Shown: positions 1-64,000 of the stretch, in pieces
Numbering within the stretch: position 1 is the first letter of the stretch
How the letters are laid out: the number at the start of each line of letters is the position of its first letter
From: Gemmata massiliana
Lineage (GTDB): Bacteria; Planctomycetota; Planctomycetia; Gemmatales; Gemmataceae
DNA: 64,000 bases
Direction: 5' to 3'
Assembly (NCBI GenBank): GCA_000531095.1
Contig: HG799469.1
Span: 316,570-380,569 of the forward strand
Notes under the pieces: generated by a model
Database searches by the model: none
The model's input: only the letters and a program-made list of their open reading frames with translations
Told to the model about the DNA's origin: nothing
Made by a program: the position numbers and the translations under genes

Positions 1-172
1 CGAGCGCGGCGGCGAACACCGTGACCAGCGCGGCCCGGAACACGACCACGGTCTGCCAATCGCAGAGAGTGTCGGGCTTGCGCGTGAGGTACTCGGCCAG
101 GACCGCCATCACCGCGAACGCAAACGAGCCGCACAGCATCCACACATACGGTCGCGCATCGGACTGGTTCAT
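1..172 (-). CDS. EamA/DMT-family transporter, N-terminal fragment
   Basis: Only the first 57 codons lie in the window; the rest continues beyond base 1. The ATG is the complement of 170-172. The translation begins MNQSDARPYVWMLCGSFAFA and continues with a hydrophobic segment, an acidic-aromatic turn (CDWQ) and a second hydrophobic stretch starting VVVFRAAL. This is the usual opening of drug/metabolite transporter (EamA) proteins: a helix with G-x-F-A, then W-x-x-x-x-x-R-A-x at the start of helix two. Substrate cannot be told. It diverges from the next gene on the plus strand, so 173-288 should hold both promoters. Confidence is moderate because only about 20% of a normal-length protein is visible. 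Confidence 0.6.
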   Translation of the reverse strand, partial: MNQSDARPYVWMLCGSFAFAVMAVLAEYLTRKPDTLCDWQTVVVFRAALVTVFAAAL

Positions 173-288
173 TCAGGAACCTTAGAGCGCCCCGGCGAAC
201 CGGGTAGGCGGTCCGCGCCGGCTTCAGGTACAATCGGCGCTGCGGTCGTGTGTCGGAGCGACGATTCGCGCGGAGCGAGGGAGCAACG

Positions 289-633
289 ATGTATCCGTCG
301 GGCCGGTGGGACGGGTTCTGGTTTCAAGACCACGTGGGTCGGCAAGCGATGACGCCGTTCACACTAGCATTCGCTGGTGGAGAGGTAACCGGCAGCGGAC
401 GCGACGTCGTGGGCGTGTTCACATTCGGCGGCACTTACGACGAAGCGACCGGGAACGTGGTGATGGTGAAGCAGTACCACGGCAAACACCGCGTACTGTA
501 CGTCGGCCAGTCGGACGGCGAGGGGAGTATTCAAGGAACGTGGTCGATCGGGAAGCACCACACCGGGCCGTTTTTGCTCCGTCCCATTGTGGCAAGGCCC
601 CGGGGCGATGAGCCGATTCACGAAATCGGTTGA
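289..633 (+). CDS. hypothetical protein, small beta-rich
   Basis: The 114-residue product begins MYPSGRWDGFWFQDH. The ATG at 289 is preceded by GGGAG eight bases upstream; a GTG at 250 would add 13 residues but has no such site. The protein alternates short strands with glycines (GRWDGFW, GGEVTGSGRDVVGVFTFGG, YVGQSDGEGSIQGTW), as in small lipocalin/avidin-like beta barrels, where a G-x-W motif and strand-turn-strand repeats are typical. There is no signal peptide or membrane segment. The gene stands alone, followed by a palindromic repeat element. Function unknown. Confidence 0.6.
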   Translation: MYPSGRWDGFWFQDHVGRQAMTPFTLAFAGGEVTGSGRDVVGVFTFGGTYDEATGNVVMVKQYHGKHRVLYVGQSDGEGSIQGTWSIGKHHTGPFLLRPIVARPRGDEPIHEIG

Positions 634-663
634 GGAACGGAATGTGGCACTCCAAATTAAAGG

Positions 664-790
664 CCCCGGGGTTGAAACCCCGGGCTACTACCGGTGGCCC
701 CGTTGGGGCCGCGCTGACATTCGTTGCCCTTTGGACCCCGAATGGGGTCACCGGAAATAGCCCGGGGTTTCAACCCCGGGTGTTTTTGAT
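664..790. repeat. 127-bp multi-hairpin palindromic element (type 1)
   Basis: Outer arms at 665-687 and 768-790 are perfect 23-bp inverted repeats. Each arm is itself a hairpin (CCCGGGGTT, two-base loop, AACCCCGGG). Inside, CCGGTG near 691 pairs with CACCGG near 759, and two further small hairpins (GGCCCC/GGGGCC and GACCCC/GGGGTC) fill the centre. It lies between two same-strand genes. The layout matches two other intergenic elements in this window. It resembles REP/BIME-type elements, but the family is not identified. Confidence 0.8.
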
Positions 791-805
791 TGGCATTCGT
801 AACCG

Positions 806-2674
806 ATGACTCCAACTAACGATCCGCGTGCCGCGCTCGCACAACTCGTGGTGCGCCTGCGCGCGGCACCGCCCGCGGACCGCACGCGGATCGTTGGTGA
901 GCTACTACCGTTTCTGGCCAGCCCCCGCGTTCCGCTGACGGTCCGGTCCGCAGCAGCCGGGCGCGCCCTGGACGCGCTCCCCGATACGCAGCGGGCCGTT
1001 CAGCGCGTCGTGCGAGCACTCACGGGGCGCGTTTCGCCGTCGCGCGGGCTGGCCCGGCTCCGGCACCTTCAGCGCCTCACCGAGCGATCAGACGCGCTCG
1101 ACGCGATCATCGCGCGCCGCGAGCGGAAGATCAAAATGAGCTGCCCCCGGTGCGACGTGCGGTTGTCGCGCCCGGAAATGGCAAAACACTTGTGGCACGA
1201 GCACGGCCTCATGCTCGTTAAAAGTAAGACCCGTTCGCGTGCCCGTGCGGTTGAAGCGATCCGGCGCGAGCACGCGGCGACGGGCGAACCGAATCTCATC
1301 GACCGCGCGGGCGCACTCGACGGCGAGCGCGCGGTGCGGATTTTGGCCGCGGAAACGGCCACCGCGGACGAGACCGTTCTGCTCCGAACGGCCGCACGCG
1401 AACGCGGAGCCGGGCTGTGCCCGACGTGCCTCGCGGACGTGGTTCCCCAAGTGCCCCCGCCGCCGCCCGCGCTCGCGATGGCCAACGGCCGGCTCGCCGG
1501 TGACGGGTTTGTTGCTCGCGGAGGACGGGTGTCACCGGCACGCGCACGGGCGACACTCGCCGCAGGAGCCGCACTCATTGCGTTCTCGCTGCTGACGCCC
1601 GTGCGGGTCGCGCTCATTTTGTCGCTGATCGCTTACGTTCTCACGCGCGTGTTCCTCGGCACGAAAACCACCCCGGCCGACCGCGCCGTCGATGCCGGGT
1701 GGCGAAAGCTCGCGTGGAAGTTAGTGGACCGCCGCGACTCGGCCCGGTTCCTGACGCGGCTGTGTCTCACGAGCGTCGGCCTCGGTGACCCGTTCGAGCG
1801 TGCGAGTGCCCTGAGTGCTGTAATCGCATGTGCTCGCGGCAACGTCACCGAGCGCCAGCTCCTGGCGACGGCCCTCGCGCTGCAAATAGACGACGGCGGG
1901 CGTCTCGGCCGCGATCGTGCAACAGGCATCGCGGAACTCCTCACTCCCGTATTCCGCGGCGACCAACCGGCCGATTTCGCGGAGTTCGTGCTCGCCGTTT
2001 ACCTCCGCGTTCCGCGCGATCCGGCCGAACGCGGGCGGCTCCGGGTACTAATTCTCCTGGCAGCGTTCCGCGCCGAGTTGACGGCCCGGGACGTCCTGGA
2101 CTTGTGCGACGTCGCGCCGCACGTAGCGACCGCGGTGCAGATTTCGCCGAACTACGTCGCGATGATGTACGGTGTGTGGGTGAACCGCACGAAACGTCCG
2201 TGGGAACGTGTCGGCTACGCCCGAACGATGTTTGATGCCGTGGTTGCCTCCCCAGCAACTGCGGGCAAGTTATTGACCCACGAACCCGGCCTCCTACTCA
2301 TGGGCGAAACGGACCCGGGCGCGGAGGCCGAACTCGGCCCAATTCTGGTCGCACTCGGGGGCGTATCCGTGGGGGGCGTGCAGACCAGCGATCCCGAGGC
2401 AGACGTGTACCTCGAATCGAACGGGCGCGTGCTCGTTTTCGGCAGATATTCTCTCCGCGTAAGTGGGCGCCTTTCGGAAACGTACCCGGAAGAGTTACAG
2501 GAATGGCTCCGGTTCCGTGACGAAGTGCTCATGAGCTACCCGACGGAGTTTCTTGAGAGCGAAACCCCTCACACAAGTCGCTTGCTCACACCGTTTGTGA
2601 CCCAGTGCCAGGCGTGTGGAACCAAGTGCCTGCCCGTCGTTGGTGCGGTGTCGTATCCGTGGCAGAATTCATGA
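806..2674 (+). CDS. hypothetical membrane protein with Cys/His metal-site motifs
   Basis: The 622-residue product is not recognised. Residues 1-105 are helical and arginine-rich. A C2H2-like motif follows (CPRC near 112, then H and H in KHLWHEH near 130), then CPTC near 204, a hydrophobic segment of about 35 residues near 245-285 that could span the membrane once or twice, a long helical domain, and a second cysteine pair at the C-terminus (CQACGTKC near 605). The paired cysteines suggest zinc or rubredoxin-like metal sites on both sides of the membrane segment. No Shine-Dalgarno is obvious before the ATG at 806. It is followed on the same strand by a small secreted protein. Likely a planctomycete-restricted family. 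Confidence 0.7.
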   Translation: MTPTNDPRAALAQLVVRLRAAPPADRTRIVGELLPFLASPRVPLTVRSAAAGRALDALPDTQRAVQRVVRALTGRVSPSRGLARLRHLQRLTERSDALDAIIARRERKIKMSCPRCDVRLSRPEMAKHLWHEHGLMLVKSKTRSRARAVEAIRREHAATGEPNLIDRAGALDGERAVRILAAETATADETVLLRTAARERGAGLCPTCLADVVPQVPPPPPALAMANGRLAGDGFVARGGRVSPARARATLAAGAALIAFSLLTPVRVALILSLIAYVLTRVFLGTKTTPADRAVDAGWRKLAWKLVDRRDSARFLTRLCLTSVGLGDPFERASALSAVIACARGNVTERQLLATALALQIDDGGRLGRDRATGIAELLTPVFRGDQPADFAEFVLAVYLRVPRDPAERGRLRVLILLAAFRAELTARDVLDLCDVAPHVATAVQISPNYVAMMYGVWVNRTKRPWERVGYARTMFDAVVASPATAGKLLTHEPGLLLMGETDPGAEAELGPILVALGGVSVGGVQTSDPEADVYLESNGRVLVFGRYSLRVSGRLSETYPEELQEWLRFRDEVLMSYPTEFLESETPHTSRLLTPFVTQCQACGTKCLPVVGAVSYPWQNS

Positions 2675-2832
2675 GAAAATGATGGTTCGGCGCCCGCGCG
2701 ATTGTACCGGTGGTGCGGGCTCGCGCGGCGCGCCCGTTCACGGACCGGCCGCGTGAACGGAGATCGGGTGCGCTCGGAGCGCGAGTCGCGCGCAGACTGG
2801 AAGGGTCTGCTTCACCTGTGAGGACGCACCTA

Positions 2833-3261
2833 ATGAAGCGATTCGTGACCGCGGCCGTTATGGTCGCAGCGCTCGGCCTTTCGGCCGGCGCGCAACCCTC
2901 GCCGCCCCAAAAACCTACAACCCCGCCTCCGCCGGCCCCACCTGTTGGGGTCTATCCGACCCTCGTGGCGCCGGCGATCGGTTCGCCCGCGCCGAACGTG
3001 TTCGTCCCCCCGGGCACACCGCCCGGACCGGCGATTCCCTTCTACAAGAGCGGCGGCTTGGCCGTCGGCGTGTACGGCCTGTACCCCTACGACTCCGGCC
3101 ACTGGCTGCTCGGGGGTACCGACGGAACAACGCGCCAGAGCGGTGCGTTCACGATGGTCTTCCCCGAAGCACCAGCGACCGAAGCGGCCGCACCGGTCGG
3201 CCCGGTTACGCGCACCTCGATCTTCCACGGGAAAGCGCGCACGGGATTGTTCTGTCGGTGA
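2833..3261 (+). CDS. secreted proline-rich hypothetical protein
   Basis: The 142-residue product starts MKRFVTAAVMVAALGLSAGA, a clear Sec signal peptide with likely cleavage after AGA. The mature part opens with a proline-rich tract (PPQKPTTPPPPAPP) followed by a glycine/tyrosine-rich region. The ATG at 2833 follows a GAGGACG purine tract; a longer reading from 2710 is arginine-rich and looks non-coding. It ends at an intrinsic terminator (3282-3318). Exported proline-rich proteins like this are common in planctomycetes; function unknown. Confidence 0.6.
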   Translation: MKRFVTAAVMVAALGLSAGAQPSPPQKPTTPPPPAPPVGVYPTLVAPAIGSPAPNVFVPPGTPPGPAIPFYKSGGLAVGVYGLYPYDSGHWLLGGTDGTTRQSGAFTMVFPEAPATEAAAPVGPVTRTSIFHGKARTGLFCR

Positions 3262-3281
3262 GTGATCCGCGATAGAAACAA

Positions 3282-3318
3282 ACAACCGCCGGGGTTCGCT
3301 CCGGCGGTTGTCGTTTTT
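3282..3318 (+). terminator. intrinsic terminator
   Basis: ACAACCGCCGG at 3282-3292 pairs perfectly with CCGGCGGTTGT at 3301-3311 across an 8-base loop, followed by CGTTTTT. It ends the small secreted-protein gene and sits between convergent genes. Confidence 0.85.
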
Positions 3319-3366
3319 AGTGCTGCGCCGAACGGAACCGAACGACACCACCCAGCCCAATTGTCT

Positions 3367-3439
3367 TCTGTAGCCGGCCTCTGCGAGGCCGGGTGTCTAG
3401 TGTTTGTGGCTGCCCGGCCTCGCAGAGGCCGGCTACAGA
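3367..3439. repeat. 73-bp palindromic element (type 2)
   Basis: A perfect 27-bp inverted repeat (3367-3393 and 3413-3439) with a 19-base centre. Each arm contains its own hairpin (CCGGCCTC-TGC-GAGGCCGG). It lies between convergent genes, just downstream of the peptidase stop codon. Its layout is the same as the elements at 664-790 and 27295-27362, though the sequence differs. Confidence 0.8.
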
Positions 3440-3457
3440 AAGCGACACAATTCGCGG

Positions 3458-5566
3458 TCACTTGCGGAGTACCAGGTTCTCGATGAAGAACTCCATCATT
3501 CGCGGTTGCGAGATCCCCGAGTGCCCCGCGTCCGGGCCGACCTGAAGGTCGAAACTCTTGCCCGCCCGTTGAAGCGCGCGGATCAGTTGCAGCGAGTTCG
3601 ACGGGTGAACGTTGTTGTCCGCGGTGCCGTAGTAGATCATCAACCGCCCCTTCAGTTTCGCCGCGTGGACCACCGCGCTACCCGCGTCGTACCCCGCCTT
3701 GTTGTCCTGCGGGAGCCCCATGTACCGCTCCGTGTAGATCGAGTCGTACAGCCGGTAGTCGGTTACCGGAGACGACGCGCACGCGGCCTGGAACACGTCC
3801 GGGTGCCGCAACAGACACATGATCGAGGCGTACCCACCGTAAGAGCCGCCGTAAATACCCACGCGGGTCTTATCGAGGTACGGGCGCTCCCACAACGCTT
3901 TCACTCCAGCCGCCTGATCGTCGATTTCGACCACGCCGAGTTTGCCGTAGATCGCGTCGAGGAACTTCTTCCCTCGGCCGCCCGCGCTGCGCGAGTCGAA
4001 CGACGCGACCAGGAACCCGTACTCGGCCAGCGCTGACGGCACGGAGTGCGTCTCCCGGGCGCCGTTCGTACCCGGCCCCGCGTACACCGATACGAGCAGC
4101 GGGTACTTCTTCGCGGGGTCAAAGTTCGACGGAAAGTGCAACAACCCGTACAGGTCCGTGGTACCGTCCCCGGCCTTAAATTTTAGCAGTTCCGGCGCCC
4201 GGATCCCGAGCTTCTCGAACTTCGTGGTGTCGCTCTTGGCCAGGTCCGTGACCACCTTCCCGTCCGCAGAGACGAGCCGGCTCGCAGGGGGAGCGGCGTG
4301 CGTCTGGTACACGTCGATGAAGTGTTTGCCGTCCGGGGCGAAATCGATGGCGTGGTTGAACGCGGGATCGGTCAACTGCGTGTCGCCCGTGCCGTTGAGC
4401 CCCACGCGGTGAAGTTGGAGCTTCATCGGGTTGTCGCCGCTGCGGGCGGTGTAATAGAGCACGCCCGCCTCTTCATCAATGCGGACGACGTTCGCCACCT
4501 CGAACGGGTGGTTCGTGAGTGTGGTGACGAGCTTTCCGCCGAGGTCGTAGAGGTAGAGGTTGCGCCACCCGGTGCGTTCCGAGGTCCAGATGAACCGGCG
4601 CCCGTCTTTGAGGAACCGCATCGGCGGCAGATTCTCGACCCAGCTCGCCGGCCACTCTTCGCGAACCACGACCCGACACTTCCCGCTCGCCGGGTCCGCG
4701 GCGACGAACTCCAGCACGTTCTGGCGCCGGTTCGTCCGCTCGAAGAGCACCTCTTTCCCGTCCGTCGACCAGGACACGCGGTACGCATAGTGCCCGACCA
4801 CGTCGTTGGCGAACGGCTTACCGTCGCGCACGTCGAGCTTCGTCGTCTTCTTGGTTGCAAGGTCGTAAACGAGTACCTCGACGACCGGGTTCGCCGCGCC
4901 CGGTTTCGGGTACGGCTCGGCGTCGAGCTTCGTCATGAGCGCCGTCTGCTCGAGCGCCAAATAGTAATCGGGGACGTTCGTTTCGTCGAACCGGTAAAAC
5001 GCGATCTTCTTGCTGTCCGGGGACCACCACATAGCCGAGCGCTGGAACAGCTCCTCGCCGTACACCCAGCTCGCCGATCCGTTCTTGATGCGGGACTTCT
5101 CGCTCCCGTCGGTCGTCACCGCCATTTCGATCAGCCCCTTGGCGTCCGACAACCAGAGGTTCCGGTCGCGGTAGAACGCCTTGAACTGACCGTCCGGTGA
5201 CGTGGTCGAAGTGGCCTGTCGGCCGCGCGGTGCCCCGCCCTGTGGCGCGCCCCCAAACGGCCCGCGCCCGCCCGGCCCCTTCGGCCCGTCCTTCGCCTCC
5301 CCAACCGAAGCAGTCTTCCCGGTCGCGATGTCGAACCGAAGCAACTTACCGTCGTGCCGGTACTCGAATGCCTTCCCCTCGTCCTTCCAGGTGACCGCGA
5401 CCGCGCCGGATTTCACCGCGCCCGGAAGCTCCTTACTCATCTTCTGGTAGTTCTCGTACCCCGGCATCGTCACGAGCCGGTCCTGGGCCGCGAGAGAGCT
5501 ACACGCGAGAGAAACAGAAATGGCCCCGAATAAAGCGAACGGAATCATCCGGCCCGGCATCTTCAC
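3458..5566 (-). CDS. secreted S9 family peptidase (DPP-IV-like)
   Basis: This 702-residue protein has a signal peptide (residues 1-27, ending SLAAQ), an N-terminal DPP-IV-type beta-propeller (about 80-430) and a C-terminal prolyl-oligopeptidase alpha/beta-hydrolase domain. The catalytic triad is visible: Ser near 575 in GGSYGGY, Asp near 650 in GTADNN, His near 682 in DAGHSG. It should cleave dipeptides from the N-terminus of peptides, typically after proline or alanine, outside the cytoplasm. The GTG at 5566 has GGGGGA five bases upstream; the ATG at 5560 is an alternative start. A glycine/proline-rich insert (GPKGPGGRGPFGGAPQGGAP) after residue 95 is unusual for the family. It is divergent from the rhodanese gene. 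Confidence 0.93.
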   Translation of the reverse strand: MKMPGRMIPFALFGAISVSLACSSLAAQDRLVTMPGYENYQKMSKELPGAVKSGAVAVTWKDEGKAFEYRHDGKLLRFDIATGKTASVGEAKDGPKGPGGRGPFGGAPQGGAPRGRQATSTTSPDGQFKAFYRDRNLWLSDAKGLIEMAVTTDGSEKSRIKNGSASWVYGEELFQRSAMWWSPDSKKIAFYRFDETNVPDYYLALEQTALMTKLDAEPYPKPGAANPVVEVLVYDLATKKTTKLDVRDGKPFANDVVGHYAYRVSWSTDGKEVLFERTNRRQNVLEFVAADPASGKCRVVVREEWPASWVENLPPMRFLKDGRRFIWTSERTGWRNLYLYDLGGKLVTTLTNHPFEVANVVRIDEEAGVLYYTARSGDNPMKLQLHRVGLNGTGDTQLTDPAFNHAIDFAPDGKHFIDVYQTHAAPPASRLVSADGKVVTDLAKSDTTKFEKLGIRAPELLKFKAGDGTTDLYGLLHFPSNFDPAKKYPLLVSVYAGPGTNGARETHSVPSALAEYGFLVASFDSRSAGGRGKKFLDAIYGKLGVVEIDDQAAGVKALWERPYLDKTRVGIYGGSYGGYASIMCLLRHPDVFQAACASSPVTDYRLYDSIYTERYMGLPQDNKAGYDAGSAVVHAAKLKGRLMIYYGTADNNVHPSNSLQLIRALQRAGKSFDLQVGPDAGHSGISQPRMMEFFIENLVLRK

Positions 5567-5906
5567 GACGGTCCCCCAGTGCGAGCGAAGTGGTCAGCGC
5601 CGCCCGGCGAGACTCGGGCGGTCACGTCTTCATGATTTAATGATTGCCGACCGCGGTCAAATGAGAAGCCGGAAAGAATTTATGGAGAACACCCAGAGGC
5701 ACCTCTCATGAGGTATGAGAGGGCGATTCGTCCGAGTGCGGGCGCCCGAGCACACCATCACTTCACGGCATTCTTACAGGTGACAAATGGTGATTACGAA
5801 GAACGGTTCGCCAAACCCCGCCGATCGCTTGGACGCGGTTCGACACAGCCCTACATTGGCACCTGGGTTGACCGACTGCACGTCTACTTAGAGGGCGTCC
5901 GACACT
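5567..5906. other. divergent intergenic region
   Basis: These 340 bases separate the peptidase (minus) and rhodanese (plus) and should hold both promoters. No gene is supported. The one clear structure is an 8-bp hairpin at 5702-5722. Confidence 0.6.
5702..5722. promoter_or_regulatory. hairpin / possible operator
   Basis: CCTCTCAT (5702-5709) and ATGAGAGG (5715-5722) pair perfectly around GAGGT. It lies about 185 bases before the rhodanese start, in the divergent promoter region. It could be an operator or a leader stem; no T-run follows it, so it is not an ordinary terminator. Confidence 0.35.
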
Positions 5907-6830
5907 ATGAACCCATTCCAACTGCGCGTCTCGTGCCTGCTCGTGGCGCTCGCACTCTCGACACCGAACCTGGCCCGTGCCGATATCGGGATCATTTCCC
6001 CCGCCGAGGCGAAGAAACTGGTCGAGGACGCGGACCCGGCCAAGCGCCCGATCGTGCTCGACACCCGGGGCGGGTACAAGGACTACTTCCGCGGGCACCT
6101 GCCGACCGCACACCACCTGAACTTCGACACCCTGCGCGGGACCGACAATGGAGTTCCGGTCCAGTACCTGCCCGACGATCTGACGAAAGCCCTGCTGGTC
6201 CGGGCCGGGGTGAACAAGGACCGGCTGCACCTGATCTACGCGACCGGGGACAAGCTCCCCAACGACGAGATCCTGAGTGCCAGCATGGTGGCCTACGTGC
6301 TGGAGAAATATGGGGTCGAGAACATCCGGATCGTGGACGGGGGCCTGCCCGAGTGGACCAAGCAGAAGCTCCCGGTCACCCAGGAATACTTCGGGAACCC
6401 GAAGGGCACGCTCCCCGAGAAGGGCAAGCCCGAGATCGCGCTGACCGTGGACGACGTGCTCAAGCGCAAACCCAGCACGGTACTCGTGGACGCGCGGCCC
6501 CACAACGAGTACCTGGGCGACGACGATATCTGGCTCCGCAAGGGGCACATCCCCGGGGCCATCAGCTTTCACTGGGCGCGCCTCATGGAGAAGGACAACA
6601 CCCACAAATTCCTCCCGTTCGAGAAGGTCAAGGCGGACCTCGAGGCGGCCGGCCTGAAGGCGGACGCGGTGATCTACGTGTATTGCGGTACGTCGCGCGA
6701 GGGGAGCCTGCTCCGATTCTACCTTAAACACGTCGCCAAGTACCCGAACGTGCACCTCTACGAAGGCTCGTGGAAGGAGTACGCTTCGTTAAAACAATTT
6801 GCCGCCGAGAAGGGCGAACCCAAGAAGTGA
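5907..6830 (+). CDS. periplasmic sulfurtransferase (tandem rhodanese)
   Basis: The 307-residue product has a Sec signal peptide (cleavage near ARA-D at 26) and two rhodanese domains. The first (about 30-160) keeps the fold motifs (VLDTRG, RGHLPTAHHLNFD) but has no cysteine in its active loop (YATGDKLPN), so it is probably non-catalytic. The second (about 175-300) has VDARPHNEYLG, KGHIPGAI and an active loop CGTSREGS with the persulfide cysteine at about 260. It should transfer sulfane sulfur from thiosulfate or a similar donor in the periplasm. It ends convergently with an alpha/beta hydrolase, with a shared hairpin between them. Confidence 0.88.
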   Translation: MNPFQLRVSCLLVALALSTPNLARADIGIISPAEAKKLVEDADPAKRPIVLDTRGGYKDYFRGHLPTAHHLNFDTLRGTDNGVPVQYLPDDLTKALLVRAGVNKDRLHLIYATGDKLPNDEILSASMVAYVLEKYGVENIRIVDGGLPEWTKQKLPVTQEYFGNPKGTLPEKGKPEIALTVDDVLKRKPSTVLVDARPHNEYLGDDDIWLRKGHIPGAISFHWARLMEKDNTHKFLPFEKVKADLEAAGLKADAVIYVYCGTSREGSLLRFYLKHVAKYPNVHLYEGSWKEYASLKQFAAEKGEPKK

Positions 6831-6864
6831 AGGTGATACAACTGATACCGTCTCAGGTGGATTC

Positions 6865-6894
6865 CTTACCAAGAGCTACACCGCTCTTGGTGAG
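6865..6894. terminator. bidirectional hairpin between convergent genes
   Basis: ACCAAGAGC (6868-6876) pairs with GCTCTTGGT (6883-6891) around a 6-base loop, and pairing extends three bases on each side with one G-T pair. It lies between the rhodanese stop (6830) and the hydrolase stop (6898). There is no strong T-run on either side, so termination is inferred from position. Confidence 0.55.
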
Positions 6895-6897
6895 GCG

Positions 6898-7767
6898 TTA
6901 CCGGCGGAGCGTGCGGTCGAGGAACTGGACCACCGCCGCGAGCGTCTTTTCCAGGCGCTCGCCGCCCCACACGTGTTCGGCGCCGGTTTCCTCAACGATC
7001 TCGACAGGCACCTTCGCACGCCGGAGTTTCACCGCGAATGCGTGGGCCTGTGCGATGGGAATCAGTTGGTCGTCGACGGAGTGGATCAGCAGGAAGGGCG
7101 GATCGTCCGCGGTGGCGTAAGTGCCCGGTGACGCCCGCGTGTAGAGGTCCGGGTCTTCGGTGTAGGTCTTGCCGAGGTACGGGCGCAGGTACTGCCGTTC
7201 GACCATTTTCGACCAGATCGGGGCCGTCCAGTCCACCGGGGCACCGAGCGCCACAACCGCCTGCACTCGACTAGCTGCCGGATCTTCACCGGGTGCATCG
7301 AATCCATCGCTCGGCCCCGTCGTGCCGAGCATACAGACCCCGTACCCGCCGGCCGACACGCCAACTGCGCCGATCCGATCGGTCTTCAAACCGTGCTGCG
7401 CGCCGTTTGCACGCAGCCACCGAACCGCGGCCTTGCCGTCCTCGATCTGAGACGGGAACCGGTACTCCCCGACGAGCCGGTAGTGCATGGTGGCAACGGC
7501 GAACCCGTTGCGCGTGAGGTTGTCGACCAGAATCCGGCACCGATCGTCGCGCTTGAACGAGGGCCCCCAATCGCCCCGGTGTGGCGCGAACAGAACGACC
7601 GGGTGCGGTCCCGGACCGGACGGGTAATCCAGGTCCAGTGTGAGGGGCGTACCGCCGGGGGCCGCGAAGACGATTCCCCCCTCGTTGGAGGGGAGTAAAA
7701 ACCACACAACGAGGGCCACGAGCACGACAGCGCTCGCGATGAGAACTACCCGCCGCCGTCGGGTCAT
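6898..7767 (-). CDS. membrane-anchored alpha/beta hydrolase
   Basis: The 289-residue product starts at the ATG complement of 7765-7767 (MTRRRRVVLIASAVVLVALV), giving a basic N-terminus and one membrane anchor or uncleaved signal. An alpha/beta-hydrolase fold follows. It has an oxyanion/strand segment (VVLFAPHRGDWG), a nucleophile elbow GVSAGGYG with Ser near 145, an acid in HSVDDQLIP and a His in GAEHVWGG near the end. This matches the esterase/lipase group of BD-FAE/dienelactone type; the substrate is unknown. A longer reading upstream overlaps the next gene and is rejected. The start is 11 bases after the stop of the lipoprotein gene, so the two are probably co-transcribed. Confidence 0.85.
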   Translation of the reverse strand: MTRRRRVVLIASAVVLVALVVWFLLPSNEGGIVFAAPGGTPLTLDLDYPSGPGPHPVVLFAPHRGDWGPSFKRDDRCRILVDNLTRNGFAVATMHYRLVGEYRFPSQIEDGKAAVRWLRANGAQHGLKTDRIGAVGVSAGGYGVCMLGTTGPSDGFDAPGEDPAASRVQAVVALGAPVDWTAPIWSKMVERQYLRPYLGKTYTEDPDLYTRASPGTYATADDPPFLLIHSVDDQLIPIAQAHAFAVKLRRAKVPVEIVEETGAEHVWGGERLEKTLAAVVQFLDRTLRR

Positions 7768-7778
7768 GGCGCTTCCGC

Positions 7779-8255
7779 TCAGGGGATCTGGAAATCGAGC
7801 GCCTGAGTTCCGGGCCGGACCTCGGCCCGCAGCGGCGTCTCCCACGGTCGAGTATACGGGTCCGGCACGCGGGAACTCGACCGACCGTTTGTGGACGGGA
7901 GCTTGGCGGCGACTTCCGCCGGGAGCTTTTGCGCCTGGGCCGGTGTGAGCGAGAGCCGGTTGGCGGACACCAACAGCGCCGGGGCGCGGTCGTACAGGCA
8001 CACCCGGTAGCGCCCCGCTACGGCTCCGACTTGTCCGGTCTCGGTTAACAATTGGTACCGACCGTTAGCATCGGTTGTTCCCGAGGTGCGCGGACCTTGC
8101 GTGTTCTCGTCGGCGTAGAACGCGACCTCGATGTGGGCGGCCGGGCGCCCGTTGCGGGTGATCGTCCCTTCGACCACAGCGAACTCCGGCTGACGCTCCC
8201 CGCACCCGGCGATCAGGGCGACGAACGGCAACGCGATCAGGTATCGGCGCGGCAC
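7779..8255 (-). CDS. lipoprotein with carboxypeptidase-regulatory-like fold
   Basis: The GTG start at 8255 has GGAGGAAC just upstream. The 158-residue product begins with a lipoprotein signal: basic PRRY, hydrophobic core, lipobox IAGC with Cys18. The mature part reads as one transthyretin/CarboxypepD_reg-type beta-sandwich (VEGTITRNGRPA, then GTTDANGRYQL). This is a very common planctomycete design, generally in genes adjacent to DUF1559 proteins, as here. It ends with a basic Arg/Pro-rich stretch. Probably a structural or binding surface lipoprotein; no enzyme motif is visible. Confidence 0.8.
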   Translation of the reverse strand: MPRRYLIALPFVALIAGCGERQPEFAVVEGTITRNGRPAAHIEVAFYADENTQGPRTSGTTDANGRYQLLTETGQVGAVAGRYRVCLYDRAPALLVSANRLSLTPAQAQKLPAEVAAKLPSTNGRSSSRVPDPYTRPWETPLRAEVRPGTQALDFQIP

Positions 8256-8283
8256 GGTTTGTTCCTCCGGTGGTGGGGTGGGG

Positions 8284-9249
8284 TCAGTACGCGGAAGAAT
8301 CGACGACTTCCCCGCCGGCGCGCGAGCAGAGCGCGGGCAGGACCAGCGGGGAACTGTTAACGTTGTTCGAGATGAACCGGACCGAGCCATCCGCCAGCGC
8401 GAAGTTGGCGCCCCCGGTGTGCATGCTCCCGAACGCTTGCGCCCGGAGCTGGATGGTGTTGAGTGCCGTGAGCGGGTCGGCCGCGGCCGAAAGTGCCGGG
8501 AGATTGTAGTTGAGCGTCAGCCCACCCGTACCGAGACACGTACCTTCCGACGCGCTCCAGCACCCGCTGAGAATCCAGAGCTGGTAGGACGAGTCGCTGC
8601 CAAGCACGGCCCCCCACTTCGTGAAGTTGAGGTCGAAGTTCGACCATTCCCCGAACATGAGCGTGTTCGAGGAGCCGTCGGTGATGTCGAGGATCTTGGT
8701 GTTCCGCACGTTCGAGATCACGCCGTCGCTCCCCCAGCGACTGTCCGAACGGTCCAGGCCGGTCGCGCTCGGGTGGTAGCTCGTCAGGCCGTTGTAAATG
8801 TTGGTGCCGGGTTGCTGGCCCACGCCACCGCTGGGGAGCGTGGAGGACGGGCAAACCAGAACCGTAAGGGCCGCCGCGTCGAGCGAACCCGTTCCGCCGT
8901 CACTGATGTTGCCCATCGACGTCCGCTTTAGCGCGATGGCTTTGGCGTAGAAGGCGTCGTACAGGGCGGATTGCTCCAAATAGGGGAGCAAGGGAACGAA
9001 GCACGTCGCGTAGCCGGGAGCGGTGGTCGTTCCGCCCGCGCTCACCATCGGGAACTTCTGTTGGGCGTCGTGGTACGTGTGGGCGGCGATGCCCAGTTGC
9101 TTGAGGTGGTTCGAGCACTTCATCCGGGCCGCGGCCTCGCGGACCTTCTGAACGGCCGGCAGCAGTAGCCCGATAAGAATGGCAATGATCGCAATAACAA
9201 CCAGTAGCTCGATCAGCGTGAACGCGGATCGGCGCGCGGAACGAATCAT
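8284..9249 (-). CDS. DUF1559 domain protein (pseudopilin-like, H-X9-DG)
   Basis: The 321-residue product starts at 9249 with GGGAGGATC upstream; the longer reading to 9405 lacks a good site. It has a type IV pilin-like N-terminus ([20 protein letters not shown]), so a prepilin peptidase would cut before the F. The DUF1559 body follows, and the C-terminus carries the H-X9-DG motif ([12 protein letters not shown]) that marks this very expanded planctomycete family. Role: probably a surface or secretion pseudopilin. It is followed on the same strand, 28 bases on, by the lipoprotein, a frequent pairing. Confidence 0.95.
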
Positions 9250-9451
9250 GAATCGATCCTCCCTAACAAAAAATAATGGGAAGAGGGAAACGATCGGAAT
9301 CGTTTCGACAAACTCGACCGGGGCACGGGGAGAGCGCGAGTCGGCCCGGTATCGGTCGCGTGAACGGAGAGGGATGAATTCCACGCACCTACGTAACGGA
9401 GCCAAAATGCCCCGTCACGCGGCGAACAAAACTACAAGCTCTGCGGGTCAA

Positions 9452-12400
9452 TTACTGCGGCGAGGGAGCGGTGAGCCGCCTGTACGCGGCCCTGGCCTCG
9501 CGGCCCAACACACTCTCGGCGGGAGCTTCTGCTAACTCTCGGAGCAATCGCTGCGAGTCCGGGTTCGTTCCCATCCGTTCCAGAGCTTCGATTCCTCGAA
9601 TCACCGCCCGGCGGTCCGGCGACTGTGCCCCGAGTCGGTTGATTAACCGCTCCAGCCGTGAACGCACTTCGGCCACATCCGCGTTAGTCAGTGCCCGGCG
9701 CAGCTCCGGAAGCACCAGGTCACCTCGCAGAGATAGTTCGCGGCTCGCAGTTTCGCGGGCCTTGAAATCGTCGGCACCCAGGTCGGTGAGCCACTGCCGG
9801 ATCTGCTCGGGCTTCGCCGCGGGTGGCGGTGTCAGTTTGGTCCGGAGCAACGGGATCGCGGTGTCCGGGGCATCGGCCAGCGCTGCGATCACTCGCGTTG
9901 CCGCGGCCACGTCTTGGCCAGCGAGCGCGAGCCAGGGATCTCCTATAGCGGTTTTCCCAGTTGAAGTTCCGCGGGGTAGGGCGACCACATCCCACACGAG
10001 AGCGGTACTGTCGTAACTCGCGGAGGCCAATCGGCGACTGTCCGGGCTGTACGCGACCGAGAACACTCCGGCCCGGTGGCCCGCGAAACGATAGCGTTCC
10101 CCGCCGCTCGCGACCTCCCACACTCGCACCGTTCCATCTGTTCCAGCAGCGGCCAGGGTGCGGCCGTCCGGTGCGAACGCGAACTCTTGGGCCGGAAGCC
10201 CGCTCAATCGCGCGTCCGCGTGCCACAGTTCGGTGCCGGTTGCGGTTTCGATCACGCTGACACTGCCGTGCATCCCGGTCGCGTTCAGCGCGAACATCCG
10301 GCCGTCCGGAGACAGTGCGAGAGGCGCGCGGATATCAGCGACTTTGCCCATGACCGGAGCGGGTGACCACACCCACGGTTTGTCGCGCTTGTCTGCGAGT
10401 GACCAAACCGTAACGCGCTTGGCCGCGGGGTCGAGGGCGCCGAGGCAGCTCCCATCGGCCGAGAACACGAGGCTGGTGGCTTCACATTTTCCCGGCAGGG
10501 TTCGCACTTCTTTGCCGGTGGTTCGGTCGCAGAGAATCACCCGTTCGCCCGTCGAGATCGCGATCAGGCGCTTATCGGGTGAAGCCGCTCCGCACCGAAC
10601 ACCGGTCGGGAGGCTGAACGTCGCTCGCACGCGGGCGAGGTCCGCGTCCCAGGTCACGATGCGGGTCGGAGGTTGCGGCGTCTGATACAGCGGCACGCAC
10701 GCGGCCGACACGGTGCCGTCACTCGCGACATCGACGCCCCAAACGATCTGGCGCGGCCCGACTTCTGTGCGCCGGCGGAGCCGTCCGTCCTTCGCGTCCC
10801 ACAGGTGCAACGCGGCACCCGCCGATTCGCTGTAAACGGCCATCACCATCGCCGAAGAATCGGGCGTGAACGTGACAGAATGAACCAAGCCGTCCGGCAT
10901 TCCTGCTGTGGCCCCGATCTCGCGTCCGGAGGCCACTTCATGCAGACTGACTCCGAACAACCCGGCTCCGGCCAGTTGAGTGCCGTCTGCCGATAAGCGG
11001 TAAACGTCCGCGGTGTCCGTGGTTTTGATGGCCGGTTTTGATTGCTTCCCTGTTGTGGAGTTCCAGAACCGAATCCGCCCCGCACTCGCTTCGACTAGCG
11101 TGCCGTCCTTGAGGAAGCCGACCGAAGCGTGCGGGTCGGCGTCTTCGGCCAATTTCGATTGCGCCTTCCCGCTATCTGCTTCCCACAATTGGAGCTGCCG
11201 GTCTTCCGCGACCGTGGCGACTGCCTTCCCGTCCGGTGCGAACGCGACACTCGTCACAGTCGTGTTTGCGAACGGCACCGTGTACCGGAGCTTACCGTCC
11301 GCCACGTTCCACGCGGTCACATCCGTCTTCGTACCCGCATTCAAACTGGGTGTTTTGGCCCACACCGCGAGGAGTTTGGAATCGGACGAGAACGCGAATC
11401 CGGACCCGCTAACGGGGAGCGTTCGGACCTCGTCCCCTGTGGCCGCGTCGAGCAGGACCACGTTTCCTTTCGTTTCGCCGCCGACCGCGACCCACCGACC
11501 GTCCGGAGAGATTTCGGCATTCGCGCGAACGAGGCGGCCGATCTTGGTCTTCCACAGCACGAGCGGCTGGTTCGCGGTCAGATCCCACGCCCACACTTCG
11601 GCGTGCCCGACGGCGATCATTCGTCGGCCGTTCGGAGTCGCACTTACTCCGCTACAGATTTGAGGGGCGTCCAGGCGTCGCAATTCACGTCCGGATGCCG
11701 GTTCCCAGACGTAGAGCGCGTCCGTGCCGTGCGCCGAGATCAGTTGTTTGCCGTCCGGCCCGAACGCGACACTTGCCGCTGTCCCCATCTGGCCGGTACG
11801 GAAACGCAACGTCCCCAGCCGTGCGACGGCTCCTTCCGGGAGCGGGTCGCCCGACGAATCGGTTCGCGGTTGCGTCTCGGGGGCCGTGGTCGGGCTCGCT
11901 GCTGTTGGCCCGTCGGCGTGAACGGGTTTTTGACTCACCATTGCGGCGGCGAGCGTCATTCCCAGGGCCGCGACCACCACGAGGCCGGAGATTTTGCCAC
12001 GCAATCCGCTCTTGGCTTGCACCACCCCCAGCGCTAGCCGCCCGGGTTCAGTGGTTGCAGGTCCACCGACCGCAAACGCGCGAGCCGCAGTGATTGTGGA
12101 CTGTATCAACCCGGGCGGAAGAGCCGCGCCCGCGTGCCCGCCCGCACCCGCTACCGCAACGGCTACTGTCATGAGCCCGATGCTGAGAGTGACGCCCCGA
12201 CGCGCCAGGGCGTCGCGCAGTAACTCGCACCCGCGGGCCAGGCGGCTCGATACGGAACCGACCGGGCAGCCCAGTTGCCGGGCCGCGTCCGCGTGGGTTT
12301 TTCCCTGGAAGTAACACAGAACGATCGTTTCGCGGAACCGCGCGGGCAAGCGGGCCAGTTCTTCGTCCAGCACCGAACCCAGGGCGCCCGGTTCGACAAT

Positions 12401-12802
12401 AAGGTCGGCCTGGGTCTCGCGCTCGGCCGCGGCTCGGCGCTCGTGTTCACACCGCCTCGTTCTCGCTCGGCGCACGTTGTGAGTGATTCGCCGGGCCGTC
12501 AGGTGCAGCCACCCGGCCAGAGTTTCGTGCCCGCTCACGCGATCGGCGAGGCTCCGGGCCTGACGAGCCAGTGCGAGGAACGTGGCCTGGAACGCATCCT
12601 CGGCGTCGTTCGGGTCGGTCAGCCCGCGGCGGCACACGCCCCACACCAGCGGGCCGTGCCGGGCAACGAGGTCGGCGAACCCGGTGTTCTGGTCGGTCAC
12701 GAAGTCTGCGAGCAGATCCGCGTCCCGAACTCGGTCCGGGCGCAGCCCTTCCGCGAGCTGGCGCATGACCTCGGCGAAGGCGGGTGTGGCGGTGACCGAC
12801 AT
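9452..12802 (-). CDS. ECF sigma factor fused through a membrane segment to WD40 propeller
   Basis: The 1116-residue product starts at the ATG complement of 12800-12802 (MSVTATPAFAEVMRQLAEGL), preceded by GAGGATCG. Domains: sigma-70 region 2 (about 40-110, with DAEDAFQATFLALAR), region 4 (about 145-200, with ARLPARFRETIVLCYFQGKTH and a helix-turn-helix), a hydrophobic stretch near 206-220, a membrane helix near 271-291, a linker motif GDPLPEGAVARLG (319-330), then a WD40 propeller (about 335-960, SPDG/WD signatures) and a helical HEAT-like tail. The likely topology puts sigma in the cytoplasm and the propeller outside, so one protein could sense and transduce. A second, similar gene lies at 16112. 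No anti-sigma gene is adjacent. Confidence 0.92.
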   Translation of the reverse strand: MSVTATPAFAEVMRQLAEGLRPDRVRDADLLADFVTDQNTGFADLVARHGPLVWGVCRRGLTDPNDAEDAFQATFLALARQARSLADRVSGHETLAGWLHLTARRITHNVRRARTRRCEHERRAAAERETQADLIVEPGALGSVLDEELARLPARFRETIVLCYFQGKTHADAARQLGCPVGSVSSRLARGCELLRDALARRGVTLSIGLMTVAVAVAGAGGHAGAALPPGLIQSTITAARAFAVGGPATTEPGRLALGVVQAKSGLRGKISGLVVVAALGMTLAAAMVSQKPVHADGPTAASPTTAPETQPRTDSSGDPLPEGAVARLGTLRFRTGQMGTAASVAFGPDGKQLISAHGTDALYVWEPASGRELRRLDAPQICSGVSATPNGRRMIAVGHAEVWAWDLTANQPLVLWKTKIGRLVRANAEISPDGRWVAVGGETKGNVVLLDAATGDEVRTLPVSGSGFAFSSDSKLLAVWAKTPSLNAGTKTDVTAWNVADGKLRYTVPFANTTVTSVAFAPDGKAVATVAEDRQLQLWEADSGKAQSKLAEDADPHASVGFLKDGTLVEASAGRIRFWNSTTGKQSKPAIKTTDTADVYRLSADGTQLAGAGLFGVSLHEVASGREIGATAGMPDGLVHSVTFTPDSSAMVMAVYSESAGAALHLWDAKDGRLRRRTEVGPRQIVWGVDVASDGTVSAACVPLYQTPQPPTRIVTWDADLARVRATFSLPTGVRCGAASPDKRLIAISTGERVILCDRTTGKEVRTLPGKCEATSLVFSADGSCLGALDPAAKRVTVWSLADKRDKPWVWSPAPVMGKVADIRAPLALSPDGRMFALNATGMHGSVSVIETATGTELWHADARLSGLPAQEFAFAPDGRTLAAAGTDGTVRVWEVASGGERYRFAGHRAGVFSVAYSPDSRRLASASYDSTALVWDVVALPRGTSTGKTAIGDPWLALAGQDVAAATRVIAALADAPDTAIPLLRTKLTPPPAAKPEQIRQWLTDLGADDFKARETASRELSLRGDLVLPELRRALTNADVAEVRSRLERLINRLGAQSPDRRAVIRGIEALERMGTNPDSQRLLRELAEAPAESVLGREARAAYRRLTAPSPQ

Positions 12803-13146
12803 ACGATCCTCAATCGGTGACTTCACAGACATCATTCCGCTCGACGCGATCCAAATGAGTCGATTTCGTGATTTTTTCGGAACCGCAAATCTTCCAGCAA
12901 AACACGCGCAATCTGGACCGGCAGCACACACGGTGACCCGAATGGGGAGAGGATTTTTTGACCGAACAACGTGCCGCGTTACGGGTAGGCAGACGGTCAT
13001 TTTAGTGCGCGTCCCACATTTCGGAAGTGTTGTCGGGCTGGTGTTTGCACGAGGACCAGAATGGATCGTTCCTCCTGAAGGGGCGGGGAGTTAGAATACC
13101 GCGGTACTTGCGAGATCTGATTCCGTCTCGATTCGAGGGCGGTTCC
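12803..13146. other. divergent promoter region
   Basis: These 344 bases lie between sigma-WD40 fusion 1 (minus) and the ankyrin-PQQ gene (plus). Open frames here extend both genes upstream but lack ribosome sites and signal peptides, so they are taken as non-coding. No further structure was seen. Confidence 0.5.
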
Positions 13147-15279
13147 ATGCGCTGGTGCTATTTCCTGGTGTTTGTCTTCGGGGCAGTGCTCACTTCCACC
13201 GCGTCGGCGGCTGATCCCAAAGTTGAGGCTCGCGAAGCGCTCTGGGCGGCGGTTCGGGCCGGAGACGAAAAAGCGATCGTCGCGGCCATTGAGAAGGGGG
13301 CGGATGTCAACTCCAAGAACGAGTACGGCATCACAGCTTTGTGGATCGCTACGAGCAAAGGTAAGACCGAGATCATCGAGCTGCTCCTCGCACGCGGTGC
13401 GGATCCCAGTGCCCGCGACGGCATCTGGTACCAAACGCCGCTCAGTCAGTCCCTCACCAAGCCGGAGAACGTGAAGGCGCTCCTCAAGGCCGGCGCCAAG
13501 GACGTCGACGCGGCCGTCGTTTCTGCCGCGGGGCGCGGGAATCTTCCCGTGCTCCGGGCGCTCCTCGATGGCGCCAAGGTGAGCCAAGAAGCGCTCGATG
13601 CGGCACTCTTTTCGACCGGTGAATCGCAGAAGGACGTTCGCGACGTGCTCACCAAAGCTGGCGCGAAGCCGCTGCCGGTGGCCGAACAGAAGGATCGCGA
13701 CGCCTGGCAACAGTTCGCAGGCAGTTACGAGAGCGAGTACGGCGGGACGATGAAGGTCGAAATCAAGGACACTGGGTTGGTGACCGTTTCGGGCTTCAGC
13801 CGGGTCGCGTACAAACCGACGGGACCGGGAGTTTTCGTTCCCCTTGGAGTCGAAGAGAGTTCGCTCGTGTTCGAGCGGAAGGGGGACAAGGTCACGCGGG
13901 TCATTACCAAGCGGTTCACGGCGGAATCTGTGTATTTTCCACAGGGATCGAAGCCCGTTCCGAAGGAGCCGGTCGCGCCCAAAGAGGTCGCCGGAGGAAA
14001 GGCCGTAACGCCGGCGAACTGGCCGCAGTTTCGTGGTGTGGACTCGACCGGTGTGGCCGACGGACAAGACCCGCCGCTGACATGGGATGCCAAGACGGGC
14101 GCGAACATCTGGTGGAAGACGCCGGTGCCCGGGCTGGGGCACTCGTGCCCGGTGATTTGGGGCGATCGCATCTTCCTCACCAGTGCGGTGGGCGGCAACA
14201 CCGAACTCAAGACCGGGAATTATGGCGATCCGAACTCGGTGAAGGACGACAGTAAGCTCGCGTTCCAGGTCGTGTGCCTCGACCGGCTCACGGGGAAGAT
14301 CCTGTGGACGAAGACCGCGTTCGAGGGCGTGCCGAAGATCAAACGGCACCTGAAGGGGAGCCACGCGAACTGTACCGCGGCGACCGACGGCCGGCGCGTG
14401 GTGGCGTGCTTCGGCTCGGAAGGGCTGTACTGCTACGATTTCGACGGCAAGCTGTTGTGGAAGCGCGACCTCGGCACCCTCGATTCCAGTTTCGCGCTGG
14501 AGCAGCAGTACGAGTGGGGTTTCGCCGCGTCGCCGATCATCCACGAGGACCGCGTGATCTTGCAGTGTGACCTGAGCCGGGACTCGTTCATTGCCGCGTA
14601 CAGCCTCGCGGACGGTTCGCGCCTCTGGTCGACGGCACGCGACGAGATCCCGTCGTGGAGCAGCCCGGCGGTGTGGCGGAACGCGAAGCGTGTCGAGATC
14701 GTGACCAACGCCTCGCAGTACGCACGCGGGTACGACCCGGCGACGGGAAAGGAACTGTGGCGCCTCGACAAGAAATCGGAAGCGACCGTTCCGACGCCTG
14801 TTCTGACGCCCGAACTGGCGTTCGTGGTGAGCGGGAACCGGCCGATCCAACCGGTGTTCGCGATCAAGCCCGGCGCGAGTGGGGACATCTCTCTAAAGTC
14901 AGACGAATCGAAGAACGCACACGTCGCGTGGGGGAAACTACGAGGTGGACCGTATATGCCCACGCCGATCGTGTACCAGAAGCACCTCTATACGATCGGA
15001 AACGCCGGAATGGTCACGTGTTACGAGGCCGCGACCGGCAAGGAGCTGTACAAGGAGCGGGTCGGAGGGACGAGCTACACGGCCTCCCCGGTCGCGGCCG
15101 ACGGGCGCCTGTACTTCACCTCGGAACAGGGCGAGGTGCGCGTGGTAAAAGCCGGTCCGGAATTTGAACTGTTGGCGGTCAACAAAATGGGCGACGTGTG
15201 TATGGCCACGCCCGCCATTTGCGGCAGCGCGCTGTTCATTCGCACAAAAGACGCGCTCGTCGCCGTTGCTCGAAAGTGA
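13147..15279 (+). CDS. secreted ankyrin-repeat / PQQ-like beta-propeller protein
   Basis: The 710-residue product starts at 13147 (MRWCYFLVFVFGAVL), with GAGGGCGG upstream and a signal peptide cut near ASA-A. Residues about 25-170 are ankyrin repeats (EKGADVNSKNEYGITALWIA, LLLARGADPS). A linker domain (about 180-280) follows, then a PQQ-type propeller (about 295-710) opening with WPQFRGVDSTG and continuing with repeats such as ATGKELWRLD and GDRIFLTSA. No PQQ ligands could be confirmed, so this is probably a structural or binding propeller and not a dehydrogenase. The joining of ankyrin and PQQ repeats in one exported protein is unusual. It ends at a hairpin (15289-15315). Confidence 0.88.
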   Translation: MRWCYFLVFVFGAVLTSTASAADPKVEAREALWAAVRAGDEKAIVAAIEKGADVNSKNEYGITALWIATSKGKTEIIELLLARGADPSARDGIWYQTPLSQSLTKPENVKALLKAGAKDVDAAVVSAAGRGNLPVLRALLDGAKVSQEALDAALFSTGESQKDVRDVLTKAGAKPLPVAEQKDRDAWQQFAGSYESEYGGTMKVEIKDTGLVTVSGFSRVAYKPTGPGVFVPLGVEESSLVFERKGDKVTRVITKRFTAESVYFPQGSKPVPKEPVAPKEVAGGKAVTPANWPQFRGVDSTGVADGQDPPLTWDAKTGANIWWKTPVPGLGHSCPVIWGDRIFLTSAVGGNTELKTGNYGDPNSVKDDSKLAFQVVCLDRLTGKILWTKTAFEGVPKIKRHLKGSHANCTAATDGRRVVACFGSEGLYCYDFDGKLLWKRDLGTLDSSFALEQQYEWGFAASPIIHEDRVILQCDLSRDSFIAAYSLADGSRLWSTARDEIPSWSSPAVWRNAKRVEIVTNASQYARGYDPATGKELWRLDKKSEATVPTPVLTPELAFVVSGNRPIQPVFAIKPGASGDISLKSDESKNAHVAWGKLRGGPYMPTPIVYQKHLYTIGNAGMVTCYEAATGKELYKERVGGTSYTASPVAADGRLYFTSEQGEVRVVKAGPEFELLAVNKMGDVCMATPAICGSALFIRTKDALVAVARK

Positions 15280-15288
15280 ATCCACCCA

Positions 15289-15315
15289 AAGAGTTCACAA
15301 AAAACGTGAACTCTT
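15289..15315 (+). terminator. hairpin terminator candidate
   Basis: AAGAGTTCAC (15289-15298) pairs perfectly with GTGAACTCTT (15306-15315) around AAAAAAC, ten bases after the ankyrin-PQQ stop codon. No T-run follows, so it may work with Rho or protect the 3' end. Confidence 0.5.
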
Positions 15316-15435
15316 GATCTGTGCCGTCTGTGCGCTCCGTGCCGAATTTTTGGCCGATTCTCGCCGCGTTGCGGATTCCCACCGTGCCCCGGTCCGTCGG
15401 ACGACGGGCCGCCCGTCGCTCGTTTGGAGAATCCC

Positions 15436-16008
15436 ATGCTACGTGCCGTTCACCATTGGATTACAGCCGCTGCCGTTGTCGTGCTCCTCGCGGCCGCGTC
15501 ACCCGCCCAGGCCGGGTTCATCACTTACAGCTTCACGACGGACTCGTCAGTTAATGGCGGATCTGTAACCGGTAGTTTTCAGGTCGATCAAGCAGATTTG
15601 GCCGACGGCTTGCTCTCAACGGCCGACATCAAGAATTACAAGTTCACGTTTAAAGACAGTAGCGGGGTGATGACGATCTACGCGCTGGAAGGCGTGTTCC
15701 CCGATATCGCGGTCGACACACTCACCGGAATCCCGACCGGGACCAGTGGTTCGGTTCTGGGAACCCAAGGCGATGCGGGGCTCGTTCAGGCGTTCTTGAC
15801 CTCCGACGCCCTCACTCCGGGTGCGTCGGGTTGGGCCGCGGTCTCGCCATCGAGTGCCGGGTCTACGGCCGACGGTGGTACGGGGCACTGGGACATTGGG
15901 CCGTCGACGGTGACCCCGACGCCGGCGCCGGCCGGTGTGGTGCTCGCGGTGAGTGGCATCGGGTGCCTGGCGCTCGTGCGCCGGTTCCGGCCGCGGCTCG
16001 TTGTGTAA
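15436..16008 (+). CDS. secreted protein with PAPAG-type C-terminal sorting tail
   Basis: The 190-residue product starts at 15436 with GGAG ten bases upstream. It has a signal peptide (MLRAVHHWITAAAVVVLLAA, cut near AQA-G), a beta-rich middle (FITYSFTTDSSVNGGSVTGSF) of the type seen in PEP-CTERM proteins, and a C-terminal tail: TPTPAPAGVVL, a hydrophobic stretch, then RRFRPR. This tripartite tail (short motif, membrane helix, basic end) is the exosortase substrate layout, with PAPAG where PEP usually stands. The protein at 39584 has the same tail. Likely sorted by an exosortase such as the one at 60753. It is a stand-alone gene followed by a strong terminator. Confidence 0.75.
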   Translation: MLRAVHHWITAAAVVVLLAAASPAQAGFITYSFTTDSSVNGGSVTGSFQVDQADLADGLLSTADIKNYKFTFKDSSGVMTIYALEGVFPDIAVDTLTGIPTGTSGSVLGTQGDAGLVQAFLTSDALTPGASGWAAVSPSSAGSTADGGTGHWDIGPSTVTPTPAPAGVVLAVSGIGCLALVRRFRPRLVV

Positions 16009-16014
16009 ACCAAT

Positions 16015-16042
16015 CCGGCTTTTGTGAGCCGGGAACTTTTTT
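16015..16042 (+). terminator. intrinsic terminator
   Basis: CCGGCT (16015-16020) pairs with AGCCGG (16027-16032) around TTTGTG, followed by GAAC and six Ts. It closes the PAPAG-tail gene. Confidence 0.75.
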
Positions 16043-16111
16043 GAAATCGCGCATGTTGAGTCGACCTCCGGCGGGGAGTTCTCGGGTAGAACACCCCTCG
16101 GAGGTTCTTTC

Positions 16112-19100
16112 ATGTCCGGCGCTGCCCGCCTAATCCATTTTGCACGCGACATCACCCTGCACAGCGAAGGCGCTCCGAGCGATACCGAGCTGCTCCAGCG
16201 ATTTGCCGCGGACCGAGACGAGGCCGCGTTCACGGAGCTGGTCCGGCGCAACGGCTCGCTCGTTCTCCGAACGTGTCGGCACGTTCTGGGTGAGTCCGCG
16301 GCAGACGATGCGTTTCAGGCTGTGTTCTTGCTTCTGGTACGATCGGCTCACCGCCTGACGCGGCCCGGATCGCTGGCCGGCTGGTTGCACGCAACAGCGG
16401 TCCGGATCGCTCAGCGTGCGCGGCGCGGGGAGGACCGGCGCCGCAAACGCGAAGCGGCTCGACGGGTTCCGCCTTCCGCGCCCGACGATCTCACGTGGAA
16501 GGAAGTGCGGGAGGTACTCGACGCTGAGATCGCGGCACTTCCAGAGAACTACCGGCTTCCACTGGTGCTGTGCTACCTCCAGGAACTGACGCACGAAGAA
16601 GCCGCGCAGCGGATCGGGTGCGAACCCGGCGTACTGCGCGGGCGCCTCGATCGCGGGCGGGAGCGGCTCCGTCGGCGCCTCGCTCGCTACGGTTTACCAC
16701 TGACAGTTCCGGCGCTTGTTGTTGGCACACCACAGCCCGCGCCCGCGGCGCTTGTGGAAAGCACGGTCCGTGTTGTCGCAACGAGTGCCAGTACGGGCGC
16801 GCCGCCCGCGCTCGCGGCACTCATCGGACGAGACGTTCGGTGGCGCGCGGTGCTGCTCGCCCCGGTCGCGACCGTGCTGGCGTTCGTTTTGGCAACCGCT
16901 GGTCAACCGATCGAAGGCCCACCCGCTTCCGCTCCGCCTCCACGTGCGACCCCACCTGTCACCAAAGCCGCCCTACCTACGACCGATGCGCTCGGCGATC
17001 CGCTCCCGCCCGGCGCGGTTGCGCGCCTCGGTTCGATTCGCTTCCAGCATGGTGAACGCATCGAGAACGTTATTGCGGGGGCCGACGGGAAATTGGTCGC
17101 GTCCCAGGTCGGGTACGGCAAATACAAGCTTTGGGCCGGAGGCACGGGGCGCGCGGTCCCACTCTGGGATGGTTTGGCGAAACCGGAGCTGCGTCCTGAT
17201 CGGTTCGCGCTCACCCCTGCGGATGGGCGAGTGGTTGCTGTGGTGTGGGACAAGAACGGGAGTCGCTCCCTGGATCCGGTGTCGGGAGAAACGATTCGGG
17301 CCCTTCCCCCGATCAGCGATTGGTCTATTGCCGGGCTCGCTCCAGACGGGAAGACGGTGGCTGTTCTTTTGCGAGACTTCAGTGTCCCAGGGTTTGCGGC
17401 CGTGTTTCGCATCTGGAACGCCGACCGGGGTAATTGGACCGACCTCGACTCCACGGTCGGCCAACTGGGGCGCGCGGGAATGCAGTTCTCTGCGGACTCG
17501 AAACGGGTGGCGTACTGTGCAAACGACGGTTCGGTGCGCGTGTGGGATGTGAGCACCGCGAAGGCCTTGCTCCAACTTCCACCGACAGCACAGAAAGTTT
17601 CGGAAGCGGCTGTGCTTTCTCCTGACGGCAAACTTCTGGCCCGCGAAGATTGGAAGACAACGAAGGTCCAGATGTGGGACGTGGATACGGGAAAGGAGTT
17701 GCCCAAACTGGCCGATCAACCCGAGAGTTTGGGACAATATTTGGCGTTTTCACCAGACGGAAAGATGCTCACGGGCAGCGCTAAGTCGGCCGCGATCCGG
17801 ATCTGGGATGTGGCCACGCGGAAGAAGCTCCGGGACCTTCCGGTTCGCGATTTTCAGGTGTTTCACGTCGCGTTCGCGGGAGACGGGAAACGGTTGTTTG
17901 CCGCAGACGGGAGCCGCGTGAGCGTTTGGGATCCCGCAACGGGGAAACCGCTTGATGACACGGGCGGGCACCGGCACGCGATCAATGACGCGACTTGGTC
18001 CCCGGACGGGACGCGGGTCGTGTCCGGGGGATGTATACGGACAACGTCGCTCGGGTGTGGGATTCCACAACCGGTCGGAAGGTGCTTGATCTTGCCGGAC
18101 ACAAATCCGGGGTCTTGCGGACCGCGTACAGCCCGGACGGAGCGGTGCTCGCGACCGGGGGCCAGGACGGTACGGTCCGCCTGTGGGAACCCGGAACGGG
18201 TAAGGAGTTGCACTCGTTCGCGGCCAAGGACGATATGGTGTACGCGCTCGCGTTTACTCCGGACGGGCGGTTCCTGGTGAGCGGGGGGCGGGAGGTGCTT
18301 CGTGTGTGGGACGTGGCGGGGCGGAAGGAGGTGCGAACGATCCCCCATCGTGGCGGGCGCCCGGTTCAGCTCACGTTCCTGCGGCACGGGGAACGGGTAC
18401 TGGTGCGCGACTACGAGGTCGCCGCGCGCGTGATGGATTTCTCCACCGGGCGGGACGAATATCGGTTGGCCGAGAAGTGGAAGGGCGCGGTGGCCGTCTC
18501 TCCCGACGACCGCTATTTGGCGCTGGCCGATGAAAACGGAACTGTGGGACTTGCCGACGCGAGTACCGGGCGCGAGTTGCGCATTTTGGTGAAACCGGCC
18601 GCGCCGGACCCGGATTTCCGGGGGCAGACGGTGCTGGGCTTCTCTCCCGACGGGCGCACCCTAGCCGTAGCTTGTGGGATCGGTGACGTGCGCGTGTACG
18701 AGGTGGCGACTGGGTCCGAACGGTTCCAGTTCACGGGACACCTCGGTATTTTGGGGGGCGTTCGGTTCTCGCCGGACGGGACGCGGCTGTGTACGTTCAC
18801 GACCGATCGCACGCTCCTGATTTGGGACGTGACCGGGGAGCGACTGGCGCCGGCTCCCGCGCCCAACAACGCGGACGCGGCGTGGGCGGATCTGGCGATC
18901 CCGGACGCCGGGAAGGGATTCGCGGCGATCCGGTACCTGTCCGCGGACTCGGCCGCGGCTCTCAAACTCATCACGGACCGCGTCAACCCATCGGCGCCCG
19001 TGGACCCCAAAATCGTCACCGGTCTGATCGCGAAGTTGGGGAGTTCTGACTTTGCGGAACGGGAACGCGCCTCGAAAGAATTGATTGCGCTCGCTCCGTC

Positions 19101-19380
19101 CGCGATCACGCGGCTCCGTGAGGCGGTCGGAAAGTCGGACGTGCCCGAAGTGCGCGCACGCCTCAACGCGATCCTCTCGGGTGTCGTTGAAACGAAACTC
19201 TCCGGCGACCGCCTGCGTGCAGTTCGCGCGGTGGAAGTGCTGGAGCGGATCGGCAGCCCCGAAGCACAGAAAATACTGGCGCAACTGGCTGCCGGTGAAT
19301 CCGAATTCGTGGTCACGCGCGATGCCGCGGGTGCGCTCGAGCGCCTGAAGGGTAAGGGAGGCGTCACACCCGGTCATTGA
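16112..19380 (+). pseudogene. ECF sigma-WD40 fusion 2, apparent single-base frameshift
   Basis: The ATG at 16112 follows CGGAGG. Domains: sigma region 2 (about 25-105), region 4 (about 135-195), membrane helix (about 245-263), linker motif GDPLPPGAVARLG (295-307), WD40 propeller, and a HEAT-like helical tail. The frame breaks at the G5 run 18026-18030, inside a WD40 repeat: upstream it reads DGTRVVSGG, and the minus-one frame continues MYTDNVARVWDSTTG straight into the next repeats. Adding one G restores an uninterrupted protein of about 1089 residues. Read as it stands, the first frame gives a truncated 722-residue protein that ends at 18280. Sequencing error, true decay and slippage are all possible; the rest of the gene is intact, which favours error or slippage. 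Confidence 0.85.
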
Positions 19381-19684
19381 TACTCACGGCTTGCCTCCAT
19401 CCTCGGCGAACGGCCGGTGTGAGTCGGCCGGTGGAACGTGCTGTGGCTGATTGTTGTACGTGTAAGGCGCGGTGAACCCCGCCCGCAAGGGCGGTGGGTT
19501 GTTCGATCCCACCGGGCTTGGTGCGCACCTTGTGCTTCTACCCGCCGCTCTTACGGGCGGGGTTCGCCAACGCCACCCGCCGCCCTTGCGGGCGGGGTTC
19601 GCCACGCCTCAACGCCCTCGCACCGGCCGGCTTACACCGGCCGTTCGCCCGAACTCGGGGCGAATCGTGAGTGCCGGCGCCTCC
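19381..19684. other. repeat-bearing intergenic region
   Basis: These 304 bases separate fusion 2 and the ceramidase-like gene (convergent). They contain three copies of the type 3 element unit (19472-19604) and no supportable gene. Confidence 0.6.
19472..19604. repeat. cluster of three type 3 palindromic units
   Basis: One unit reads forwards (GTGAACCCCGCCCGCAAGGG, from 19472) and two read as its complement (ending GGCGGGGTTCGCC at about 19541-19568 and 19576-19604). Each unit folds on itself through CGCCC-GCAA-GGGCG or a close variant. The same unit forms a clean two-arm palindrome at 27295-27362. Confidence 0.75.
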
Positions 19685-21043
19685 TCACTGTTTCTTCGCC
19701 AGCTCCTCAAGCATCGTCACCACTGCATCGACCATGCGCTCGCCCGTGTCGCGTTCGGCGAAGCTGTGGAGCCCGGTCCACGTTTGGTAGCCGCCCAACT
19801 CGAACGCCTTCTTGTCCGGGAGGTAGCCGATGTAGTCGTTCGCGAGTTCCGCGATGTACGTGTACCGGAACGGGGACCGGCGCTTGATGTCCTGGCCCAG
19901 CACCGTGAAAAACTCCGCTGGTACGCCCACGAAAGCCACGTCGCCGATCAGCACCGCTTGAATCACCGTCGTCCGCTCCTCGCCCTGTTTCGGGGCCAGC
20001 ACCTTACGCTGTGCGCGGAAAACATCGGTGTACGCCTCCGCCTGCTTCCCCGCGCGCGTCTTGCAGTACGCCGACACCGCGGCCTCTTCCTTCGCCTCGT
20101 CGAACGTGCGCACCTTGAACTTGAACGGCTTCTTCACCGCGGTCACGCGGGCAATCGGGAGCGGGGCGGTTTTCACCAGTGCGTCTTTTACGGCCTGCTT
20201 GATGCGAATAGTGTTTTCGGCGGCCGTGGAACTCAGGTTGTGCGTGGAGCCGGACGCGCCTTCCAGGAACAGGAACGTGCCGCCGAGTTCGGTTTCGAGT
20301 TCCTGAGCCGCGAGTCCGTAGAAGGCCGGCGAGCGCCCGGGCGTGCGCCCCCCGATCGTGTGCGTCGAGTGATTGAACAGGACCGCGAGCGGCTTGTCGT
20401 TCGCGCCGCGGAACGCGAGCACCGGGAGTTCCGGGTCGAACGGCCCGGTCGGGCGCACCGCGTCGTCGCGCGGGCCGATCCAGAAGATACTGTTGTCCTT
20501 CAGGAGGAGTCGGCTGTTCTGCCCGACAGACGACTCCTCGCCGAGTCGGAAATGGGCTGTCGCGGCTCCGGTCTTGAGCTTCGCGTCGGCGTCCCGGGCG
20601 CCTTTCGCGATCGCCTTTTGCACCCGGCGACAGAACACCTCGTCGCGCGCGTATCCGTGAATGGTAACAGTACTCGGCGCGTGGTGCGTGTGCGTGCAGT
20701 TGATGAGGACGTTTGCCTCGGGAATCCCGAGCGTCTTGGCGATCTCCTCCGTTACGGGATCGAGCAGGTCGCGGTTGAGCATCAGCACGTCGCACGCGAC
20801 GACACACACCTTGCCCGCGCCGGGCTTCTCGACGACGGTCGCGGCCGCACGCAGCTTCCCCTCCTGGCCCTTGATCTTGTAGGGGAGGATGCCCCCGCCA
20901 ATGACCATGCCGTCATCGGCTTCGAGTTCGACGGCCGCGGACCCGACCCGCACGGCCGTAGGTGGAGGTGGTTGATCGGCCGCAGCGCTGAGTGCGGAGA
21001 CCGCAAGTGAAATGACAACGGCGAGGCAGGAGCGGGCAGGCAT
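19685..21043 (-). CDS. secreted neutral/alkaline ceramidase-like protein
   Basis: The 452-residue product has a signal peptide (MPARSCLAVVISLAVSALSA) and a neutral/alkaline non-lysosomal ceramidase N-terminal-type domain. Visible family features are the early GSAAVELE and GGGILPYK segments, VVACDVLML, the metal-site motif NCTHTHHAPS near residue 115, FNHSTHTIGG, an EGASGSTHN segment and GVPAEFF. Similar planctomycete proteins are shorter than true ceramidases and lack their C-terminal immunoglobulin-like domain; this one is too. Substrate is unproven. The ATG at 21043 has no clear ribosome site. Confidence 0.85.
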   Translation of the reverse strand: MPARSCLAVVISLAVSALSAAADQPPPPTAVRVGSAAVELEADDGMVIGGGILPYKIKGQEGKLRAAATVVEKPGAGKVCVVACDVLMLNRDLLDPVTEEIAKTLGIPEANVLINCTHTHHAPSTVTIHGYARDEVFCRRVQKAIAKGARDADAKLKTGAATAHFRLGEESSVGQNSRLLLKDNSIFWIGPRDDAVRPTGPFDPELPVLAFRGANDKPLAVLFNHSTHTIGGRTPGRSPAFYGLAAQELETELGGTFLFLEGASGSTHNLSSTAAENTIRIKQAVKDALVKTAPLPIARVTAVKKPFKFKVRTFDEAKEEAAVSAYCKTRAGKQAEAYTDVFRAQRKVLAPKQGEERTTVIQAVLIGDVAFVGVPAEFFTVLGQDIKRRSPFRYTYIAELANDYIGYLPDKKAFELGGYQTWTGLHSFAERDTGERMVDAVVTMLEELAKKQ

Positions 21044-21207
21044 GTGGGGTACCCGTGGTGAGGAGCGAGTGCGGCGATTCTAACCGACGCAACGGGTGGT
21101 GCGAGCCCCTTTTTAGGGGCCGCGCGTTTCCGCTCCGGGCGAGCGCAACTCGGCTGGGCGGAAGGCGCGGAATCGGTCATGCTGGGAGCAACTCCGGAGG
21201 GTGGCCG

Positions 21208-21726
21208 ATGACCGAAGAGGAATGGCTGGTAGCAACTGACCCGAAACCGATGTTGGAGGTTCCAGACCGACGCACATCATTTAGAAGGTTGGTGCTGTTT
21301 TCCTGTGCCGGTTGCCGTCTTGTCTGGGACTCATTGGATAGAGGAGCAAAAGCTAGTATCGAGGAAGCAGAAGTGGACGAGCACAAGTTCACTACCGGGA
21401 TGTCGGCCTTCTATCTAATCGAGGAAATTTTCGATCATCCGATCATATGTACAAATTCCAACGGTGCTCGATTTGCTAACTTCATCCGCGACATCTTCGG
21501 GAACCCATTCCGCCCGGTCGCTTTCTCCCCCTCCTGGCGCACCTCGACCGTGGTTGCGCTTGCATCGCAGATGTACGACTCGCGCGACTTCAGCGCGATG
21601 CCGGTCCTCGCCGACGCGCTCCAGGACGCGGGATGCGACAGCGCCGACGTGCTGAGTCACTGCCGCGGCGAAGGGCCGCACATCCGCGGGTGCTGGGTCG
21701 TTGATCTCGTCCTCGGCAAAGAGTAG
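21208..21726 (+). CDS. Gemmata-type paralog family protein, copy 1
   Basis: The 172-residue product starts at 21208 (MTEEEWLVATDPKPMLEV) with CCGGAGGGTGG upstream. Its last 75 residues (DIFGNPFRPVAFSPSWRTS, then MYDSRDFSAMP, LADALQDAGC, HCRGEG, GCWVVDLVLGK) nearly match the neighbouring copy at 21756. The N-terminal half has the typical TEEEWL start and a Cys pair (CAGC) but is more divergent and shorter than copy 2, and has visibly lower GC. From memory, this layout is repeated many times in Gemmata genomes. Function unknown; no membrane or signal sequence. Confidence 0.75.
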   Translation: MTEEEWLVATDPKPMLEVPDRRTSFRRLVLFSCAGCRLVWDSLDRGAKASIEEAEVDEHKFTTGMSAFYLIEEIFDHPIICTNSNGARFANFIRDIFGNPFRPVAFSPSWRTSTVVALASQMYDSRDFSAMPVLADALQDAGCDSADVLSHCRGEGPHIRGCWVVDLVLGKE

Positions 21727-21755
21727 GTTGAAGGCACGATCATAGCGAGGCCCGA

Positions 21756-22430
21756 ATGAAGACACCGATCACCGAAACCCAGTGGCTCACGGCCGGGTCG
21801 TGGTTCCCGGTGTGTGAGGCCGTGCAGCGGCGACAGAACGCCCGGAAGATGCGGCTGTTCGGTTGCGCGTGCTGTCGACGACTCGGGAATTTGTTGACCG
21901 ACGAACGGAGTTTCGTCGCTATAGAGGTGGCTGAGCAGTTCGCCGACGGCGCGGCCAAGCGAGCGGCTCTGATCGCCGCACAAGTGGCCGCACGCGCCGC
22001 GGTGAACGAATTGGGGCAGACGGAGTCCAAGTGGGAACCGGACGGGTGGGCGGCCAATGCGGTCGAAATGGTGGTTCACGGCACCGCCAAGATCTACTTC
22101 CAGTTGACCGCGACTCGGGCAGCGGAGGCGATCGGCCAGTCCCGCGTGCGAACCAACGCGGCGGAGCGCGCGATTCAACTCGGCCTGCTCCGCGATATCT
22201 TTGGGAACCCGTTCCGCCCCGTGGCCTTCTCTCCTTCGTGGCGCACCTCGCCTGTGGGTGCGATTGCGTCGCGGATGTACGAGTCGCGTGACTTCGGCGC
22301 GATGCCGATTCTCGCCGACGCGCTCCAGGACGCGGGCTGTGATAGTACCGACATCTTGGATCACTGCCGCGGCGAAGGATCGCATGCGCGCGGGTGCTGG
22401 GTCGTCGATCTCGTCCTCGGCAAGGCGTAG
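21756..22430 (+). CDS. Gemmata-type paralog family protein, copy 2
   Basis: The 224-residue product starts at 21756 (MKTPITETQWLTAG), with GAGG six bases upstream, 29 bases after copy 1. It shows the fuller family layout: TETQW start, RLFGCACCRRLGNLL with clustered cysteines near 30-40, an alanine-rich helical middle (EVAEQFADGAAKRAAL), and the shared C-terminal block (LLRDIFGNPFRPVAFSPSW to VVDLVLGK). The Cys-rich stretch may bind metal. Comparison with copy 1 suggests that copy 1 lost or replaced its middle region. Function unknown. Confidence 0.75.
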   Translation: MKTPITETQWLTAGSWFPVCEAVQRRQNARKMRLFGCACCRRLGNLLTDERSFVAIEVAEQFADGAAKRAALIAAQVAARAAVNELGQTESKWEPDGWAANAVEMVVHGTAKIYFQLTATRAAEAIGQSRVRTNAAERAIQLGLLRDIFGNPFRPVAFSPSWRTSPVGAIASRMYESRDFGAMPILADALQDAGCDSTDILDHCRGEGSHARGCWVVDLVLGKA

Positions 22431-22586
22431 CGGAAGTGGAGTGGCAGCGGCACATCGAAAATTTGCGAAAATCAAATACGGGTAGTATGTTCCGATTTTC
22501 TGCCGATGTGGTAATTTTATTGTGAGGTCGTTCCCTCCCCGACCCGCAGCGAGGCTCGAACCGTCCGGAACCACGGAGCGCCACCG

Positions 22587-24514
22587 ATGGAACCCGACTC
22601 GGACCAGCGCCTGAACATCGCCCTCGACCAACTTCTCGCACTCAGTGGCTCCGGGGCGGAACACTACTTGCGCGCCCTGCGCGCGACCGACCCCGGCGTG
22701 GCCGCGCGCCTGGACCGCTTGCTCCGGCTCCGCCGGGAGCCGCGCGCCGAACCCACCGACGAATCACAAAATCGCGAACTCTCACCGTCACCCGGTCTCG
22801 CTTCGCTCAACGTCTCGGGACCGGACGGCGCGCTGACGATCTCCGCGGAGGGGCGCGGGACGCTCAGTTTCCCGCAACCCGATCCCGTGTTCTTCTTCGG
22901 CGCCGAAAACAATGAAGCGGTCGCACCCGGGCAGTTCCTGGGGCGCTACCGGCTCGTCCGCGTCGTGGGGCGCGGGGCGTTCGGTGAGGTGTGGCAGGCG
23001 TTCGACCCGGTGCTACAAAAATTCGTGGCGGTGAAGGTCCAGCTCCCGCGTGCGCCCGGGCGCGAGTTGCCGCGCGACACGTTCCTGCGGGAAGCGCGTA
23101 AGGCGGCGGCGCTGCGGCACCCGGCGCTCGTGCCGGTCCACGATGTGATCGAGGGCGCGAGCGGGTGGTACATCGTTTCGGAGTTCGTCGACGGCGAGAG
23201 CCTCCGGACGTGCGCCGAGACCGAGCGCTTCTCGTTCACCCGGGCCGCGCGGATCGTCGCGGCCGTCGCCGGGGCGCTGGACACCGCGCACCTGGCCGGG
23301 CTGGTCCACCGGGACGTCAAACCCGCCAACATCCTGCTCGACCGGGCCGGGAACCCGTACCTCACCGACTTCGGGCTGGCCGTTCGCGAGGACGAGCTGT
23401 TCGCGGAGCGGAGCCGGGTCGCGGGCACCCTGGCGTACATGTCGCCCGAACAGATCCGCGGGGACACCCACTTGCTCGACGGGCGCGCGGACATTTACGC
23501 GCTCGGGGCCGTGCTGTACGAGCTGCTCACCGGGCGCCCGCTGTTCCGGGCCGAGAGCATCGACGAGTACCGGGAACTGATCCTGCGGCGCGAGCCGCGC
23601 CCGCCCCGGACCATCGATCCCGAGATCCCCGAGCAACTCGAGCGCGCGTGCCTGAAGTGCCTGGCGAAAGAGGTGCGCGAGCGTTACCGGACCGCGCGCG
23701 ACCTGGCCGCGGACCTCGAAGCGTGGTTGGCGGACGCGACGCAAACGGCGGTCGCGCACCGCGCGCGCCCGGGGCCGGCCGCGCGCGCGCGGCTGAGGCC
23801 CGCTGTGTTCGGAGCGGGGATCGTTCTCCTGTTGGGGAGCCTCATCGGATCGGCCGTTTATACCGGGAGCGGGCGCCCGTTCGCGGGGGCGCCCGTGGGA
23901 CCGGTTGCCAAGGTGCCCGCGGTGAAGGAACTGGTTTGGCCCACGGGGCGCGCGGAGTGCAAGTGGGACGTGCTACCCGCGAACCGGCTCAAAACGTCGA
24001 CCGACCGCGTCGGGCTGCTCCAACTCGGGGAGGGAGGGGGGCCGCGTGGGAGCTCAGCGTCACCGTTCGACAACTCAATAACGTTGGCTGGATCGGAGTG
24101 TTCCTGGGGCACCGGTTGAACCCGGCCACCGGTACCGCGGATTTCGAGCTGATCCAGATCGTCGTGGACGGCGACAACAAAATCACCCTCAACCGATCGG
24201 TCGAGAGCTACCGGTTCGATCCGCAGGTCCCCAAAATTCACGGGAAGAACCTCGAGAGCGCACCGGTCCCGGTGCTGCGCGAGGAGAACGTGCTCCGCTT
24301 GTGTGTGCGGAACAACCGGTTGGCCGAAGTGTGGCTCAACGACGTGGAGTACAAGGCGCTCGGGAGCGCGGTCCCCGAACTCCAACTGCCCGCGGACGGG
24401 CCGTTCGGTGTGTACACCCGCCGGAGCGAGGGGCTGTTCTCGAACCTCACTCTGAACGGCGCCCCGATCCCCCTACTCGTCGACGCCCAACCCCGTGCCC
24501 CGGAGGGACCGTAA
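22587..24514 (+). pseudogene. membrane Ser/Thr kinase with lectin-like tail, apparent frameshift
   Basis: The ATG at 22587 follows CACGGAG. The kinase domain (about 120-385) is complete: GRGAFGEV loop, VAVK with Lys150, HRDVKPAN with Asp243, DFG with Asp261, SPEQ and the GRADIYALG helix. A membrane helix follows at about 406-425. The frame breaks in the G6 run 24036-24041, near codon 484. In the minus-one frame the protein resumes with AAWELSVTVRQLNNVGW and runs to TAA at 24514: a beta-sandwich like concanavalin/DUF1080-type glycan-binding domains. One extra G restores about 642 residues. Read unshifted, the product ends at 24119 but still has an intact kinase. The next gene starts on its stop codon, which supports the joined reading. 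Confidence 0.87.
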
Positions 24515-25344
24515 TGGAACATTTCGCCCAATTCGCGCTCGCGGGCGCCGGCGGGCTTTTAGCCGGCTTCCTGTTCGGGTACGCGCTCCTGAGGGCCAGT
24601 GCCGTGTCACGTTTTGCGACACCCACCATCACGATCAACAGCGCGCCGTGTGCGAGCGGGCGGATCACCATAGGGGGCGTGATCGACCCCAACAACGACG
24701 AGTTCCAGTTACGGGCGATTCACGTCAAGGTGTACGACGACCCGACGAAGGTCGTTCCCGCGAACCCGCTCGGGGAGGGGGGCGTCATCCGGTACGCCGT
24801 TACCGCGCTCCCGATCGTTCACCCGGTTCCCGGGGGCACCTCGGGTAACGACCTGGTCGCGGTTTGGGGCGAGTACACCGCGTGGAACCACGGGTCCAAG
24901 GTGTATCCCGCGTGCGCGCCGAGCGGCTCGTCGAGTTCCTCGACACCCATGAGGGTGGTGGCCCCGGAACTCGACGCGGTGCCGCGCGAGTTCCGCGTCG
25001 AACTTGCTGCTCCCGACGGGGCGGTGAGCGGGCCGGCGGCGCAACTGGTCGGCGCGCTGAGGGGCGCGGCCGCACCGGTCCTCCGGTACGTGCTCGAAGG
25101 GTCCACCCCGGCGGACCCGGTCTGGCGCGGGCTGAACGGGACGGACGCGGTCCACGAGACGAGCCTCCGACTGATGCACCGCGCGGACGGGACGGGGGCG
25201 CTCCTGCGCGCCGCGATGGTCGTCGCGGGGCAGCGCGTCGAACTCACCTGGGTGACGAGCAAGTGGTGCGCGAACGGGGCGAGCCGCTTCGTGTGCGAGT
25301 CGGACCAGCCCGGAATCCCGGCGCTCGTCGTGACCCCCGCGTGA
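24514..25344 (+). CDS. membrane-anchored hypothetical protein coupled to kinase
   Basis: The ATG at 24514 overlaps the kinase stop (TAATG) and has CGGAGGG upstream, so translation is coupled. The 276-residue product begins MEHFAQFALAGAGGLLAGFL, one N-terminal membrane helix (about 8-27), followed by a beta-rich extracytoplasmic part: an SAPCASGRITIGGVI strand set near 40-60, a serine-rich linker (SGSSSSS) near 145, and a second beta domain. Two Cys pairs (near 46/143 and 257/264) could form disulfides. No enzyme motif is visible. Its pairing suggests it works with the kinase, perhaps as partner or substrate. Confidence 0.72.
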   Translation: MEHFAQFALAGAGGLLAGFLFGYALLRASAVSRFATPTITINSAPCASGRITIGGVIDPNNDEFQLRAIHVKVYDDPTKVVPANPLGEGGVIRYAVTALPIVHPVPGGTSGNDLVAVWGEYTAWNHGSKVYPACAPSGSSSSSTPMRVVAPELDAVPREFRVELAAPDGAVSGPAAQLVGALRGAAAPVLRYVLEGSTPADPVWRGLNGTDAVHETSLRLMHRADGTGALLRAAMVVAGQRVELTWVTSKWCANGASRFVCESDQPGIPALVVTPA

Positions 25345-25384
25345 GTGTGGCGGAAACCGGATTTCATTGAGAGACCGCGCCGAT

Positions 25385-26278
25385 ATGTCTTTCGCCCACT
25401 TGCCCGCGTGCCGACACCGCGGGGAGCAACTCCTTCCCGATCGGTGGTTGTGTTACTCGGACCGGCTCGTGCTCCGCACGGGGTTGGTTCCGGGTGAGAT
25501 GTGCCGGTCGCGGTGCCCGTATGTGGACCACGAACCCGCGTCCCCCGGCTGCCCCGAGCCGGCCGCGCCGGGCATTCGGGTCGAACACTGCCCCGAACTC
25601 ATCGCGATCGGGGTTATCACCGCGCCGCGCCCGGTCGCGACGCTGCCCCAAACGCTCGCGGAACTCCGGCGCGGGGGGTTCCCGCAACCGGTTCACGTCT
25701 TCGCCGAACCCACGGCGCCGGTACCGGACGCTTCGGGGGTAGTTTTTCATCGGAACGCGGTGCAACTCGGGTTGTGGGGCAACTGGGTGTCGGCGGCCCG
25801 GTGGATGCTCGCGGAAACGGACACACCGTTTGTTCTGCTCTGCGAGGACGACGTGCGGTTCTGTCCGTGTGCGGCGCTGGCACTTCAGCACGCGATCGAC
25901 GTCCTCCCGCGCGGCAGGTGGGGGTACGTTTCGCTGTACACCCCGTACCACAACCTGCCCGATGCGAGCGGACCGGTCGGCTGGCGCCACCTGCCCGTGG
26001 GGGCGGGCACGTGGGGCGCGCTGGCGTGGTGTTTCACGCGCGCGGGGCTGCGCGCGATCCTGAACTCGCGCACCGTTCGGACCCACCGCGACACGATCGG
26101 AACGGACGAGGTGATTTCACTGGCCGTGAGCGAAGTCGGCCGGAAGAGCTACTTCCACGTACCGAGCCTCGGCGACCACACGGGCGGGGACAATTCGACT
26201 CGAGGGCACTACCACGGCCCCGGTGAGGCGTTCGGGGTCGGCTTCTCGGCGACGTACAACGGGTACCTTCCGAAGTAG
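25385..26278 (+). CDS. glycosyltransferase with N-terminal Cys motif
   Basis: The ATG at 25385 gives 297 residues; a TTG at 25367 would add six. The N-terminus has a cysteine set (CRHRGE, then LCYSDR, then CRSRCPYVDH) that looks like a zinc site or small redox domain. The remainder reads as a GT-A-like transferase: IGVITAPRP, a donor/metal segment LCEDDVRFC near 155, and an aromatic GYVSLYTPYHN segment. It resembles GT25-type LPS transferases, but the family is not certain. It lies 40 bases after the membrane protein and may belong to the same transcript. Confidence 0.65.
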   Translation: MSFAHLPACRHRGEQLLPDRWLCYSDRLVLRTGLVPGEMCRSRCPYVDHEPASPGCPEPAAPGIRVEHCPELIAIGVITAPRPVATLPQTLAELRRGGFPQPVHVFAEPTAPVPDASGVVFHRNAVQLGLWGNWVSAARWMLAETDTPFVLLCEDDVRFCPCAALALQHAIDVLPRGRWGYVSLYTPYHNLPDASGPVGWRHLPVGAGTWGALAWCFTRAGLRAILNSRTVRTHRDTIGTDEVISLAVSEVGRKSYFHVPSLGDHTGGDNSTRGHYHGPGEAFGVGFSATYNGYLPK

Positions 26279-26391
26279 TGGATATTCAACGTTCGCAACA
26301 CACGTCAAAGCTCAGTAACACCCAATCGGAACTTCCGCTTCGTAGGGAGAACCGGCGCTTGGCCGGTAACACTCAACGCGGGGGACGATCG

Positions 26392-27270
26392 ATGCGGACG
26401 TTACTGGCGAGTGTGCTCGTGATTGCTCTGAACGCCGGGAGCGTCGGAGCCGCGGACGAGACATACACCATCAAACTCTACGAGAGTAAGAAGGGCGATA
26501 AGAGCGCGACGGAGAAGAGTGAGGGTGCCAAGGTCGTGCTCTTCATCGACACCGCGGACATGAACGACAAGGACGACGCGGTGATCGATTCGCGCGAGTC
26601 CTACACCGAGGAGATTTTGGAGAAGAAGGCCGGCGACTCGCGGGCCACGAAGTTGCTGCGGAAGTACACCGTCGCCGAGAAGACCGTGAAGGGCGAAACC
26701 ACCAAGGCCGTGTTCGCAGGGAAGAGCGTTCTCATCGAAGACAAAGGAGACGCCTACCAGTTCAGCGTCGACGGGAAGGTGCTCGAAGAGCGCGACGCCC
26801 CGGAACTGTACAAGAGCTTCAAGAAGAACAACCGACCGAACCCCCGGGAGTTCATACCGAAGGAGGCCGTTAAAATCGGTGCGGACTGGAAGGTCCCCGC
26901 GGCCGAGAGTGCGAAGATGTTCAAGGCCCTCAACGACGACCGGATGAAGATCGACGTGGAGAAATCGACGATCGAAGGGAAGCTAGTAAAAGCCTACAAA
27001 CGGGGCGGGGCGCAGCTCGGTGTGATCGAACTCACGATTACGGTCGCGGTGACCGAGATCGACCTCAACGGGCAATCGTTCAAGACCACCGCCGACAGCA
27101 AGGTGGTTCTCAAGGGAACGCTCGATACGTGCATCGACGGCACCATCGATTTCGAGGAGTCGAAAGCGGAAACGACCATCGACATCACGGCCGAACTGCC
27201 CGACTCCGGGTCACTCACGCTTCAGAGCACGATTACCAACGCCGTGAAGGTCAACGCTTTGAAGAAGTGA
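26392..27270 (+). CDS. secreted hypothetical protein
   Basis: The ATG at 26392 has GGGGGA upstream. The 292-residue product has a signal peptide (MRTLLASVLVIALNAGSVGA-ADE) and a lysine/glutamate-rich mature body (LYESKKGDKSATEKSEG, EKKAGDSRATKLLRK). Its C-terminal half has beta-strand character (GVIELTITVAVTEIDLNG, ELPDSGSLTLQS). This is a frequent planctomycete type of exported, unassigned protein. A reading from 26278 has no ribosome site. A palindromic element follows. Confidence 0.7.
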   Translation: MRTLLASVLVIALNAGSVGAADETYTIKLYESKKGDKSATEKSEGAKVVLFIDTADMNDKDDAVIDSRESYTEEILEKKAGDSRATKLLRKYTVAEKTVKGETTKAVFAGKSVLIEDKGDAYQFSVDGKVLEERDAPELYKSFKKNNRPNPREFIPKEAVKIGADWKVPAAESAKMFKALNDDRMKIDVEKSTIEGKLVKAYKRGGAQLGVIELTITVAVTEIDLNGQSFKTTADSKVVLKGTLDTCIDGTIDFEESKAETTIDITAELPDSGSLTLQSTITNAVKVNALKK

Positions 27271-27294
27271 CCGGCTTCGTTCGCACCAACCCAT

Positions 27295-27362
27295 GTGAAC
27301 CCCGCCCGCAAGGGCGGCGTCAATGACGAGGCACACCCACCGCCCTTGCGGGCGGGGTTCAC
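27295..27362. repeat. 68-bp palindromic element (type 3)
   Basis: Perfect 23-bp arms at 27295-27317 and 27340-27362 flank a 22-base centre. Each arm folds on its own (CGCCC-GCAA-GGGCG). It lies between convergent genes, and its right arm supplies the stop codon of the glycosyltransferase (complement of 27359-27361). Confidence 0.82.
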
Positions 27363-28108
27363 GCATTCGAGGTTGCGGCCAATCGATAGTGCTCCAGTAG
27401 TTCGTGTGTGAATGCGTCGGGCCGTTCCACGCGCTGCCAGCCATTTGGGTCGATGTAGCTCCCGGTGTCGAACCGCCAGGCGTTTGCACTGTGGCGGACG
27501 TAAACGAAGGTGCCACAGTTCGGGAGCCGGCGTAACCGGTGCCCGTGATCGAGTGCGGCACGGAGCAGGGCCGCGTCCTCACCAGCACTGATAGTTGGGT
27601 AGCGCACGTGCTTGCCGAACAGTGATTTGCGAAACACGAGCGTGCCGCCGTGGACGTCGCCGACGAACATGTGTGCGTGCAGCGCGGGGCGGATCGTCCA
27701 AAAGGTGCCTTCTGGCAAAACGAGCACGCGGTCCGTTACCAGTCCTGTGATGTCCGCGTTCCCGGCGCGCAACGGTTCGGTTTGATAGCTCAACCGATTC
27801 GTCGCGAACCAATCGTCGTCATCCCACTGGGCGATCAGCGTGCCCCGCGCGAGTTCGCACGCGAGGTTGCGCTTTTCGCCGATCGTTACCGCTCCCGGGA
27901 GCCGGAAATACCGCGTGCCGGGCACGCTCGCGAACAGATCCGCCACGGGATCGGTTCCGTCGTCGATCACAATGAGTTCTTTGTTCGGGTAGTCTTGGGC
28001 GAGAAAAGCTCGAATTGCAAGTGGGATGAACGTGCGCCGGTTGCGGGTCGGCATGATGCACGAAACGAGTTCCGTGCAGATATGTTCCGGGGTGGAACCG
28101 CCGAACAC
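27359..28108 (-). CDS. family 2 glycosyltransferase
   Basis: The GTG at 28108 has an AGGAG site seven bases upstream, giving 249 residues; a TTG at 28150 would add 14. The GT2 fold is clear: CIMPTRNRRTFIPLAI, ELIVIDDGTDPVADL, the QWDDDDW metal/donor site, and a C-terminal catalytic region with GEDAALLRAAL. Sugar and acceptor are unknown. No membrane segments. The stop codon lies inside the palindromic element at 27295-27362, so insertion of that element may have reset the C-terminus. It is not near the main exopolysaccharide locus. Confidence 0.88.
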   Translation of the reverse strand: MFGGSTPEHICTELVSCIMPTRNRRTFIPLAIRAFLAQDYPNKELIVIDDGTDPVADLFASVPGTRYFRLPGAVTIGEKRNLACELARGTLIAQWDDDDWFATNRLSYQTEPLRAGNADITGLVTDRVLVLPEGTFWTIRPALHAHMFVGDVHGGTLVFRKSLFGKHVRYPTISAGEDAALLRAALDHGHRLRRLPNCGTFVYVRHSANAWRFDTGSYIDPNGWQRVERPDAFTHELLEHYRLAATSNA

Positions 28109-28150
28109 GGTGCGCTCCTGTGTGGCTGATTGAATCAGATTGTGCGACAA

Positions 28151-28576
28151 GTGTTTAATTCGTTCGTATTCAGTGCCAATCGAGACGGCATGAATCAGGA
28201 AAAATTATCGTTCGGGAATGTTTTGTGATCGCGTGTCCACTTTGATGCGTATAATTGGGTGAAGCCGGCAGGGGGAGATTCCGCTAGCGAGAAGATTCCG
28301 AGATGTTGGGCGGGGCATTTGCTAACAACATACTGCGAAGGTGTCGCTCGTAAAATCCTATGTGGAAATGATTTGTGTCGATCGGCTGATGCTGTCGTAC
28401 CCGGGAAATGTTAGCAAATGTTAGCCGTTTGAGTGGGTACGACTCGCTCAAATCAGGTCGAACGTGGAACGAGCGTGACGAGGAGCAAACAAACGATCTC
28501 CGCTCCGCGTTCGCACGAAACGAAAAGTAACCCCGCCCACAAATTGGCGGGGGAACTATTTTCGGACGGTTGTGGG
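28151..28576. other. non-coding region
   Basis: No gene is supported. It holds an 11-bp inverted repeat (CATTTGCTAAC at 28316-28326 with GTTAGCAAATG at 28410-28420) and a TATAAT at 28250-28255 without a good minus-35 partner. It ends in the terminator at 28522-28553. Confidence 0.45.
28522..28553 (-). terminator. intrinsic terminator (minus strand)
   Basis: CCCCGCC (28531-28537) pairs with GGCGGGG (28546-28552). On the minus strand the stem is followed by TTACTTTTC. It lies 24 bases after the stop of the small membrane-protein frame. Confidence 0.6.
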
Positions 28577-28786
28577 TTACTGGTGACCCCGGTCCGTGAG
28601 CCTAAGTACGGTCACAACCGCGAGATACGCGCAGGCCAAGAACGGTCCCATGAGGAACACGGTCAGACGCCCGAGGCGATCTTTGACTCGAAAGCCCGCG
28701 GTGGGCGGAGAAGTGACGGGGTTGTTTCTGTGAGTCGGCGCCAGATTCGACTGGGACCGGCGGGCGGAGCGGGCAACGCTTGGCAT
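28577..28786 (-). CDS. small membrane protein candidate
   Basis: A 69-residue frame with ATG at 28786, GAGGGAG seven bases upstream and an intrinsic terminator just after its stop. It has a basic N-terminal half and one clear membrane helix (LTVFLMGPFLACAYLAVVTV, about 41-60) with an arginine-rich flank before it. A plus-strand frame overlaps it but has no comparable signals. Function unknown; support is structural, not by family. Confidence 0.45.
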   Translation of the reverse strand: MPSVARSARRSQSNLAPTHRNNPVTSPPTAGFRVKDRLGRLTVFLMGPFLACAYLAVVTVLRLTDRGHQ

Positions 28787-29107
28787 GGAGCGGCTCCCTC
28801 AGCGGTTCTCACAACATTCCCACGGAATTCCATTCCGTGGAGATTGGAGAAAAAGGTTGGAGGCGTCCGTTCCTCGTGATCCCAGGCAGTTATGGGACCA
28901 TGTCAATCAGATGGAAGTTGGTAACTCCGTTCTCGCACGGTAGCTCCAGATTCCAACTGATTAGTGTCAAGTATCGTTGTGTAAACTCCGGGTAAAAGCG
29001 TAAGGGGACGGTATCACGATCTGTGACAAGATGGAAGCGCCAAAGTCAGAAAATTCTTACTACTCTGAGTTTTGACGCATCCATCCCAAACTGCCTGTTT
29101 GCTCCAG
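28787..29107. other. non-coding region
   Basis: This 321-base gap separates the small membrane-protein frame from glmS. It contains the 9-bp-stem palindrome at 28820-28840, upstream of the small gene. No other feature was recognised. Confidence 0.5.
28820..28840. promoter_or_regulatory. palindrome upstream of small membrane protein
   Basis: CCACGGAAT (28820-28828) and ATTCCGTGG (28832-28840) form a perfect 9-bp stem over three bases. It is 34 bases upstream of the ATG at 28786, where an operator or leader hairpin would be expected. Confidence 0.4.
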
Positions 29108-30940
<1,833 letters not shown>

Positions 30941-31076
30941 GGGATCACTCCGATTTGCAAAGGAGAATGAGTTTTAAGGGGTAAGTGTGGGTCCGAGCGG
31001 GCACACGAGATGGGTGTGGCCCGCGCCGCATCGGGAATCGCGCGGCGGGGTTGGTTCGGATCGGGGCGAAAGGAAC

Positions 31077-31550
31077 TTAGATAGCTTGGCAGTCCGCGGC
31101 GACAAGCGCGGGGGACTCGGAGACGGGGACGAACCCGCAGCCCTCGTAGAGGCGGCGCAGGCTCTCTTTGCTGGTGAGCATGACGTAGGGAACGCCCCGC
31201 AGGAACGCCTGGTTCGCAGTTTCGGTGACGAGCGCGGACGCGATCCCGCGGCCGTGGGCCTCGGGGCTGACGACAACGTAGTCGATCTGCCAGTTGATCG
31301 GGGCGTTCACGAGAAGGAAGCCGTCCGCGCGGCCGTCCAGTTCGCGGTGAACGGCCACGTACTTAACACCAGACCACACAGCGAGGAACTTGCTGCGGGT
31401 GCGGAAGAGGGTGGAGACGAGATCCCAGAGGCGCTTGCACGCGGGTTCGTCAGCGAGGAATTCCTGTGTGGTGAGAAAATCGATCACGCGGGCGACGGGG
31501 CGAAGGGCGGTGGGCTTGCAGATGTAGTGGAGTTCGGTTTCGGTCGGCAC
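31077..31550 (-). CDS. GNAT family N-acetyltransferase
   Basis: The 157-residue product starts at a GTG (31550) with GGAG seven bases upstream. The GNAT core is present: strand QIDYVVVSPEAHGRGIASAL, with the acetyl-CoA pyrophosphate loop HGRGIA (R/Q-x-x-G-x-A type), and the C-terminal strand-helix pair AFLRGVPYVMLTSKESLRRLYEGCGFVPV. Substrate unknown. It lies 136 bases after glmS on the same strand (upstream of glmS in transcription) and could be co-transcribed with it. Confidence 0.88.
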   Translation of the reverse strand: MPTETELHYICKPTALRPVARVIDFLTTQEFLADEPACKRLWDLVSTLFRTRSKFLAVWSGVKYVAVHRELDGRADGFLLVNAPINWQIDYVVVSPEAHGRGIASALVTETANQAFLRGVPYVMLTSKESLRRLYEGCGFVPVSESPALVAADCQAI

Positions 31551-32108
31551 GGGGCGACTCCAGAGTTTGGTGTTGGGCGAGTACCGAAAACGGAGAGAGA
31601 GGTGGAATGGTAACGGGCAAGAGCACCGTCTACAACGGAAGTGCGGTCAAATTCGATGAATATTCGCGCCCATTTGTAACCCGCCCGTCGCTTTCACCAG
31701 AGCATCAATTCGCGCCCGCCGTTCGGTGAAGCCGAAGTGTGTGTGTGTGTGTTGGATAGATCACGCTACAAACGGAGGCCCGCGCTTCCCGACGGGCCAC
31801 ACGTTGTTAATGCGAAAGAAGAACGTGCGGATTTCCGTAACACAACTGGCTCCCGCAGGGGGAGGTGCAGCTGTGAGGTTGAAAACGAAGAAAAGATCAA
31901 GAAAATCGGTGCCGCTTTCTGCTGCGAAACCCAAACTAACATTGTGCAACTGGGTACGAAATATTGCGGATTCGCCCACAACCGCGTTCGCGAGATCTTC
32001 GGTATCGCGGCGCGATCTTGTGCTCTAGACTAATTATTAGTCCTTAAGGGGTCGAATTCGCGCGCCGCCGATCGGCGCCTCCAAATAGTCTCGTCCCGAG
32101 TGTGCTGA
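31551..32108. other. non-coding region before the FHA gene
   Basis: Overlapping short frames occur on both strands but none has a ribosome site, signal or family match. It holds a short GT repeat near 31738-31752 and a 15-bp palindrome at 32028-32042. It probably contains promoters for the divergent GNAT and FHA genes. Confidence 0.5.
32028..32042. promoter_or_regulatory. palindrome upstream of FHA gene
   Basis: GACTAAT and ATTAGTC flank a single T, 67 bases before the FHA gene start. Perfect 7-bp arms and AT-rich sequence in a promoter-like position suggest an operator; no T-run follows. Confidence 0.35.
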
Positions 32109-33251
32109 ATGTCGCAGTCAGATGGTGCCACTTCCCTATCGTCCTCGGGAGTATTCGCCTTGGCAACCAGACTTCCCGGCGGTCTCGACGTTCACGCCGT
32201 TCACCGGACGAGCGGAGAGGTTCGCTCCCAGTGCATCGGGCAGCCGTATGCCCTTCTCGGGCGCGCGCCGCGGGCCGGTGTTCGATTGGACGACCCGAGC
32301 GTGAGTCAGTGCCACGCTTACCTACAACTCGTTGACGGGGTGCCGTACTGCATCGACCTCGGGAGTCGGACGGGGGTGCTGTGGGACGACGGGGGGCAGG
32401 GGCGCGGGTGGATTCACCCGGGCCAAACGGTCCGGATCGGGATGTTCGACGTTCAGATCACCGCCACGGGGGAATTGTCCGGTGAGTCCGAGTGGCGCGA
32501 GCCGGGGTTCAATCCGGACGCGGTTCCCCTTGCGACCCTCGACGTTCACGCCCCCGGCGGGCCGAACGGGCGCTTCGCGCTCGACCAACCGGTGACCCTG
32601 GTCGGGCGCCACCCGAACTGCAACCTCCGCTTTTTGGACGAGGCCGTTGCGTACTTTCAGTGCGCGATCGTGAAGACGCGCGAGGGGATCTGGTGCGTGG
32701 ACCTGCTGAGCCGCGGGGGGACCGTTTTGAACGGGCGCCCGACCCGGGTCACGTCGCTCCGCGACGGTGACCTGATCGAACTCGGGAAGATCTCGCTGCT
32801 GCTCCGGGTCGGTCCCTCGACCGCCCACCCGCCGGTTCCGTTTGGTGTGAGTGGGATGCAGCAGAGCCCGTTCGCACCGGCACTCGATTCAACAGGGGCG
32901 GCCGGTGTGCCGCTCCGCGAAATGATGGAGCAGTTCCAGCAGTGCTTCGTGACAATGGCCCGGATGTTCACGACCATGCAGCAGGAGCACACGGCGATGA
33001 TGTGCGAGCAGATGCGGCAGGTCCAGGAACTGATCCGCGAAGCGCGCACGGCCCCGCTGTCCCCTGCTCCCGCCCCTGCGCTCGCGGCGCCCACGGCAAC
33101 AACGCCGCCGACCGTTCCCCCGTCGGCCCCTCGCCCCGTCCCACGGGTCGTGGACCCCGCCGAGGCTCACCTGTTGGCGGACGCCCACACGTGGTTCCTG
33201 GATCGCCTCGTGCAGAAAACATCGAGTGCGAACGGGAAGAAATCGAACTGA
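32109..33251 (+). CDS. double FHA-domain protein
   Basis: The 380-residue product contains two FHA domains. FHA1 is about 35-120 (YALLGRAPRAGVRLDDPSVS, QCHAYLQLVDG, IDLGSRTGVLWDD) and FHA2 about 150-235 (VTLVGRHPNCNLRFLDEAV, DLLSRGGTVLNGRP). FHA1 keeps R and S of the phosphothreonine pocket and the SRTGV loop; FHA2 has GRHPNC and LSRGGT but a shifted SxxH equivalent. A Met/Gln-rich coiled segment (about 275-320) and a Pro/Ala linker follow. It should bind Thr-phosphorylated partners, plausibly targets of Hanks kinases such as the one at 22587. It ends inside the 37-bp inverted repeat. Confidence 0.9.
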   Translation: MSQSDGATSLSSSGVFALATRLPGGLDVHAVHRTSGEVRSQCIGQPYALLGRAPRAGVRLDDPSVSQCHAYLQLVDGVPYCIDLGSRTGVLWDDGGQGRGWIHPGQTVRIGMFDVQITATGELSGESEWREPGFNPDAVPLATLDVHAPGGPNGRFALDQPVTLVGRHPNCNLRFLDEAVAYFQCAIVKTREGIWCVDLLSRGGTVLNGRPTRVTSLRDGDLIELGKISLLLRVGPSTAHPPVPFGVSGMQQSPFAPALDSTGAAGVPLREMMEQFQQCFVTMARMFTTMQQEHTAMMCEQMRQVQELIREARTAPLSPAPAPALAAPTATTPPTVPPSAPRPVPRVVDPAEAHLLADAHTWFLDRLVQKTSSANGKKSN

Positions 33252-33330
33252 GTGCGGTAGTCAACGGTGCGGCCCCAACCAGTTACTGTTGAGAGTAACT
33301 GGTTGGGGCCGCACCGTTGACTACCGCACT
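33251..33330. terminator. perfect 37-bp inverted repeat, bidirectional terminator-like
   Basis: Bases 33251-33287 and 33294-33330 are exact reverse complements around a 6-base loop (GTTGAG). It fills the gap between two convergent genes: the FHA stop codon ends on its first base, and the next minus-strand stop begins at 33342. A perfect stem of this length is far longer than an ordinary terminator. No T-run lies directly on either side. Confidence 0.75.
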
Positions 33331-33341
33331 TAAACGAGTGG

Positions 33342-33815
33342 CTACTTCTTTCGCGCGGGAGGCGTGCCGAGGGCGCCCCCGGTCCCCCCGGGTAGTCCGG
33401 GGGGGCGAACTTGGTTAGTGAGCGCCCGGTTGTTGTTGACAGCCGAGCGGTTCGCGCCGCCGATACCACCGGTTTGCCCGGCCCCGCCGGTCATGAAGTA
33501 ACTGCCGTGGTTGAGGAACCCGGCTTGGTGACCCGTTGCGGATGCGTCGCCGCCCGACGCGCCCGAGTCGATGTTGTCGATTGCTTGTCGGTTCGCGGTG
33601 ACGCCCCCCTGGAGGTTCTGGATCGACTGACGGGCTTGGATCTCGGGGCGCACGAGACCGTAGTAATTTAGGGCCGTTGATCCCCCTCCTCGGAGAAGGT
33701 TGAGGTACGGGCTGATCGTCGGGCGCTGGGTCGGGGGGCCGACCTGCGGTTGCGCGGACGCCCGGTCGGTCGCGAGAAGCGCCACACTGATCGTCGCGAG
33801 TACACGCCACTTCAT
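33342..33815 (-). CDS. secreted Gly/Asn-rich protein
   Basis: The 157-residue product starts at 33815 with GGAG upstream (MKWRVLATISVALLATDRASA, a signal peptide). The mature protein opens with PTISPYLNLLRGGGSTALNY, then a Gln/Asn segment (QSIQNLQGGVTANRQAIDN), then a Gly-rich end with polar patches. Many planctomycete exported proteins share the PxxxPYLNLLR opening; role unknown. It is the promoter-distal gene of the exopolysaccharide locus and is adjacent to the export lipoprotein. Confidence 0.72.
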   Translation of the reverse strand: MKWRVLATISVALLATDRASAQPQVGPPTQRPTISPYLNLLRGGGSTALNYYGLVRPEIQARQSIQNLQGGVTANRQAIDNIDSGASGGDASATGHQAGFLNHGSYFMTGGAGQTGGIGGANRSAVNNNRALTNQVRPPGLPGGTGGALGTPPARKK

Positions 33816-33881
33816 GAAGTTTCTCCGCGGGATCGATTCGGGGCCTGGACCCTTAGATCATACCACAGGGCCGACTGTGCG

Positions 33882-34940
33882 TCACGGGCCGAAGCCACTG
33901 CCGCCGCCACCGTTGAACTGGTTAAAGAACCGGATCTGCTTCGCGGTGCCGGTTCCCAGAGAGGTGATTCCGAGAACACGTTCGATCGGGGCAAAAAGTC
34001 GGGCCATCGTGGAATCGACCCGAACCATTGGGTACGCGGCGACGAAGACGCGGTCCCCGGGCATCAACTGGTAGTTCGTGCTCGTGTCCCCGCACTCGGT
34101 AATCGCGCGCCAGTCGACCGGCAGGATCTGGGGGCTGGCGCCGACCGGGGCCGGGCGCGACACCCAGATGCGGTCTTGGCTGGCGACCGGTGAGAGCCCG
34201 TTCAGTTGCGAGATCGCATCGAGAACGGTCTCGTTACCCGTAATGGGCAAACGGGTCACTGTTTGTCCCACCCCGCCACCGTCCTGAATGACGTAAAACA
34301 GTTTGCTATTGTACCCCTGAACGTCGACCGAGATCTCGGGTTTTTCGAGATAAGTTGACAAGTGCGCTTCGAGAGCTTGTCGGGTTTCAGCCAGTGTCAG
34401 CCCCGAAACCCGCACGCTCCCGTAGGTTCCCAGGGACACCGTCCCGTCCTGCCGGACGAGGTGCGGGCCATTGATGCGCTGAGCGGCACGCCCTTGGGCC
34501 AACGTTACCGTGAGCCGAGGGGCCTTTAACTTGACCACCTTTTCCAGGTGGTCCTCAAGAAGTGCTCGGATCTCGGGGATCGTCAACCCGATAACTTTGA
34601 CCGACCCGCCGTAAGAGGCCCCGAGGTTGATCGTCCCGTCCGATTCGATGCTCACTGGTCCCGAAAGCGGTTCGCCGGCGGGGTCGGCGAGCGATACGAA
34701 CAGTACGTCGAGCGGTTCGGCCCGGTACGGCGGTTTGGGGATCGCGCGGACGGCTTCGATCAGGAGCACGTCGGGCGGTTCGACTCGGTAGTCGGGCAAC
34801 GAAACCTTGACCAACTCGCGGGGCAAATCCGGGGGCGCGGTTACCGGCCCGTGAGGCCCAGCGCTGAGGCACCCGCTACCGGCCAACACCGCAGCTACTA
34901 AAGCAACAGTCGGCCCGACGGTCTTCCGAATTGCGTTCAT
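33882..34940 (-). CDS. OPX polysaccharide export lipoprotein (Wza-like)
   Basis: The 352-residue product starts at the ATG at 34940 (MNAIRKTVGPTVALVAAVLA) with lipobox-like GSGC, Cys24. It has a polysaccharide-export (Poly_export) domain opening at YRAEPLDVLFVSL, two SLBB-type repeats (DGTINLGASYGGSVKVIGLT and DGTVSLGTYGSVRVSGLT), and a C-terminal region ending in RFFNQFNGGGG. Before the export domain is a near-duplicate of its first strand (YRVEPPDVLLIEAV then YRAEPLDVLFVSL). It should form the outer-membrane exit pore for the polysaccharide made by the upstream genes, working with the Wzc-like protein at 58452. Confidence 0.88.
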   Translation of the reverse strand: MNAIRKTVGPTVALVAAVLAGSGCLSAGPHGPVTAPPDLPRELVKVSLPDYRVEPPDVLLIEAVRAIPKPPYRAEPLDVLFVSLADPAGEPLSGPVSIESDGTINLGASYGGSVKVIGLTIPEIRALLEDHLEKVVKLKAPRLTVTLAQGRAAQRINGPHLVRQDGTVSLGTYGSVRVSGLTLAETRQALEAHLSTYLEKPEISVDVQGYNSKLFYVIQDGGGVGQTVTRLPITGNETVLDAISQLNGLSPVASQDRIWVSRPAPVGASPQILPVDWRAITECGDTSTNYQLMPGDRVFVAAYPMVRVDSTMARLFAPIERVLGITSLGTGTAKQIRFFNQFNGGGGSGFGP

Positions 34941-35081
34941 GTGTGCCCCCCGACCGTGACGTTTCAACATCATGCCGATTTAATCGGCACAATCGGTACC
35001 TGAGGTGAAATGAATCGGGGCGCGGAAATGTGTCCGCGCCCCGGGGGGCTTTGGGGGCGTAATGAGTCGCGCGGGCCGTTG

Positions 35082-38000
35082 CTACTTCAACAGAGCCGAC
35101 ACGCGCTCGAACTCGGGGCGCTCGAGGGGGTGCAGGTCGGCGAGTTTGACTCCCAGTTCCTGAGCGCGCCGCCACGTGGATTTCGCTTTGGATTTGTCCC
35201 CCAGTTCGAGTTCCACTCGCGCGAGGTGGTAAAAAGCGGTGCCGCTCGGGGCCTCGGCCGTTACCGTTTCGAGCAGCGCCTGTGCGCTCCTGAAATCTCT
35301 GGTTTCGATCCGAATAAGAGCTTCTGTGTCGAGCAGGTCCATGAACGGTCCGCGGGCCTCCTTGGCTTGTTCGATCAGCTTGAGCGCCCGGGGGTAGTCC
35401 CGGTCTTTGGCCGCGACGAGGAACGCGAGATTGTTCAGTGCCAGAGCGTCCCTGTTGTTGGCGCTGATCGCGTCGGTGTACAGTTTCATGGCGCCCGCGT
35501 AATCCCCTTGGAGGTTACGAACCGAGGCGAGCAGCTGAGTGAGTAGCGCCTTGGTCGCTCCGCTCGCGCCGGTACTCGCCTCACTGAGCCACGCGGCCAC
35601 GTGTTCCGTGTCCGTGCGCGACGGGGCGGGGCTGTCGTAAAGGGCCTCAACGGCGACCTTCGCGACGGTCAGTACGGGGGCTTTCTTCCGAACCTCATCG
35701 CAAATTCGGAGCGCCTCGGGCGTCTGCCCGCGGCGGCCGTGGAACGCGGCGAGTAGGAGCGGGGCGTCCGGTTGCTTTTCTTTGGCCTTCTCCACCGCGC
35801 GCCGGAACAACCGCTCGGCGTCCTCGTAGAGCTTCAGACTCTCGCACACGCGGGCGATCGTCGGGACCGGGGCGTCGGGGGCGTTCGCACGCGGGACAAG
35901 GATCGCTCGCGCCGCACTCGTGTCCCCCGTGGCAACCGCGAGCCGGGCCCGGAGCTCCGCGGTCACAAGGGCGTCGGGTTGCAACTCGATCAGCCGGTCC
36001 ACCCATTCTTTGGCCGCAACGTGGTCGCCGGCTTGGAGCAGCCAGCCGGCGTAGAACTGGACGTAGCGCGCGACCCGGCCGTTTTTCTTGAGCAAACCGG
36101 CCATGACCGTGCGAACTTGGGTGGGGTGGCCGACCGAGCGGTGCAGTTGGGCGAGTAGGAACTGGTCGTCCGGGGTCAGGACGCTGTCGGATTTCTCGAG
36201 CAACTGAATGGCTTCCAGCCGGTTCTCGCGCTCGCGCTGGAACGCGAGCGCGAGGATCCGGGCCCGGCGCTCCGCAGGGGACTCGGTCCCCGTGAGCGGG
36301 CGCAACTGGTTCCCCTGCAACAAACCGAGTTCCGACAGGGCCTGGCGCGAAACCGCGTAATCGGGGCTGGACGCGAAGCAGATCGCGATCATTTGGCGGG
36401 CGTAGTCCCGGTCGTCGGCGGAGGCCGTCGGGAGCACGAGCAGTCGGCGGAACGCTTCGATCGCGTCCGCGTTCTTTTTGTCCGGGTCGAATTTCGGGTG
36501 CTGGTACAGGAACACCGCTTCAGCGCGGACCGTTCCGGGGTGCTCCGGGCGCTCGGCTCGCGCTTGTGCGTGTGCTTCACGGGCCTTGTCTTCTTTCCCG
36601 AGGAAGGCGTAGGCCGAACCAAGGAACAGGGACCGTTCGGGCGGGGACACTTTGCCCTGGGCCTCGTCCAGAATTTTTTCTGCCTCGCTGGTGCGTTTGG
36701 TGACGGCGAGGTACTGGATCAGGGGCAACCACCCGTCTGGGGATTCCGGTCGGATCCCGGTCGCTTTGCGCAGTGCGGTTTCGGCTTTGGGATGGCGCCC
36801 GGCGCTGAAGTAGATTTGCCCCAACCAAATGTGATCGGTGTGGTCCGTCGAACTCGCGGGTACGGCCCGTTCCGCGAGTTCGACGGCTCGGTCCACGTTA
36901 CCCGCGTGAAGCGCCGCTTCGGCGGCGATTCGTAGGGAGGTCGGGTCGTTAGGCTGCGCGACCTTTTGGAGCACGCTCGCGATCTCGTCAAGATTGCCGT
37001 TGTTCCGGAGCAACTCCAGTAACCGGCGGATCGCGTCGGGACTCGCTTCACCGTAGGCGACCGCGTGCCGGTATTTCACGAGTGCGGGGCCGTAGTGGCC
37101 GCGCAAGTCGTGAATCAGTGCCCGGGCGAACGCCACTCGGCCCCACTCACCCCGCTCGCGCTCCAGACCGGCGAGCAGACCCTCGGCCTCGCTGAGGCCT
37201 GCCATGTCTTGTTTGTATTGAGCACGCCAGATCAAGTAGATCGCTTGACAGAGTCGCGCCGCGGAGTCGGCCTCACCGTTGATCTTGCGAATCGCCCGCA
37301 GAACACTCGCGACTTTGTCCTCATCTTTGGAGCTGAGAGCGAGATCGAAGCGGGTCAGTTGGACATTAAGGTCGAGCGGGCGGAGCGCGGCGAGGCGGTC
37401 CCAGAGCCGACTGTTTAGTGGCGCGGGGGCCAGCTCAGCCAAACCGCGCAGCAGGAGCCTCTGTTGATCGTGAGTGAATTTGTCAGTAGCGTTTGCGAGG
37501 GTTTCAAATTTTTCGGTGAGTTTTTCGTCACGGGTCTCGACCCAGAGGCGGGCGCGGGCCAACCGGAGGGCGGGCGAATCTTGACCTGCCTTTTCGGCCG
37601 CGTCGAGCGTTTGGACCGCGCCCTTCCAGTTCTTGTCGCGCAAATCCTGGTCGACGAGGGCGAGCCACACCGAACTATCTTTGGGGTTCTCTGACCTGAG
37701 GGCTTCGAGTTGCGTGCGGGCCGTGTTCGGGCTACCTTGCGCCGCGAGGAGCCGCGCCCGAAGAATGCGAACCTCGGCGTTGTCTTTTGGGAAAACGTCT
37801 TCAGCGATTTTCAGTGCTTCTTCGGTTTCGCGCCACCCTCGTTTCTTGTCGGCAGGCGCTTGGAGTTCCTTGGCCATCCGGATGCGCGCGATTTGTAACC
37901 ACGTTCCCGGAACCCGGTCTTTGAGCTTCATGTAGGTCTGTAAACTCGCATCAATTTTCCCGAGCGCGGCTTCGGCTTCGGCAACGCCCAGTAGCGCGGG

Positions 38001-39440
38001 AATCCAAAGTACGTCGGTTGTGTCCGTTGGGACGGCTCGTGTGAACGCATCGAGCCGACGATCAAGTTGCCCCAGTTGTTCGTAACAGCGCCCGAGTAGC
38101 AGGTTCGCCTCGCGCCCGAGGGCCGGATTATTGGGCACGTTATTGCGCACATAGTCGAGGCCCGTTGCGGCTTCGGCCCACTGCTCCCTTAACATCTGAA
38201 TTCGAGATTCGTAGTACCCGGCCTCGGCGGGTAAGAGGCCGCGGCCCTTAAGTTTGGCGAGCGTTTCGGTCGCACCGGGGGCGTCCCCCGCGCGGATCTG
38301 GTAGTCGACGAGTGCGAGCGCGAGGGGTGCCGAGTCGGGGACCGCAGTGAGGCCCTCTTTGATAACCGCGACAGGTTCTTTTTCCTGGCGCTGTTCGGCT
38401 TCTCGGGCCGCGAGTGCGAGATAAAGAGCGGGCGATTGGGGGTGCTTTGCGAGCCCTGCTTTCAACTGATTGTAAGACGCCGAAAATTTGGCTTTAGCCT
38501 GTTCTCGCTCTGTTTTGTTCTGGGATTGGGCCAGTTTGTAGCTCTCGAATCGCAGCGCATCGGACGCCGCAATGATGACGTCGAGTTCCTCGGGGGCCAG
38601 TTTCTTGGCCGCCATTACCGCTTGGTTAATGGCGTCGATAACTTTGATGTTGTTGGTGTCATTTGGCTTTTTATTTTCGTGCTCTTTTATCAGACCTTGT
38701 GCTTTTACAACGGCTCGTGCGGCGCGGGCCGCGTCCTGATCGAGTCTCCAAAACGTGCGCCAGTAGCTCGCGACTAATAGGTGCGCGCGAAAGTTCTCTC
38801 GGTTCTTGTCCAACATTTTTGCAACGGCTTCGTCCGCAGCGCTCTCGTTCTTAAGTTCGGTGCGAAGAATCGCGGCCCAGAGGGGGTAGGCATCGACGAG
38901 ATCGTGGCGGAGCTCGGTGGCCTCTCCGTAGAGCTTCGCGGCGGCCTCGTATTTCTGAGTTAGCGCCAAACAACGGGCCTTCTGGGCCTTGAGTTCACCA
39001 TCTTTGGGGTGCTTTTGAAGCAGGATGTCAATATCGGAGATCGCGCTCGGAAAATCGTTGAGCTGATTCATCGCGAAATCGATCGAAAACTTGCGCAGGT
39101 CGTCACGTGTCGGGTCGCGGCGCAGAACGTCTTGTGCGACGAGGTAGCCTTCTTGGATCTCCCGGTTGGATTTTGCCGACCGGCAGATCAATCGGGCCAG
39201 CCGTTCGTGAACGTCCGTGTCGCTCGGCTTCGCTGCCAAGTATCGTTTGAGGTACGTGACCTCGCGTTCCGTTGCCTGCTCGTCTCGGTCCTTGGCGTCG
39301 CGCGCGGCGTCGGCTTGGCGGAGAAACGCTCCGACTTGACGACGCGCCTGCCAGCCGTGGGCGAGGTGAATCGCAATCAACATTAGAAGGGTCGCGGCGG
39401 AAAACTTCGCGAGGAACCGCCAGTTGATTTTGAGTTGCAT
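35082..39440 (-). CDS. giant TPR protein with N-terminal membrane anchor
   Basis: The 1452-residue product starts at the ATG at 39440 (MQLKINWRFLAKFSAATLLM), with one N-terminal membrane helix (about 10-28) and no lipobox. The rest is built of tetratricopeptide repeats, for example LGRCYEQLGQLDRRLDAF, IWLGQIYFSAGRHPKAETAL and ALNNLAFLVAAKDRDYPRAL. The Shine-Dalgarno is weak. TPR proteins are often part of exopolysaccharide and PEP-CTERM/exosortase loci (the PrsT-type protein), acting as periplasmic scaffolds. This one is anchored by a helix and not by lipid, so it is PrsT-like in context but not by sequence proof. It lies between the export lipoprotein and the PAPAG protein. Confidence 0.88.
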   Translation of the reverse strand: MQLKINWRFLAKFSAATLLMLIAIHLAHGWQARRQVGAFLRQADAARDAKDRDEQATEREVTYLKRYLAAKPSDTDVHERLARLICRSAKSNREIQEGYLVAQDVLRRDPTRDDLRKFSIDFAMNQLNDFPSAISDIDILLQKHPKDGELKAQKARCLALTQKYEAAAKLYGEATELRHDLVDAYPLWAAILRTELKNESAADEAVAKMLDKNRENFRAHLLVASYWRTFWRLDQDAARAARAVVKAQGLIKEHENKKPNDTNNIKVIDAINQAVMAAKKLAPEELDVIIAASDALRFESYKLAQSQNKTEREQAKAKFSASYNQLKAGLAKHPQSPALYLALAAREAEQRQEKEPVAVIKEGLTAVPDSAPLALALVDYQIRAGDAPGATETLAKLKGRGLLPAEAGYYESRIQMLREQWAEAATGLDYVRNNVPNNPALGREANLLLGRCYEQLGQLDRRLDAFTRAVPTDTTDVLWIPALLGVAEAEAALGKIDASLQTYMKLKDRVPGTWLQIARIRMAKELQAPADKKRGWRETEEALKIAEDVFPKDNAEVRILRARLLAAQGSPNTARTQLEALRSENPKDSSVWLALVDQDLRDKNWKGAVQTLDAAEKAGQDSPALRLARARLWVETRDEKLTEKFETLANATDKFTHDQQRLLLRGLAELAPAPLNSRLWDRLAALRPLDLNVQLTRFDLALSSKDEDKVASVLRAIRKINGEADSAARLCQAIYLIWRAQYKQDMAGLSEAEGLLAGLERERGEWGRVAFARALIHDLRGHYGPALVKYRHAVAYGEASPDAIRRLLELLRNNGNLDEIASVLQKVAQPNDPTSLRIAAEAALHAGNVDRAVELAERAVPASSTDHTDHIWLGQIYFSAGRHPKAETALRKATGIRPESPDGWLPLIQYLAVTKRTSEAEKILDEAQGKVSPPERSLFLGSAYAFLGKEDKAREAHAQARAERPEHPGTVRAEAVFLYQHPKFDPDKKNADAIEAFRRLLVLPTASADDRDYARQMIAICFASSPDYAVSRQALSELGLLQGNQLRPLTGTESPAERRARILALAFQRERENRLEAIQLLEKSDSVLTPDDQFLLAQLHRSVGHPTQVRTVMAGLLKKNGRVARYVQFYAGWLLQAGDHVAAKEWVDRLIELQPDALVTAELRARLAVATGDTSAARAILVPRANAPDAPVPTIARVCESLKLYEDAERLFRRAVEKAKEKQPDAPLLLAAFHGRRGQTPEALRICDEVRKKAPVLTVAKVAVEALYDSPAPSRTDTEHVAAWLSEASTGASGATKALLTQLLASVRNLQGDYAGAMKLYTDAISANNRDALALNNLAFLVAAKDRDYPRALKLIEQAKEARGPFMDLLDTEALIRIETRDFRSAQALLETVTAEAPSGTAFYHLARVELELGDKSKAKSTWRRAQELGVKLADLHPLERPEFERVSALLK

Positions 39441-39502
39441 GGAAGGACCAAAAGGTGTTGATCGCGGGGGTAGTGAAGTGCTTGAAGTGTAGCAGGTGTG
39501 TG

Positions 39503-39547
39503 CAAAAAACAAAGTCGCCTGGGTAATCGGATGACTACCCAGGCGAC
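39503..39547 (-). terminator. intrinsic terminator of the PAPAG gene
   Basis: GTCGCCTGGGTA (39514-39525) pairs perfectly with TACCCAGGCGAC (39536-39547). On the minus strand the stem is followed by TTTGTTTTTT. It lies 37 bases after the PAPAG gene stop and would limit read-through into the TPR gene. Confidence 0.85.
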
Positions 39548-39583
39548 GCGATTTTCAGGGGTGCCTAAAACTGAATAACAAAC

Positions 39584-40321
39584 TTAGGCAGCGGTCGCGA
39601 CTTCGCTCTTGCGGAGGCGGCGACGGAGCAAACCGGCGAACGGCAGAGCGGTCGCCAGCATCACGAGGCCGGCGGGAGCCGGAGCGGCGTTGACGCTTCC
39701 GGAACCACTAAAATTCGCAGAACCGCCCGAACCAAGCGTAACAGTAAATACTTGCTTCAGCGAGTAGGGGTTCGTCGTTTGGGCGAACGTTGTGTCAGAA
39801 TCGCCCGAGCCAAGAGCCGAGAGCGTAACAGCGCTTGTGCTCTTGGGATCACCGGGACCAGCGGGAATGTTGCTGGCGGTCGTGACCGCCGAAACCTGGC
39901 TCCCGCTTCCACCAACTTGCAGCAGCGTGAGGGAGTTGAGCAAATTCAACAAGCCGCTCGGGCCAGCGGTGGGGGTTGTCAAGTTGTCTTCCATAACGGT
40001 AATCTCCAGGGGACCGGAAATAGCCCCACCGGTGCGGAAAACTTTCAAGGTCGTGTTCGTCGTGATGTCCGAAGAAAACGAGCCAGGCGTAAAACTCGAA
40101 GTCAAACCGATACGGTAACCGCCCACAACGATGCCGCCGGTGGTGGCGCTGGTGGCTGCGGTGGCGGTTTGGATAAGCCCGTCGTTGTCACCGTCGGTTA
40201 AGGTGGTGGTATTGGCACCATCTTTGATCACAACGGTGAGGGCGGCTTCGCTCTTTGCCGGGGCGAACAGAGCTGCTGCGGCAGCAACAGTCGCCACCAT
40301 GAGAAACTTCAAACGGGACAT
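39584..40321 (-). CDS. PAPAG-CTERM secreted protein
   Basis: The 245-residue product starts at the ATG at 40321 with AAGGAGGA upstream. It has a signal peptide (MSRLKFLMVATVAAAAALFA), a Thr/Ser/Gly-rich beta body typical of exported surface proteins, and a C-terminal tail: NAAPAPAGLVMLATALPF, more hydrophobic residues, then LLRRRLRKSE. This is the exosortase-substrate layout with PAPAG in place of PEP. The same tail ends the protein at 15436, and an exosortase is encoded at 60753 in this same locus. Expected to be processed and anchored at the cell surface. Strong SD and strong terminator suggest high expression. Confidence 0.82.
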   Translation of the reverse strand: MSRLKFLMVATVAAAAALFAPAKSEAALTVVIKDGANTTTLTDGDNDGLIQTATAATSATTGGIVVGGYRIGLTSSFTPGSFSSDITTNTTLKVFRTGGAISGPLEITVMEDNLTTPTAGPSGLLNLLNSLTLLQVGGSGSQVSAVTTASNIPAGPGDPKSTSAVTLSALGSGDSDTTFAQTTNPYSLKQVFTVTLGSGGSANFSGSGSVNAAPAPAGLVMLATALPFAGLLRRRLRKSEVATAA

Positions 40322-40372
40322 TGGGGCGTCCTCCTTGGGGAACGGGACCCACGGTGGGCCCACTGGGCGAAG

Positions 40373-41488
40373 TTACCCGAGTGGGATGTACCGGAGCGAT
40401 CTCGCTTCTTGGATGGTCAGATCCAGTTGGCGATGGGCTGCGAGAGCGATGTTTGCCATCTCCCGCGCCGTTACATAGTGGAACCGGAAAAGGGGATCCC
40501 GGTTCGCACGCTCCGAGAGCATCTCGTGGAACCGAACCATTGGCTCACCGAGGAGCACGTCTTGGTTGGGTTCGTTTACTCCGTGTGTGTGCAATTTGAC
40601 GAAGTACCAGTTAGGTTTCGTCGGAATTTTAACGCACGAACGGAGCCAGAGTTCCAAGCGATTTTTATCCGGCGGTTGACTTTTCTGCAAGCACGAGTTC
40701 TCGATTTTTGGGAGAAATCCCCACTTCTTTCGTGTCCAGTCTAAAGTCAACGGCCCTTGGATCATCAGGAGACTGTTCGGGGGCTGTGGTGCGGTACCCA
40801 AATCGGTGCCCGTGTTGTGGGACTTCGGTCGATTTGGGTCGTCTATAGCCCAATAAATACTGTTGATTTTCCGCGTTTGTGTCTCGCTGGGCGCGGAGGG
40901 CATGGTGAAATCTGCGTAACACCCCGTCTCGCGTAGAACATCCAGCTCGTTGTTTACCCCGCACCAGCGCCCGTCACACCGGCTGTTGTCGAGGGCCCAA
41001 TTGCCGTGAATAAAGGCGTAAACGATCTCGCCCGTTTCTTTGTCCTTCGAGAGAAGTCCGTGCCGTTCGGCCAGATCTCGTTTGAATTCCAGTAACTTGC
41101 GCCGCAACCCGTCCGCTGTGTCGTTGTCGTGATGGAGGTGGATCTCCACTTCACCGTACCGTTGACCGCTCTTATGGCGGCACAGTTCCGCCACCATGTC
41201 GACCAGCTCCGGTTCGTACTCGTCTTGTGGGTAGAAAAACGAGTACCGCGGCGGCATCCCGTCCGCGTCACGAAACCGGTCGAAGAGGCGCGGATATTCA
41301 TCGATCCACTGCCGCACCCGCGCTCGGGCTTTTTCGAGCGGGGCGTTCCCGCGCTTTGGTTCGTAGTGATCGCAAATCGCCAGGAGCAGGTGGACCGGTT
41401 GTCCGGAGGGCGGCGCCTGGCGCTTCGCCCCCGAGAGCAGGTACGGAACGAGCCAGCGATTCAGCCCTCGACTACTCAAGCCCAACAT
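40373..41488 (-). CDS. polysaccharide deacetylase-like protein (candidate)
   Basis: The 371-residue product starts at the ATG at 41488 with GGAG upstream. Visible motifs are AICDHYEPKRGN near 38 (Asp/His in the position of a deacetylase metal site), YSFFYPQDEYEPELVDMVAE, a His-rich strand VEIHLHHDNDTADGL near 115 and IHGNWALDNSRCDG near 160. These resemble NodB-type (polysaccharide deacetylase) metal motifs and their order, but not closely enough for certainty. No signal peptide or membrane segment is seen. Its place in the locus suits modification of the glycan (N-deacetylation). Confidence 0.55.
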   Translation of the reverse strand: MLGLSSRGLNRWLVPYLLSGAKRQAPPSGQPVHLLLAICDHYEPKRGNAPLEKARARVRQWIDEYPRLFDRFRDADGMPPRYSFFYPQDEYEPELVDMVAELCRHKSGQRYGEVEIHLHHDNDTADGLRRKLLEFKRDLAERHGLLSKDKETGEIVYAFIHGNWALDNSRCDGRWCGVNNELDVLRETGCYADFTMPSAPSETQTRKINSIYWAIDDPNRPKSHNTGTDLGTAPQPPNSLLMIQGPLTLDWTRKKWGFLPKIENSCLQKSQPPDKNRLELWLRSCVKIPTKPNWYFVKLHTHGVNEPNQDVLLGEPMVRFHEMLSERANRDPLFRFHYVTAREMANIALAAHRQLDLTIQEARSLRYIPLG

Positions 41489-41551
41489 CCGGCGTGCTCC
41501 TGCTCACTGTTTCCCACACTCGACTCGAACAATACTCGGTCACGAAGGTTG

Positions 41552-42811
41552 TTATTGCCCGGAACCGACGGGTTGGGCTCCCGGGAGGTTCAATCCTTCG
41601 GTCGTGCGGTCGGTCCTCTTCCACGTACCGCCTTGGCGGCCGAGGCACCAGCGGAAGAACCCGAGGAACAGGGCCGCGTTCATTGACACGAACATCGTTG
41701 GGAGCCGGAAGAAACGGAGGAACCGCGGTCGAGCAGGGAGCCAATTGCCGACGGCCGCGAGGGCGTAGAACGCGGCTTGAGCTGCCATCGTCCAAGCGTA
41801 CACTGGATCGCTGAGAAGCATCGCGTTTGCGCCCAACATTCCCAAAAGGAAGAACGGGCACACCCAGCGCAGCACTTTGTGACTCAGGAACGTGAACGAC
41901 ACCCACCCGTGCATCGGCGAGAGCAAGGGCCAAAGCATCCCGATACTTTGGAACCCACCGGCGCCAATTCGCACCCGTCGGCGGAACTCCGCGCGCATCG
42001 TTGGCGCTGTTTCTTCGTGGGCAACGGCGTCCGGGTCGTACACGATCCGGCACCCCGACTGTAATTTTGCGTCAAGCGGGATCACAAAGTCATCGATGAT
42101 CGTTCCGGCCGCGATACCCGGGAAGAGAGACTTGCGGATCGCATAGATCGCACCGTTGGAGCCCAACAATGCTCCCAAGCGGCTTTCGCACTTTTTGAGG
42201 AACGTTTCGTATTTCCAGTACAAACCGTCGACATTTTTGCCGGTCTTCGCGTCTGTCAGGACGAGGCGCCCGCACACGACCCCGATGTCCGGGTCCGAGA
42301 ACCACGCCGCCAACCGCCGGGCCGCGTCCGGTTCCATGTGCGTGTTCGCGTCCGAGAGGATGACAATCTCCCCGTTCAGACGCGGGACCGATTTGTCGAG
42401 GACCGACGCCTTACCCTGATTCAGTGAATACGCGAGGAGACGCACCCCGCGGTCCGCGAACTTCCGGACGATGTCGTTCGTTGCGTCGGTACTACCGTCC
42501 GATGCGATCACGATTTCGAGTTTCCCGGCCGGGTAATCCAACGCGAGCGCGTTCCGGATCCGGGCTTCGATGTCCGCTTCTTCGTTGTGAGCGGCGATGA
42601 GGAGCGAGAGCGTGGGAACAGCTTCGTCCGAATTTGCGATTAAAACCGCGTCCTCCGCGGATTGTGACTGAAACTTAACAGCAGCGTGCTTGGGCGTTCG
42701 GCGACCAAATAAATAAGCGAAGGCAAGAATTAAGAATGGATAAATGATGTACGTGAACGACGCCAGAAACAAACATGTCCAGAACGCGATGGAGAGGGCG
42801 TCAGACAGCAT
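41552..42811 (-). CDS. membrane family 2 glycosyltransferase
   Basis: The 419-residue product has an N-terminal membrane helix (about 5-35), a GT2 catalytic domain (LSLLIAAHNEEADIEARIRN, IVIASDGSTDATNDIVRKF, ILSDANTHMEPDA with the DAN metal site, and the Asp-Asp of AAGTIIDDFVIP), an acceptor-site RRRVRIGAGGF segment, and two to three C-terminal membrane helices (about 315-385). It resembles polysaccharide-synthase-type GT2 enzymes that use an inner-membrane acceptor. Downstream of it on the same strand is the deacetylase-like gene. Confidence 0.9.
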   Translation of the reverse strand: MLSDALSIAFWTCLFLASFTYIIYPFLILAFAYLFGRRTPKHAAVKFQSQSAEDAVLIANSDEAVPTLSLLIAAHNEEADIEARIRNALALDYPAGKLEIVIASDGSTDATNDIVRKFADRGVRLLAYSLNQGKASVLDKSVPRLNGEIVILSDANTHMEPDAARRLAAWFSDPDIGVVCGRLVLTDAKTGKNVDGLYWKYETFLKKCESRLGALLGSNGAIYAIRKSLFPGIAAGTIIDDFVIPLDAKLQSGCRIVYDPDAVAHEETAPTMRAEFRRRVRIGAGGFQSIGMLWPLLSPMHGWVSFTFLSHKVLRWVCPFFLLGMLGANAMLLSDPVYAWTMAAQAAFYALAAVGNWLPARPRFLRFFRLPTMFVSMNAALFLGFFRWCLGRQGGTWKRTDRTTEGLNLPGAQPVGSGQ

Positions 42812-42953
42812 GGGTTAATCTCGCTGGGGGCGGTCAGCGTCGGGCGTGTAAAATGTGTAAGGGATCGGCAGGTATGTTCAGGTTGTGATGGTAATGGCGG
42901 CGGGCACATCTGTCAAAGGGTAATACGCCAAAAGACACCTTTTCCTCGGCAAT

Positions 42954-43499
42954 CTATTGTCGCATCTCAATTGCGTTTGGTTCCACAATCCGAACCACTT
43001 TTGCAGGAATTCCGACCGCGGTCGCGCCGGCGGGGATATCGGTCAGGACAACGGCGTTCGCACCGATTTTCACCCCGTCCCCGAGCCGAACCGCGCCGAC
43101 GATTTTGGCTCCCGCGCCCACGAACACGTTGTCGCCGAGCACCGGACTTTGGCGCTTCTCGGCCCCAATTGTCACTTGGTGCTCGATTTTAACGCCAGCG
43201 CCCCCACGGACGTTTCCGTTAATTACGACCCCGAGGGAGTGGATCAGGACAAATTCGGCCCCGAATTCGGCTCCGCGTCCAATGATGCACCCGCAGCACA
43301 TTGTGTTCATTCGATTGAACAGCATCTCAAGTGGAGCGAGCCGCCAGCGCCGCGCCCATTGCATGAGCCGGTACCAAATCATTGCGGGCGTGCCGTCCGT
43401 GAGCAGAACCTTCATGACCCCCTTCCACCCACGGGTCTCGTAGCACCACTCGGCTTTCGCGCGAAGGTCGGAGAGGATGAGTCGGGTCGTTCGGATCAT
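42954..43499 (-). CDS. hexapeptide-repeat acyltransferase (serine acetyltransferase-like)
   Basis: The 181-residue product has an N-terminal helical region (about 1-75) and a left-handed beta-helix (about 80-165) of hexapeptide repeats: GRGAEFGAEFVLIHSLGVVI, GAGVKIEHQVTIGA, GDNVFVGAGAKIVGAVRLGD, GVKIGANAVVLTDIPAGATA. The layout and the active His in IHSLGVVI match serine O-acetyltransferase-type acyltransferases, which in polysaccharide loci more often O-acetylate sugars than make O-acetylserine. Acceptor unproven. Confidence 0.85.
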   Translation of the reverse strand: MIRTTRLILSDLRAKAEWCYETRGWKGVMKVLLTDGTPAMIWYRLMQWARRWRLAPLEMLFNRMNTMCCGCIIGRGAEFGAEFVLIHSLGVVINGNVRGGAGVKIEHQVTIGAEKRQSPVLGDNVFVGAGAKIVGAVRLGDGVKIGANAVVLTDIPAGATAVGIPAKVVRIVEPNAIEMRQ

Positions 43500-43600
43500 G
43501 GGTGTGGTGCCATTTCAGAAACGCCACAAGTGATTTTATTCGAGAACTAGCAGCCAAACCACGTCAGCGGACCCGCTAACGTCTGACATTTGATGGTGTG

Positions 43601-44944
43601 TTACGCCTTGACGATCTTCTCGCGCCCCGAGGTGACTTTCTTTGTCGCGTTGCGCGTGTCAACCACGAGCGGGCTGTGCGCGACGATCCACGAGTAGTCG
43701 TAGGCGGTGTGGTCGGTGGCGATGAGCACGCAGTCGAACCCGGCGAGCGCTTCGGGCGTGAGCGCGACGCTTTCCATCGGCTCCAAGTGTGGCCAGTGGC
43801 GCATCTTCGGCAGGGTCGGGATGTGGGGATCGTTGTAACTGACCTTTGCCCCCTTTTTGAACAGCAGGTCGAGGAGCTCGAAGCCGGGCGACTCGCGCGG
43901 GTCGTCGATGTCCTTCTTGTACGCCATTCCGAGCAAGAGCACCTTGCTCCCCTTGACAGGCTTGCCCGCGTCGTTGAGTGCGTCGGCCACTTTCGAGACG
44001 ACGTAAGCGGGCATCGCGGTGTTTACCTCGCCCGCGAGCTCGATGAAACGGGTGTTGAGTCCGTACTTGCGCGCGATCCAGGTGAGGTAGAACGGATCGA
44101 TCGGGATACAGTGCCCGCCCAACCCCGGTCCGGGGTAAAACGCCTGGAACCCGAACGGCTTAGTTTTGGCCGCGTCGATCACCTCCCACACGTCGATGCC
44201 CATGCGGTCGTAGAGCACCTTCAGCTCGTTCACCAGCGCGATGTTGATCGCCCGGTACGTGTTCTCCAGGATCTTGCACGCCTCCGCGACTTCGGGCGCC
44301 GACACTTCAACGACGTTCACGATCACCTGGCGGTACATGGCCGCCGCGAGTTCGAGGCTCGTCGGGTCCAGCCCGCCCACGACCTTTGGGATGGTCGTCG
44401 TCGAGAAGTGCGCGTTGCCCGGGTCTTCCCGTTCCGGGCTGAATGCGAGGAAGAAGTCTGTGCCCGCTTTGAGGCCGGTTTCGCTCAGAATCGGCAGAAC
44501 AACGTCGCGCGTGGTGCGCGGGTAGGTCGTGCTCTCCAGGACGACGATCTGCCCCTTGCGCAGCGTCGCCGCGATCGCCCTCACGGAGTTGACGATGTAG
44601 GTCAGGTCCGGTTCGCGCGCGTCGGTGAGTGGTGTCGGCACGCAGATGATGATCGCGTCCGCCTCCTTGAGGCGCGAAAAATCGGTAGTGGCGGCGAACT
44701 TGTTCTGCCGCATCTGCTTGATCGTCTCGGCGTCGATGTGCCCGATGTAGCTCTCGCCGCGCTCGAGTTTTTCGACCTTCACGGGATCGACATCGAACCC
44801 GAGAACCGGGAACCCCTTGGTCGCGAACCCGCGGGCGAGCGGGAGCCCGACGTACCCGAGACCGATGATCCCGATCGTGGCTTTTTTGGTGCGGATGGCT
44901 TCGCCCAGCGCGGCGGACATCGAGTTCGAGGGTGCAGTGGTCAC
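43601..44944 (-). CDS. nucleotide-sugar dehydrogenase (WbpA/WecC type)
   Basis: The 447-residue product has the NAD-binding GIIGLGYVGLPLARGFATKG (about 25-45), the middle helical domain (EVAEACKILENTYRAINIAL) and the catalytic site GPGLGGHCIPIDPFYLTW, with the thiohemiacetal Cys near 277. The C-terminal domain (VLLLGMAYKKDIDDPRESPG) binds UDP. It should oxidise C6 of a UDP-HexNAc to a uronic acid in two NAD-dependent steps. The GLGGHCIPID form resembles UDP-GlcNAc 6-dehydrogenases (WbpA) more than WecC (GVGGHCIAVD). Together with the next gene it would yield a UDP-ManNAcA or UDP-GlcNAcA precursor. Confidence 0.93.
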   Translation of the reverse strand: MTTAPSNSMSAALGEAIRTKKATIGIIGLGYVGLPLARGFATKGFPVLGFDVDPVKVEKLERGESYIGHIDAETIKQMRQNKFAATTDFSRLKEADAIIICVPTPLTDAREPDLTYIVNSVRAIAATLRKGQIVVLESTTYPRTTRDVVLPILSETGLKAGTDFFLAFSPEREDPGNAHFSTTTIPKVVGGLDPTSLELAAAMYRQVIVNVVEVSAPEVAEACKILENTYRAINIALVNELKVLYDRMGIDVWEVIDAAKTKPFGFQAFYPGPGLGGHCIPIDPFYLTWIARKYGLNTRFIELAGEVNTAMPAYVVSKVADALNDAGKPVKGSKVLLLGMAYKKDIDDPRESPGFELLDLLFKKGAKVSYNDPHIPTLPKMRHWPHLEPMESVALTPEALAGFDCVLIATDHTAYDYSWIVAHSPLVVDTRNATKKVTSGREKIVKA

Positions 44945-44987
44945 TGTGAGTCTCGGTTTGGGGTATATGGGAAAGGCACGTGCGGCC

Positions 44988-46058
44988 TCACCGCGTGAGT
45001 ACGTCGATGATCCGTTCGGACGCGCGCCCGTCCCACAACTCGGGGACGCGGTGGGCCGACCGGTCGGCCCGAACCGCGGTTTGTGCCGCTGCGATGATGC
45101 GGTCCGGGTCGAGGCCGACGAGCACGTTCGTTCCCTGATCGACGGTACTCGGGCGCTCGGTGTTGTTACGGAGCGTCAGGCACGGCACCCCGAGGAACGT
45201 CGTTTCCTCCTGAATCCCGCCGGAGTCCGTCATGACGAACCGGGCGTTGGAAACCAGGTTCATGAACTCCAGGTACCCGAGCGGTTCGACCAGCTTCACG
45301 TTGGGCAGGTGGGTCGACTGCGCCGCCATGATTTTCCGGGTCCGGGGGTGCACCGGGAAAACGATCGGCAGGTCGCGCTGGACCGCTTCGATCGCGCGGA
45401 TCAGGCCCCCGAAAACGGCCGGGTCGTCGACGTTCGCCGGGCGATGGAGCGTGAGGACCACGTACTCGTTCGGGCGGACACCGAACGCATCCAGCCCACC
45501 GGCCGCGGAAAACCGGTCGCGGCACGCGACCAGCGTGTCGATCATGACGTTGCCGACGAAAAAGACCCGCTTCGGATCGGTTCCCTCTTTTTTGAGGTTC
45601 TCGATCCCGCTCGGCTCGCTGACGAACAACCAGTCGCTGATCGCGTCGGTCAGGAGGCGGTTGATCTCCTCGGGCATCGTTCGGTCGAAGCTCCGTAACC
45701 CGGCCTCGACGTGCGCGACCGGAACGCCGAGTTTGACCGCGGTCATCGCGCAGGCGATCGTCGAGTTCACGTCCCCGACCACAATAACCGCGTCCGGCTT
45801 CTGTTCGAGCACGACCGGCTCGAACCGTTTCATCACCTCGGCCGTCTGGACCGCGTGGGAACCCGACCCCACTTCCAGATCGATGTTCGGTTTCGGAATC
45901 TGTAGTTGCTCGAAGAACAACTTCGACATCTTCTCGTCGTAGTGCTGGCCGGTGTGAACCAGTTGGGCGGTCACCCCCGGTCGGCGCGCGATCTCCCACA
46001 TAATGGGGGCGATCTTCATGAAGTTCGGTCTGGCACCCGCGATAACGGACAGCTTCAT
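44988..46058 (-). CDS. wecB: UDP-N-acetylglucosamine 2-epimerase, non-hydrolysing
   Basis: The 356-residue product starts MKLSVIAGARPNFMKIAPIM and has the family marks: HTGQHYDEKMS near 37, VVGDVNSTIACAMTAVKLGV, HVEAGLRSFDRTMPEEINR near 115, and FVMTDSGGIQEETTFLGVPC with the uridine-site loop. It interconverts UDP-GlcNAc and UDP-ManNAc. It overlaps the preceding glycosyltransferase gene by four bases (ATGA), a coupled pair. It feeds the dehydrogenase gene that lies 43 bases on. Confidence 0.95.
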   Translation of the reverse strand: MKLSVIAGARPNFMKIAPIMWEIARRPGVTAQLVHTGQHYDEKMSKLFFEQLQIPKPNIDLEVGSGSHAVQTAEVMKRFEPVVLEQKPDAVIVVGDVNSTIACAMTAVKLGVPVAHVEAGLRSFDRTMPEEINRLLTDAISDWLFVSEPSGIENLKKEGTDPKRVFFVGNVMIDTLVACRDRFSAAGGLDAFGVRPNEYVVLTLHRPANVDDPAVFGGLIRAIEAVQRDLPIVFPVHPRTRKIMAAQSTHLPNVKLVEPLGYLEFMNLVSNARFVMTDSGGIQEETTFLGVPCLTLRNNTERPSTVDQGTNVLVGLDPDRIIAAAQTAVRADRSAHRVPELWDGRASERIIDVLTR

Positions 46059-47269
46059 CGAGTGGATCCCTTTTTGGCGGCCAGAGTGTTGCCCAGGTGG
46101 TGTTCGATTTCACTCAGCCGGGCGTCCCACCCCTCGGTTCGAACCCGTTCGCTGATTTCCGCACGAGGGCCGGGGGTCTTCAGGGCGTCGTCGACTTGCT
46201 GGATGAATTCCGCGTGCGTGTCTCCGATCCGGCAGGTGCCGAGGATCGCGACCTCCGGGATGTTGGTGGCTACCACTTGGAGCCCGGCGGCGAGGTACTC
46301 ACGCACTTTTAAGGGGTTGGCGTTGAGGGTCAGTTCGTTGATCCGGAAGGGGTTCAGTGCGACGTCGAACCCTTTACAGTAGGCCGGTAGTTGCTCGTAG
46401 GGCTTGCGCCCGAGGAGGTGAACGTTCGGCAAACTCGCGAGCGCGGAAACGTCGGTCGTCGCTTTACCAAGAACGACCATCGATCCGGTCGGGTAGCGCT
46501 TGGCGACCTCGGCCATGAGCTCCACGTCTACCCAGTCGGCGATGAGGCCGAAGAAGCCGATGATCGGCTTCGGGAGCGAAGCGATTTCGGGCGGGACCAC
46601 GGTGGCCGGGTCGAGGGCTTTCCGGAAGTGATTGAAGTCGACCCCGTGGCGCACGACCACTGTGTTTCGGTTGTGCGGGCTCTTGGTCTCGTACAACTTG
46701 TCCGCCGACACCACGACCAGATCCGCTTTTTTGAGGAGCTGGGTCTCCAGATCCAAAATCGCGCTGCCGGCGACACCCGAGAACGCGCTGTACTCGTCGA
46801 CGCACTGGTAAATGAGAGTCTTCTCTCCGAACGCGCCGGCTAGTACGGCCGCGGCTGGATTAAAAACCCAGTTGATCGGGTTCGAGAACCGCAGCTTTCG
46901 CATTGCGGACCGGACCTGTTGCCGCAACCAAATGCGATTGAGTACCCGCGCCGCCCGGAGCCCGTAAGCGGGAACGGCGAGCGGGTTCAGAACGAAAATG
47001 TTCTTCTCAACCTCGCGGAGCGGTTCCCGGGCCGCTTGCAGTTTCTTCCACAGTCGCCCGACGTCGGCTTTGTTTAGCCCAGGGGTTCTATAGCCGATCG
47101 AGTTGACCCACAGAACCCGATTGTCCCGGGCGAGCAGACGCATGAGGTGCGTTTTGGACAGCGGGTCGCCGGTCCAGTCGTGACTGAAACAGAGAATGTC
47201 GCGGTTGTGGAGGGGGTGCTCGAGTGTGTGAGATGAGCCGGACGGGCGACTGACAGCTAAGGTTGGCAT
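46055..47269 (-). CDS. glycosyltransferase (GT-B type)
   Basis: The 404-residue product has a GT-B layout: an N-terminal acceptor half (DILCFSHDWTGDPLSKTHLM, NRVLWVNSIGYRTPGLNKAD) and a C-terminal donor half (IIGFFGLIADWVDVELMAEV, HLLGRKPYEQLPAYCKGFDV, NANPLKVREYLAAGLQVVAT). It lacks the exact E-x7-E of GT4 but resembles GT4/GT1-like enzymes, some of which act on teichuronic-type sugars. It ends overlapping the epimerase start by four bases. Acceptor and donor unknown. Confidence 0.85.
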   Translation of the reverse strand: MPTLAVSRPSGSSHTLEHPLHNRDILCFSHDWTGDPLSKTHLMRLLARDNRVLWVNSIGYRTPGLNKADVGRLWKKLQAAREPLREVEKNIFVLNPLAVPAYGLRAARVLNRIWLRQQVRSAMRKLRFSNPINWVFNPAAAVLAGAFGEKTLIYQCVDEYSAFSGVAGSAILDLETQLLKKADLVVVSADKLYETKSPHNRNTVVVRHGVDFNHFRKALDPATVVPPEIASLPKPIIGFFGLIADWVDVELMAEVAKRYPTGSMVVLGKATTDVSALASLPNVHLLGRKPYEQLPAYCKGFDVALNPFRINELTLNANPLKVREYLAAGLQVVATNIPEVAILGTCRIGDTHAEFIQQVDDALKTPGPRAEISERVRTEGWDARLSEIEHHLGNTLAAKKGSTR

Positions 47270-47494
47270 AGTTGGTTCCGGGAGAATCTCGGCGCGGGTT
47301 GGGCACGGGGACGGTTGGCAGTTCCGTCAATGGCCCCGTCCGGTCACTATCACATTACGTTGCGCGTCCGCGCTTACTTGCATCGCCGCGATCCGTCTCG
47401 GACGAAATGTACGTTCTTGGGGCCGGCCCGTTTAGTGCGGGCGAGGAGCTAGCGGGCGCGACCTCGTTTCGCGCCCGCCGATAAATTGGCCCTA

Positions 47495-48983
47495 CTAGGC
47501 ACCGGCGGGGGACAGCACCCGGTCCCCCGTCGTCGCTTGGTCCGCTCGGATCGGACGGACGTCCGGTTCTAGCGCCTCTTCGAGAACCGGCCTTCATGTG
47601 TACCGGGATCGGGAGGCCGAGGAGCGTCAGTAGTGTGGGGGCAATGTCAAGGGTGCTGCACGCCCCGATCGTCGCACCGGTCCGGACTCCGGGGCCGGAC
47701 ATAACGATCATACCGGCCTGATCGTGGTAGCCCTGTTTGGGGGTCGCGTCCTTTTCGGCGCACAGGTCGCGCATCTTGGTCGTGCGCTCGGTCGTGGGGA
47801 ACACACAGTCGGCGTCCCAATCGATCGGACGGGGGAGCTTCTGGAGCGCGTTAACGCAAATCGTGTTCCCGACCTCCTGGCACGAGAAGAGCGGCTGGTC
47901 GGGCGTTTTGTAGTAGGCGGCTTGGAATCCTTGCACCGTTCGCCGTTGCACTTCCGGGTCATCGAACTGGATGTTCCACTGTGGGGCCATGACCGAATAC
48001 GGGTTGCACTTCCCGGCCACGCCGACCAGTTCGAGCACGCGCCCGATGTCCTGAATGCGGACGACGGACCGGCCGCCGCGGTACTCTTCAACGACGTAAG
48101 GCTGTTGCCCGAGGCCGGACGCGACGACCAGAACGGTGTCCTGGTCCACGAACTTCTGCACCCGACGGATCAGTTGGTCGGCCGTTCGGTAGCCGTACTG
48201 GATCGAGCCACCGAACTGCTTCAGTTCCGTAGCGTCGGGCTTTTCCAGGAATGGGGTCGGGTCGGTCGAGCGCCAGAACCGGTGCTGGTAGTGCGCAACG
48301 TGGTTCGAGTGAAACGTGGAAAAGTCCGGGCGGTGCTTTTTCCACAGTGCCTCAAAAAAGTCGAGATTAATGAGCGGTTGATAGCTCACCTTCTCCCAGT
48401 CTTTGGCCAACCGGAGCGTGCGGCGCGCGAAGTACCGGGCGACCGAGGCCAGGGTCGTGACCTTCAGCCCGAGCTTGCGGAGCTGGGCGAGCATCCCGAG
48501 CTTGCTCGTTTTCACCCCGTCGGCGAGCGGCGTGTGGGCCCGCGTGTACTTCAGGTTCATGTCCTGAATCGGCTGCAGTTCGGCTGGGAACGTCTCGGCG
48601 CTCGGCGAGAACGTGCCGGGCACCCAGAACCCCTTGACATCTTTCCGCGGGGGCCAAGACATGATGGACCCGAACAGGCCGAGCGACTTGCCGGCGTCGG
48701 CCACGAGATCCCAGATTTTCGGCCCCCGGACGGTTTCGGGCGGTTGCTCGAGGAACTTGACCCCGTGCTCTTCCGGGGGGCGCCCGGTGTACACGGTCAT
48801 CCACGAGATCCACGGGTCGAGATCGGGTGGCACTTCGGGAGCGATCGGGGTGCCCCGCGCGCCGCGGCGCACGAGATCCGCGAGGGCGGGCATGGTCCCG
48901 TTTTGAAGGAACGGGTCCACGAAGCGCCAGGTGATTTCGTTCAGCTCGATCAGAACAACTTTTCGTGTCGGCCGGGCGATCAT
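47495..48983 (-). pseudogene. alkaline-phosphatase/phosphodiesterase-like protein, 3' frameshift
   Basis: Reads from the ATG at 48983 (MIARPTRKVVLIELNEITWR). The type I phosphodiesterase/alkaline-phosphatase fold is visible: early ELNEITWRFVDP near 14, TMPALADLVRRGARGT near 30, HSNHVAHYQHRFWR, ASGLGQQPYV, DQAGMIVMSGPGV near 440 and DIAPTLLTLLGLPIPVHMK near 470. After this point the open frame turns Arg/Pro-rich and runs to 47355, unlike the rest. A frame change at about 47581-47594 gives VLEEALEPDVRPI and a stop at 47495, a natural family ending. The change equals one extra base, or two missing ones. It may add or remove phosphate-linked groups (phosphoglycerol/phosphoethanolamine) on the glycan. 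Confidence 0.75.
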
Positions 48984-49032
48984 GGGGAGCCTCCCTAGAA
49001 AAAAGCGAGCGACTCGTGGGGGCGAGGTCCGG

Positions 49033-50241
49033 CTATTGAACCGGACTCGGGCCGGCCACCTGAGGTATATGGCGCGATCGGGACCGATCGAGTGTCTTAA
49101 TCAGAAATTCGGCAAGATCGGCGGCCGTTTCGTGACTGTCGCGCGGCCCCTCAACCGGTTTCGGGGGCGGCGCGACGAGGGCGCCGGCGATTGCGGTGGC
49201 CAGCTGCACCGGATCAGTTGGCGGCACGAGCCGACTCGCACCGAGGTGAGCGATCGCGGGGATCCCACCGACGTTCGTGGCCACAAACGGCGTACCGCAC
49301 GCAGCCGCTTCAAGGAGCACGTTGGGCGTACCCTCGGACCGGCTCGGGAGCACGAACAGGTCGGCCGCCCGGAACCAGTCCGGGAGCTCCGCGTGCGGGC
49401 GCCCGCCGTGAAACCGGACCTGGTTCGCCAAGCCGGAGGCAGCGGCCTGTTCAACCAACGGCCCCCGAAGATTGCCCTCGCCGATAATGTGCAACTCCCA
49501 AGGAGCGATTTCCGCCGGGAGTTGCGCGAGCGCCGTTAGCAGTACGTCCAAACCCTTGACCGCAACGAGATTGCCTACGAACAGTAGGTGTCGCACGCCG
49601 GGGCACAGGCCCAGTTTGGTTTGTGCGGCACACCGGTCGCCGGGGCTAAACTTGGCCCGGTCGACCCCGTTGGTGATGACTGTGACTCGGCCCGGGTCGG
49701 CTCCGAGTTGGATCGCGCGTGTCGCAAGGTCTTGTGACACGGCAACGACCCCGTGCGCCCGATTCAGGGCTTCGACGGTTCCTCGGTCTCGGCCACGGAA
49801 GTCGTCGACCAGTCGAACGTCCGAGCCGTGTATTTTGAGGACGACGGGTAACCCGAACCGGCGCGCCAACCGGACCGCGGCCCATCCGTCCGGGTACACC
49901 CACGGGGTGAACACGATGTCCGGCTGGAACTCCTCAACAACTTTCCGGAATACGGACCGCACCGACCACAGGAAGAAGTGCCCGTAACAGGATCGCAGGG
50001 CTTTGGGCGTGTACCAATAACGCGGATGGTCGACGGTCAGGTCGTCGAAAATCATCTGCCGATTGCCCGGGAGTCGGGCCGCTCCCGCGCGACGGGCGTT
50101 TCGCTCATCGGTCCAGAGAACGGGCGCAATAACGCGCACGGAGTGCTGTTCCGCGAGCAGTCGCAGTGGGTGCCGGTTGAACGTCGCCCGGTTCGGCTGG
50201 TACGGGTTCGGGTACAGGTTCGTTAGAGCGAGTATTCGCAT
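49033..50241 (-). CDS. family 4 glycosyltransferase
   Basis: The 402-residue product starts at the ATG at 50241, which overlaps the stop of the previous gene by one base (TGATG). The GT4 motifs are present: an N-terminal Gly-poor opening (MRILALTNLYPNPYQPNRAT), a hinge region VAVSQDLATRAIQLGADPGR, ITNGVDRAKFSPGD, LLFVGNLVAVKGLDVLL and the E-x7-E pair in PSRSEGTPNVLLEAAACGTP. It transfers a sugar to the growing lipid-linked glycan; donor unknown. No membrane segments. Confidence 0.93.
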   Translation of the reverse strand: MRILALTNLYPNPYQPNRATFNRHPLRLLAEQHSVRVIAPVLWTDERNARRAGAARLPGNRQMIFDDLTVDHPRYWYTPKALRSCYGHFFLWSVRSVFRKVVEEFQPDIVFTPWVYPDGWAAVRLARRFGLPVVLKIHGSDVRLVDDFRGRDRGTVEALNRAHGVVAVSQDLATRAIQLGADPGRVTVITNGVDRAKFSPGDRCAAQTKLGLCPGVRHLLFVGNLVAVKGLDVLLTALAQLPAEIAPWELHIIGEGNLRGPLVEQAAASGLANQVRFHGGRPHAELPDWFRAADLFVLPSRSEGTPNVLLEAAACGTPFVATNVGGIPAIAHLGASRLVPPTDPVQLATAIAGALVAPPPKPVEGPRDSHETAADLAEFLIKTLDRSRSRHIPQVAGPSPVQ

Positions 50242-51389
50242 CACCGGGGCTCTCTTGAGGCAGCAATGAGGGACCGGTATCGTGTTTCGTATTCGGTTGC
50301 CATCCGGACGAGCGAGTATCGTTCGTGAACGACCTGATTCCCCGCGCGTCCCAACCGTATCCGCGTGTCAGAATCATTTAGGACACGTAACAGCGATTTC
50401 ACAAGCGCCCCTTCGTCTCCGGAGGGGAATAACAGCCCATTGACGTCGTGAGTGACGATGGTCGGAATGCCCCCGACTGCGGAACAAACGGTTGGCAGGC
50501 CCGCGAGCCACGCCTCTAACAAGGATACCGGAAAGCCCTCGGATCGACTCGTAAGAGCAAACACGTCCATTGCTCTCAGGTAGTGCTCCGGAGACGCTTG
50601 GTATCCCGCAAAGTGAACACGGTCCGCGATTACGAGTTCACCGGCAAGTTTTTGCAGTTTGGCCCGCTGGTCACCGTCGCCAACCAAAAGCGCATGCACG
50701 TTTGGTACCGTTTGGCGGAGCTCCGCGACCGCGCGGAGGAGCAGATCTTGGCACTTGACTTCTGCCATGCGCCCGACGGTCCCAATTACAAGAGCGCCTT
50801 CTGGGATCCCCTGTGCGGCGCGTACAGACGCAGGGGACAGCTCGTTCGGTGTAGGGCCCGTTGGAATGCCGTTCGGGACGACTTCGACTTTCGCACGCGG
50901 AACCGTGCGCCACTTGGTAACGGCGCCGGCAATCTCTTCCGATACGCAGCAGAACCTTTCAACTAATCGGGCGGTTTGTAGTAGAAACAGGCGTATTTTT
51001 AGATTCTTCCACCAGCCCGTGTACCGGGCAAATTCGTTACCGTGCTCGGTATGAAGAACAGGGGCAATGCCAAGTCCGCGAGCCGCTTGTCCCAAATACC
51101 ACGCGGCGCCAATTTGGTGTGTGTGAACGACGTCCGGTTTGAGTTCTGTGAGGGCACGGGCGGCCCGTTGAACGAACTCCGGGTGGCGCCCGGTTGGTTT
51201 GCCGAGGCTGAGTACCGTTGCCCCCTCTTTTTCTGCTTCAACAGCGAGCGTGCCCGGGCGCTCTACGCACACCACACTGACCCGGTGCCCGCCAGCGCGG
51301 GCGGAACGAATCAGACTAATCACGATCCGTTCCAGACCGCCGACGTCGAGTGAGAGGACGGCGTGCGTGATGTGAAGCGGAGGGGACAC
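50241..51389 (-). CDS. family 4 glycosyltransferase
   Basis: The 382-residue product starts MSPPLHITHAVLSLDVGGLE and has the GT4 layout: the LDVGGLERIVISL nucleotide-sugar loop, HTHQIGAAWYLG, VSEEIAGAVTKWR, VPNGIPTGPTPNE, GTVGRMAEVKCQDLLLRA and the E-x7-E pair in TSRSEGFPVSLLEAWLAGLP. It is immediately upstream of, and translationally coupled to, the gene at 49033. Both probably extend the repeat unit on the inner face of the membrane. Confidence 0.94.
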   Translation of the reverse strand: MSPPLHITHAVLSLDVGGLERIVISLIRSARAGGHRVSVVCVERPGTLAVEAEKEGATVLSLGKPTGRHPEFVQRAARALTELKPDVVHTHQIGAAWYLGQAARGLGIAPVLHTEHGNEFARYTGWWKNLKIRLFLLQTARLVERFCCVSEEIAGAVTKWRTVPRAKVEVVPNGIPTGPTPNELSPASVRAAQGIPEGALVIGTVGRMAEVKCQDLLLRAVAELRQTVPNVHALLVGDGDQRAKLQKLAGELVIADRVHFAGYQASPEHYLRAMDVFALTSRSEGFPVSLLEAWLAGLPTVCSAVGGIPTIVTHDVNGLLFPSGDEGALVKSLLRVLNDSDTRIRLGRAGNQVVHERYSLVRMATEYETRYRSLIAASREPR

Positions 51390-51474
51390 TTTTGATATCC
51401 TTCGGGCTCGTATGCTTCGGTGCGTTGTTAGGTTGTGTGGGGCACGAGGTGCGCGGCCGGAGATCGCAGTGACT

Positions 51475-52590
51475 TCACTTTTGCATATTTACGATGCCGA
51501 CGAGGGGTGCATCTGGAGTTTCATGAGTGCGGTTGTGGGGCGCCTTTTTCTGTTGAAGTTGTTGTTTCAGTTTGAGGAACGGCTTCTCGATAAATCTAAA
51601 AGATATCCAGGCCGCTATAATTGGCAGCGCGAGATTCTGTGGAAATGTGGTCCACCAGTAGGTTTGATTAGGGTTCAGAAAAAGTTGCTGCCAAAGGTAC
51701 AGGCTGTACGAGCCGACCCCGATTGCTGCTATCCAAGGGTGCTCGAGGAGCTTGGGGGCTCGTCTTGCAGCGGTCCAAACGAGGATCGCGATCGTTACTG
51801 CTGTGATGCTCGGGGTTACACCGACGGCGAATTTCCCAGACACGGTTCCAAGTGCTAGCCCGCCTATCAGTGAAATTAATGCGAACGCCCAGTATCGAGA
51901 GATTCGATCCAATTTCGCGCAAGCGGCTTCATCTCGGGAAAGAATCGCGAGCAGGCTCCCGGCAGCGATTGTGTCAAAGCGAGTAAATGTCCAAAGATCT
52001 GTCATCGGGGATAATTCGGGGCGAAAGAGTAATACCCCCCACCGTATTACTGGCTGGACGAATAGCGTGGCAAGGAGGATTCGGGCACCTGATTTATAGG
52101 CAACGAAAGCAAACACCGGGGGCCAGAGTAGGTAAAAATGTTCCTCAATAGACAGGCTCCACAGATGCCCGAGTTCCCACGCTGGTTTCGAGTGAAAATT
52201 CATCGTGTAAGTAACCGCTGCGAACCAGTCGCGACTTGAAATGTCAACGAAGTTATTAAGCTGTAGTGCGGCCACGGCTGCAAGGAAACAGGCAAAAGCT
52301 GGCGCGAGCCGAAAAATTCGGCGGACGTAGAACGCGCCCAAATGGACCCGATTGGATCGCTCAATCTCGCGACACAGTAGAGTTGTAATTAAGAAGCCAC
52401 TTAAGACGAAGAATATATCTACCCCAAGTGTGCCGAACGGAGCGAGCACACGGGTAAAGGGGCCTATTTCAGGGAAGCCGTGTGTTCGCCGAGCGTGACT
52501 GATAATTACAAAAAAGATCGCTAAGGCCCGCAGGCCGTCCAGAGCGGGTATGCGGCCAGATGTAAGCCAAGTTGCGGGGCGATTGGACAA
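51475..52590 (-). CDS. OafA-type acyltransferase
   Basis: The 371-residue product is an integral membrane acyltransferase-3 (OafA/YrhL) protein: an N-terminal PALDGLRALAIFFVIISHAR with the active His, then LGVDIFFVLSGFLITTLLCR, RRIFRLAPAFACFL, and further helices, including EEHFYLLWPPVFAF (about 150) and SYSLYLWQQLFL. It O-acetylates sugars of the glycan or lipid intermediates. The region is clearly more A+T-rich than flanking genes. It lacks a C-terminal SGNH domain. Confidence 0.92.
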   Translation of the reverse strand: MSNRPATWLTSGRIPALDGLRALAIFFVIISHARRTHGFPEIGPFTRVLAPFGTLGVDIFFVLSGFLITTLLCREIERSNRVHLGAFYVRRIFRLAPAFACFLAAVAALQLNNFVDISSRDWFAAVTYTMNFHSKPAWELGHLWSLSIEEHFYLLWPPVFAFVAYKSGARILLATLFVQPVIRWGVLLFRPELSPMTDLWTFTRFDTIAAGSLLAILSRDEAACAKLDRISRYWAFALISLIGGLALGTVSGKFAVGVTPSITAVTIAILVWTAARRAPKLLEHPWIAAIGVGSYSLYLWQQLFLNPNQTYWWTTFPQNLALPIIAAWISFRFIEKPFLKLKQQLQQKKAPHNRTHETPDAPLVGIVNMQK

Positions 52591-52628
52591 GGTGTCCTCG
52601 GTGTGCTTGGTGTTGGGGTGTTAGATAA

Positions 52629-53138
52629 TTATTTAAAATACAGAGCAACAGGGGGGCCGAAACCACATTTCTCGAAAACGCGTTGGGCCGCGTGATTCTT
52701 TTTTTCTGTATCGATGTAAAAAAGATATTGGCCTTTGCGTTTATACTCATTTAGTGCGAGTTGGAGGGCTTTGGATGCGAAGCCCTTGCCTCGTGATTTT
52801 GGGCTGGTCCAGATGGGGCCGACTACGACAGCATTGGGCTCAATTTTGTAGTGTTTGCACTGCCCAGTATAACACCACCCAGCGGTTTCGACTCGGTTGT
52901 AGCGTGTGATTAGGTACAGCGATCGGCGGCCTGACAGTAACTTGGCAGCTGCTTTTATAGCTCCCGCGGTTCCGCAGTAACTTGCTACTGTGCGAAAGTT
53001 TCTTGCTACATGAATTGGTGATGTTAGGAGTGTGAAATTCGATTCGGGGTCTAATTGGGTTTCAGATGGATCTTTGCTCTCTAAGCGATAGACCATCTGG
53101 AAGCTGATATGGTCGGGTATGTTTAGGGATACGATCAT
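52629..53138 (-). CDS. GNAT family acetyltransferase
   Basis: The ATG at 53138 overlaps the preceding stop (ATGA); a longer reading from 53192 would overlap more and is less likely. The 169-residue product has a GNAT core in its C-terminal half: VVVGPIWTSPKSRGKGFASK (with the R/Q-x-x-G-x-A loop SRGKGFA) and QYLFYIDTEKKNHAAQRVFE. The N-terminal half is unassigned. Function is probably sugar N-acetylation in this locus. AT-rich relative to the chromosome. Confidence 0.72.
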   Translation of the reverse strand: MIVSLNIPDHISFQMVYRLESKDPSETQLDPESNFTLLTSPIHVARNFRTVASYCGTAGAIKAAAKLLSGRRSLYLITRYNRVETAGWCYTGQCKHYKIEPNAVVVGPIWTSPKSRGKGFASKALQLALNEYKRKGQYLFYIDTEKKNHAAQRVFEKCGFGPPVALYFK

Positions 53139-53902
53139 GCTTTTTCCGTTTGCATTGAAATAGGAGAGGGGTGTCGATGGTCCAAAGTCCATGTTACTCG
53201 GTGTGGGTTAAAGTCAAATTTCCGTTTAAATCTTCGGAGCGTTTCTGAGGCGCCGTAATACATTCCGTAACTGTAGTATCTGACTTGTGTATGGTGCTCG
53301 TAAAGGTGCTTGGCGATTCCGATGAATAATAGTGGAACGGCTCCGAGAGAAAGATGGTCTGCGTGACCCAATACTTGCTCAATTCCGCAATACTCGCCGG
53401 CGATTAAGCAGCCGCCATACCCGATCATTTTTCCTTTTAGAAAAACTCCAAAATAGGGGTAATCGTGAGTCGGAGAATTGGAAGGCGGATTGGTGCTGGG
53501 GATGACGGCGCCTTGCCGGTAGGCGTCGGGCATAAGTCGCCCCTGCCGCATGTCGGTTGAGGTCCATACTTCTGCAATATCTGGCAAGTAATCATTATAA
53601 TTGATTTTTCGAACCTCGCAGCCCTCTCGCATTGCTTTTTTATAGTTCCGCCGAGCGGAGCCATCGATTCGCATGTAGTATTCGTCAAAAGTCTTTGGAA
53701 GTTGGCTAAGGGCGACTCCGTGAACGACCTCTTGGAGGAAGAGGTGGCGTAAGTGTCGGCGTCTTGCGTTTCGATAGTGATCGAGAACCATCTGCTCAAA
53801 AAACGAGTCGTTGCCCGTAGTAGCCGATCGCATCAAATTAATAGTGACCCGGGGGAGATTCCAAAACTCGCGAGCCGTACCCCAGAACCGATTGAGCCAC
53901 AT
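53135..53902 (-). CDS. GNAT/FemAB-like acetyltransferase
   Basis: The 255-residue product resembles the FemAB/GNAT-fold enzymes found in exopolysaccharide loci: an N-terminal helical part (RFWGTAREFWNLPRVTINLM), an RIDGSARRNYKKAMREG segment near 78, a core (YFGVFLKGKMIGYGGCLIAG, about 150-170) and HLSLGAVPLLFIGIAKHLYE. No classic R-x-x-G-x-G loop is clear, so the fold is inferred. It is coupled to the next GNAT by a 4-base overlap; both may act on the same amino-sugar. Confidence 0.6.
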   Translation of the reverse strand: MWLNRFWGTAREFWNLPRVTINLMRSATTGNDSFFEQMVLDHYRNARRRHLRHLFLQEVVHGVALSQLPKTFDEYYMRIDGSARRNYKKAMREGCEVRKINYNDYLPDIAEVWTSTDMRQGRLMPDAYRQGAVIPSTNPPSNSPTHDYPYFGVFLKGKMIGYGGCLIAGEYCGIEQVLGHADHLSLGAVPLLFIGIAKHLYEHHTQVRYYSYGMYYGASETLRRFKRKFDFNPHRVTWTLDHRHPSPISMQTEKA

Positions 53903-53973
53903 AGCTGAGATTCCGTGTTGTTTTGTGCGTGGTGGAGGCTTTGGACGATTGCGACGTCACCGTATTATTTTAT

Positions 53974-55512
53974 CTAAGGGGTTTGTTTTGTCACGAGTGC
54001 GGGCGGTTGATTTGATATCGATGCTCGCCCCGTAAGGCGGGTTAGCCAGTACCTGTTGAGTACAACTGTGTAGCTGATGCCAAAAAACGCTGTGTACATA
54101 ATTGAGTAGCCAACAAGGCCGCCCCATGATGTGACCGGGTGGCTTGTGATCGCAACCTGAACAGTGACCAATGGGGGAATGGCGCACAGTAATGAAGGGG
54201 CAATCGCCCAGATTAGGTATCGCCGTACCGAGAGCCCGGTAATACGGCATCCATGAATCAGCGGTGCGATGCCACGAAAGATGAACGCCGGGACAGATAG
54301 GGATACGCCGGCTCCGATTAGTCCGAGAATGGGAAGAAGACAAGCCATTAAGACGCAAGTGGTAATGGTTTCTAGCAAAGCAAACGCCGCGAGCGAACGA
54401 TGACGGGCTGTCGCAAGAATGATACCATTGGTTACGTACTGTGTGCATGGTAGCGATTCTCCCAACAAAAGAATTGTTAAGAGTGCAGCCGCGGAGGAAA
54501 ATGACGGCCCAACCCAGAGGGTGATCAGAGGGGCGCCAAGAATAAATAAGTACGCGATCAGAAAGGTGCTAAGTGCCGCCGCGTGTCTGCCACCGACGAG
54601 GAATAATTGGCGCTGCCGCGCGGTTTGGTCAGTAGCGTGCAGTGCTGTCGCGTGGGGGGTCAGTGCGCCAGTTGCGGCATTCATTGCGGCTACGACCGCA
54701 GCCAGGAGGCGTGCCGCGATCGCGTAAATTGGTACGATCGCTAGTCCGAGAAACGAGCCGAGTAGAATTGGTCCAAGTTGTGTTCTTGACAGTCTTGCGA
54801 ATGTTCCGATGATGTTCCAGCTCCCGTATCCGAGTAGCTCTCGGAAACTAGAGCGACTTAAGTGGTGGATGCTGATGCTGAGATTCGGATCTGCCCGGAA
54901 TGTCAAGAGGGCCTTGCAAAGCGTACTTCCCGTCCAAAGTACCAGTGTAACAGCCCCCAAAGTGGTAATGTCGCTCCCTGAGCGAACTAGTGCAAAAGTT
55001 AGAGCCGTTCGGGCGAGTAAAAATGGGATGTCGATCGCGTTCAACCAGTCGAACCGTTGGTATCCCCACAAGGCCGCATCAAAGGCGGTTCCCACCAGAA
55101 CGACCGCAACGTTGACCGCCATAAGGCGGTAGGTGAGGCTAACGCGGTTGTATTCTCCTTCAGGGATTGCATAAAATTGAAAAAATAGCGGCTCGCAAAG
55201 GAATAGTGAGAGCAAAACGCCGATGCCTGTGCAAAATAAGAAGGTGGCCCCAACAGCTAGTATTTGATTCACACCTCTTTGATCGCCTCGCGCGTGGTAC
55301 AGGGAGATGTGGCGACCAATTGAGCCGCGGACCCCCATTTCTAACATGCTCAGATACACGGTGAGTGAGCCTAGAATTAACCAAACGCCATACATCTCGC
55401 TTCCCAGCTTGGCCACCAAGAAGGGGAGGGCAAGAAAGCCCGTGGCGATCTCTGCCACCAGACCGGCGCTGCTCCAAATTATGTTGCGCTTTATGATCCG
55501 TTTGTCGCTCAC
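53974..55512 (-). CDS. polysaccharide flippase (Wzx-like)
   Basis: The GTG at 55512 has GAGG nine bases upstream and gives 512 residues; a start further upstream (55716) would overlap the next gene. The product has about 12-14 hydrophobic segments, starting IIKRNIIWSSAGLVAEIATG, with the MATE/PST-type N-terminal features (GSEMYGVWLILGSLTVYLSM, RGSIGRHISLYHARG) of polysaccharide flippases. It moves undecaprenyl-linked repeat units across the inner membrane. AT-rich like its neighbours. Confidence 0.88.
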   Translation of the reverse strand: MSDKRIIKRNIIWSSAGLVAEIATGFLALPFLVAKLGSEMYGVWLILGSLTVYLSMLEMGVRGSIGRHISLYHARGDQRGVNQILAVGATFLFCTGIGVLLSLFLCEPLFFQFYAIPEGEYNRVSLTYRLMAVNVAVVLVGTAFDAALWGYQRFDWLNAIDIPFLLARTALTFALVRSGSDITTLGAVTLVLWTGSTLCKALLTFRADPNLSISIHHLSRSSFRELLGYGSWNIIGTFARLSRTQLGPILLGSFLGLAIVPIYAIAARLLAAVVAAMNAATGALTPHATALHATDQTARQRQLFLVGGRHAAALSTFLIAYLFILGAPLITLWVGPSFSSAAALLTILLLGESLPCTQYVTNGIILATARHRSLAAFALLETITTCVLMACLLPILGLIGAGVSLSVPAFIFRGIAPLIHGCRITGLSVRRYLIWAIAPSLLCAIPPLVTVQVAITSHPVTSWGGLVGYSIMYTAFFGISYTVVLNRYWLTRLTGRASISNQPPALVTKQTP

Positions 55513-55613
55513 TCGCGGTTGCCTCTGCGCTGGATATTGCCGATGATGCGTTTGGTATAATTGAAGGGATTTGTTGATTATTTGGTTCAATTGATCACGT
55601 CTGGTCAGCGTTC

Positions 55614-56924
55614 TTATATGCCTGCAATTCCTAATCCTTGTGTGATCATTTTGATGAACATAAGGCCGAAAATGCCAAGTAAAGCAATCCGTCCAAACCA
55701 CCTGCTGCTCACGCAATGGCGCTCAGCTAGTGTCGGGGCTGCTTGATCGAGTATGATCGAAGCGAGACCCAGAATTAGGTAGGTTGGGATCACGAAGTTT
55801 CGCGTCAGCGAGTAGCAACCGGCTGCGTAACCCACGACCGCAGCAAAGGTAAAGTGTCGCGACTGTATGGCCCAAGTGGGTGCTAAAACTCCTCGACCAA
55901 TTTGGTCGAGCAGGCGGGCGCTGATGTAAAATGTAGCCAAGAACGTGCCGCCACCGAAAACGCCGAATTCGACATAAGCCTGAACAAATGAGTTGTGAGC
56001 AACGTGTCCTGTCTCTGCAAGGAACCACCCCATTCCAAGACCTGTTGGAATGAGTAGTGGTTGGGCAAAAATGGTCGTCATTCCTTCGGCCCAGAACATC
56101 AGTCTCTGGTGCGCTGTGCCCCCACCCGAGATGTCGCCTTGTCGCCCCCCGATTGCGGCAAGAATAAGTATTGCCCCGGTAGCTGCCAAGGGCAGAGATC
56201 TGGGGCCGCCGTAGCGAGAGTATAAATAGGCGGTGCCACCGGTCAGGATCCCTAGCAATCCGCCCTTAGAGTAAGTATCCAGAAGTGCGTAAACGAACAA
56301 AGGGATTGGGAGTGCCCACACGGCTAATCCAATCGGCCCGTTTCGATTCGTCGTCAAACAATAGATACAGCAGAGAATACCTAAGCCTAGGATAAGACAA
56401 AGATCATTGGGGTCGTTGAAAACTCCACCACTCACCAAGCGAGGAAATTCGTATCGCTCGCCGGAGGCCGGATCGATTGCGCCCTGCATACATGGCACGA
56501 TGCTTGGAAAATGGGCGATCCCATAGTGCTGAGCGAGAGCGATTGCGGTTAGCATGCCAATTAGTGCAACTAGAACGCCGACAAATGTGCGGAACCGTTC
56601 AGGGGTGTCAACAACGGCGATCAGCAGAAAATAATACAGAACGACTTTTGCGAATTCTGGACCGAACTCGAAGAACGCCTCGCCGATGCGCCCGTGCGCG
56701 ACAAAAGAAATGATAGTTGATGCGAAAAACAACAGCACGCAAACCGCCACCGGGCGCTGTCGGAGAGAATCGAGCGTCAGTAACCGCATGAGTTGCGGGA
56801 GCGACAGCATCACACACGGGACGATAACGAGCAGGTACAGTCGTAGCCCCGCGAGTTCCGGGAACAAATCATCCGGGCGCAACAGCAGGACCGCGTTCAG
56901 GAGCAAAAACAGGACGAAATTCAT
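55614..56924 (-). CDS. O-antigen ligase/polymerase family membrane protein (Wzy-like)
   Basis: The ATG at 56924 overlaps the upstream stop (ATGA). The 436-residue product has about 10-11 membrane helices and a long periplasmic loop near residue 290, with GTAHQRLMFWAEGM and LIPTGLGMGWFLAETGHVAH just before NSFVQAYVEFGVFG; this arrangement is typical of Wzy polymerase/WaaL ligase (O-antigen ligase) proteins. It should link repeat units into a chain, with Wzx adjacent. Confidence 0.85.
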   Translation of the reverse strand: MNFVLFLLLNAVLLLRPDDLFPELAGLRLYLLVIVPCVMLSLPQLMRLLTLDSLRQRPVAVCVLLFFASTIISFVAHGRIGEAFFEFGPEFAKVVLYYFLLIAVVDTPERFRTFVGVLVALIGMLTAIALAQHYGIAHFPSIVPCMQGAIDPASGERYEFPRLVSGGVFNDPNDLCLILGLGILCCIYCLTTNRNGPIGLAVWALPIPLFVYALLDTYSKGGLLGILTGGTAYLYSRYGGPRSLPLAATGAILILAAIGGRQGDISGGGTAHQRLMFWAEGMTTIFAQPLLIPTGLGMGWFLAETGHVAHNSFVQAYVEFGVFGGGTFLATFYISARLLDQIGRGVLAPTWAIQSRHFTFAAVVGYAAGCYSLTRNFVIPTYLILGLASIILDQAAPTLAERHCVSSRWFGRIALLGIFGLMFIKMITQGLGIAGI

Positions 56925-57736
56925 TGCGCCCCGCCGCACGAGGAGATGTCGCTTTCCGCGAGTGAACTTTCACGCGCGCTGGTAACCGGATCGCCACGGA
57001 GAAGAGTTTCGATCTCAGCGGGGGGGGGCGTCTCGCACTCTGCCAAAGGGTTCGGGAGCCACACGGCCCGGCGCACCCGAGCGTAAGAGAGCCCGCAGAG
57101 GTACACGACGGTCCCGAGCATGATGCGGAGGTCGAGCCCGAAGTTCCCATTCTCGACGTAATAGCGATCGAGAACGAGTTTGGTTTGAACGGACTCCAGG
57201 GACGAGTCCGCCGGTAGCTGAATTTGTGCCAACCCTGTTACGCCCGGGCGGACGCGGTGTCGTTCCGGGTACCCCTCGATTTCCGCGGACAGGGGCACGA
57301 CGAATTCCGGGCGCTCCGGGCGCGGCCCTACGAGGCTCATATCACCTCGAATCACGTTCCAGAGTTGTGGAAGTTCGTCGAGGTGCAGTTTGCGGAGTAC
57401 CCGCCCGACGGGTGTCACACGGGCGTCGCCTTTGCTCGCCCACTGCACTCCCGTTTTTGCCTCGCAATTATTTGCCATCGTCCGGATTTTGTAGATCCGG
57501 TAGAGCTCGCTGCCTCGCCCCACACGAACTTGGGAGTAAAAACCGGGACCGGGGGAAGTCAGCCGAACGATCGCCCAGAGAACCAAAATTACCGGAAAGA
57601 CGAACGGAACGAGTGCGCAACCGAATGCGACGTCGCACGCGCGCTTCGTCCGGCTTTCGGAAACGGAACCCAGAGGAACGGCGCGAGTAAGGATTGACGG
57701 CGCTCCAGGGGGGCACTGGTGACTTTGGGCGACCAT
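56921..57736 (-). CDS. initiating undecaprenyl-phosphate sugar phosphotransferase
   Basis: The 271-residue product is a short (monotopic) bacterial sugar transferase: a membrane segment about 33-59 ([20 protein letters not shown]), then [49 protein letters not shown] followed by GPRPERPEF, and [14 protein letters not shown]. It lacks the extra four N-terminal helices of WbaP/WcaJ-long types. It transfers a sugar-1-phosphate from UDP-sugar to undecaprenyl phosphate, starting the glycan. It overlaps the polymerase gene by four bases. Confidence 0.95.
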
Positions 57737-57795
57737 ATCGTTCGATCCAATTGACGGGAGGATGAGCGATTAAAAGTACAGGGGCGGGCTCGCCG

Positions 57796-58455
57796 TCACT
57801 CGGACGGGGCGAGCGCCTGATTGAAGTCGGGTATGGCCCGTTGAAGGAACTTGTGGCACGAACTCACGTTCTCCTCACGTGATCCGGCGACGAACTGCCG
57901 AATCACGTACATTTTGTACAGGGCGGGCGCACGAGCGAGTGATAATCGGGGGTTATTCGGGGCCTGCCACGTGTGCCCGTCGCGCGACCAGGTCCAGTAG
58001 ATCTCGAGTTGAGAGGGGACGATCCCCGGCTTCCCGAACCGGGCTACCCGAAACGTTCCCGTTGTTCCATCGTCCCATTTCATTTCCTGTGTCGCCGCGT
58101 CGGCTAATTGCCGGTAACCCGCGCCGGCGTAGCACACGTCCGGGGTGTGCACACTGATTGGTCCGCCGCGCCCACAGACCAAGAGAACCGATACCTCTTC
58201 TCGCGTTTGCGAGTTCTTATACACACGAAACGCCCACCCTCTGATCCCGGCCCGGGCCATATCGTTGGCTTCAAGCGGAACATCGGTGCCGTTCCAGTCC
58301 CCCACATTAGGGGGCACCTGGGGCAGGCGCTCGATCGCGCGCTCGAGATGCGGGGAGGTGCCCCATCGGTCCGTTTGGATCCCGTGGACTGCACCGGCCG
58401 CGCCCAAAATCACGGCGCACAATAATAACGGTCCGATCGTGAGTCGCACGGTCAT
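57796..58455 (-). CDS. exosortase-associated EpsI-like protein (DUF3485)
   Basis: The 219-residue product has a signal/anchor (MTVRLTIGPLLLCAVILGAA) and the EpsI/DUF3485 features: LPQVPPNVGDWNGTDVPLEA near 47, VSVLLVCGRGGPISVHTPDV followed by CYAGAGY near 85, and IYWTWSRDGHTWQAPNNPRL. EpsI-type proteins occur next to exosortases in PEP-CTERM loci and are exported to the periplasmic side. It overlaps the Wzc-like gene by four bases (ATGA), and the exosortase lies upstream of that. Confidence 0.88.
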   Translation of the reverse strand: MTVRLTIGPLLLCAVILGAAGAVHGIQTDRWGTSPHLERAIERLPQVPPNVGDWNGTDVPLEANDMARAGIRGWAFRVYKNSQTREEVSVLLVCGRGGPISVHTPDVCYAGAGYRQLADAATQEMKWDDGTTGTFRVARFGKPGIVPSQLEIYWTWSRDGHTWQAPNNPRLSLARAPALYKMYVIRQFVAGSREENVSSCHKFLQRAIPDFNQALAPSE

Positions 58456-60692
58456 TCCCTTTCAGTGGTAACCGGGCTCGCGGAAATGGCCGGTGCTGGG
58501 GTGTGCTCAACCGGGTCGACGGTGCCGTACCCGTGCGTGTACGCGTGAGCCGCGTGGCGCACGCCGTTTGCTATCACCCCGGTTACTTTAGCCCGGACGG
58601 CTTGGAGGCGAGTTACGGCTTCGTCCACGAGCGCGACTTGGCTGACGCCCATCAAAACGGAAACGACCACCCCGTCCGCCTCACGTGCGAGCAGCAACGT
58701 ATCGGACACTAAGAGTAGCGGTGAGGTGTCCACAACCACGAAATCAAACTCGGCTTTGAGTTGGTCCTTGGTCTCGCGCCAGCGGTCGCCGACGAGCGCG
58801 TGGCGCGTGGCCAGGGTCCACTGGCCGGCGGTGAGGGCCGAAAGGCCAGGAATTCCGGTCGGGCGAACGGCCTCCAGGACACTGGTGCTTCCCCGGAGGA
58901 TCTCACAAAGGCCCGGTGCCAGCGGGGCATCGAACACGCGGTGCGCGGTCGGGGACCGGAGGTCCCCGTCGACGAGCAATGTGCGGAACCCGGCTCGGGC
59001 CAAGCTGATCGCCAGATGCCCCGTCAAAGAGGTCTTCCCTTCGCCCGAAACGGCGCTCGTGACTACCAGAACACGCAAGTCGGGTTCGTCGGTGCCGTGT
59101 ACCAGCATCGTGCGCGTGGCGTCGATGGCCTCGACGAGCGAGGGGGGCGGTGCGCCCGGTTTTCCCGATTCTTGGCCGGCGGCAGGTACCGTGCCGAGCA
59201 AGCGCACGCCGAGGGCTTTCGTGACGTCGTCGGTGTCGGTGACGCGCCGCGCCCGGGTCTCCAAGCCGATGGTACCCGCGAACCCGATCCCGAAAACGGC
59301 GAGGGCCGCGAGTACGGTGTACTTCAGCCTCCGGTTCCCCTCGATCCCGGTGACGATGAACGGCTCTTCCGAGCAGGTCACTCGCGACGGGGCGCCGAGT
59401 TCCACTTTCAGACGTTCGATCGTTTCTCCGAGAGATTGGTTTAGCTTCTCTGTTTGCCCGATCGAAAATTGGATCGTGCTTAATTCAATTTTGTAATCGT
59501 TTGTTTGGGATATTTTTCTTAGTATGTTGTCGTGTTTTTCTTTGGCGAGGGCGAACCGCTTCTCCAATATTCTGATCTGTTTTCGGGTTTCGGCGCGGCG
59601 CAGGATCTCTTGCTGGGCGTGTTTCTTTTGAACCTCTCTCGCCAGCGTAGTCCCCAGTTCGTCGCGGTGCTTGTCCCGCCTCAATTCTGCGGCTTTTAGG
59701 TCGTCTTCGGCTTTGATAACTGTGGGGGGGCGCTCGCCTTCTTGGTACCGTTCTTTGACCTTGTTCAATCGCTCCTTCGCTGAGGCTGCGGCCTCAGCAA
59801 GCTGCTTGAGTTGGGCGTCTTGGCGTATTTCGGCATCGATTTGGGCGCGCAACTCGGCCGGGGAAAGGGGCGGAACGATTTCGACGACCCCGAGATCCCA
59901 CGGCAGCGTCAACGCGGCCCCTTCTTCGTCCAACGAATTGATCCCGATTTTCGGGGTTGGCTTCGCCAATTCGAGGTTTTCTCGGGCGTTTTGCAGGTCC
60001 CGTTGAGCGAGGCGGAGTTCGTCACGAAGGAACGAGTCGAAGGTCATCAGCGTGGCTTCGTCTTTTGTTCCCAGTGCGGCAGCGATCGTGTCAATTTGCT
60101 TGTGGAATTTCTCTAGTTCCGAGCGGTACCCCCGTTTCGTTTCTTCCAGTTTTTGTAAGCGGCTCCATTTGGCCCCGTTGTCACGCAGGTCGACATCGGC
60201 GAGGTACGCCGTCTTCAGGTGCTCCAGAATGATTTTCGACTCTGTGGCGTCGTCCCCTTCGAGGGACACGCGCATGTACTCGCTGTTGGCCGGTGCGTCG
60301 ATCTTGATCGCGTGGTCCAGCCACGCGACCGGGTTGGGGCTCTTTCTGACGATCGCCAGGTTCTCGACGGCGGGAACCTTGATCACATTGTTCAGGGTCC
60401 GCTGTCGCTTGATCGTAGCAATCTGGGACGCCCGGTACGAAACAAAGTTCGCCTGTCCGTCCGCTTGTCCGAGGACCGAAGGGGCCTGGGCCGAGACGTG
60501 AAACACGGTGGCTGCGGTCGCCTTCGGGAGCGGGAGAAAGAGCCAAACCGCGGCCCCCGTACCGGCCGCGAGCAGCGCGACCCCGAGTAACGTGAAGGGG
60601 CGCCGCTTCACGGCGTTGAGGATCGCCCGGCCGGTCAAGCCGCTGGCTCGCTTTTCGGGGGGGGGCTGCCCGTTGCTATTTATTGGGGTCAT
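58452..60692 (-). CDS. Wzc/GumC-like chain-length protein with BY-kinase-type ATPase
   Basis: The 746-residue product has two membrane segments (about 33-54 and 457-477), a long periplasmic coiled-coil region between them (Wzz-like), and a cytoplasmic ATPase: Walker A SGEGKTS (Lys553), A-prime TLLVDGDLR (Asp575/577) and Walker B FVVVDTSP (Asp655). The C-terminal tail has few tyrosines (at about 718 and 722) and not the cluster usual in Wzc, so full tyrosine autokinase function is uncertain. It would set chain length and connect to the export pore (gene at 33882). Confidence 0.93.
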   Translation of the reverse strand: MTPINSNGQPPPEKRASGLTGRAILNAVKRRPFTLLGVALLAAGTGAAVWLFLPLPKATAATVFHVSAQAPSVLGQADGQANFVSYRASQIATIKRQRTLNNVIKVPAVENLAIVRKSPNPVAWLDHAIKIDAPANSEYMRVSLEGDDATESKIILEHLKTAYLADVDLRDNGAKWSRLQKLEETKRGYRSELEKFHKQIDTIAAALGTKDEATLMTFDSFLRDELRLAQRDLQNARENLELAKPTPKIGINSLDEEGAALTLPWDLGVVEIVPPLSPAELRAQIDAEIRQDAQLKQLAEAAASAKERLNKVKERYQEGERPPTVIKAEDDLKAAELRRDKHRDELGTTLAREVQKKHAQQEILRRAETRKQIRILEKRFALAKEKHDNILRKISQTNDYKIELSTIQFSIGQTEKLNQSLGETIERLKVELGAPSRVTCSEEPFIVTGIEGNRRLKYTVLAALAVFGIGFAGTIGLETRARRVTDTDDVTKALGVRLLGTVPAAGQESGKPGAPPPSLVEAIDATRTMLVHGTDEPDLRVLVVTSAVSGEGKTSLTGHLAISLARAGFRTLLVDGDLRSPTAHRVFDAPLAPGLCEILRGSTSVLEAVRPTGIPGLSALTAGQWTLATRHALVGDRWRETKDQLKAEFDFVVVDTSPLLLVSDTLLLAREADGVVVSVLMGVSQVALVDEAVTRLQAVRAKVTGVIANGVRHAAHAYTHGYGTVDPVEHTPAPAISASPVTTERE

Positions 60693-60752
60693 GGGTTAAT
60701 CCACTTTCGAGATCGCTTGGTGCTCGCACCCGGGTGCGGGGGTCTGATCGCG

Positions 60753-61613
60753 TTACGCAACGGCTTCGTTCGGCACGTGAAGAATCGCGCGCTTTAGAAC
60801 GAACAACTCGCCCAAGAGCAGCAACAGCGCGAGCGGCATCATCAGCCACCCGGCCAGGTCGTGAAACACCACACGTGCCCATTCGCCGCGTTGCAACTCG
60901 AACAAGACGCCCGTGAGACTGATCCGAACGACGTTCGCGGCAATCGCAATGGGGACGGCGCTTGCTACTATGAGTATTCGTTCAAACGTTCTTCGTTCGG
61001 CGAGGATAGCCACCCCGGTCGAGAGCGCGAAAAACGTCATCAGCATGCTCAGGCCGTTGCACGCTTCAACCACCCCGAGCCGGCTATCGGTCAGGATGAT
61101 GATGTTGCCTTCGGACACGGCCGGGACGCTGAGCGTCTGGAGGACGTAGGTGCTGGCGTGCGTGGCCGCGCGCTGGAGCGTTCCCCCTAGCATCATTTGG
61201 ATTTGGTAGGGGAGGGGGATCATAAATGCCAGGAACAGGATCGCGGGGCCGGCCCAAATCAGTGCCCGGCGCCCCCCCGCGGCTCCCGTGAGGCCGGCCA
61301 GAACAACGAGGAACGAGCCCGCGTCGAGCCACGATTGGTAGAACGCGTAGCCCGCGAACCGCAGGCCCACGCCGAGAAGAACTAACGCGCTCCCCCACCA
61401 CCGGGAACGGAAGTCGGTAGACGACAGCAGTTCTCTGCGCCTCCAGAGCAGAAAACCCGCGAACACGGGAACCAGAAAACCGTGGGAGTACTGTGGGTCC
61501 GTGGCCCACCGTTCGCCAATGGCTTCGAGCGTGTCCCAGTATGCCCAACCCAACAGGGCAAACGAGACAACAGCCGATAGCAGAAGCGATCGCTGGGCGG
61601 GGTTAGAAAACAT
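60753..61613 (-). CDS. xrt: exosortase
   Basis: The 286-residue product has about 8 membrane helices and the exosortase active site: Cys185 in VVEACNGLSM, Arg230 in AANVVRISL and His251 in FHDLAGW. An extra QYSHGFLVPVFAGFLLWRRR near 41 is a family mark. Exosortases cleave C-terminal PEP-type tails and attach the protein to the cell surface. The order xrt, Wzc-like, EpsI-like, sugar transferase is the usual exosortase/polysaccharide layout. Candidate substrates in this window have PAPAG tails (genes at 15436 and 39584). It could be of the planctomycete XrtU type, but this was not verified. The leader at 61614-61800 has stable stems. Confidence 0.95.
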   Translation of the reverse strand: MFSNPAQRSLLLSAVVSFALLGWAYWDTLEAIGERWATDPQYSHGFLVPVFAGFLLWRRRELLSSTDFRSRWWGSALVLLGVGLRFAGYAFYQSWLDAGSFLVVLAGLTGAAGGRRALIWAGPAILFLAFMIPLPYQIQMMLGGTLQRAATHASTYVLQTLSVPAVSEGNIIILTDSRLGVVEACNGLSMLMTFFALSTGVAILAERRTFERILIVASAVPIAIAANVVRISLTGVLFELQRGEWARVVFHDLAGWLMMPLALLLLLGELFVLKRAILHVPNEAVA

Positions 61614-61642
61614 GAAAACGAGCCTGCCAAGTTTAATTGTGG

Positions 61643-61772
61643 GCCGGACTAAGCCGCGTTGTTGCTGCAGGTGTTGCCTGGTCTTTTTTGAGTGATTGCA
61701 GTTGCGGTTGTTGGTATTGTGGCGACTGCCAAAATTGCTGAGCTTCTTGTGGCAGTCGTGTTTTAGTCCGGC
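61643..61772 (-). promoter_or_regulatory. structured leader of the exosortase operon (candidate)
   Basis: GCCGGACTAA (61643-61652) pairs with TTAGTCCGGC (61763-61772), enclosing a second stem: CGACTGCCA (61723-61731) with TGGCAGTCG (61750-61758). This lies 30-160 bases before the exosortase start. It would form in the 5' leader RNA of a long operon. No known riboswitch class is recognised. Confidence 0.4.
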
Positions 61773-62102
61773 ATTAATTGTACCGTTGCGCCGGATTGCT
61801 GTAAGTCTAGGTTTCTATAGTGTTTTCGTTGTCGCAAGCAGTCTGGCTGTAATGTTTTGATTGTTCGTTGCAATTTGCCAAGTAATGGTTCCGAATAAAA
61901 AGAAAAAAGTTGTGTGGAGGATGTGTCGTTAGGCGTGCAAACTATTGGGAGAATGGTGTTTCAGAACAGTCGAGGGGTAAGGTGTCGCAAGAAATGAGGG
62001 TGCTGTGGTGTGTATGGAGCGTCATGGTGGTTTCCCAAGTTGTTTGAGTGGAATGCAACTTGAAATGAAGTCTCATCCCGCACCGGGCGTCATGGGACAT
62101 GT

Positions 62103-62122
62103 AATTTAGTGGCCACTAAATT
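62103..62122. promoter_or_regulatory. 20-bp perfect palindrome
   Basis: AATTTAGTGGCCACTAAATT is perfectly self-complementary without a loop, 490 bases upstream of the exosortase start on its strand and before the IS630 remnant. It could be an operator for a dimeric regulator or a mobile-element remnant. Confidence 0.45.
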
Positions 62123-62467
62123 GGCGTACAACCCCAAAAAACTGTCGGCGCGGAAAAACGAGATCGCTTTGCTGTTTCTTTGTGGCCTCAACTTTGGAAC
62201 AGCGTATTTTGAGGTGCAGATCGGTGATGCTTTAACCACCGAATTGACATGTCCACGGAACCAATTGCCGACACTGAATTGCCCGGTGGTGCCACGATTG
62301 TCGCTGACCGCCATCGGTTTGATGGGTAATCACTCCAGTGGGGTGCCCTGACACGCGATGCTTGAGGTGACGCACTTGGTACGGATGTTTCGGTGCATGA
62401 GAACGGTTTGATGCCCCGCAGGAACGCAGTGCTACTCAGCTGAGGGCGTAGTTGTAAGTTGTTGGGT

Positions 62468-63480
62468 ATGAGGAGCAAAGGAACGGCGGTGGAGTTGGAG
62501 GCGCGTCGCCTGCTGGCGGTACAGCGTGTCGCCGAGGGGTGGTCGCAGAAGGATGTGGCCGCGTTCTTGGGTGTGCACTGGGGCACCGTGGCCCAGCACT
62601 GGGGCCGCGGGGACCAGGGTCTGAAGGCCAAGCCCACACCCGGGCGCCCGGGGCTCTTGACCGGCGCCCAAGAGTGCCAGGTGCTCGGGCGGCTCGGCCG
62701 ATCCCCGACCGAATACGGGTTCGATACGGACCTGCGGACCGCGCGCCGGGTTGCCGAGGTGATCCACACGCGATTCGGGGTCCGGTTCCACCCGAGCTAC
62801 CTGCGCGAGTGGCTCTCGGCGCGCAACTGCTCCCCGCAGAAGCCCGCGCGCCCGGCCCGGCAACGGGACCAACCGGGGATCGACCGGTGGGTGGCCCGGG
62901 ACTGGAAGCGGATTCAAAAAAGGCCCGGGACGCACGCGCCCACCTCGTCCTGATCGACGAGGCCGGGTTGTTCCTGAACTCGCGGGGGCGCCGGAGCTGG
63001 GCTCCGCGCGGGCGCACTCCGGTGATCCGCGGGGACGGGGGCGGCGCCACAAGGTGTCGGTGATCGGGGCCGTGACCGTGTCGCCCCGGACCCGGCGCCT
63101 CGGGTTGTACTTCGCCAACCGCATCGACGGGTACTTCGGGGCCGGTGAGGTGGTCGCGTTCCTCCGGAACCTCCTGCGGTCGCTCTCGGGGAAGGTGCTC
63201 GTGGTGTGGGATGGTGACTCCAATCACACACACACAAGGGTCTGGTGATACGCGCGCTCTTGCGCCGCAATACACGGGTGCACCTGGAGCGACTCCCGCC
63301 CTACGCACCCGAGTTGAACCCGGTCGAACTCGTGTGGAGTTGGTTGAAGTACGCCCAACTGTCGAACTTCGTTCCCCGAGATCCTCGACCGGCTCATCCG
63401 ATTGAAGTGTAACGCCGCCTTGTTGAGAGCGCTCTGGGATGGCTCCGAACTCCCTTTCCCAGAGCCTCCAAACGGGTAGC
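62468..63480 (+). pseudogene. IS630-type transposase, decayed by four indels
   Basis: The start at 62468 (MRSKGTAVELEARRLLAVQR) gives a typical helix-turn-helix N-terminus (SQKDVAAFLGVHWGTVAQHW). Reading then shifts frame four times: at the A6 run 62916-62921, at the G5 run 63037-63041, in a (CA)6 repeat at 63225-63236 and near 63374-63380. Following all four shifts gives the DDE parts: LVLIDEAGLFLNSRGRRSWA, VVWDGDSNHTHKG and LPPYAPELNPVELVWSW, with a stop at 63478-63480. The A6 run is a place where IS elements commonly use slippage; the other three break the gene. No terminal inverted repeats were confirmed. Confidence 0.82.
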
Positions 63481-63543
63481 TTTGCTTACATTCTGGACAG
63501 TAGTGATTTAGAGAGACGCATTTTGCCGTGGGTTCATAAGTAT

Positions 63544-64000
63544 TAGACTCGTTGCAAAATAGCGGGGTCTGGCTATTCGGACGGCATAACGAATTATGAG
63601 AAGCTGGTTCGGAAGTCGTCGTTCTTTCGCGCGTTTACGGGACAAACTGCCGGCGCGTTCGACAAGCTCCTGACCGATCTGGAGCCGGTGTGGCTCGCTC
63701 GAAAGGCGAAACAATCGGCGAACCGGCCTCGGCAGCGCAAGCCCGGTGCCGGGCGCAAGGCGAAGCTCCGGTTGGCCGACCGGCTGTTGCTGACGCGGCT
63801 GTACTACCGGGCGTACATCACGCAGGAGTTCGTGGGATTCTTGTTCGGCGTGGATAAGGGAACGGTGTCGCGAAAGGTTCAGGAACTGAGCCTGTGCATG
63901 ACCGGTGTGTTCCGCATCCCGGAGAACAAGGTGCGCATCGATCCGGGCGACCTCGAAGCGGTGTTCGTGGACGCGACCGAGCAACCCGTGAATCGCCCCA
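63544..64000 (+). mobile_element. IS5-type insertion sequence, left part
   Basis: It begins with a sequence (AGACTCGTTGCAAAAT) that resembles the ends of IS5/ISL2-type elements and contains the start of the transposase gene. The right end lies beyond the window. It follows the IS630 remnant directly, so this is a small pile-up of insertions at the edge of the exopolysaccharide locus. Confidence 0.6.
63595..64000 (+). CDS. IS5-type transposase, partial
   Basis: Translates as YEKLVRKSSFFRAFTGQTAG, then LDRL-type helix-turn-helix (LYYRAYITQEFVGFLFGVDK, GTVSRKVQELSL) and VFVDATEQPVNRP, which holds the first catalytic Asp of the DDE-4/IS5 endonuclease family. The frame is open from 63547, but no ATG, GTG or TTG stands in a natural position before YEKL; the true start is uncertain (ATA at 63586 or 63559). 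The rest of the protein is beyond the window. Minus-strand frames here are shadows. Confidence 0.75.

Follow-up and report, generated by a model that had tools for sequence, protein, structure and literature searches.

A GTAG-REP doublet of Gemmata massiliana as the probable core of an IS630/ISAva6-type miniature element

Described REP systems and the doublet of the window

Pneumococcal RUP, with IS630-Spn1, is an IS630-derived MITE, and classical IS630 elements duplicate TA. REPINs are described as elements that a RAYT in their own genome duplicates (in passages of PMC8049555), and GTAG REPs are reported from the PVC superphylum and R. baltica in parts of PMC3733652, PMC3116915, PMC6006769, PMC8266576 and PMC8049555. 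Sections of PMC3733652 describe REP-bearing species without REPtrons, as well as the P. putida 607 and P. fluorescens 4255 double inverted repeats, where a REP is joined to an unrelated stem-loop. In the open-licence literature we found no report of REPINs in Gemmata, nor of a REPIN within a MITE with target duplications.

The window, a stretch of 64,000 nucleotides from G. massiliana, carries an inverted repeat with arms at 3366-3393 and 3413-3440, each of 28 nt, 100% complementary and separated by a 19-nt gap; the perfect 27-bp arms of the original prediction (3367-3439) are therefore real. Each arm consists of a TTCT-GTAG foot followed by the hairpin CCGGCCTC-TGC-GAGGCCGG and, as had been claimed, folds alone, with an 8-bp stem and a 3-nt loop (as DNA, -10 and -9.6 kcal/mol; z -3.4 and -3.6). 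Together, the arms form one long hairpin (29 centroid pairs, z -13.3), whose stability was equaled by none of 200 shuffles. The left REP (3366-3393) lies on the forward strand, the spacer (3394-3412) carries the family loop motif reversed (GTTTGTGGCT), and the right REP (3413-3440, reverse strand) is an inverted copy with its GTAG foot outward, the whole being a head-to-head doublet, or REPIN. Furthermore, the 23-mer GTAGCCGGCCTCTGCGAGGCCGG occurs twice in the window at up to three mismatches, against 0 expected from 100 shuffles.

Placement between convergent genes, also part of the original prediction, holds as far as open reading frames show. On one side, a 183-aa forward ORF ends at 3261; it is unscored as coding by the codon-usage caller, whose next forward gene lies 695 bp away. 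On the other side, a reverse-strand gene (5566-3458), like those of dipeptidyl-peptidase IV and S9 prolyl oligopeptidases, leaves 18 bp between its end and the arm. A separate intrinsic terminator stands at 3282-3311 on the forward strand, with a 13-pair stem followed by CGTTTTT. In the same window, another doublet with this layout (TAGCCCGGGGTTTCAACCCCGGG) was seen at 652-708 and 737-793, with imperfect 57-nt arms; its hairpins are also nested inside a type-2 element elsewhere (L317:1030-1130).

The genome search proposed with the original prediction, where the family is called type 2, was carried out in the genome of the window (G000; 9.27 Mb, 22 contigs, 96.5% complete) and returned 24 matches with up to three mismatches over 14 sites, the reversed control giving 0. 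Head-to-head doublets, with starts 44-45 bp apart, make up 10 of the 14 sites, and 13 of the 14 are outside predicted ORFs; according to our own codon-usage ORF caller, seven sites are convergent, four tandem, two divergent and one within a predicted ORF. Of the 95 genomes of the bacterial family, 17 have the exact motif, including 14 from the same genus, with exact REP copies numbering 81 in G022, 43 in the sister genome G009 and 40 in G016. Among viral contigs there were no exact matches, and a phage link was dropped. A 5' GTAG-footed palindrome of 20-40 bp, dispersed and mainly extragenic copies, and a predominance of inverted doublets are all found here, and the window feature is a GTAG-REP doublet, very probably an ordinary REPIN core.

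RAYT clades and hairpin families

Y1-type genes were present in 19 of the 22 genomes searched. P0001 (G016, L056:1799-2269), which has type-2 REPs on both flanks, is a REP-associated tyrosine transposase (REP_Tyr_transpos, NF047646; 107.5 bits, cut-off 80), its best solved relative being TnpArep 4er8 (E 4.4e-9). Its DHIH, WQ and YVLNNP segments resemble the [ND]HxH, WQ and Y...NP signatures given for such subclasses in the available text of PMC6006769. The P0001 clade has five members, 57-100% identical (G016, G075, G046 and, twice, G008), of which only that of G016 belongs to this genus. All five have inverted GTAG/GTGG hairpins of the type-2 family in both flanks (GTAGCCGGCCTCTG[CT]GAGGCCGG, GTAGCTGGCCTCTGTGAGGCCGG, GTAGCCGGTCGCTTCGAGGCCGG, GTGGCTGGCCTCTTTGAGGCCGG), which indicates that the core derives from a REP/RAYT system. 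None of the next five RAYTs (40-43% identity) has a type-2 hairpin, all being flanked by GGGAGGGCGAGGCTCCTGCCGAGCC or near variants.

In this context, the statement of the original prediction that type 1 and type 2 have a common layout and unrelated sequences was confirmed, as REP-RAYT pairing would lead one to expect. Type-1 REPs (GGTGAACCCCGCCCGCAAGGGCGG) number 136 copies in G000 at up to one mismatch (control 0), and exact copies flank a RAYT-like gene of the same genome (L027; G000:C11:21726-22016), which falls short of the NF047646 cut-off (36 bits against 80) and exceeds that of PF01797. The hairpin shape is the recognition format common to one enzyme superfamily, and the sequence is the family-specific part. 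Consequently, same-layout repeats of different sequence in one genome may be families of one enzyme superfamily, not convergent inventions. Type-1 REPs were also seen within the window, at 19471-19609 and 27295-27362.

Among named genomes, a crude finder detected a shared hairpin in both flanks at eight of the 36 RAYT loci scanned (of 73 in all), and 28 were without one; one of the eight is P0001 and one a weak 13-nt match, and the RAYTs of the positives besides P0001 are 42-54% identical, with hairpins of other sequence. In a crude-motif scan of 51 RAYT loci, many were without a recognised ORF or a shared flank repeat. Another RAYT group (L119-L123) has flanks of CACAGGCTTCCAGCCTGTG-type hairpins, and related GGTGGCACAGGCC repeats adjoin several type-2 sites of G000. 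A further family of the same layout was seen at L025:1440-2040 (G000:C2), where a Y1 transposase gene stands between exact 71-nt inverted hairpin repeats.

No RAYT of the P0001 clade was found in G009, G022 or G000. G009 gave 0 matches at E 0.001 to PF01797, NF047646 and P0001; the best P0001 match of G022 was 30% identical, with no P0001-clade RAYT; and G000 has neither a P0001-like gene nor, among its three Y1_Tnp genes (best P0001 match E 3.2e-4, 27% identity), a cognate RAYT. G022 and G009, with 81 and 43 exact copies, outnumber the RAYT-bearing G016, with 40, though they lack a P0001-clade RAYT.

The unit of about 122 bp and its candidate mover

The feature is longer than originally given. 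At the site of the window doublet, the sister genome G009 (a single contig, 98% complete) lacks exactly 125 bp (3333-3457), with 95% identity around, and this segment is best read as a single insertion, namely a 122-bp unit and a 3-bp duplication. By alignment to the empty site, the putative MITE-like mobile unit spans 3336-3457, with diverged outer inverted repeats enclosing the REPIN; its length of 122 bp recurs in other copies. At another site (L020), G009 is likewise without 125 bp, the empty site keeping a single TCA and the filled site having TCA on both sides. Neither the outer inverted repeats nor the target duplications were part of the original account, and both are present in the family.

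Twelve G000 sites were queried in G009, the comparison leaving out L023 and L024: the element was cleanly absent at two (that of the window doublet and L020), raggedly absent at two (L008, L014) and present at four (L002, L011, L018, L022), and four were not collinear or undecided (L001, L004, L006, and L012, which lay outside the alignment). Conversely, 14 sites of G009 were looked up in G000; nine aligned and five did not, and the element stood in none of the nine. Their net differences were 125, 125, 124, 113, 110, 93, 79, 72 and -22 bp, other sequence standing in the place of the element at the last; the cleanest, of 125, 125 and 124 bp, correspond to L258, L253 and L252, and ragged differences were seen at L008, L014, L241, L242, L244, L245 and L259. 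Type-2 copies are thus polymorphic between G000 and G009, both without a cognate RAYT.

A survey of flanks covered 67 doublets in eight genomes, after five loci without a recognisable doublet were dropped (L012, L022, L269, L289, L297); L251, orthologue of L011, was dropped before the duplication tests and the flank-identity analysis. In G000, G009 and G011, the consensus is TNA-TACCGAATCGTGCTGATGA..TTGTCTTCT-[REPIN]-AGAAGACAATCAAAACGAGACSGTA-TNA, about 122 bp, in which imperfect outer inverted repeats of 25-29 bp (TACCGAATCG.../...CGAGACSGTA) enclose the REPIN. Flank identity in these genomes was 0.43-0.47 at 4-16 nt and 0.31-0.32 at 16-29 nt, against a background of 0.25-0.28. The outer sequences of G022 and G010 are related to these but different.

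A duplication was counted where a 119-125-bp unit had equal TNA at either edge, the null being flanks re-paired among copies. In G000, G009 and G011, equal TNA was found in 14 of 36 copies, not all of them independent of one another (L014 and L290 being one site), versus 4.3 expected, and 0 of 4000 shuffles were as high. Among 16 triplet classes in these genomes (300 shuffles each), TNA stands out, TNT (6 vs 1.9) and, weakly, ANC (9 vs 5.1) being the others over the null. By a stricter criterion, four units had both ends and all were equal (p 0.25). In G022, the signal was weak and not significant (4 of 15, null 1.8, p 0.06), and in G010, G026, G016 and G017 there was no excess (2 of 15 vs 2.1). 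In RAYT-bearing G016, flanks are near background beyond 4 nt (TTCT/AGAA), duplications were 0 of 20 (null 0.3) and spacing is variable, with starts 44-46, 79-80 or more than 100 bp apart; the elements of G016 are ordinary REPINs.

In the window copy, the right-hand target triplet (3458-3460, reverse strand) is TCA, and TTA in G009, and it doubles as the stop codon of the dipeptidyl-peptidase-IV-like gene. Its left partner (3333-3335) is CGG, so the duplication is not intact; this copy is somewhat degraded, and the duplication is therefore claimed for the family, not for the window copy. Since TNA overlaps the stop triplets TAA and TGA, the element sits exactly at the stop codon of its neighbour, and insertion could put REP hairpins at gene ends with the gene unbroken. 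Such triplets could favour harmless insertion at gene ends.

Outer inverted repeats with 3-bp TNA duplications are the signature of a DDE transposon (MITE). HUH enzymes of the IS200/IS605 type are not known to make a target duplication, and a DDE enzyme is the mover that the direct 3-bp duplication suggests. At three places in G009 (L371-L373, the frame of L373 being broken), TNA and then TACCGAATCGTTTTGA adjoin the end of an IS630-like gene, a family call that rests on L371. The 64-aa piece of L371, where one end was read, gives a weak match to NCBIfam IS630 (18.6 bits, E 0.001, cut-off 100), is 41% identical to an ISAva6-family transposase of Trichormus and matched no Pfam family. By eye, the G009 end and the right repeat of the unit agree at 14 of 16 positions. 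Moreover, ISAva6 (IS630-like, plasmid A of Trichormus variabilis) starts TACTGAATAGGG, with the end motif TACTGAAT, and its copies on one plasmid have equal TNA in four of four (TGA, TAA, TTA, TAA). No complete helper was seen, nor, in G000, any IS630-like gene piece beside a matching end.

Of 11 places with the end motif and no type-2 REP that were read, three were these IS630-like ends, one was a further type-2 unit (L375), one was REP-less (L379) and six gave no convincing unit. The REP-less unit (G000:C3:647779) has ends of the type-2 kind, with TGA on both sides.

Other candidates for the helper were rejected. Among DDE_Tnp_1 genes, 30 of the 216 matches were inspected and no matching pair of ends was found. 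The ISL3-type IS of L312, whose transposase seemed to end at the TACCG end, shows its own ends in L317, nested in a type-2 element; likewise, the DDE_Tnp_1-like IS of L012 (21.3 bits, cut-off 23) lies within a REP loop and is bounded by ends of its own. The latter insertion (L012:514-1465), with broken frames, lies in the loop of the left type-2 REP with TGT on both sides, and in another left-REP loop (L310; G000:C15:19431-19745) an element of about 270 bp was seen with similar CAACGAATT ends and hairpins of its own.

Competing readings and likeness to known systems

Taken together, in G000 and its near relatives the window element is probably an IS630/ISAva6-type MITE carrying a REPIN core. 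The REPIN would form the core of a miniature transposon that is about 122 bp long and not autonomous, an IS630/ISAva6-type DDE transposase acting in trans would cut at the outer repeats, and insertion would occur at TNA, with the REPIN carried as cargo after loss of the cognate RAYT. A plain REPIN, spread by its own, since lost RAYT, whose conserved outer flanks travelled with it through chance or recombination, the excess of TNA being a by-product of their conservation, is an unlikely competitor: GTAG head-to-head doublets and RAYT association are textbook features (portions of PMC3116915 and PMC3733652), and the latter source, in part, describes REP-bearing species missing REPtrons. Against this, the re-pairing null retains flank conservation and still yields 4.3 versus 14, and at the cleanest empty sites the difference is 124-125 bp, as opposed to about 67 bp. 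Furthermore, G016 has the RAYT but neither outer repeats nor duplications, and target duplications are not known to be left by HUH enzymes of the IS200/IS605 type.

Ordinary terminators in many variants had been named as what could overturn the original prediction, and strong hairpins in a convergent intergenic region, with seven of the 14 G000 sites convergent, would suit a bidirectional terminator between convergent genes. This reading was rejected because the scan of the window site called only 3282-3311 (forward) and 3312-3281 (reverse), neither at the hairpins, and this terminator, which already serves the convergent pair flanking the REPIN, also stands in G009, a genome that lacks the REPIN at this site; near-identical dispersed copies, the four tandem and two divergent sites and the insertion polymorphism make such a reading highly improbable as well. 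Equally little credence is given to the proposal in the original prediction that selection acts on shape and not on sequence, that is, on a host-useful DNA or RNA structure whose sequence is free to vary. The layout is indeed common to different families, and host roles of REPs have been hypothesised (in sections of PMC3733652), but within the type-2 family 12 of the 24 copies are exact and 22 differ by at most one change, the hairpin families examined each track their own RAYT group, and presence or absence between sister genomes argues against a fixed local function.

Beyond the MITE reading itself, we tentatively suggest that the REPINs of the genus may have changed vehicle, from an HUH-type RAYT to cargo of an IS630/ISAva6-like MITE, with REPs growing in number without any RAYT. 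If true, continued movement of the family within a DDE-type MITE, in genomes free of RAYTs, would separate the spread of REPs from RAYT function; it would let the use of REPs to the host be tested in a natural setting and give a possible reason for REPs right behind stop codons.

The unit resembles RUP in being small and non-coding, in having inverted ends and, presumably, in being mobilised in trans by a DDE transposase of the IS630 type; unlike RUP and classical IS630, it has a 3-bp TNA duplication, as in ISAva6, and its core is a REPIN. With ISAva6 it shares the TACTGAAT... ends and the equal TNA triplets seen in all four plasmid copies, whereas ISAva6 is a 1.17-kb element with its own transposase. 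The P. putida 607 and P. fluorescens 4255 repeats likewise combine a REP with a second inverted repeat in many copies, but they flank tyrosine transposases, and the passages describing them in PMC3733652 do not mention target duplication. With the GTAG REP dimers, or REPINs, with RAYT (TnpAREP) treated by Bertels & Rainey (2011, PMC3116915) and Di Nocera et al. (2013, PMC3733652), this family shares the GTAG foot, the short GC-rich palindrome, the head-to-head doublet, a variable spacer, extragenic placement, several families per genome and, here in relatives, a family-specific RAYT flanked by the same REPs; unlike in those systems, G000 has no cognate RAYT, and the doublet stands inside a longer unit with outer repeats and TNA duplications.
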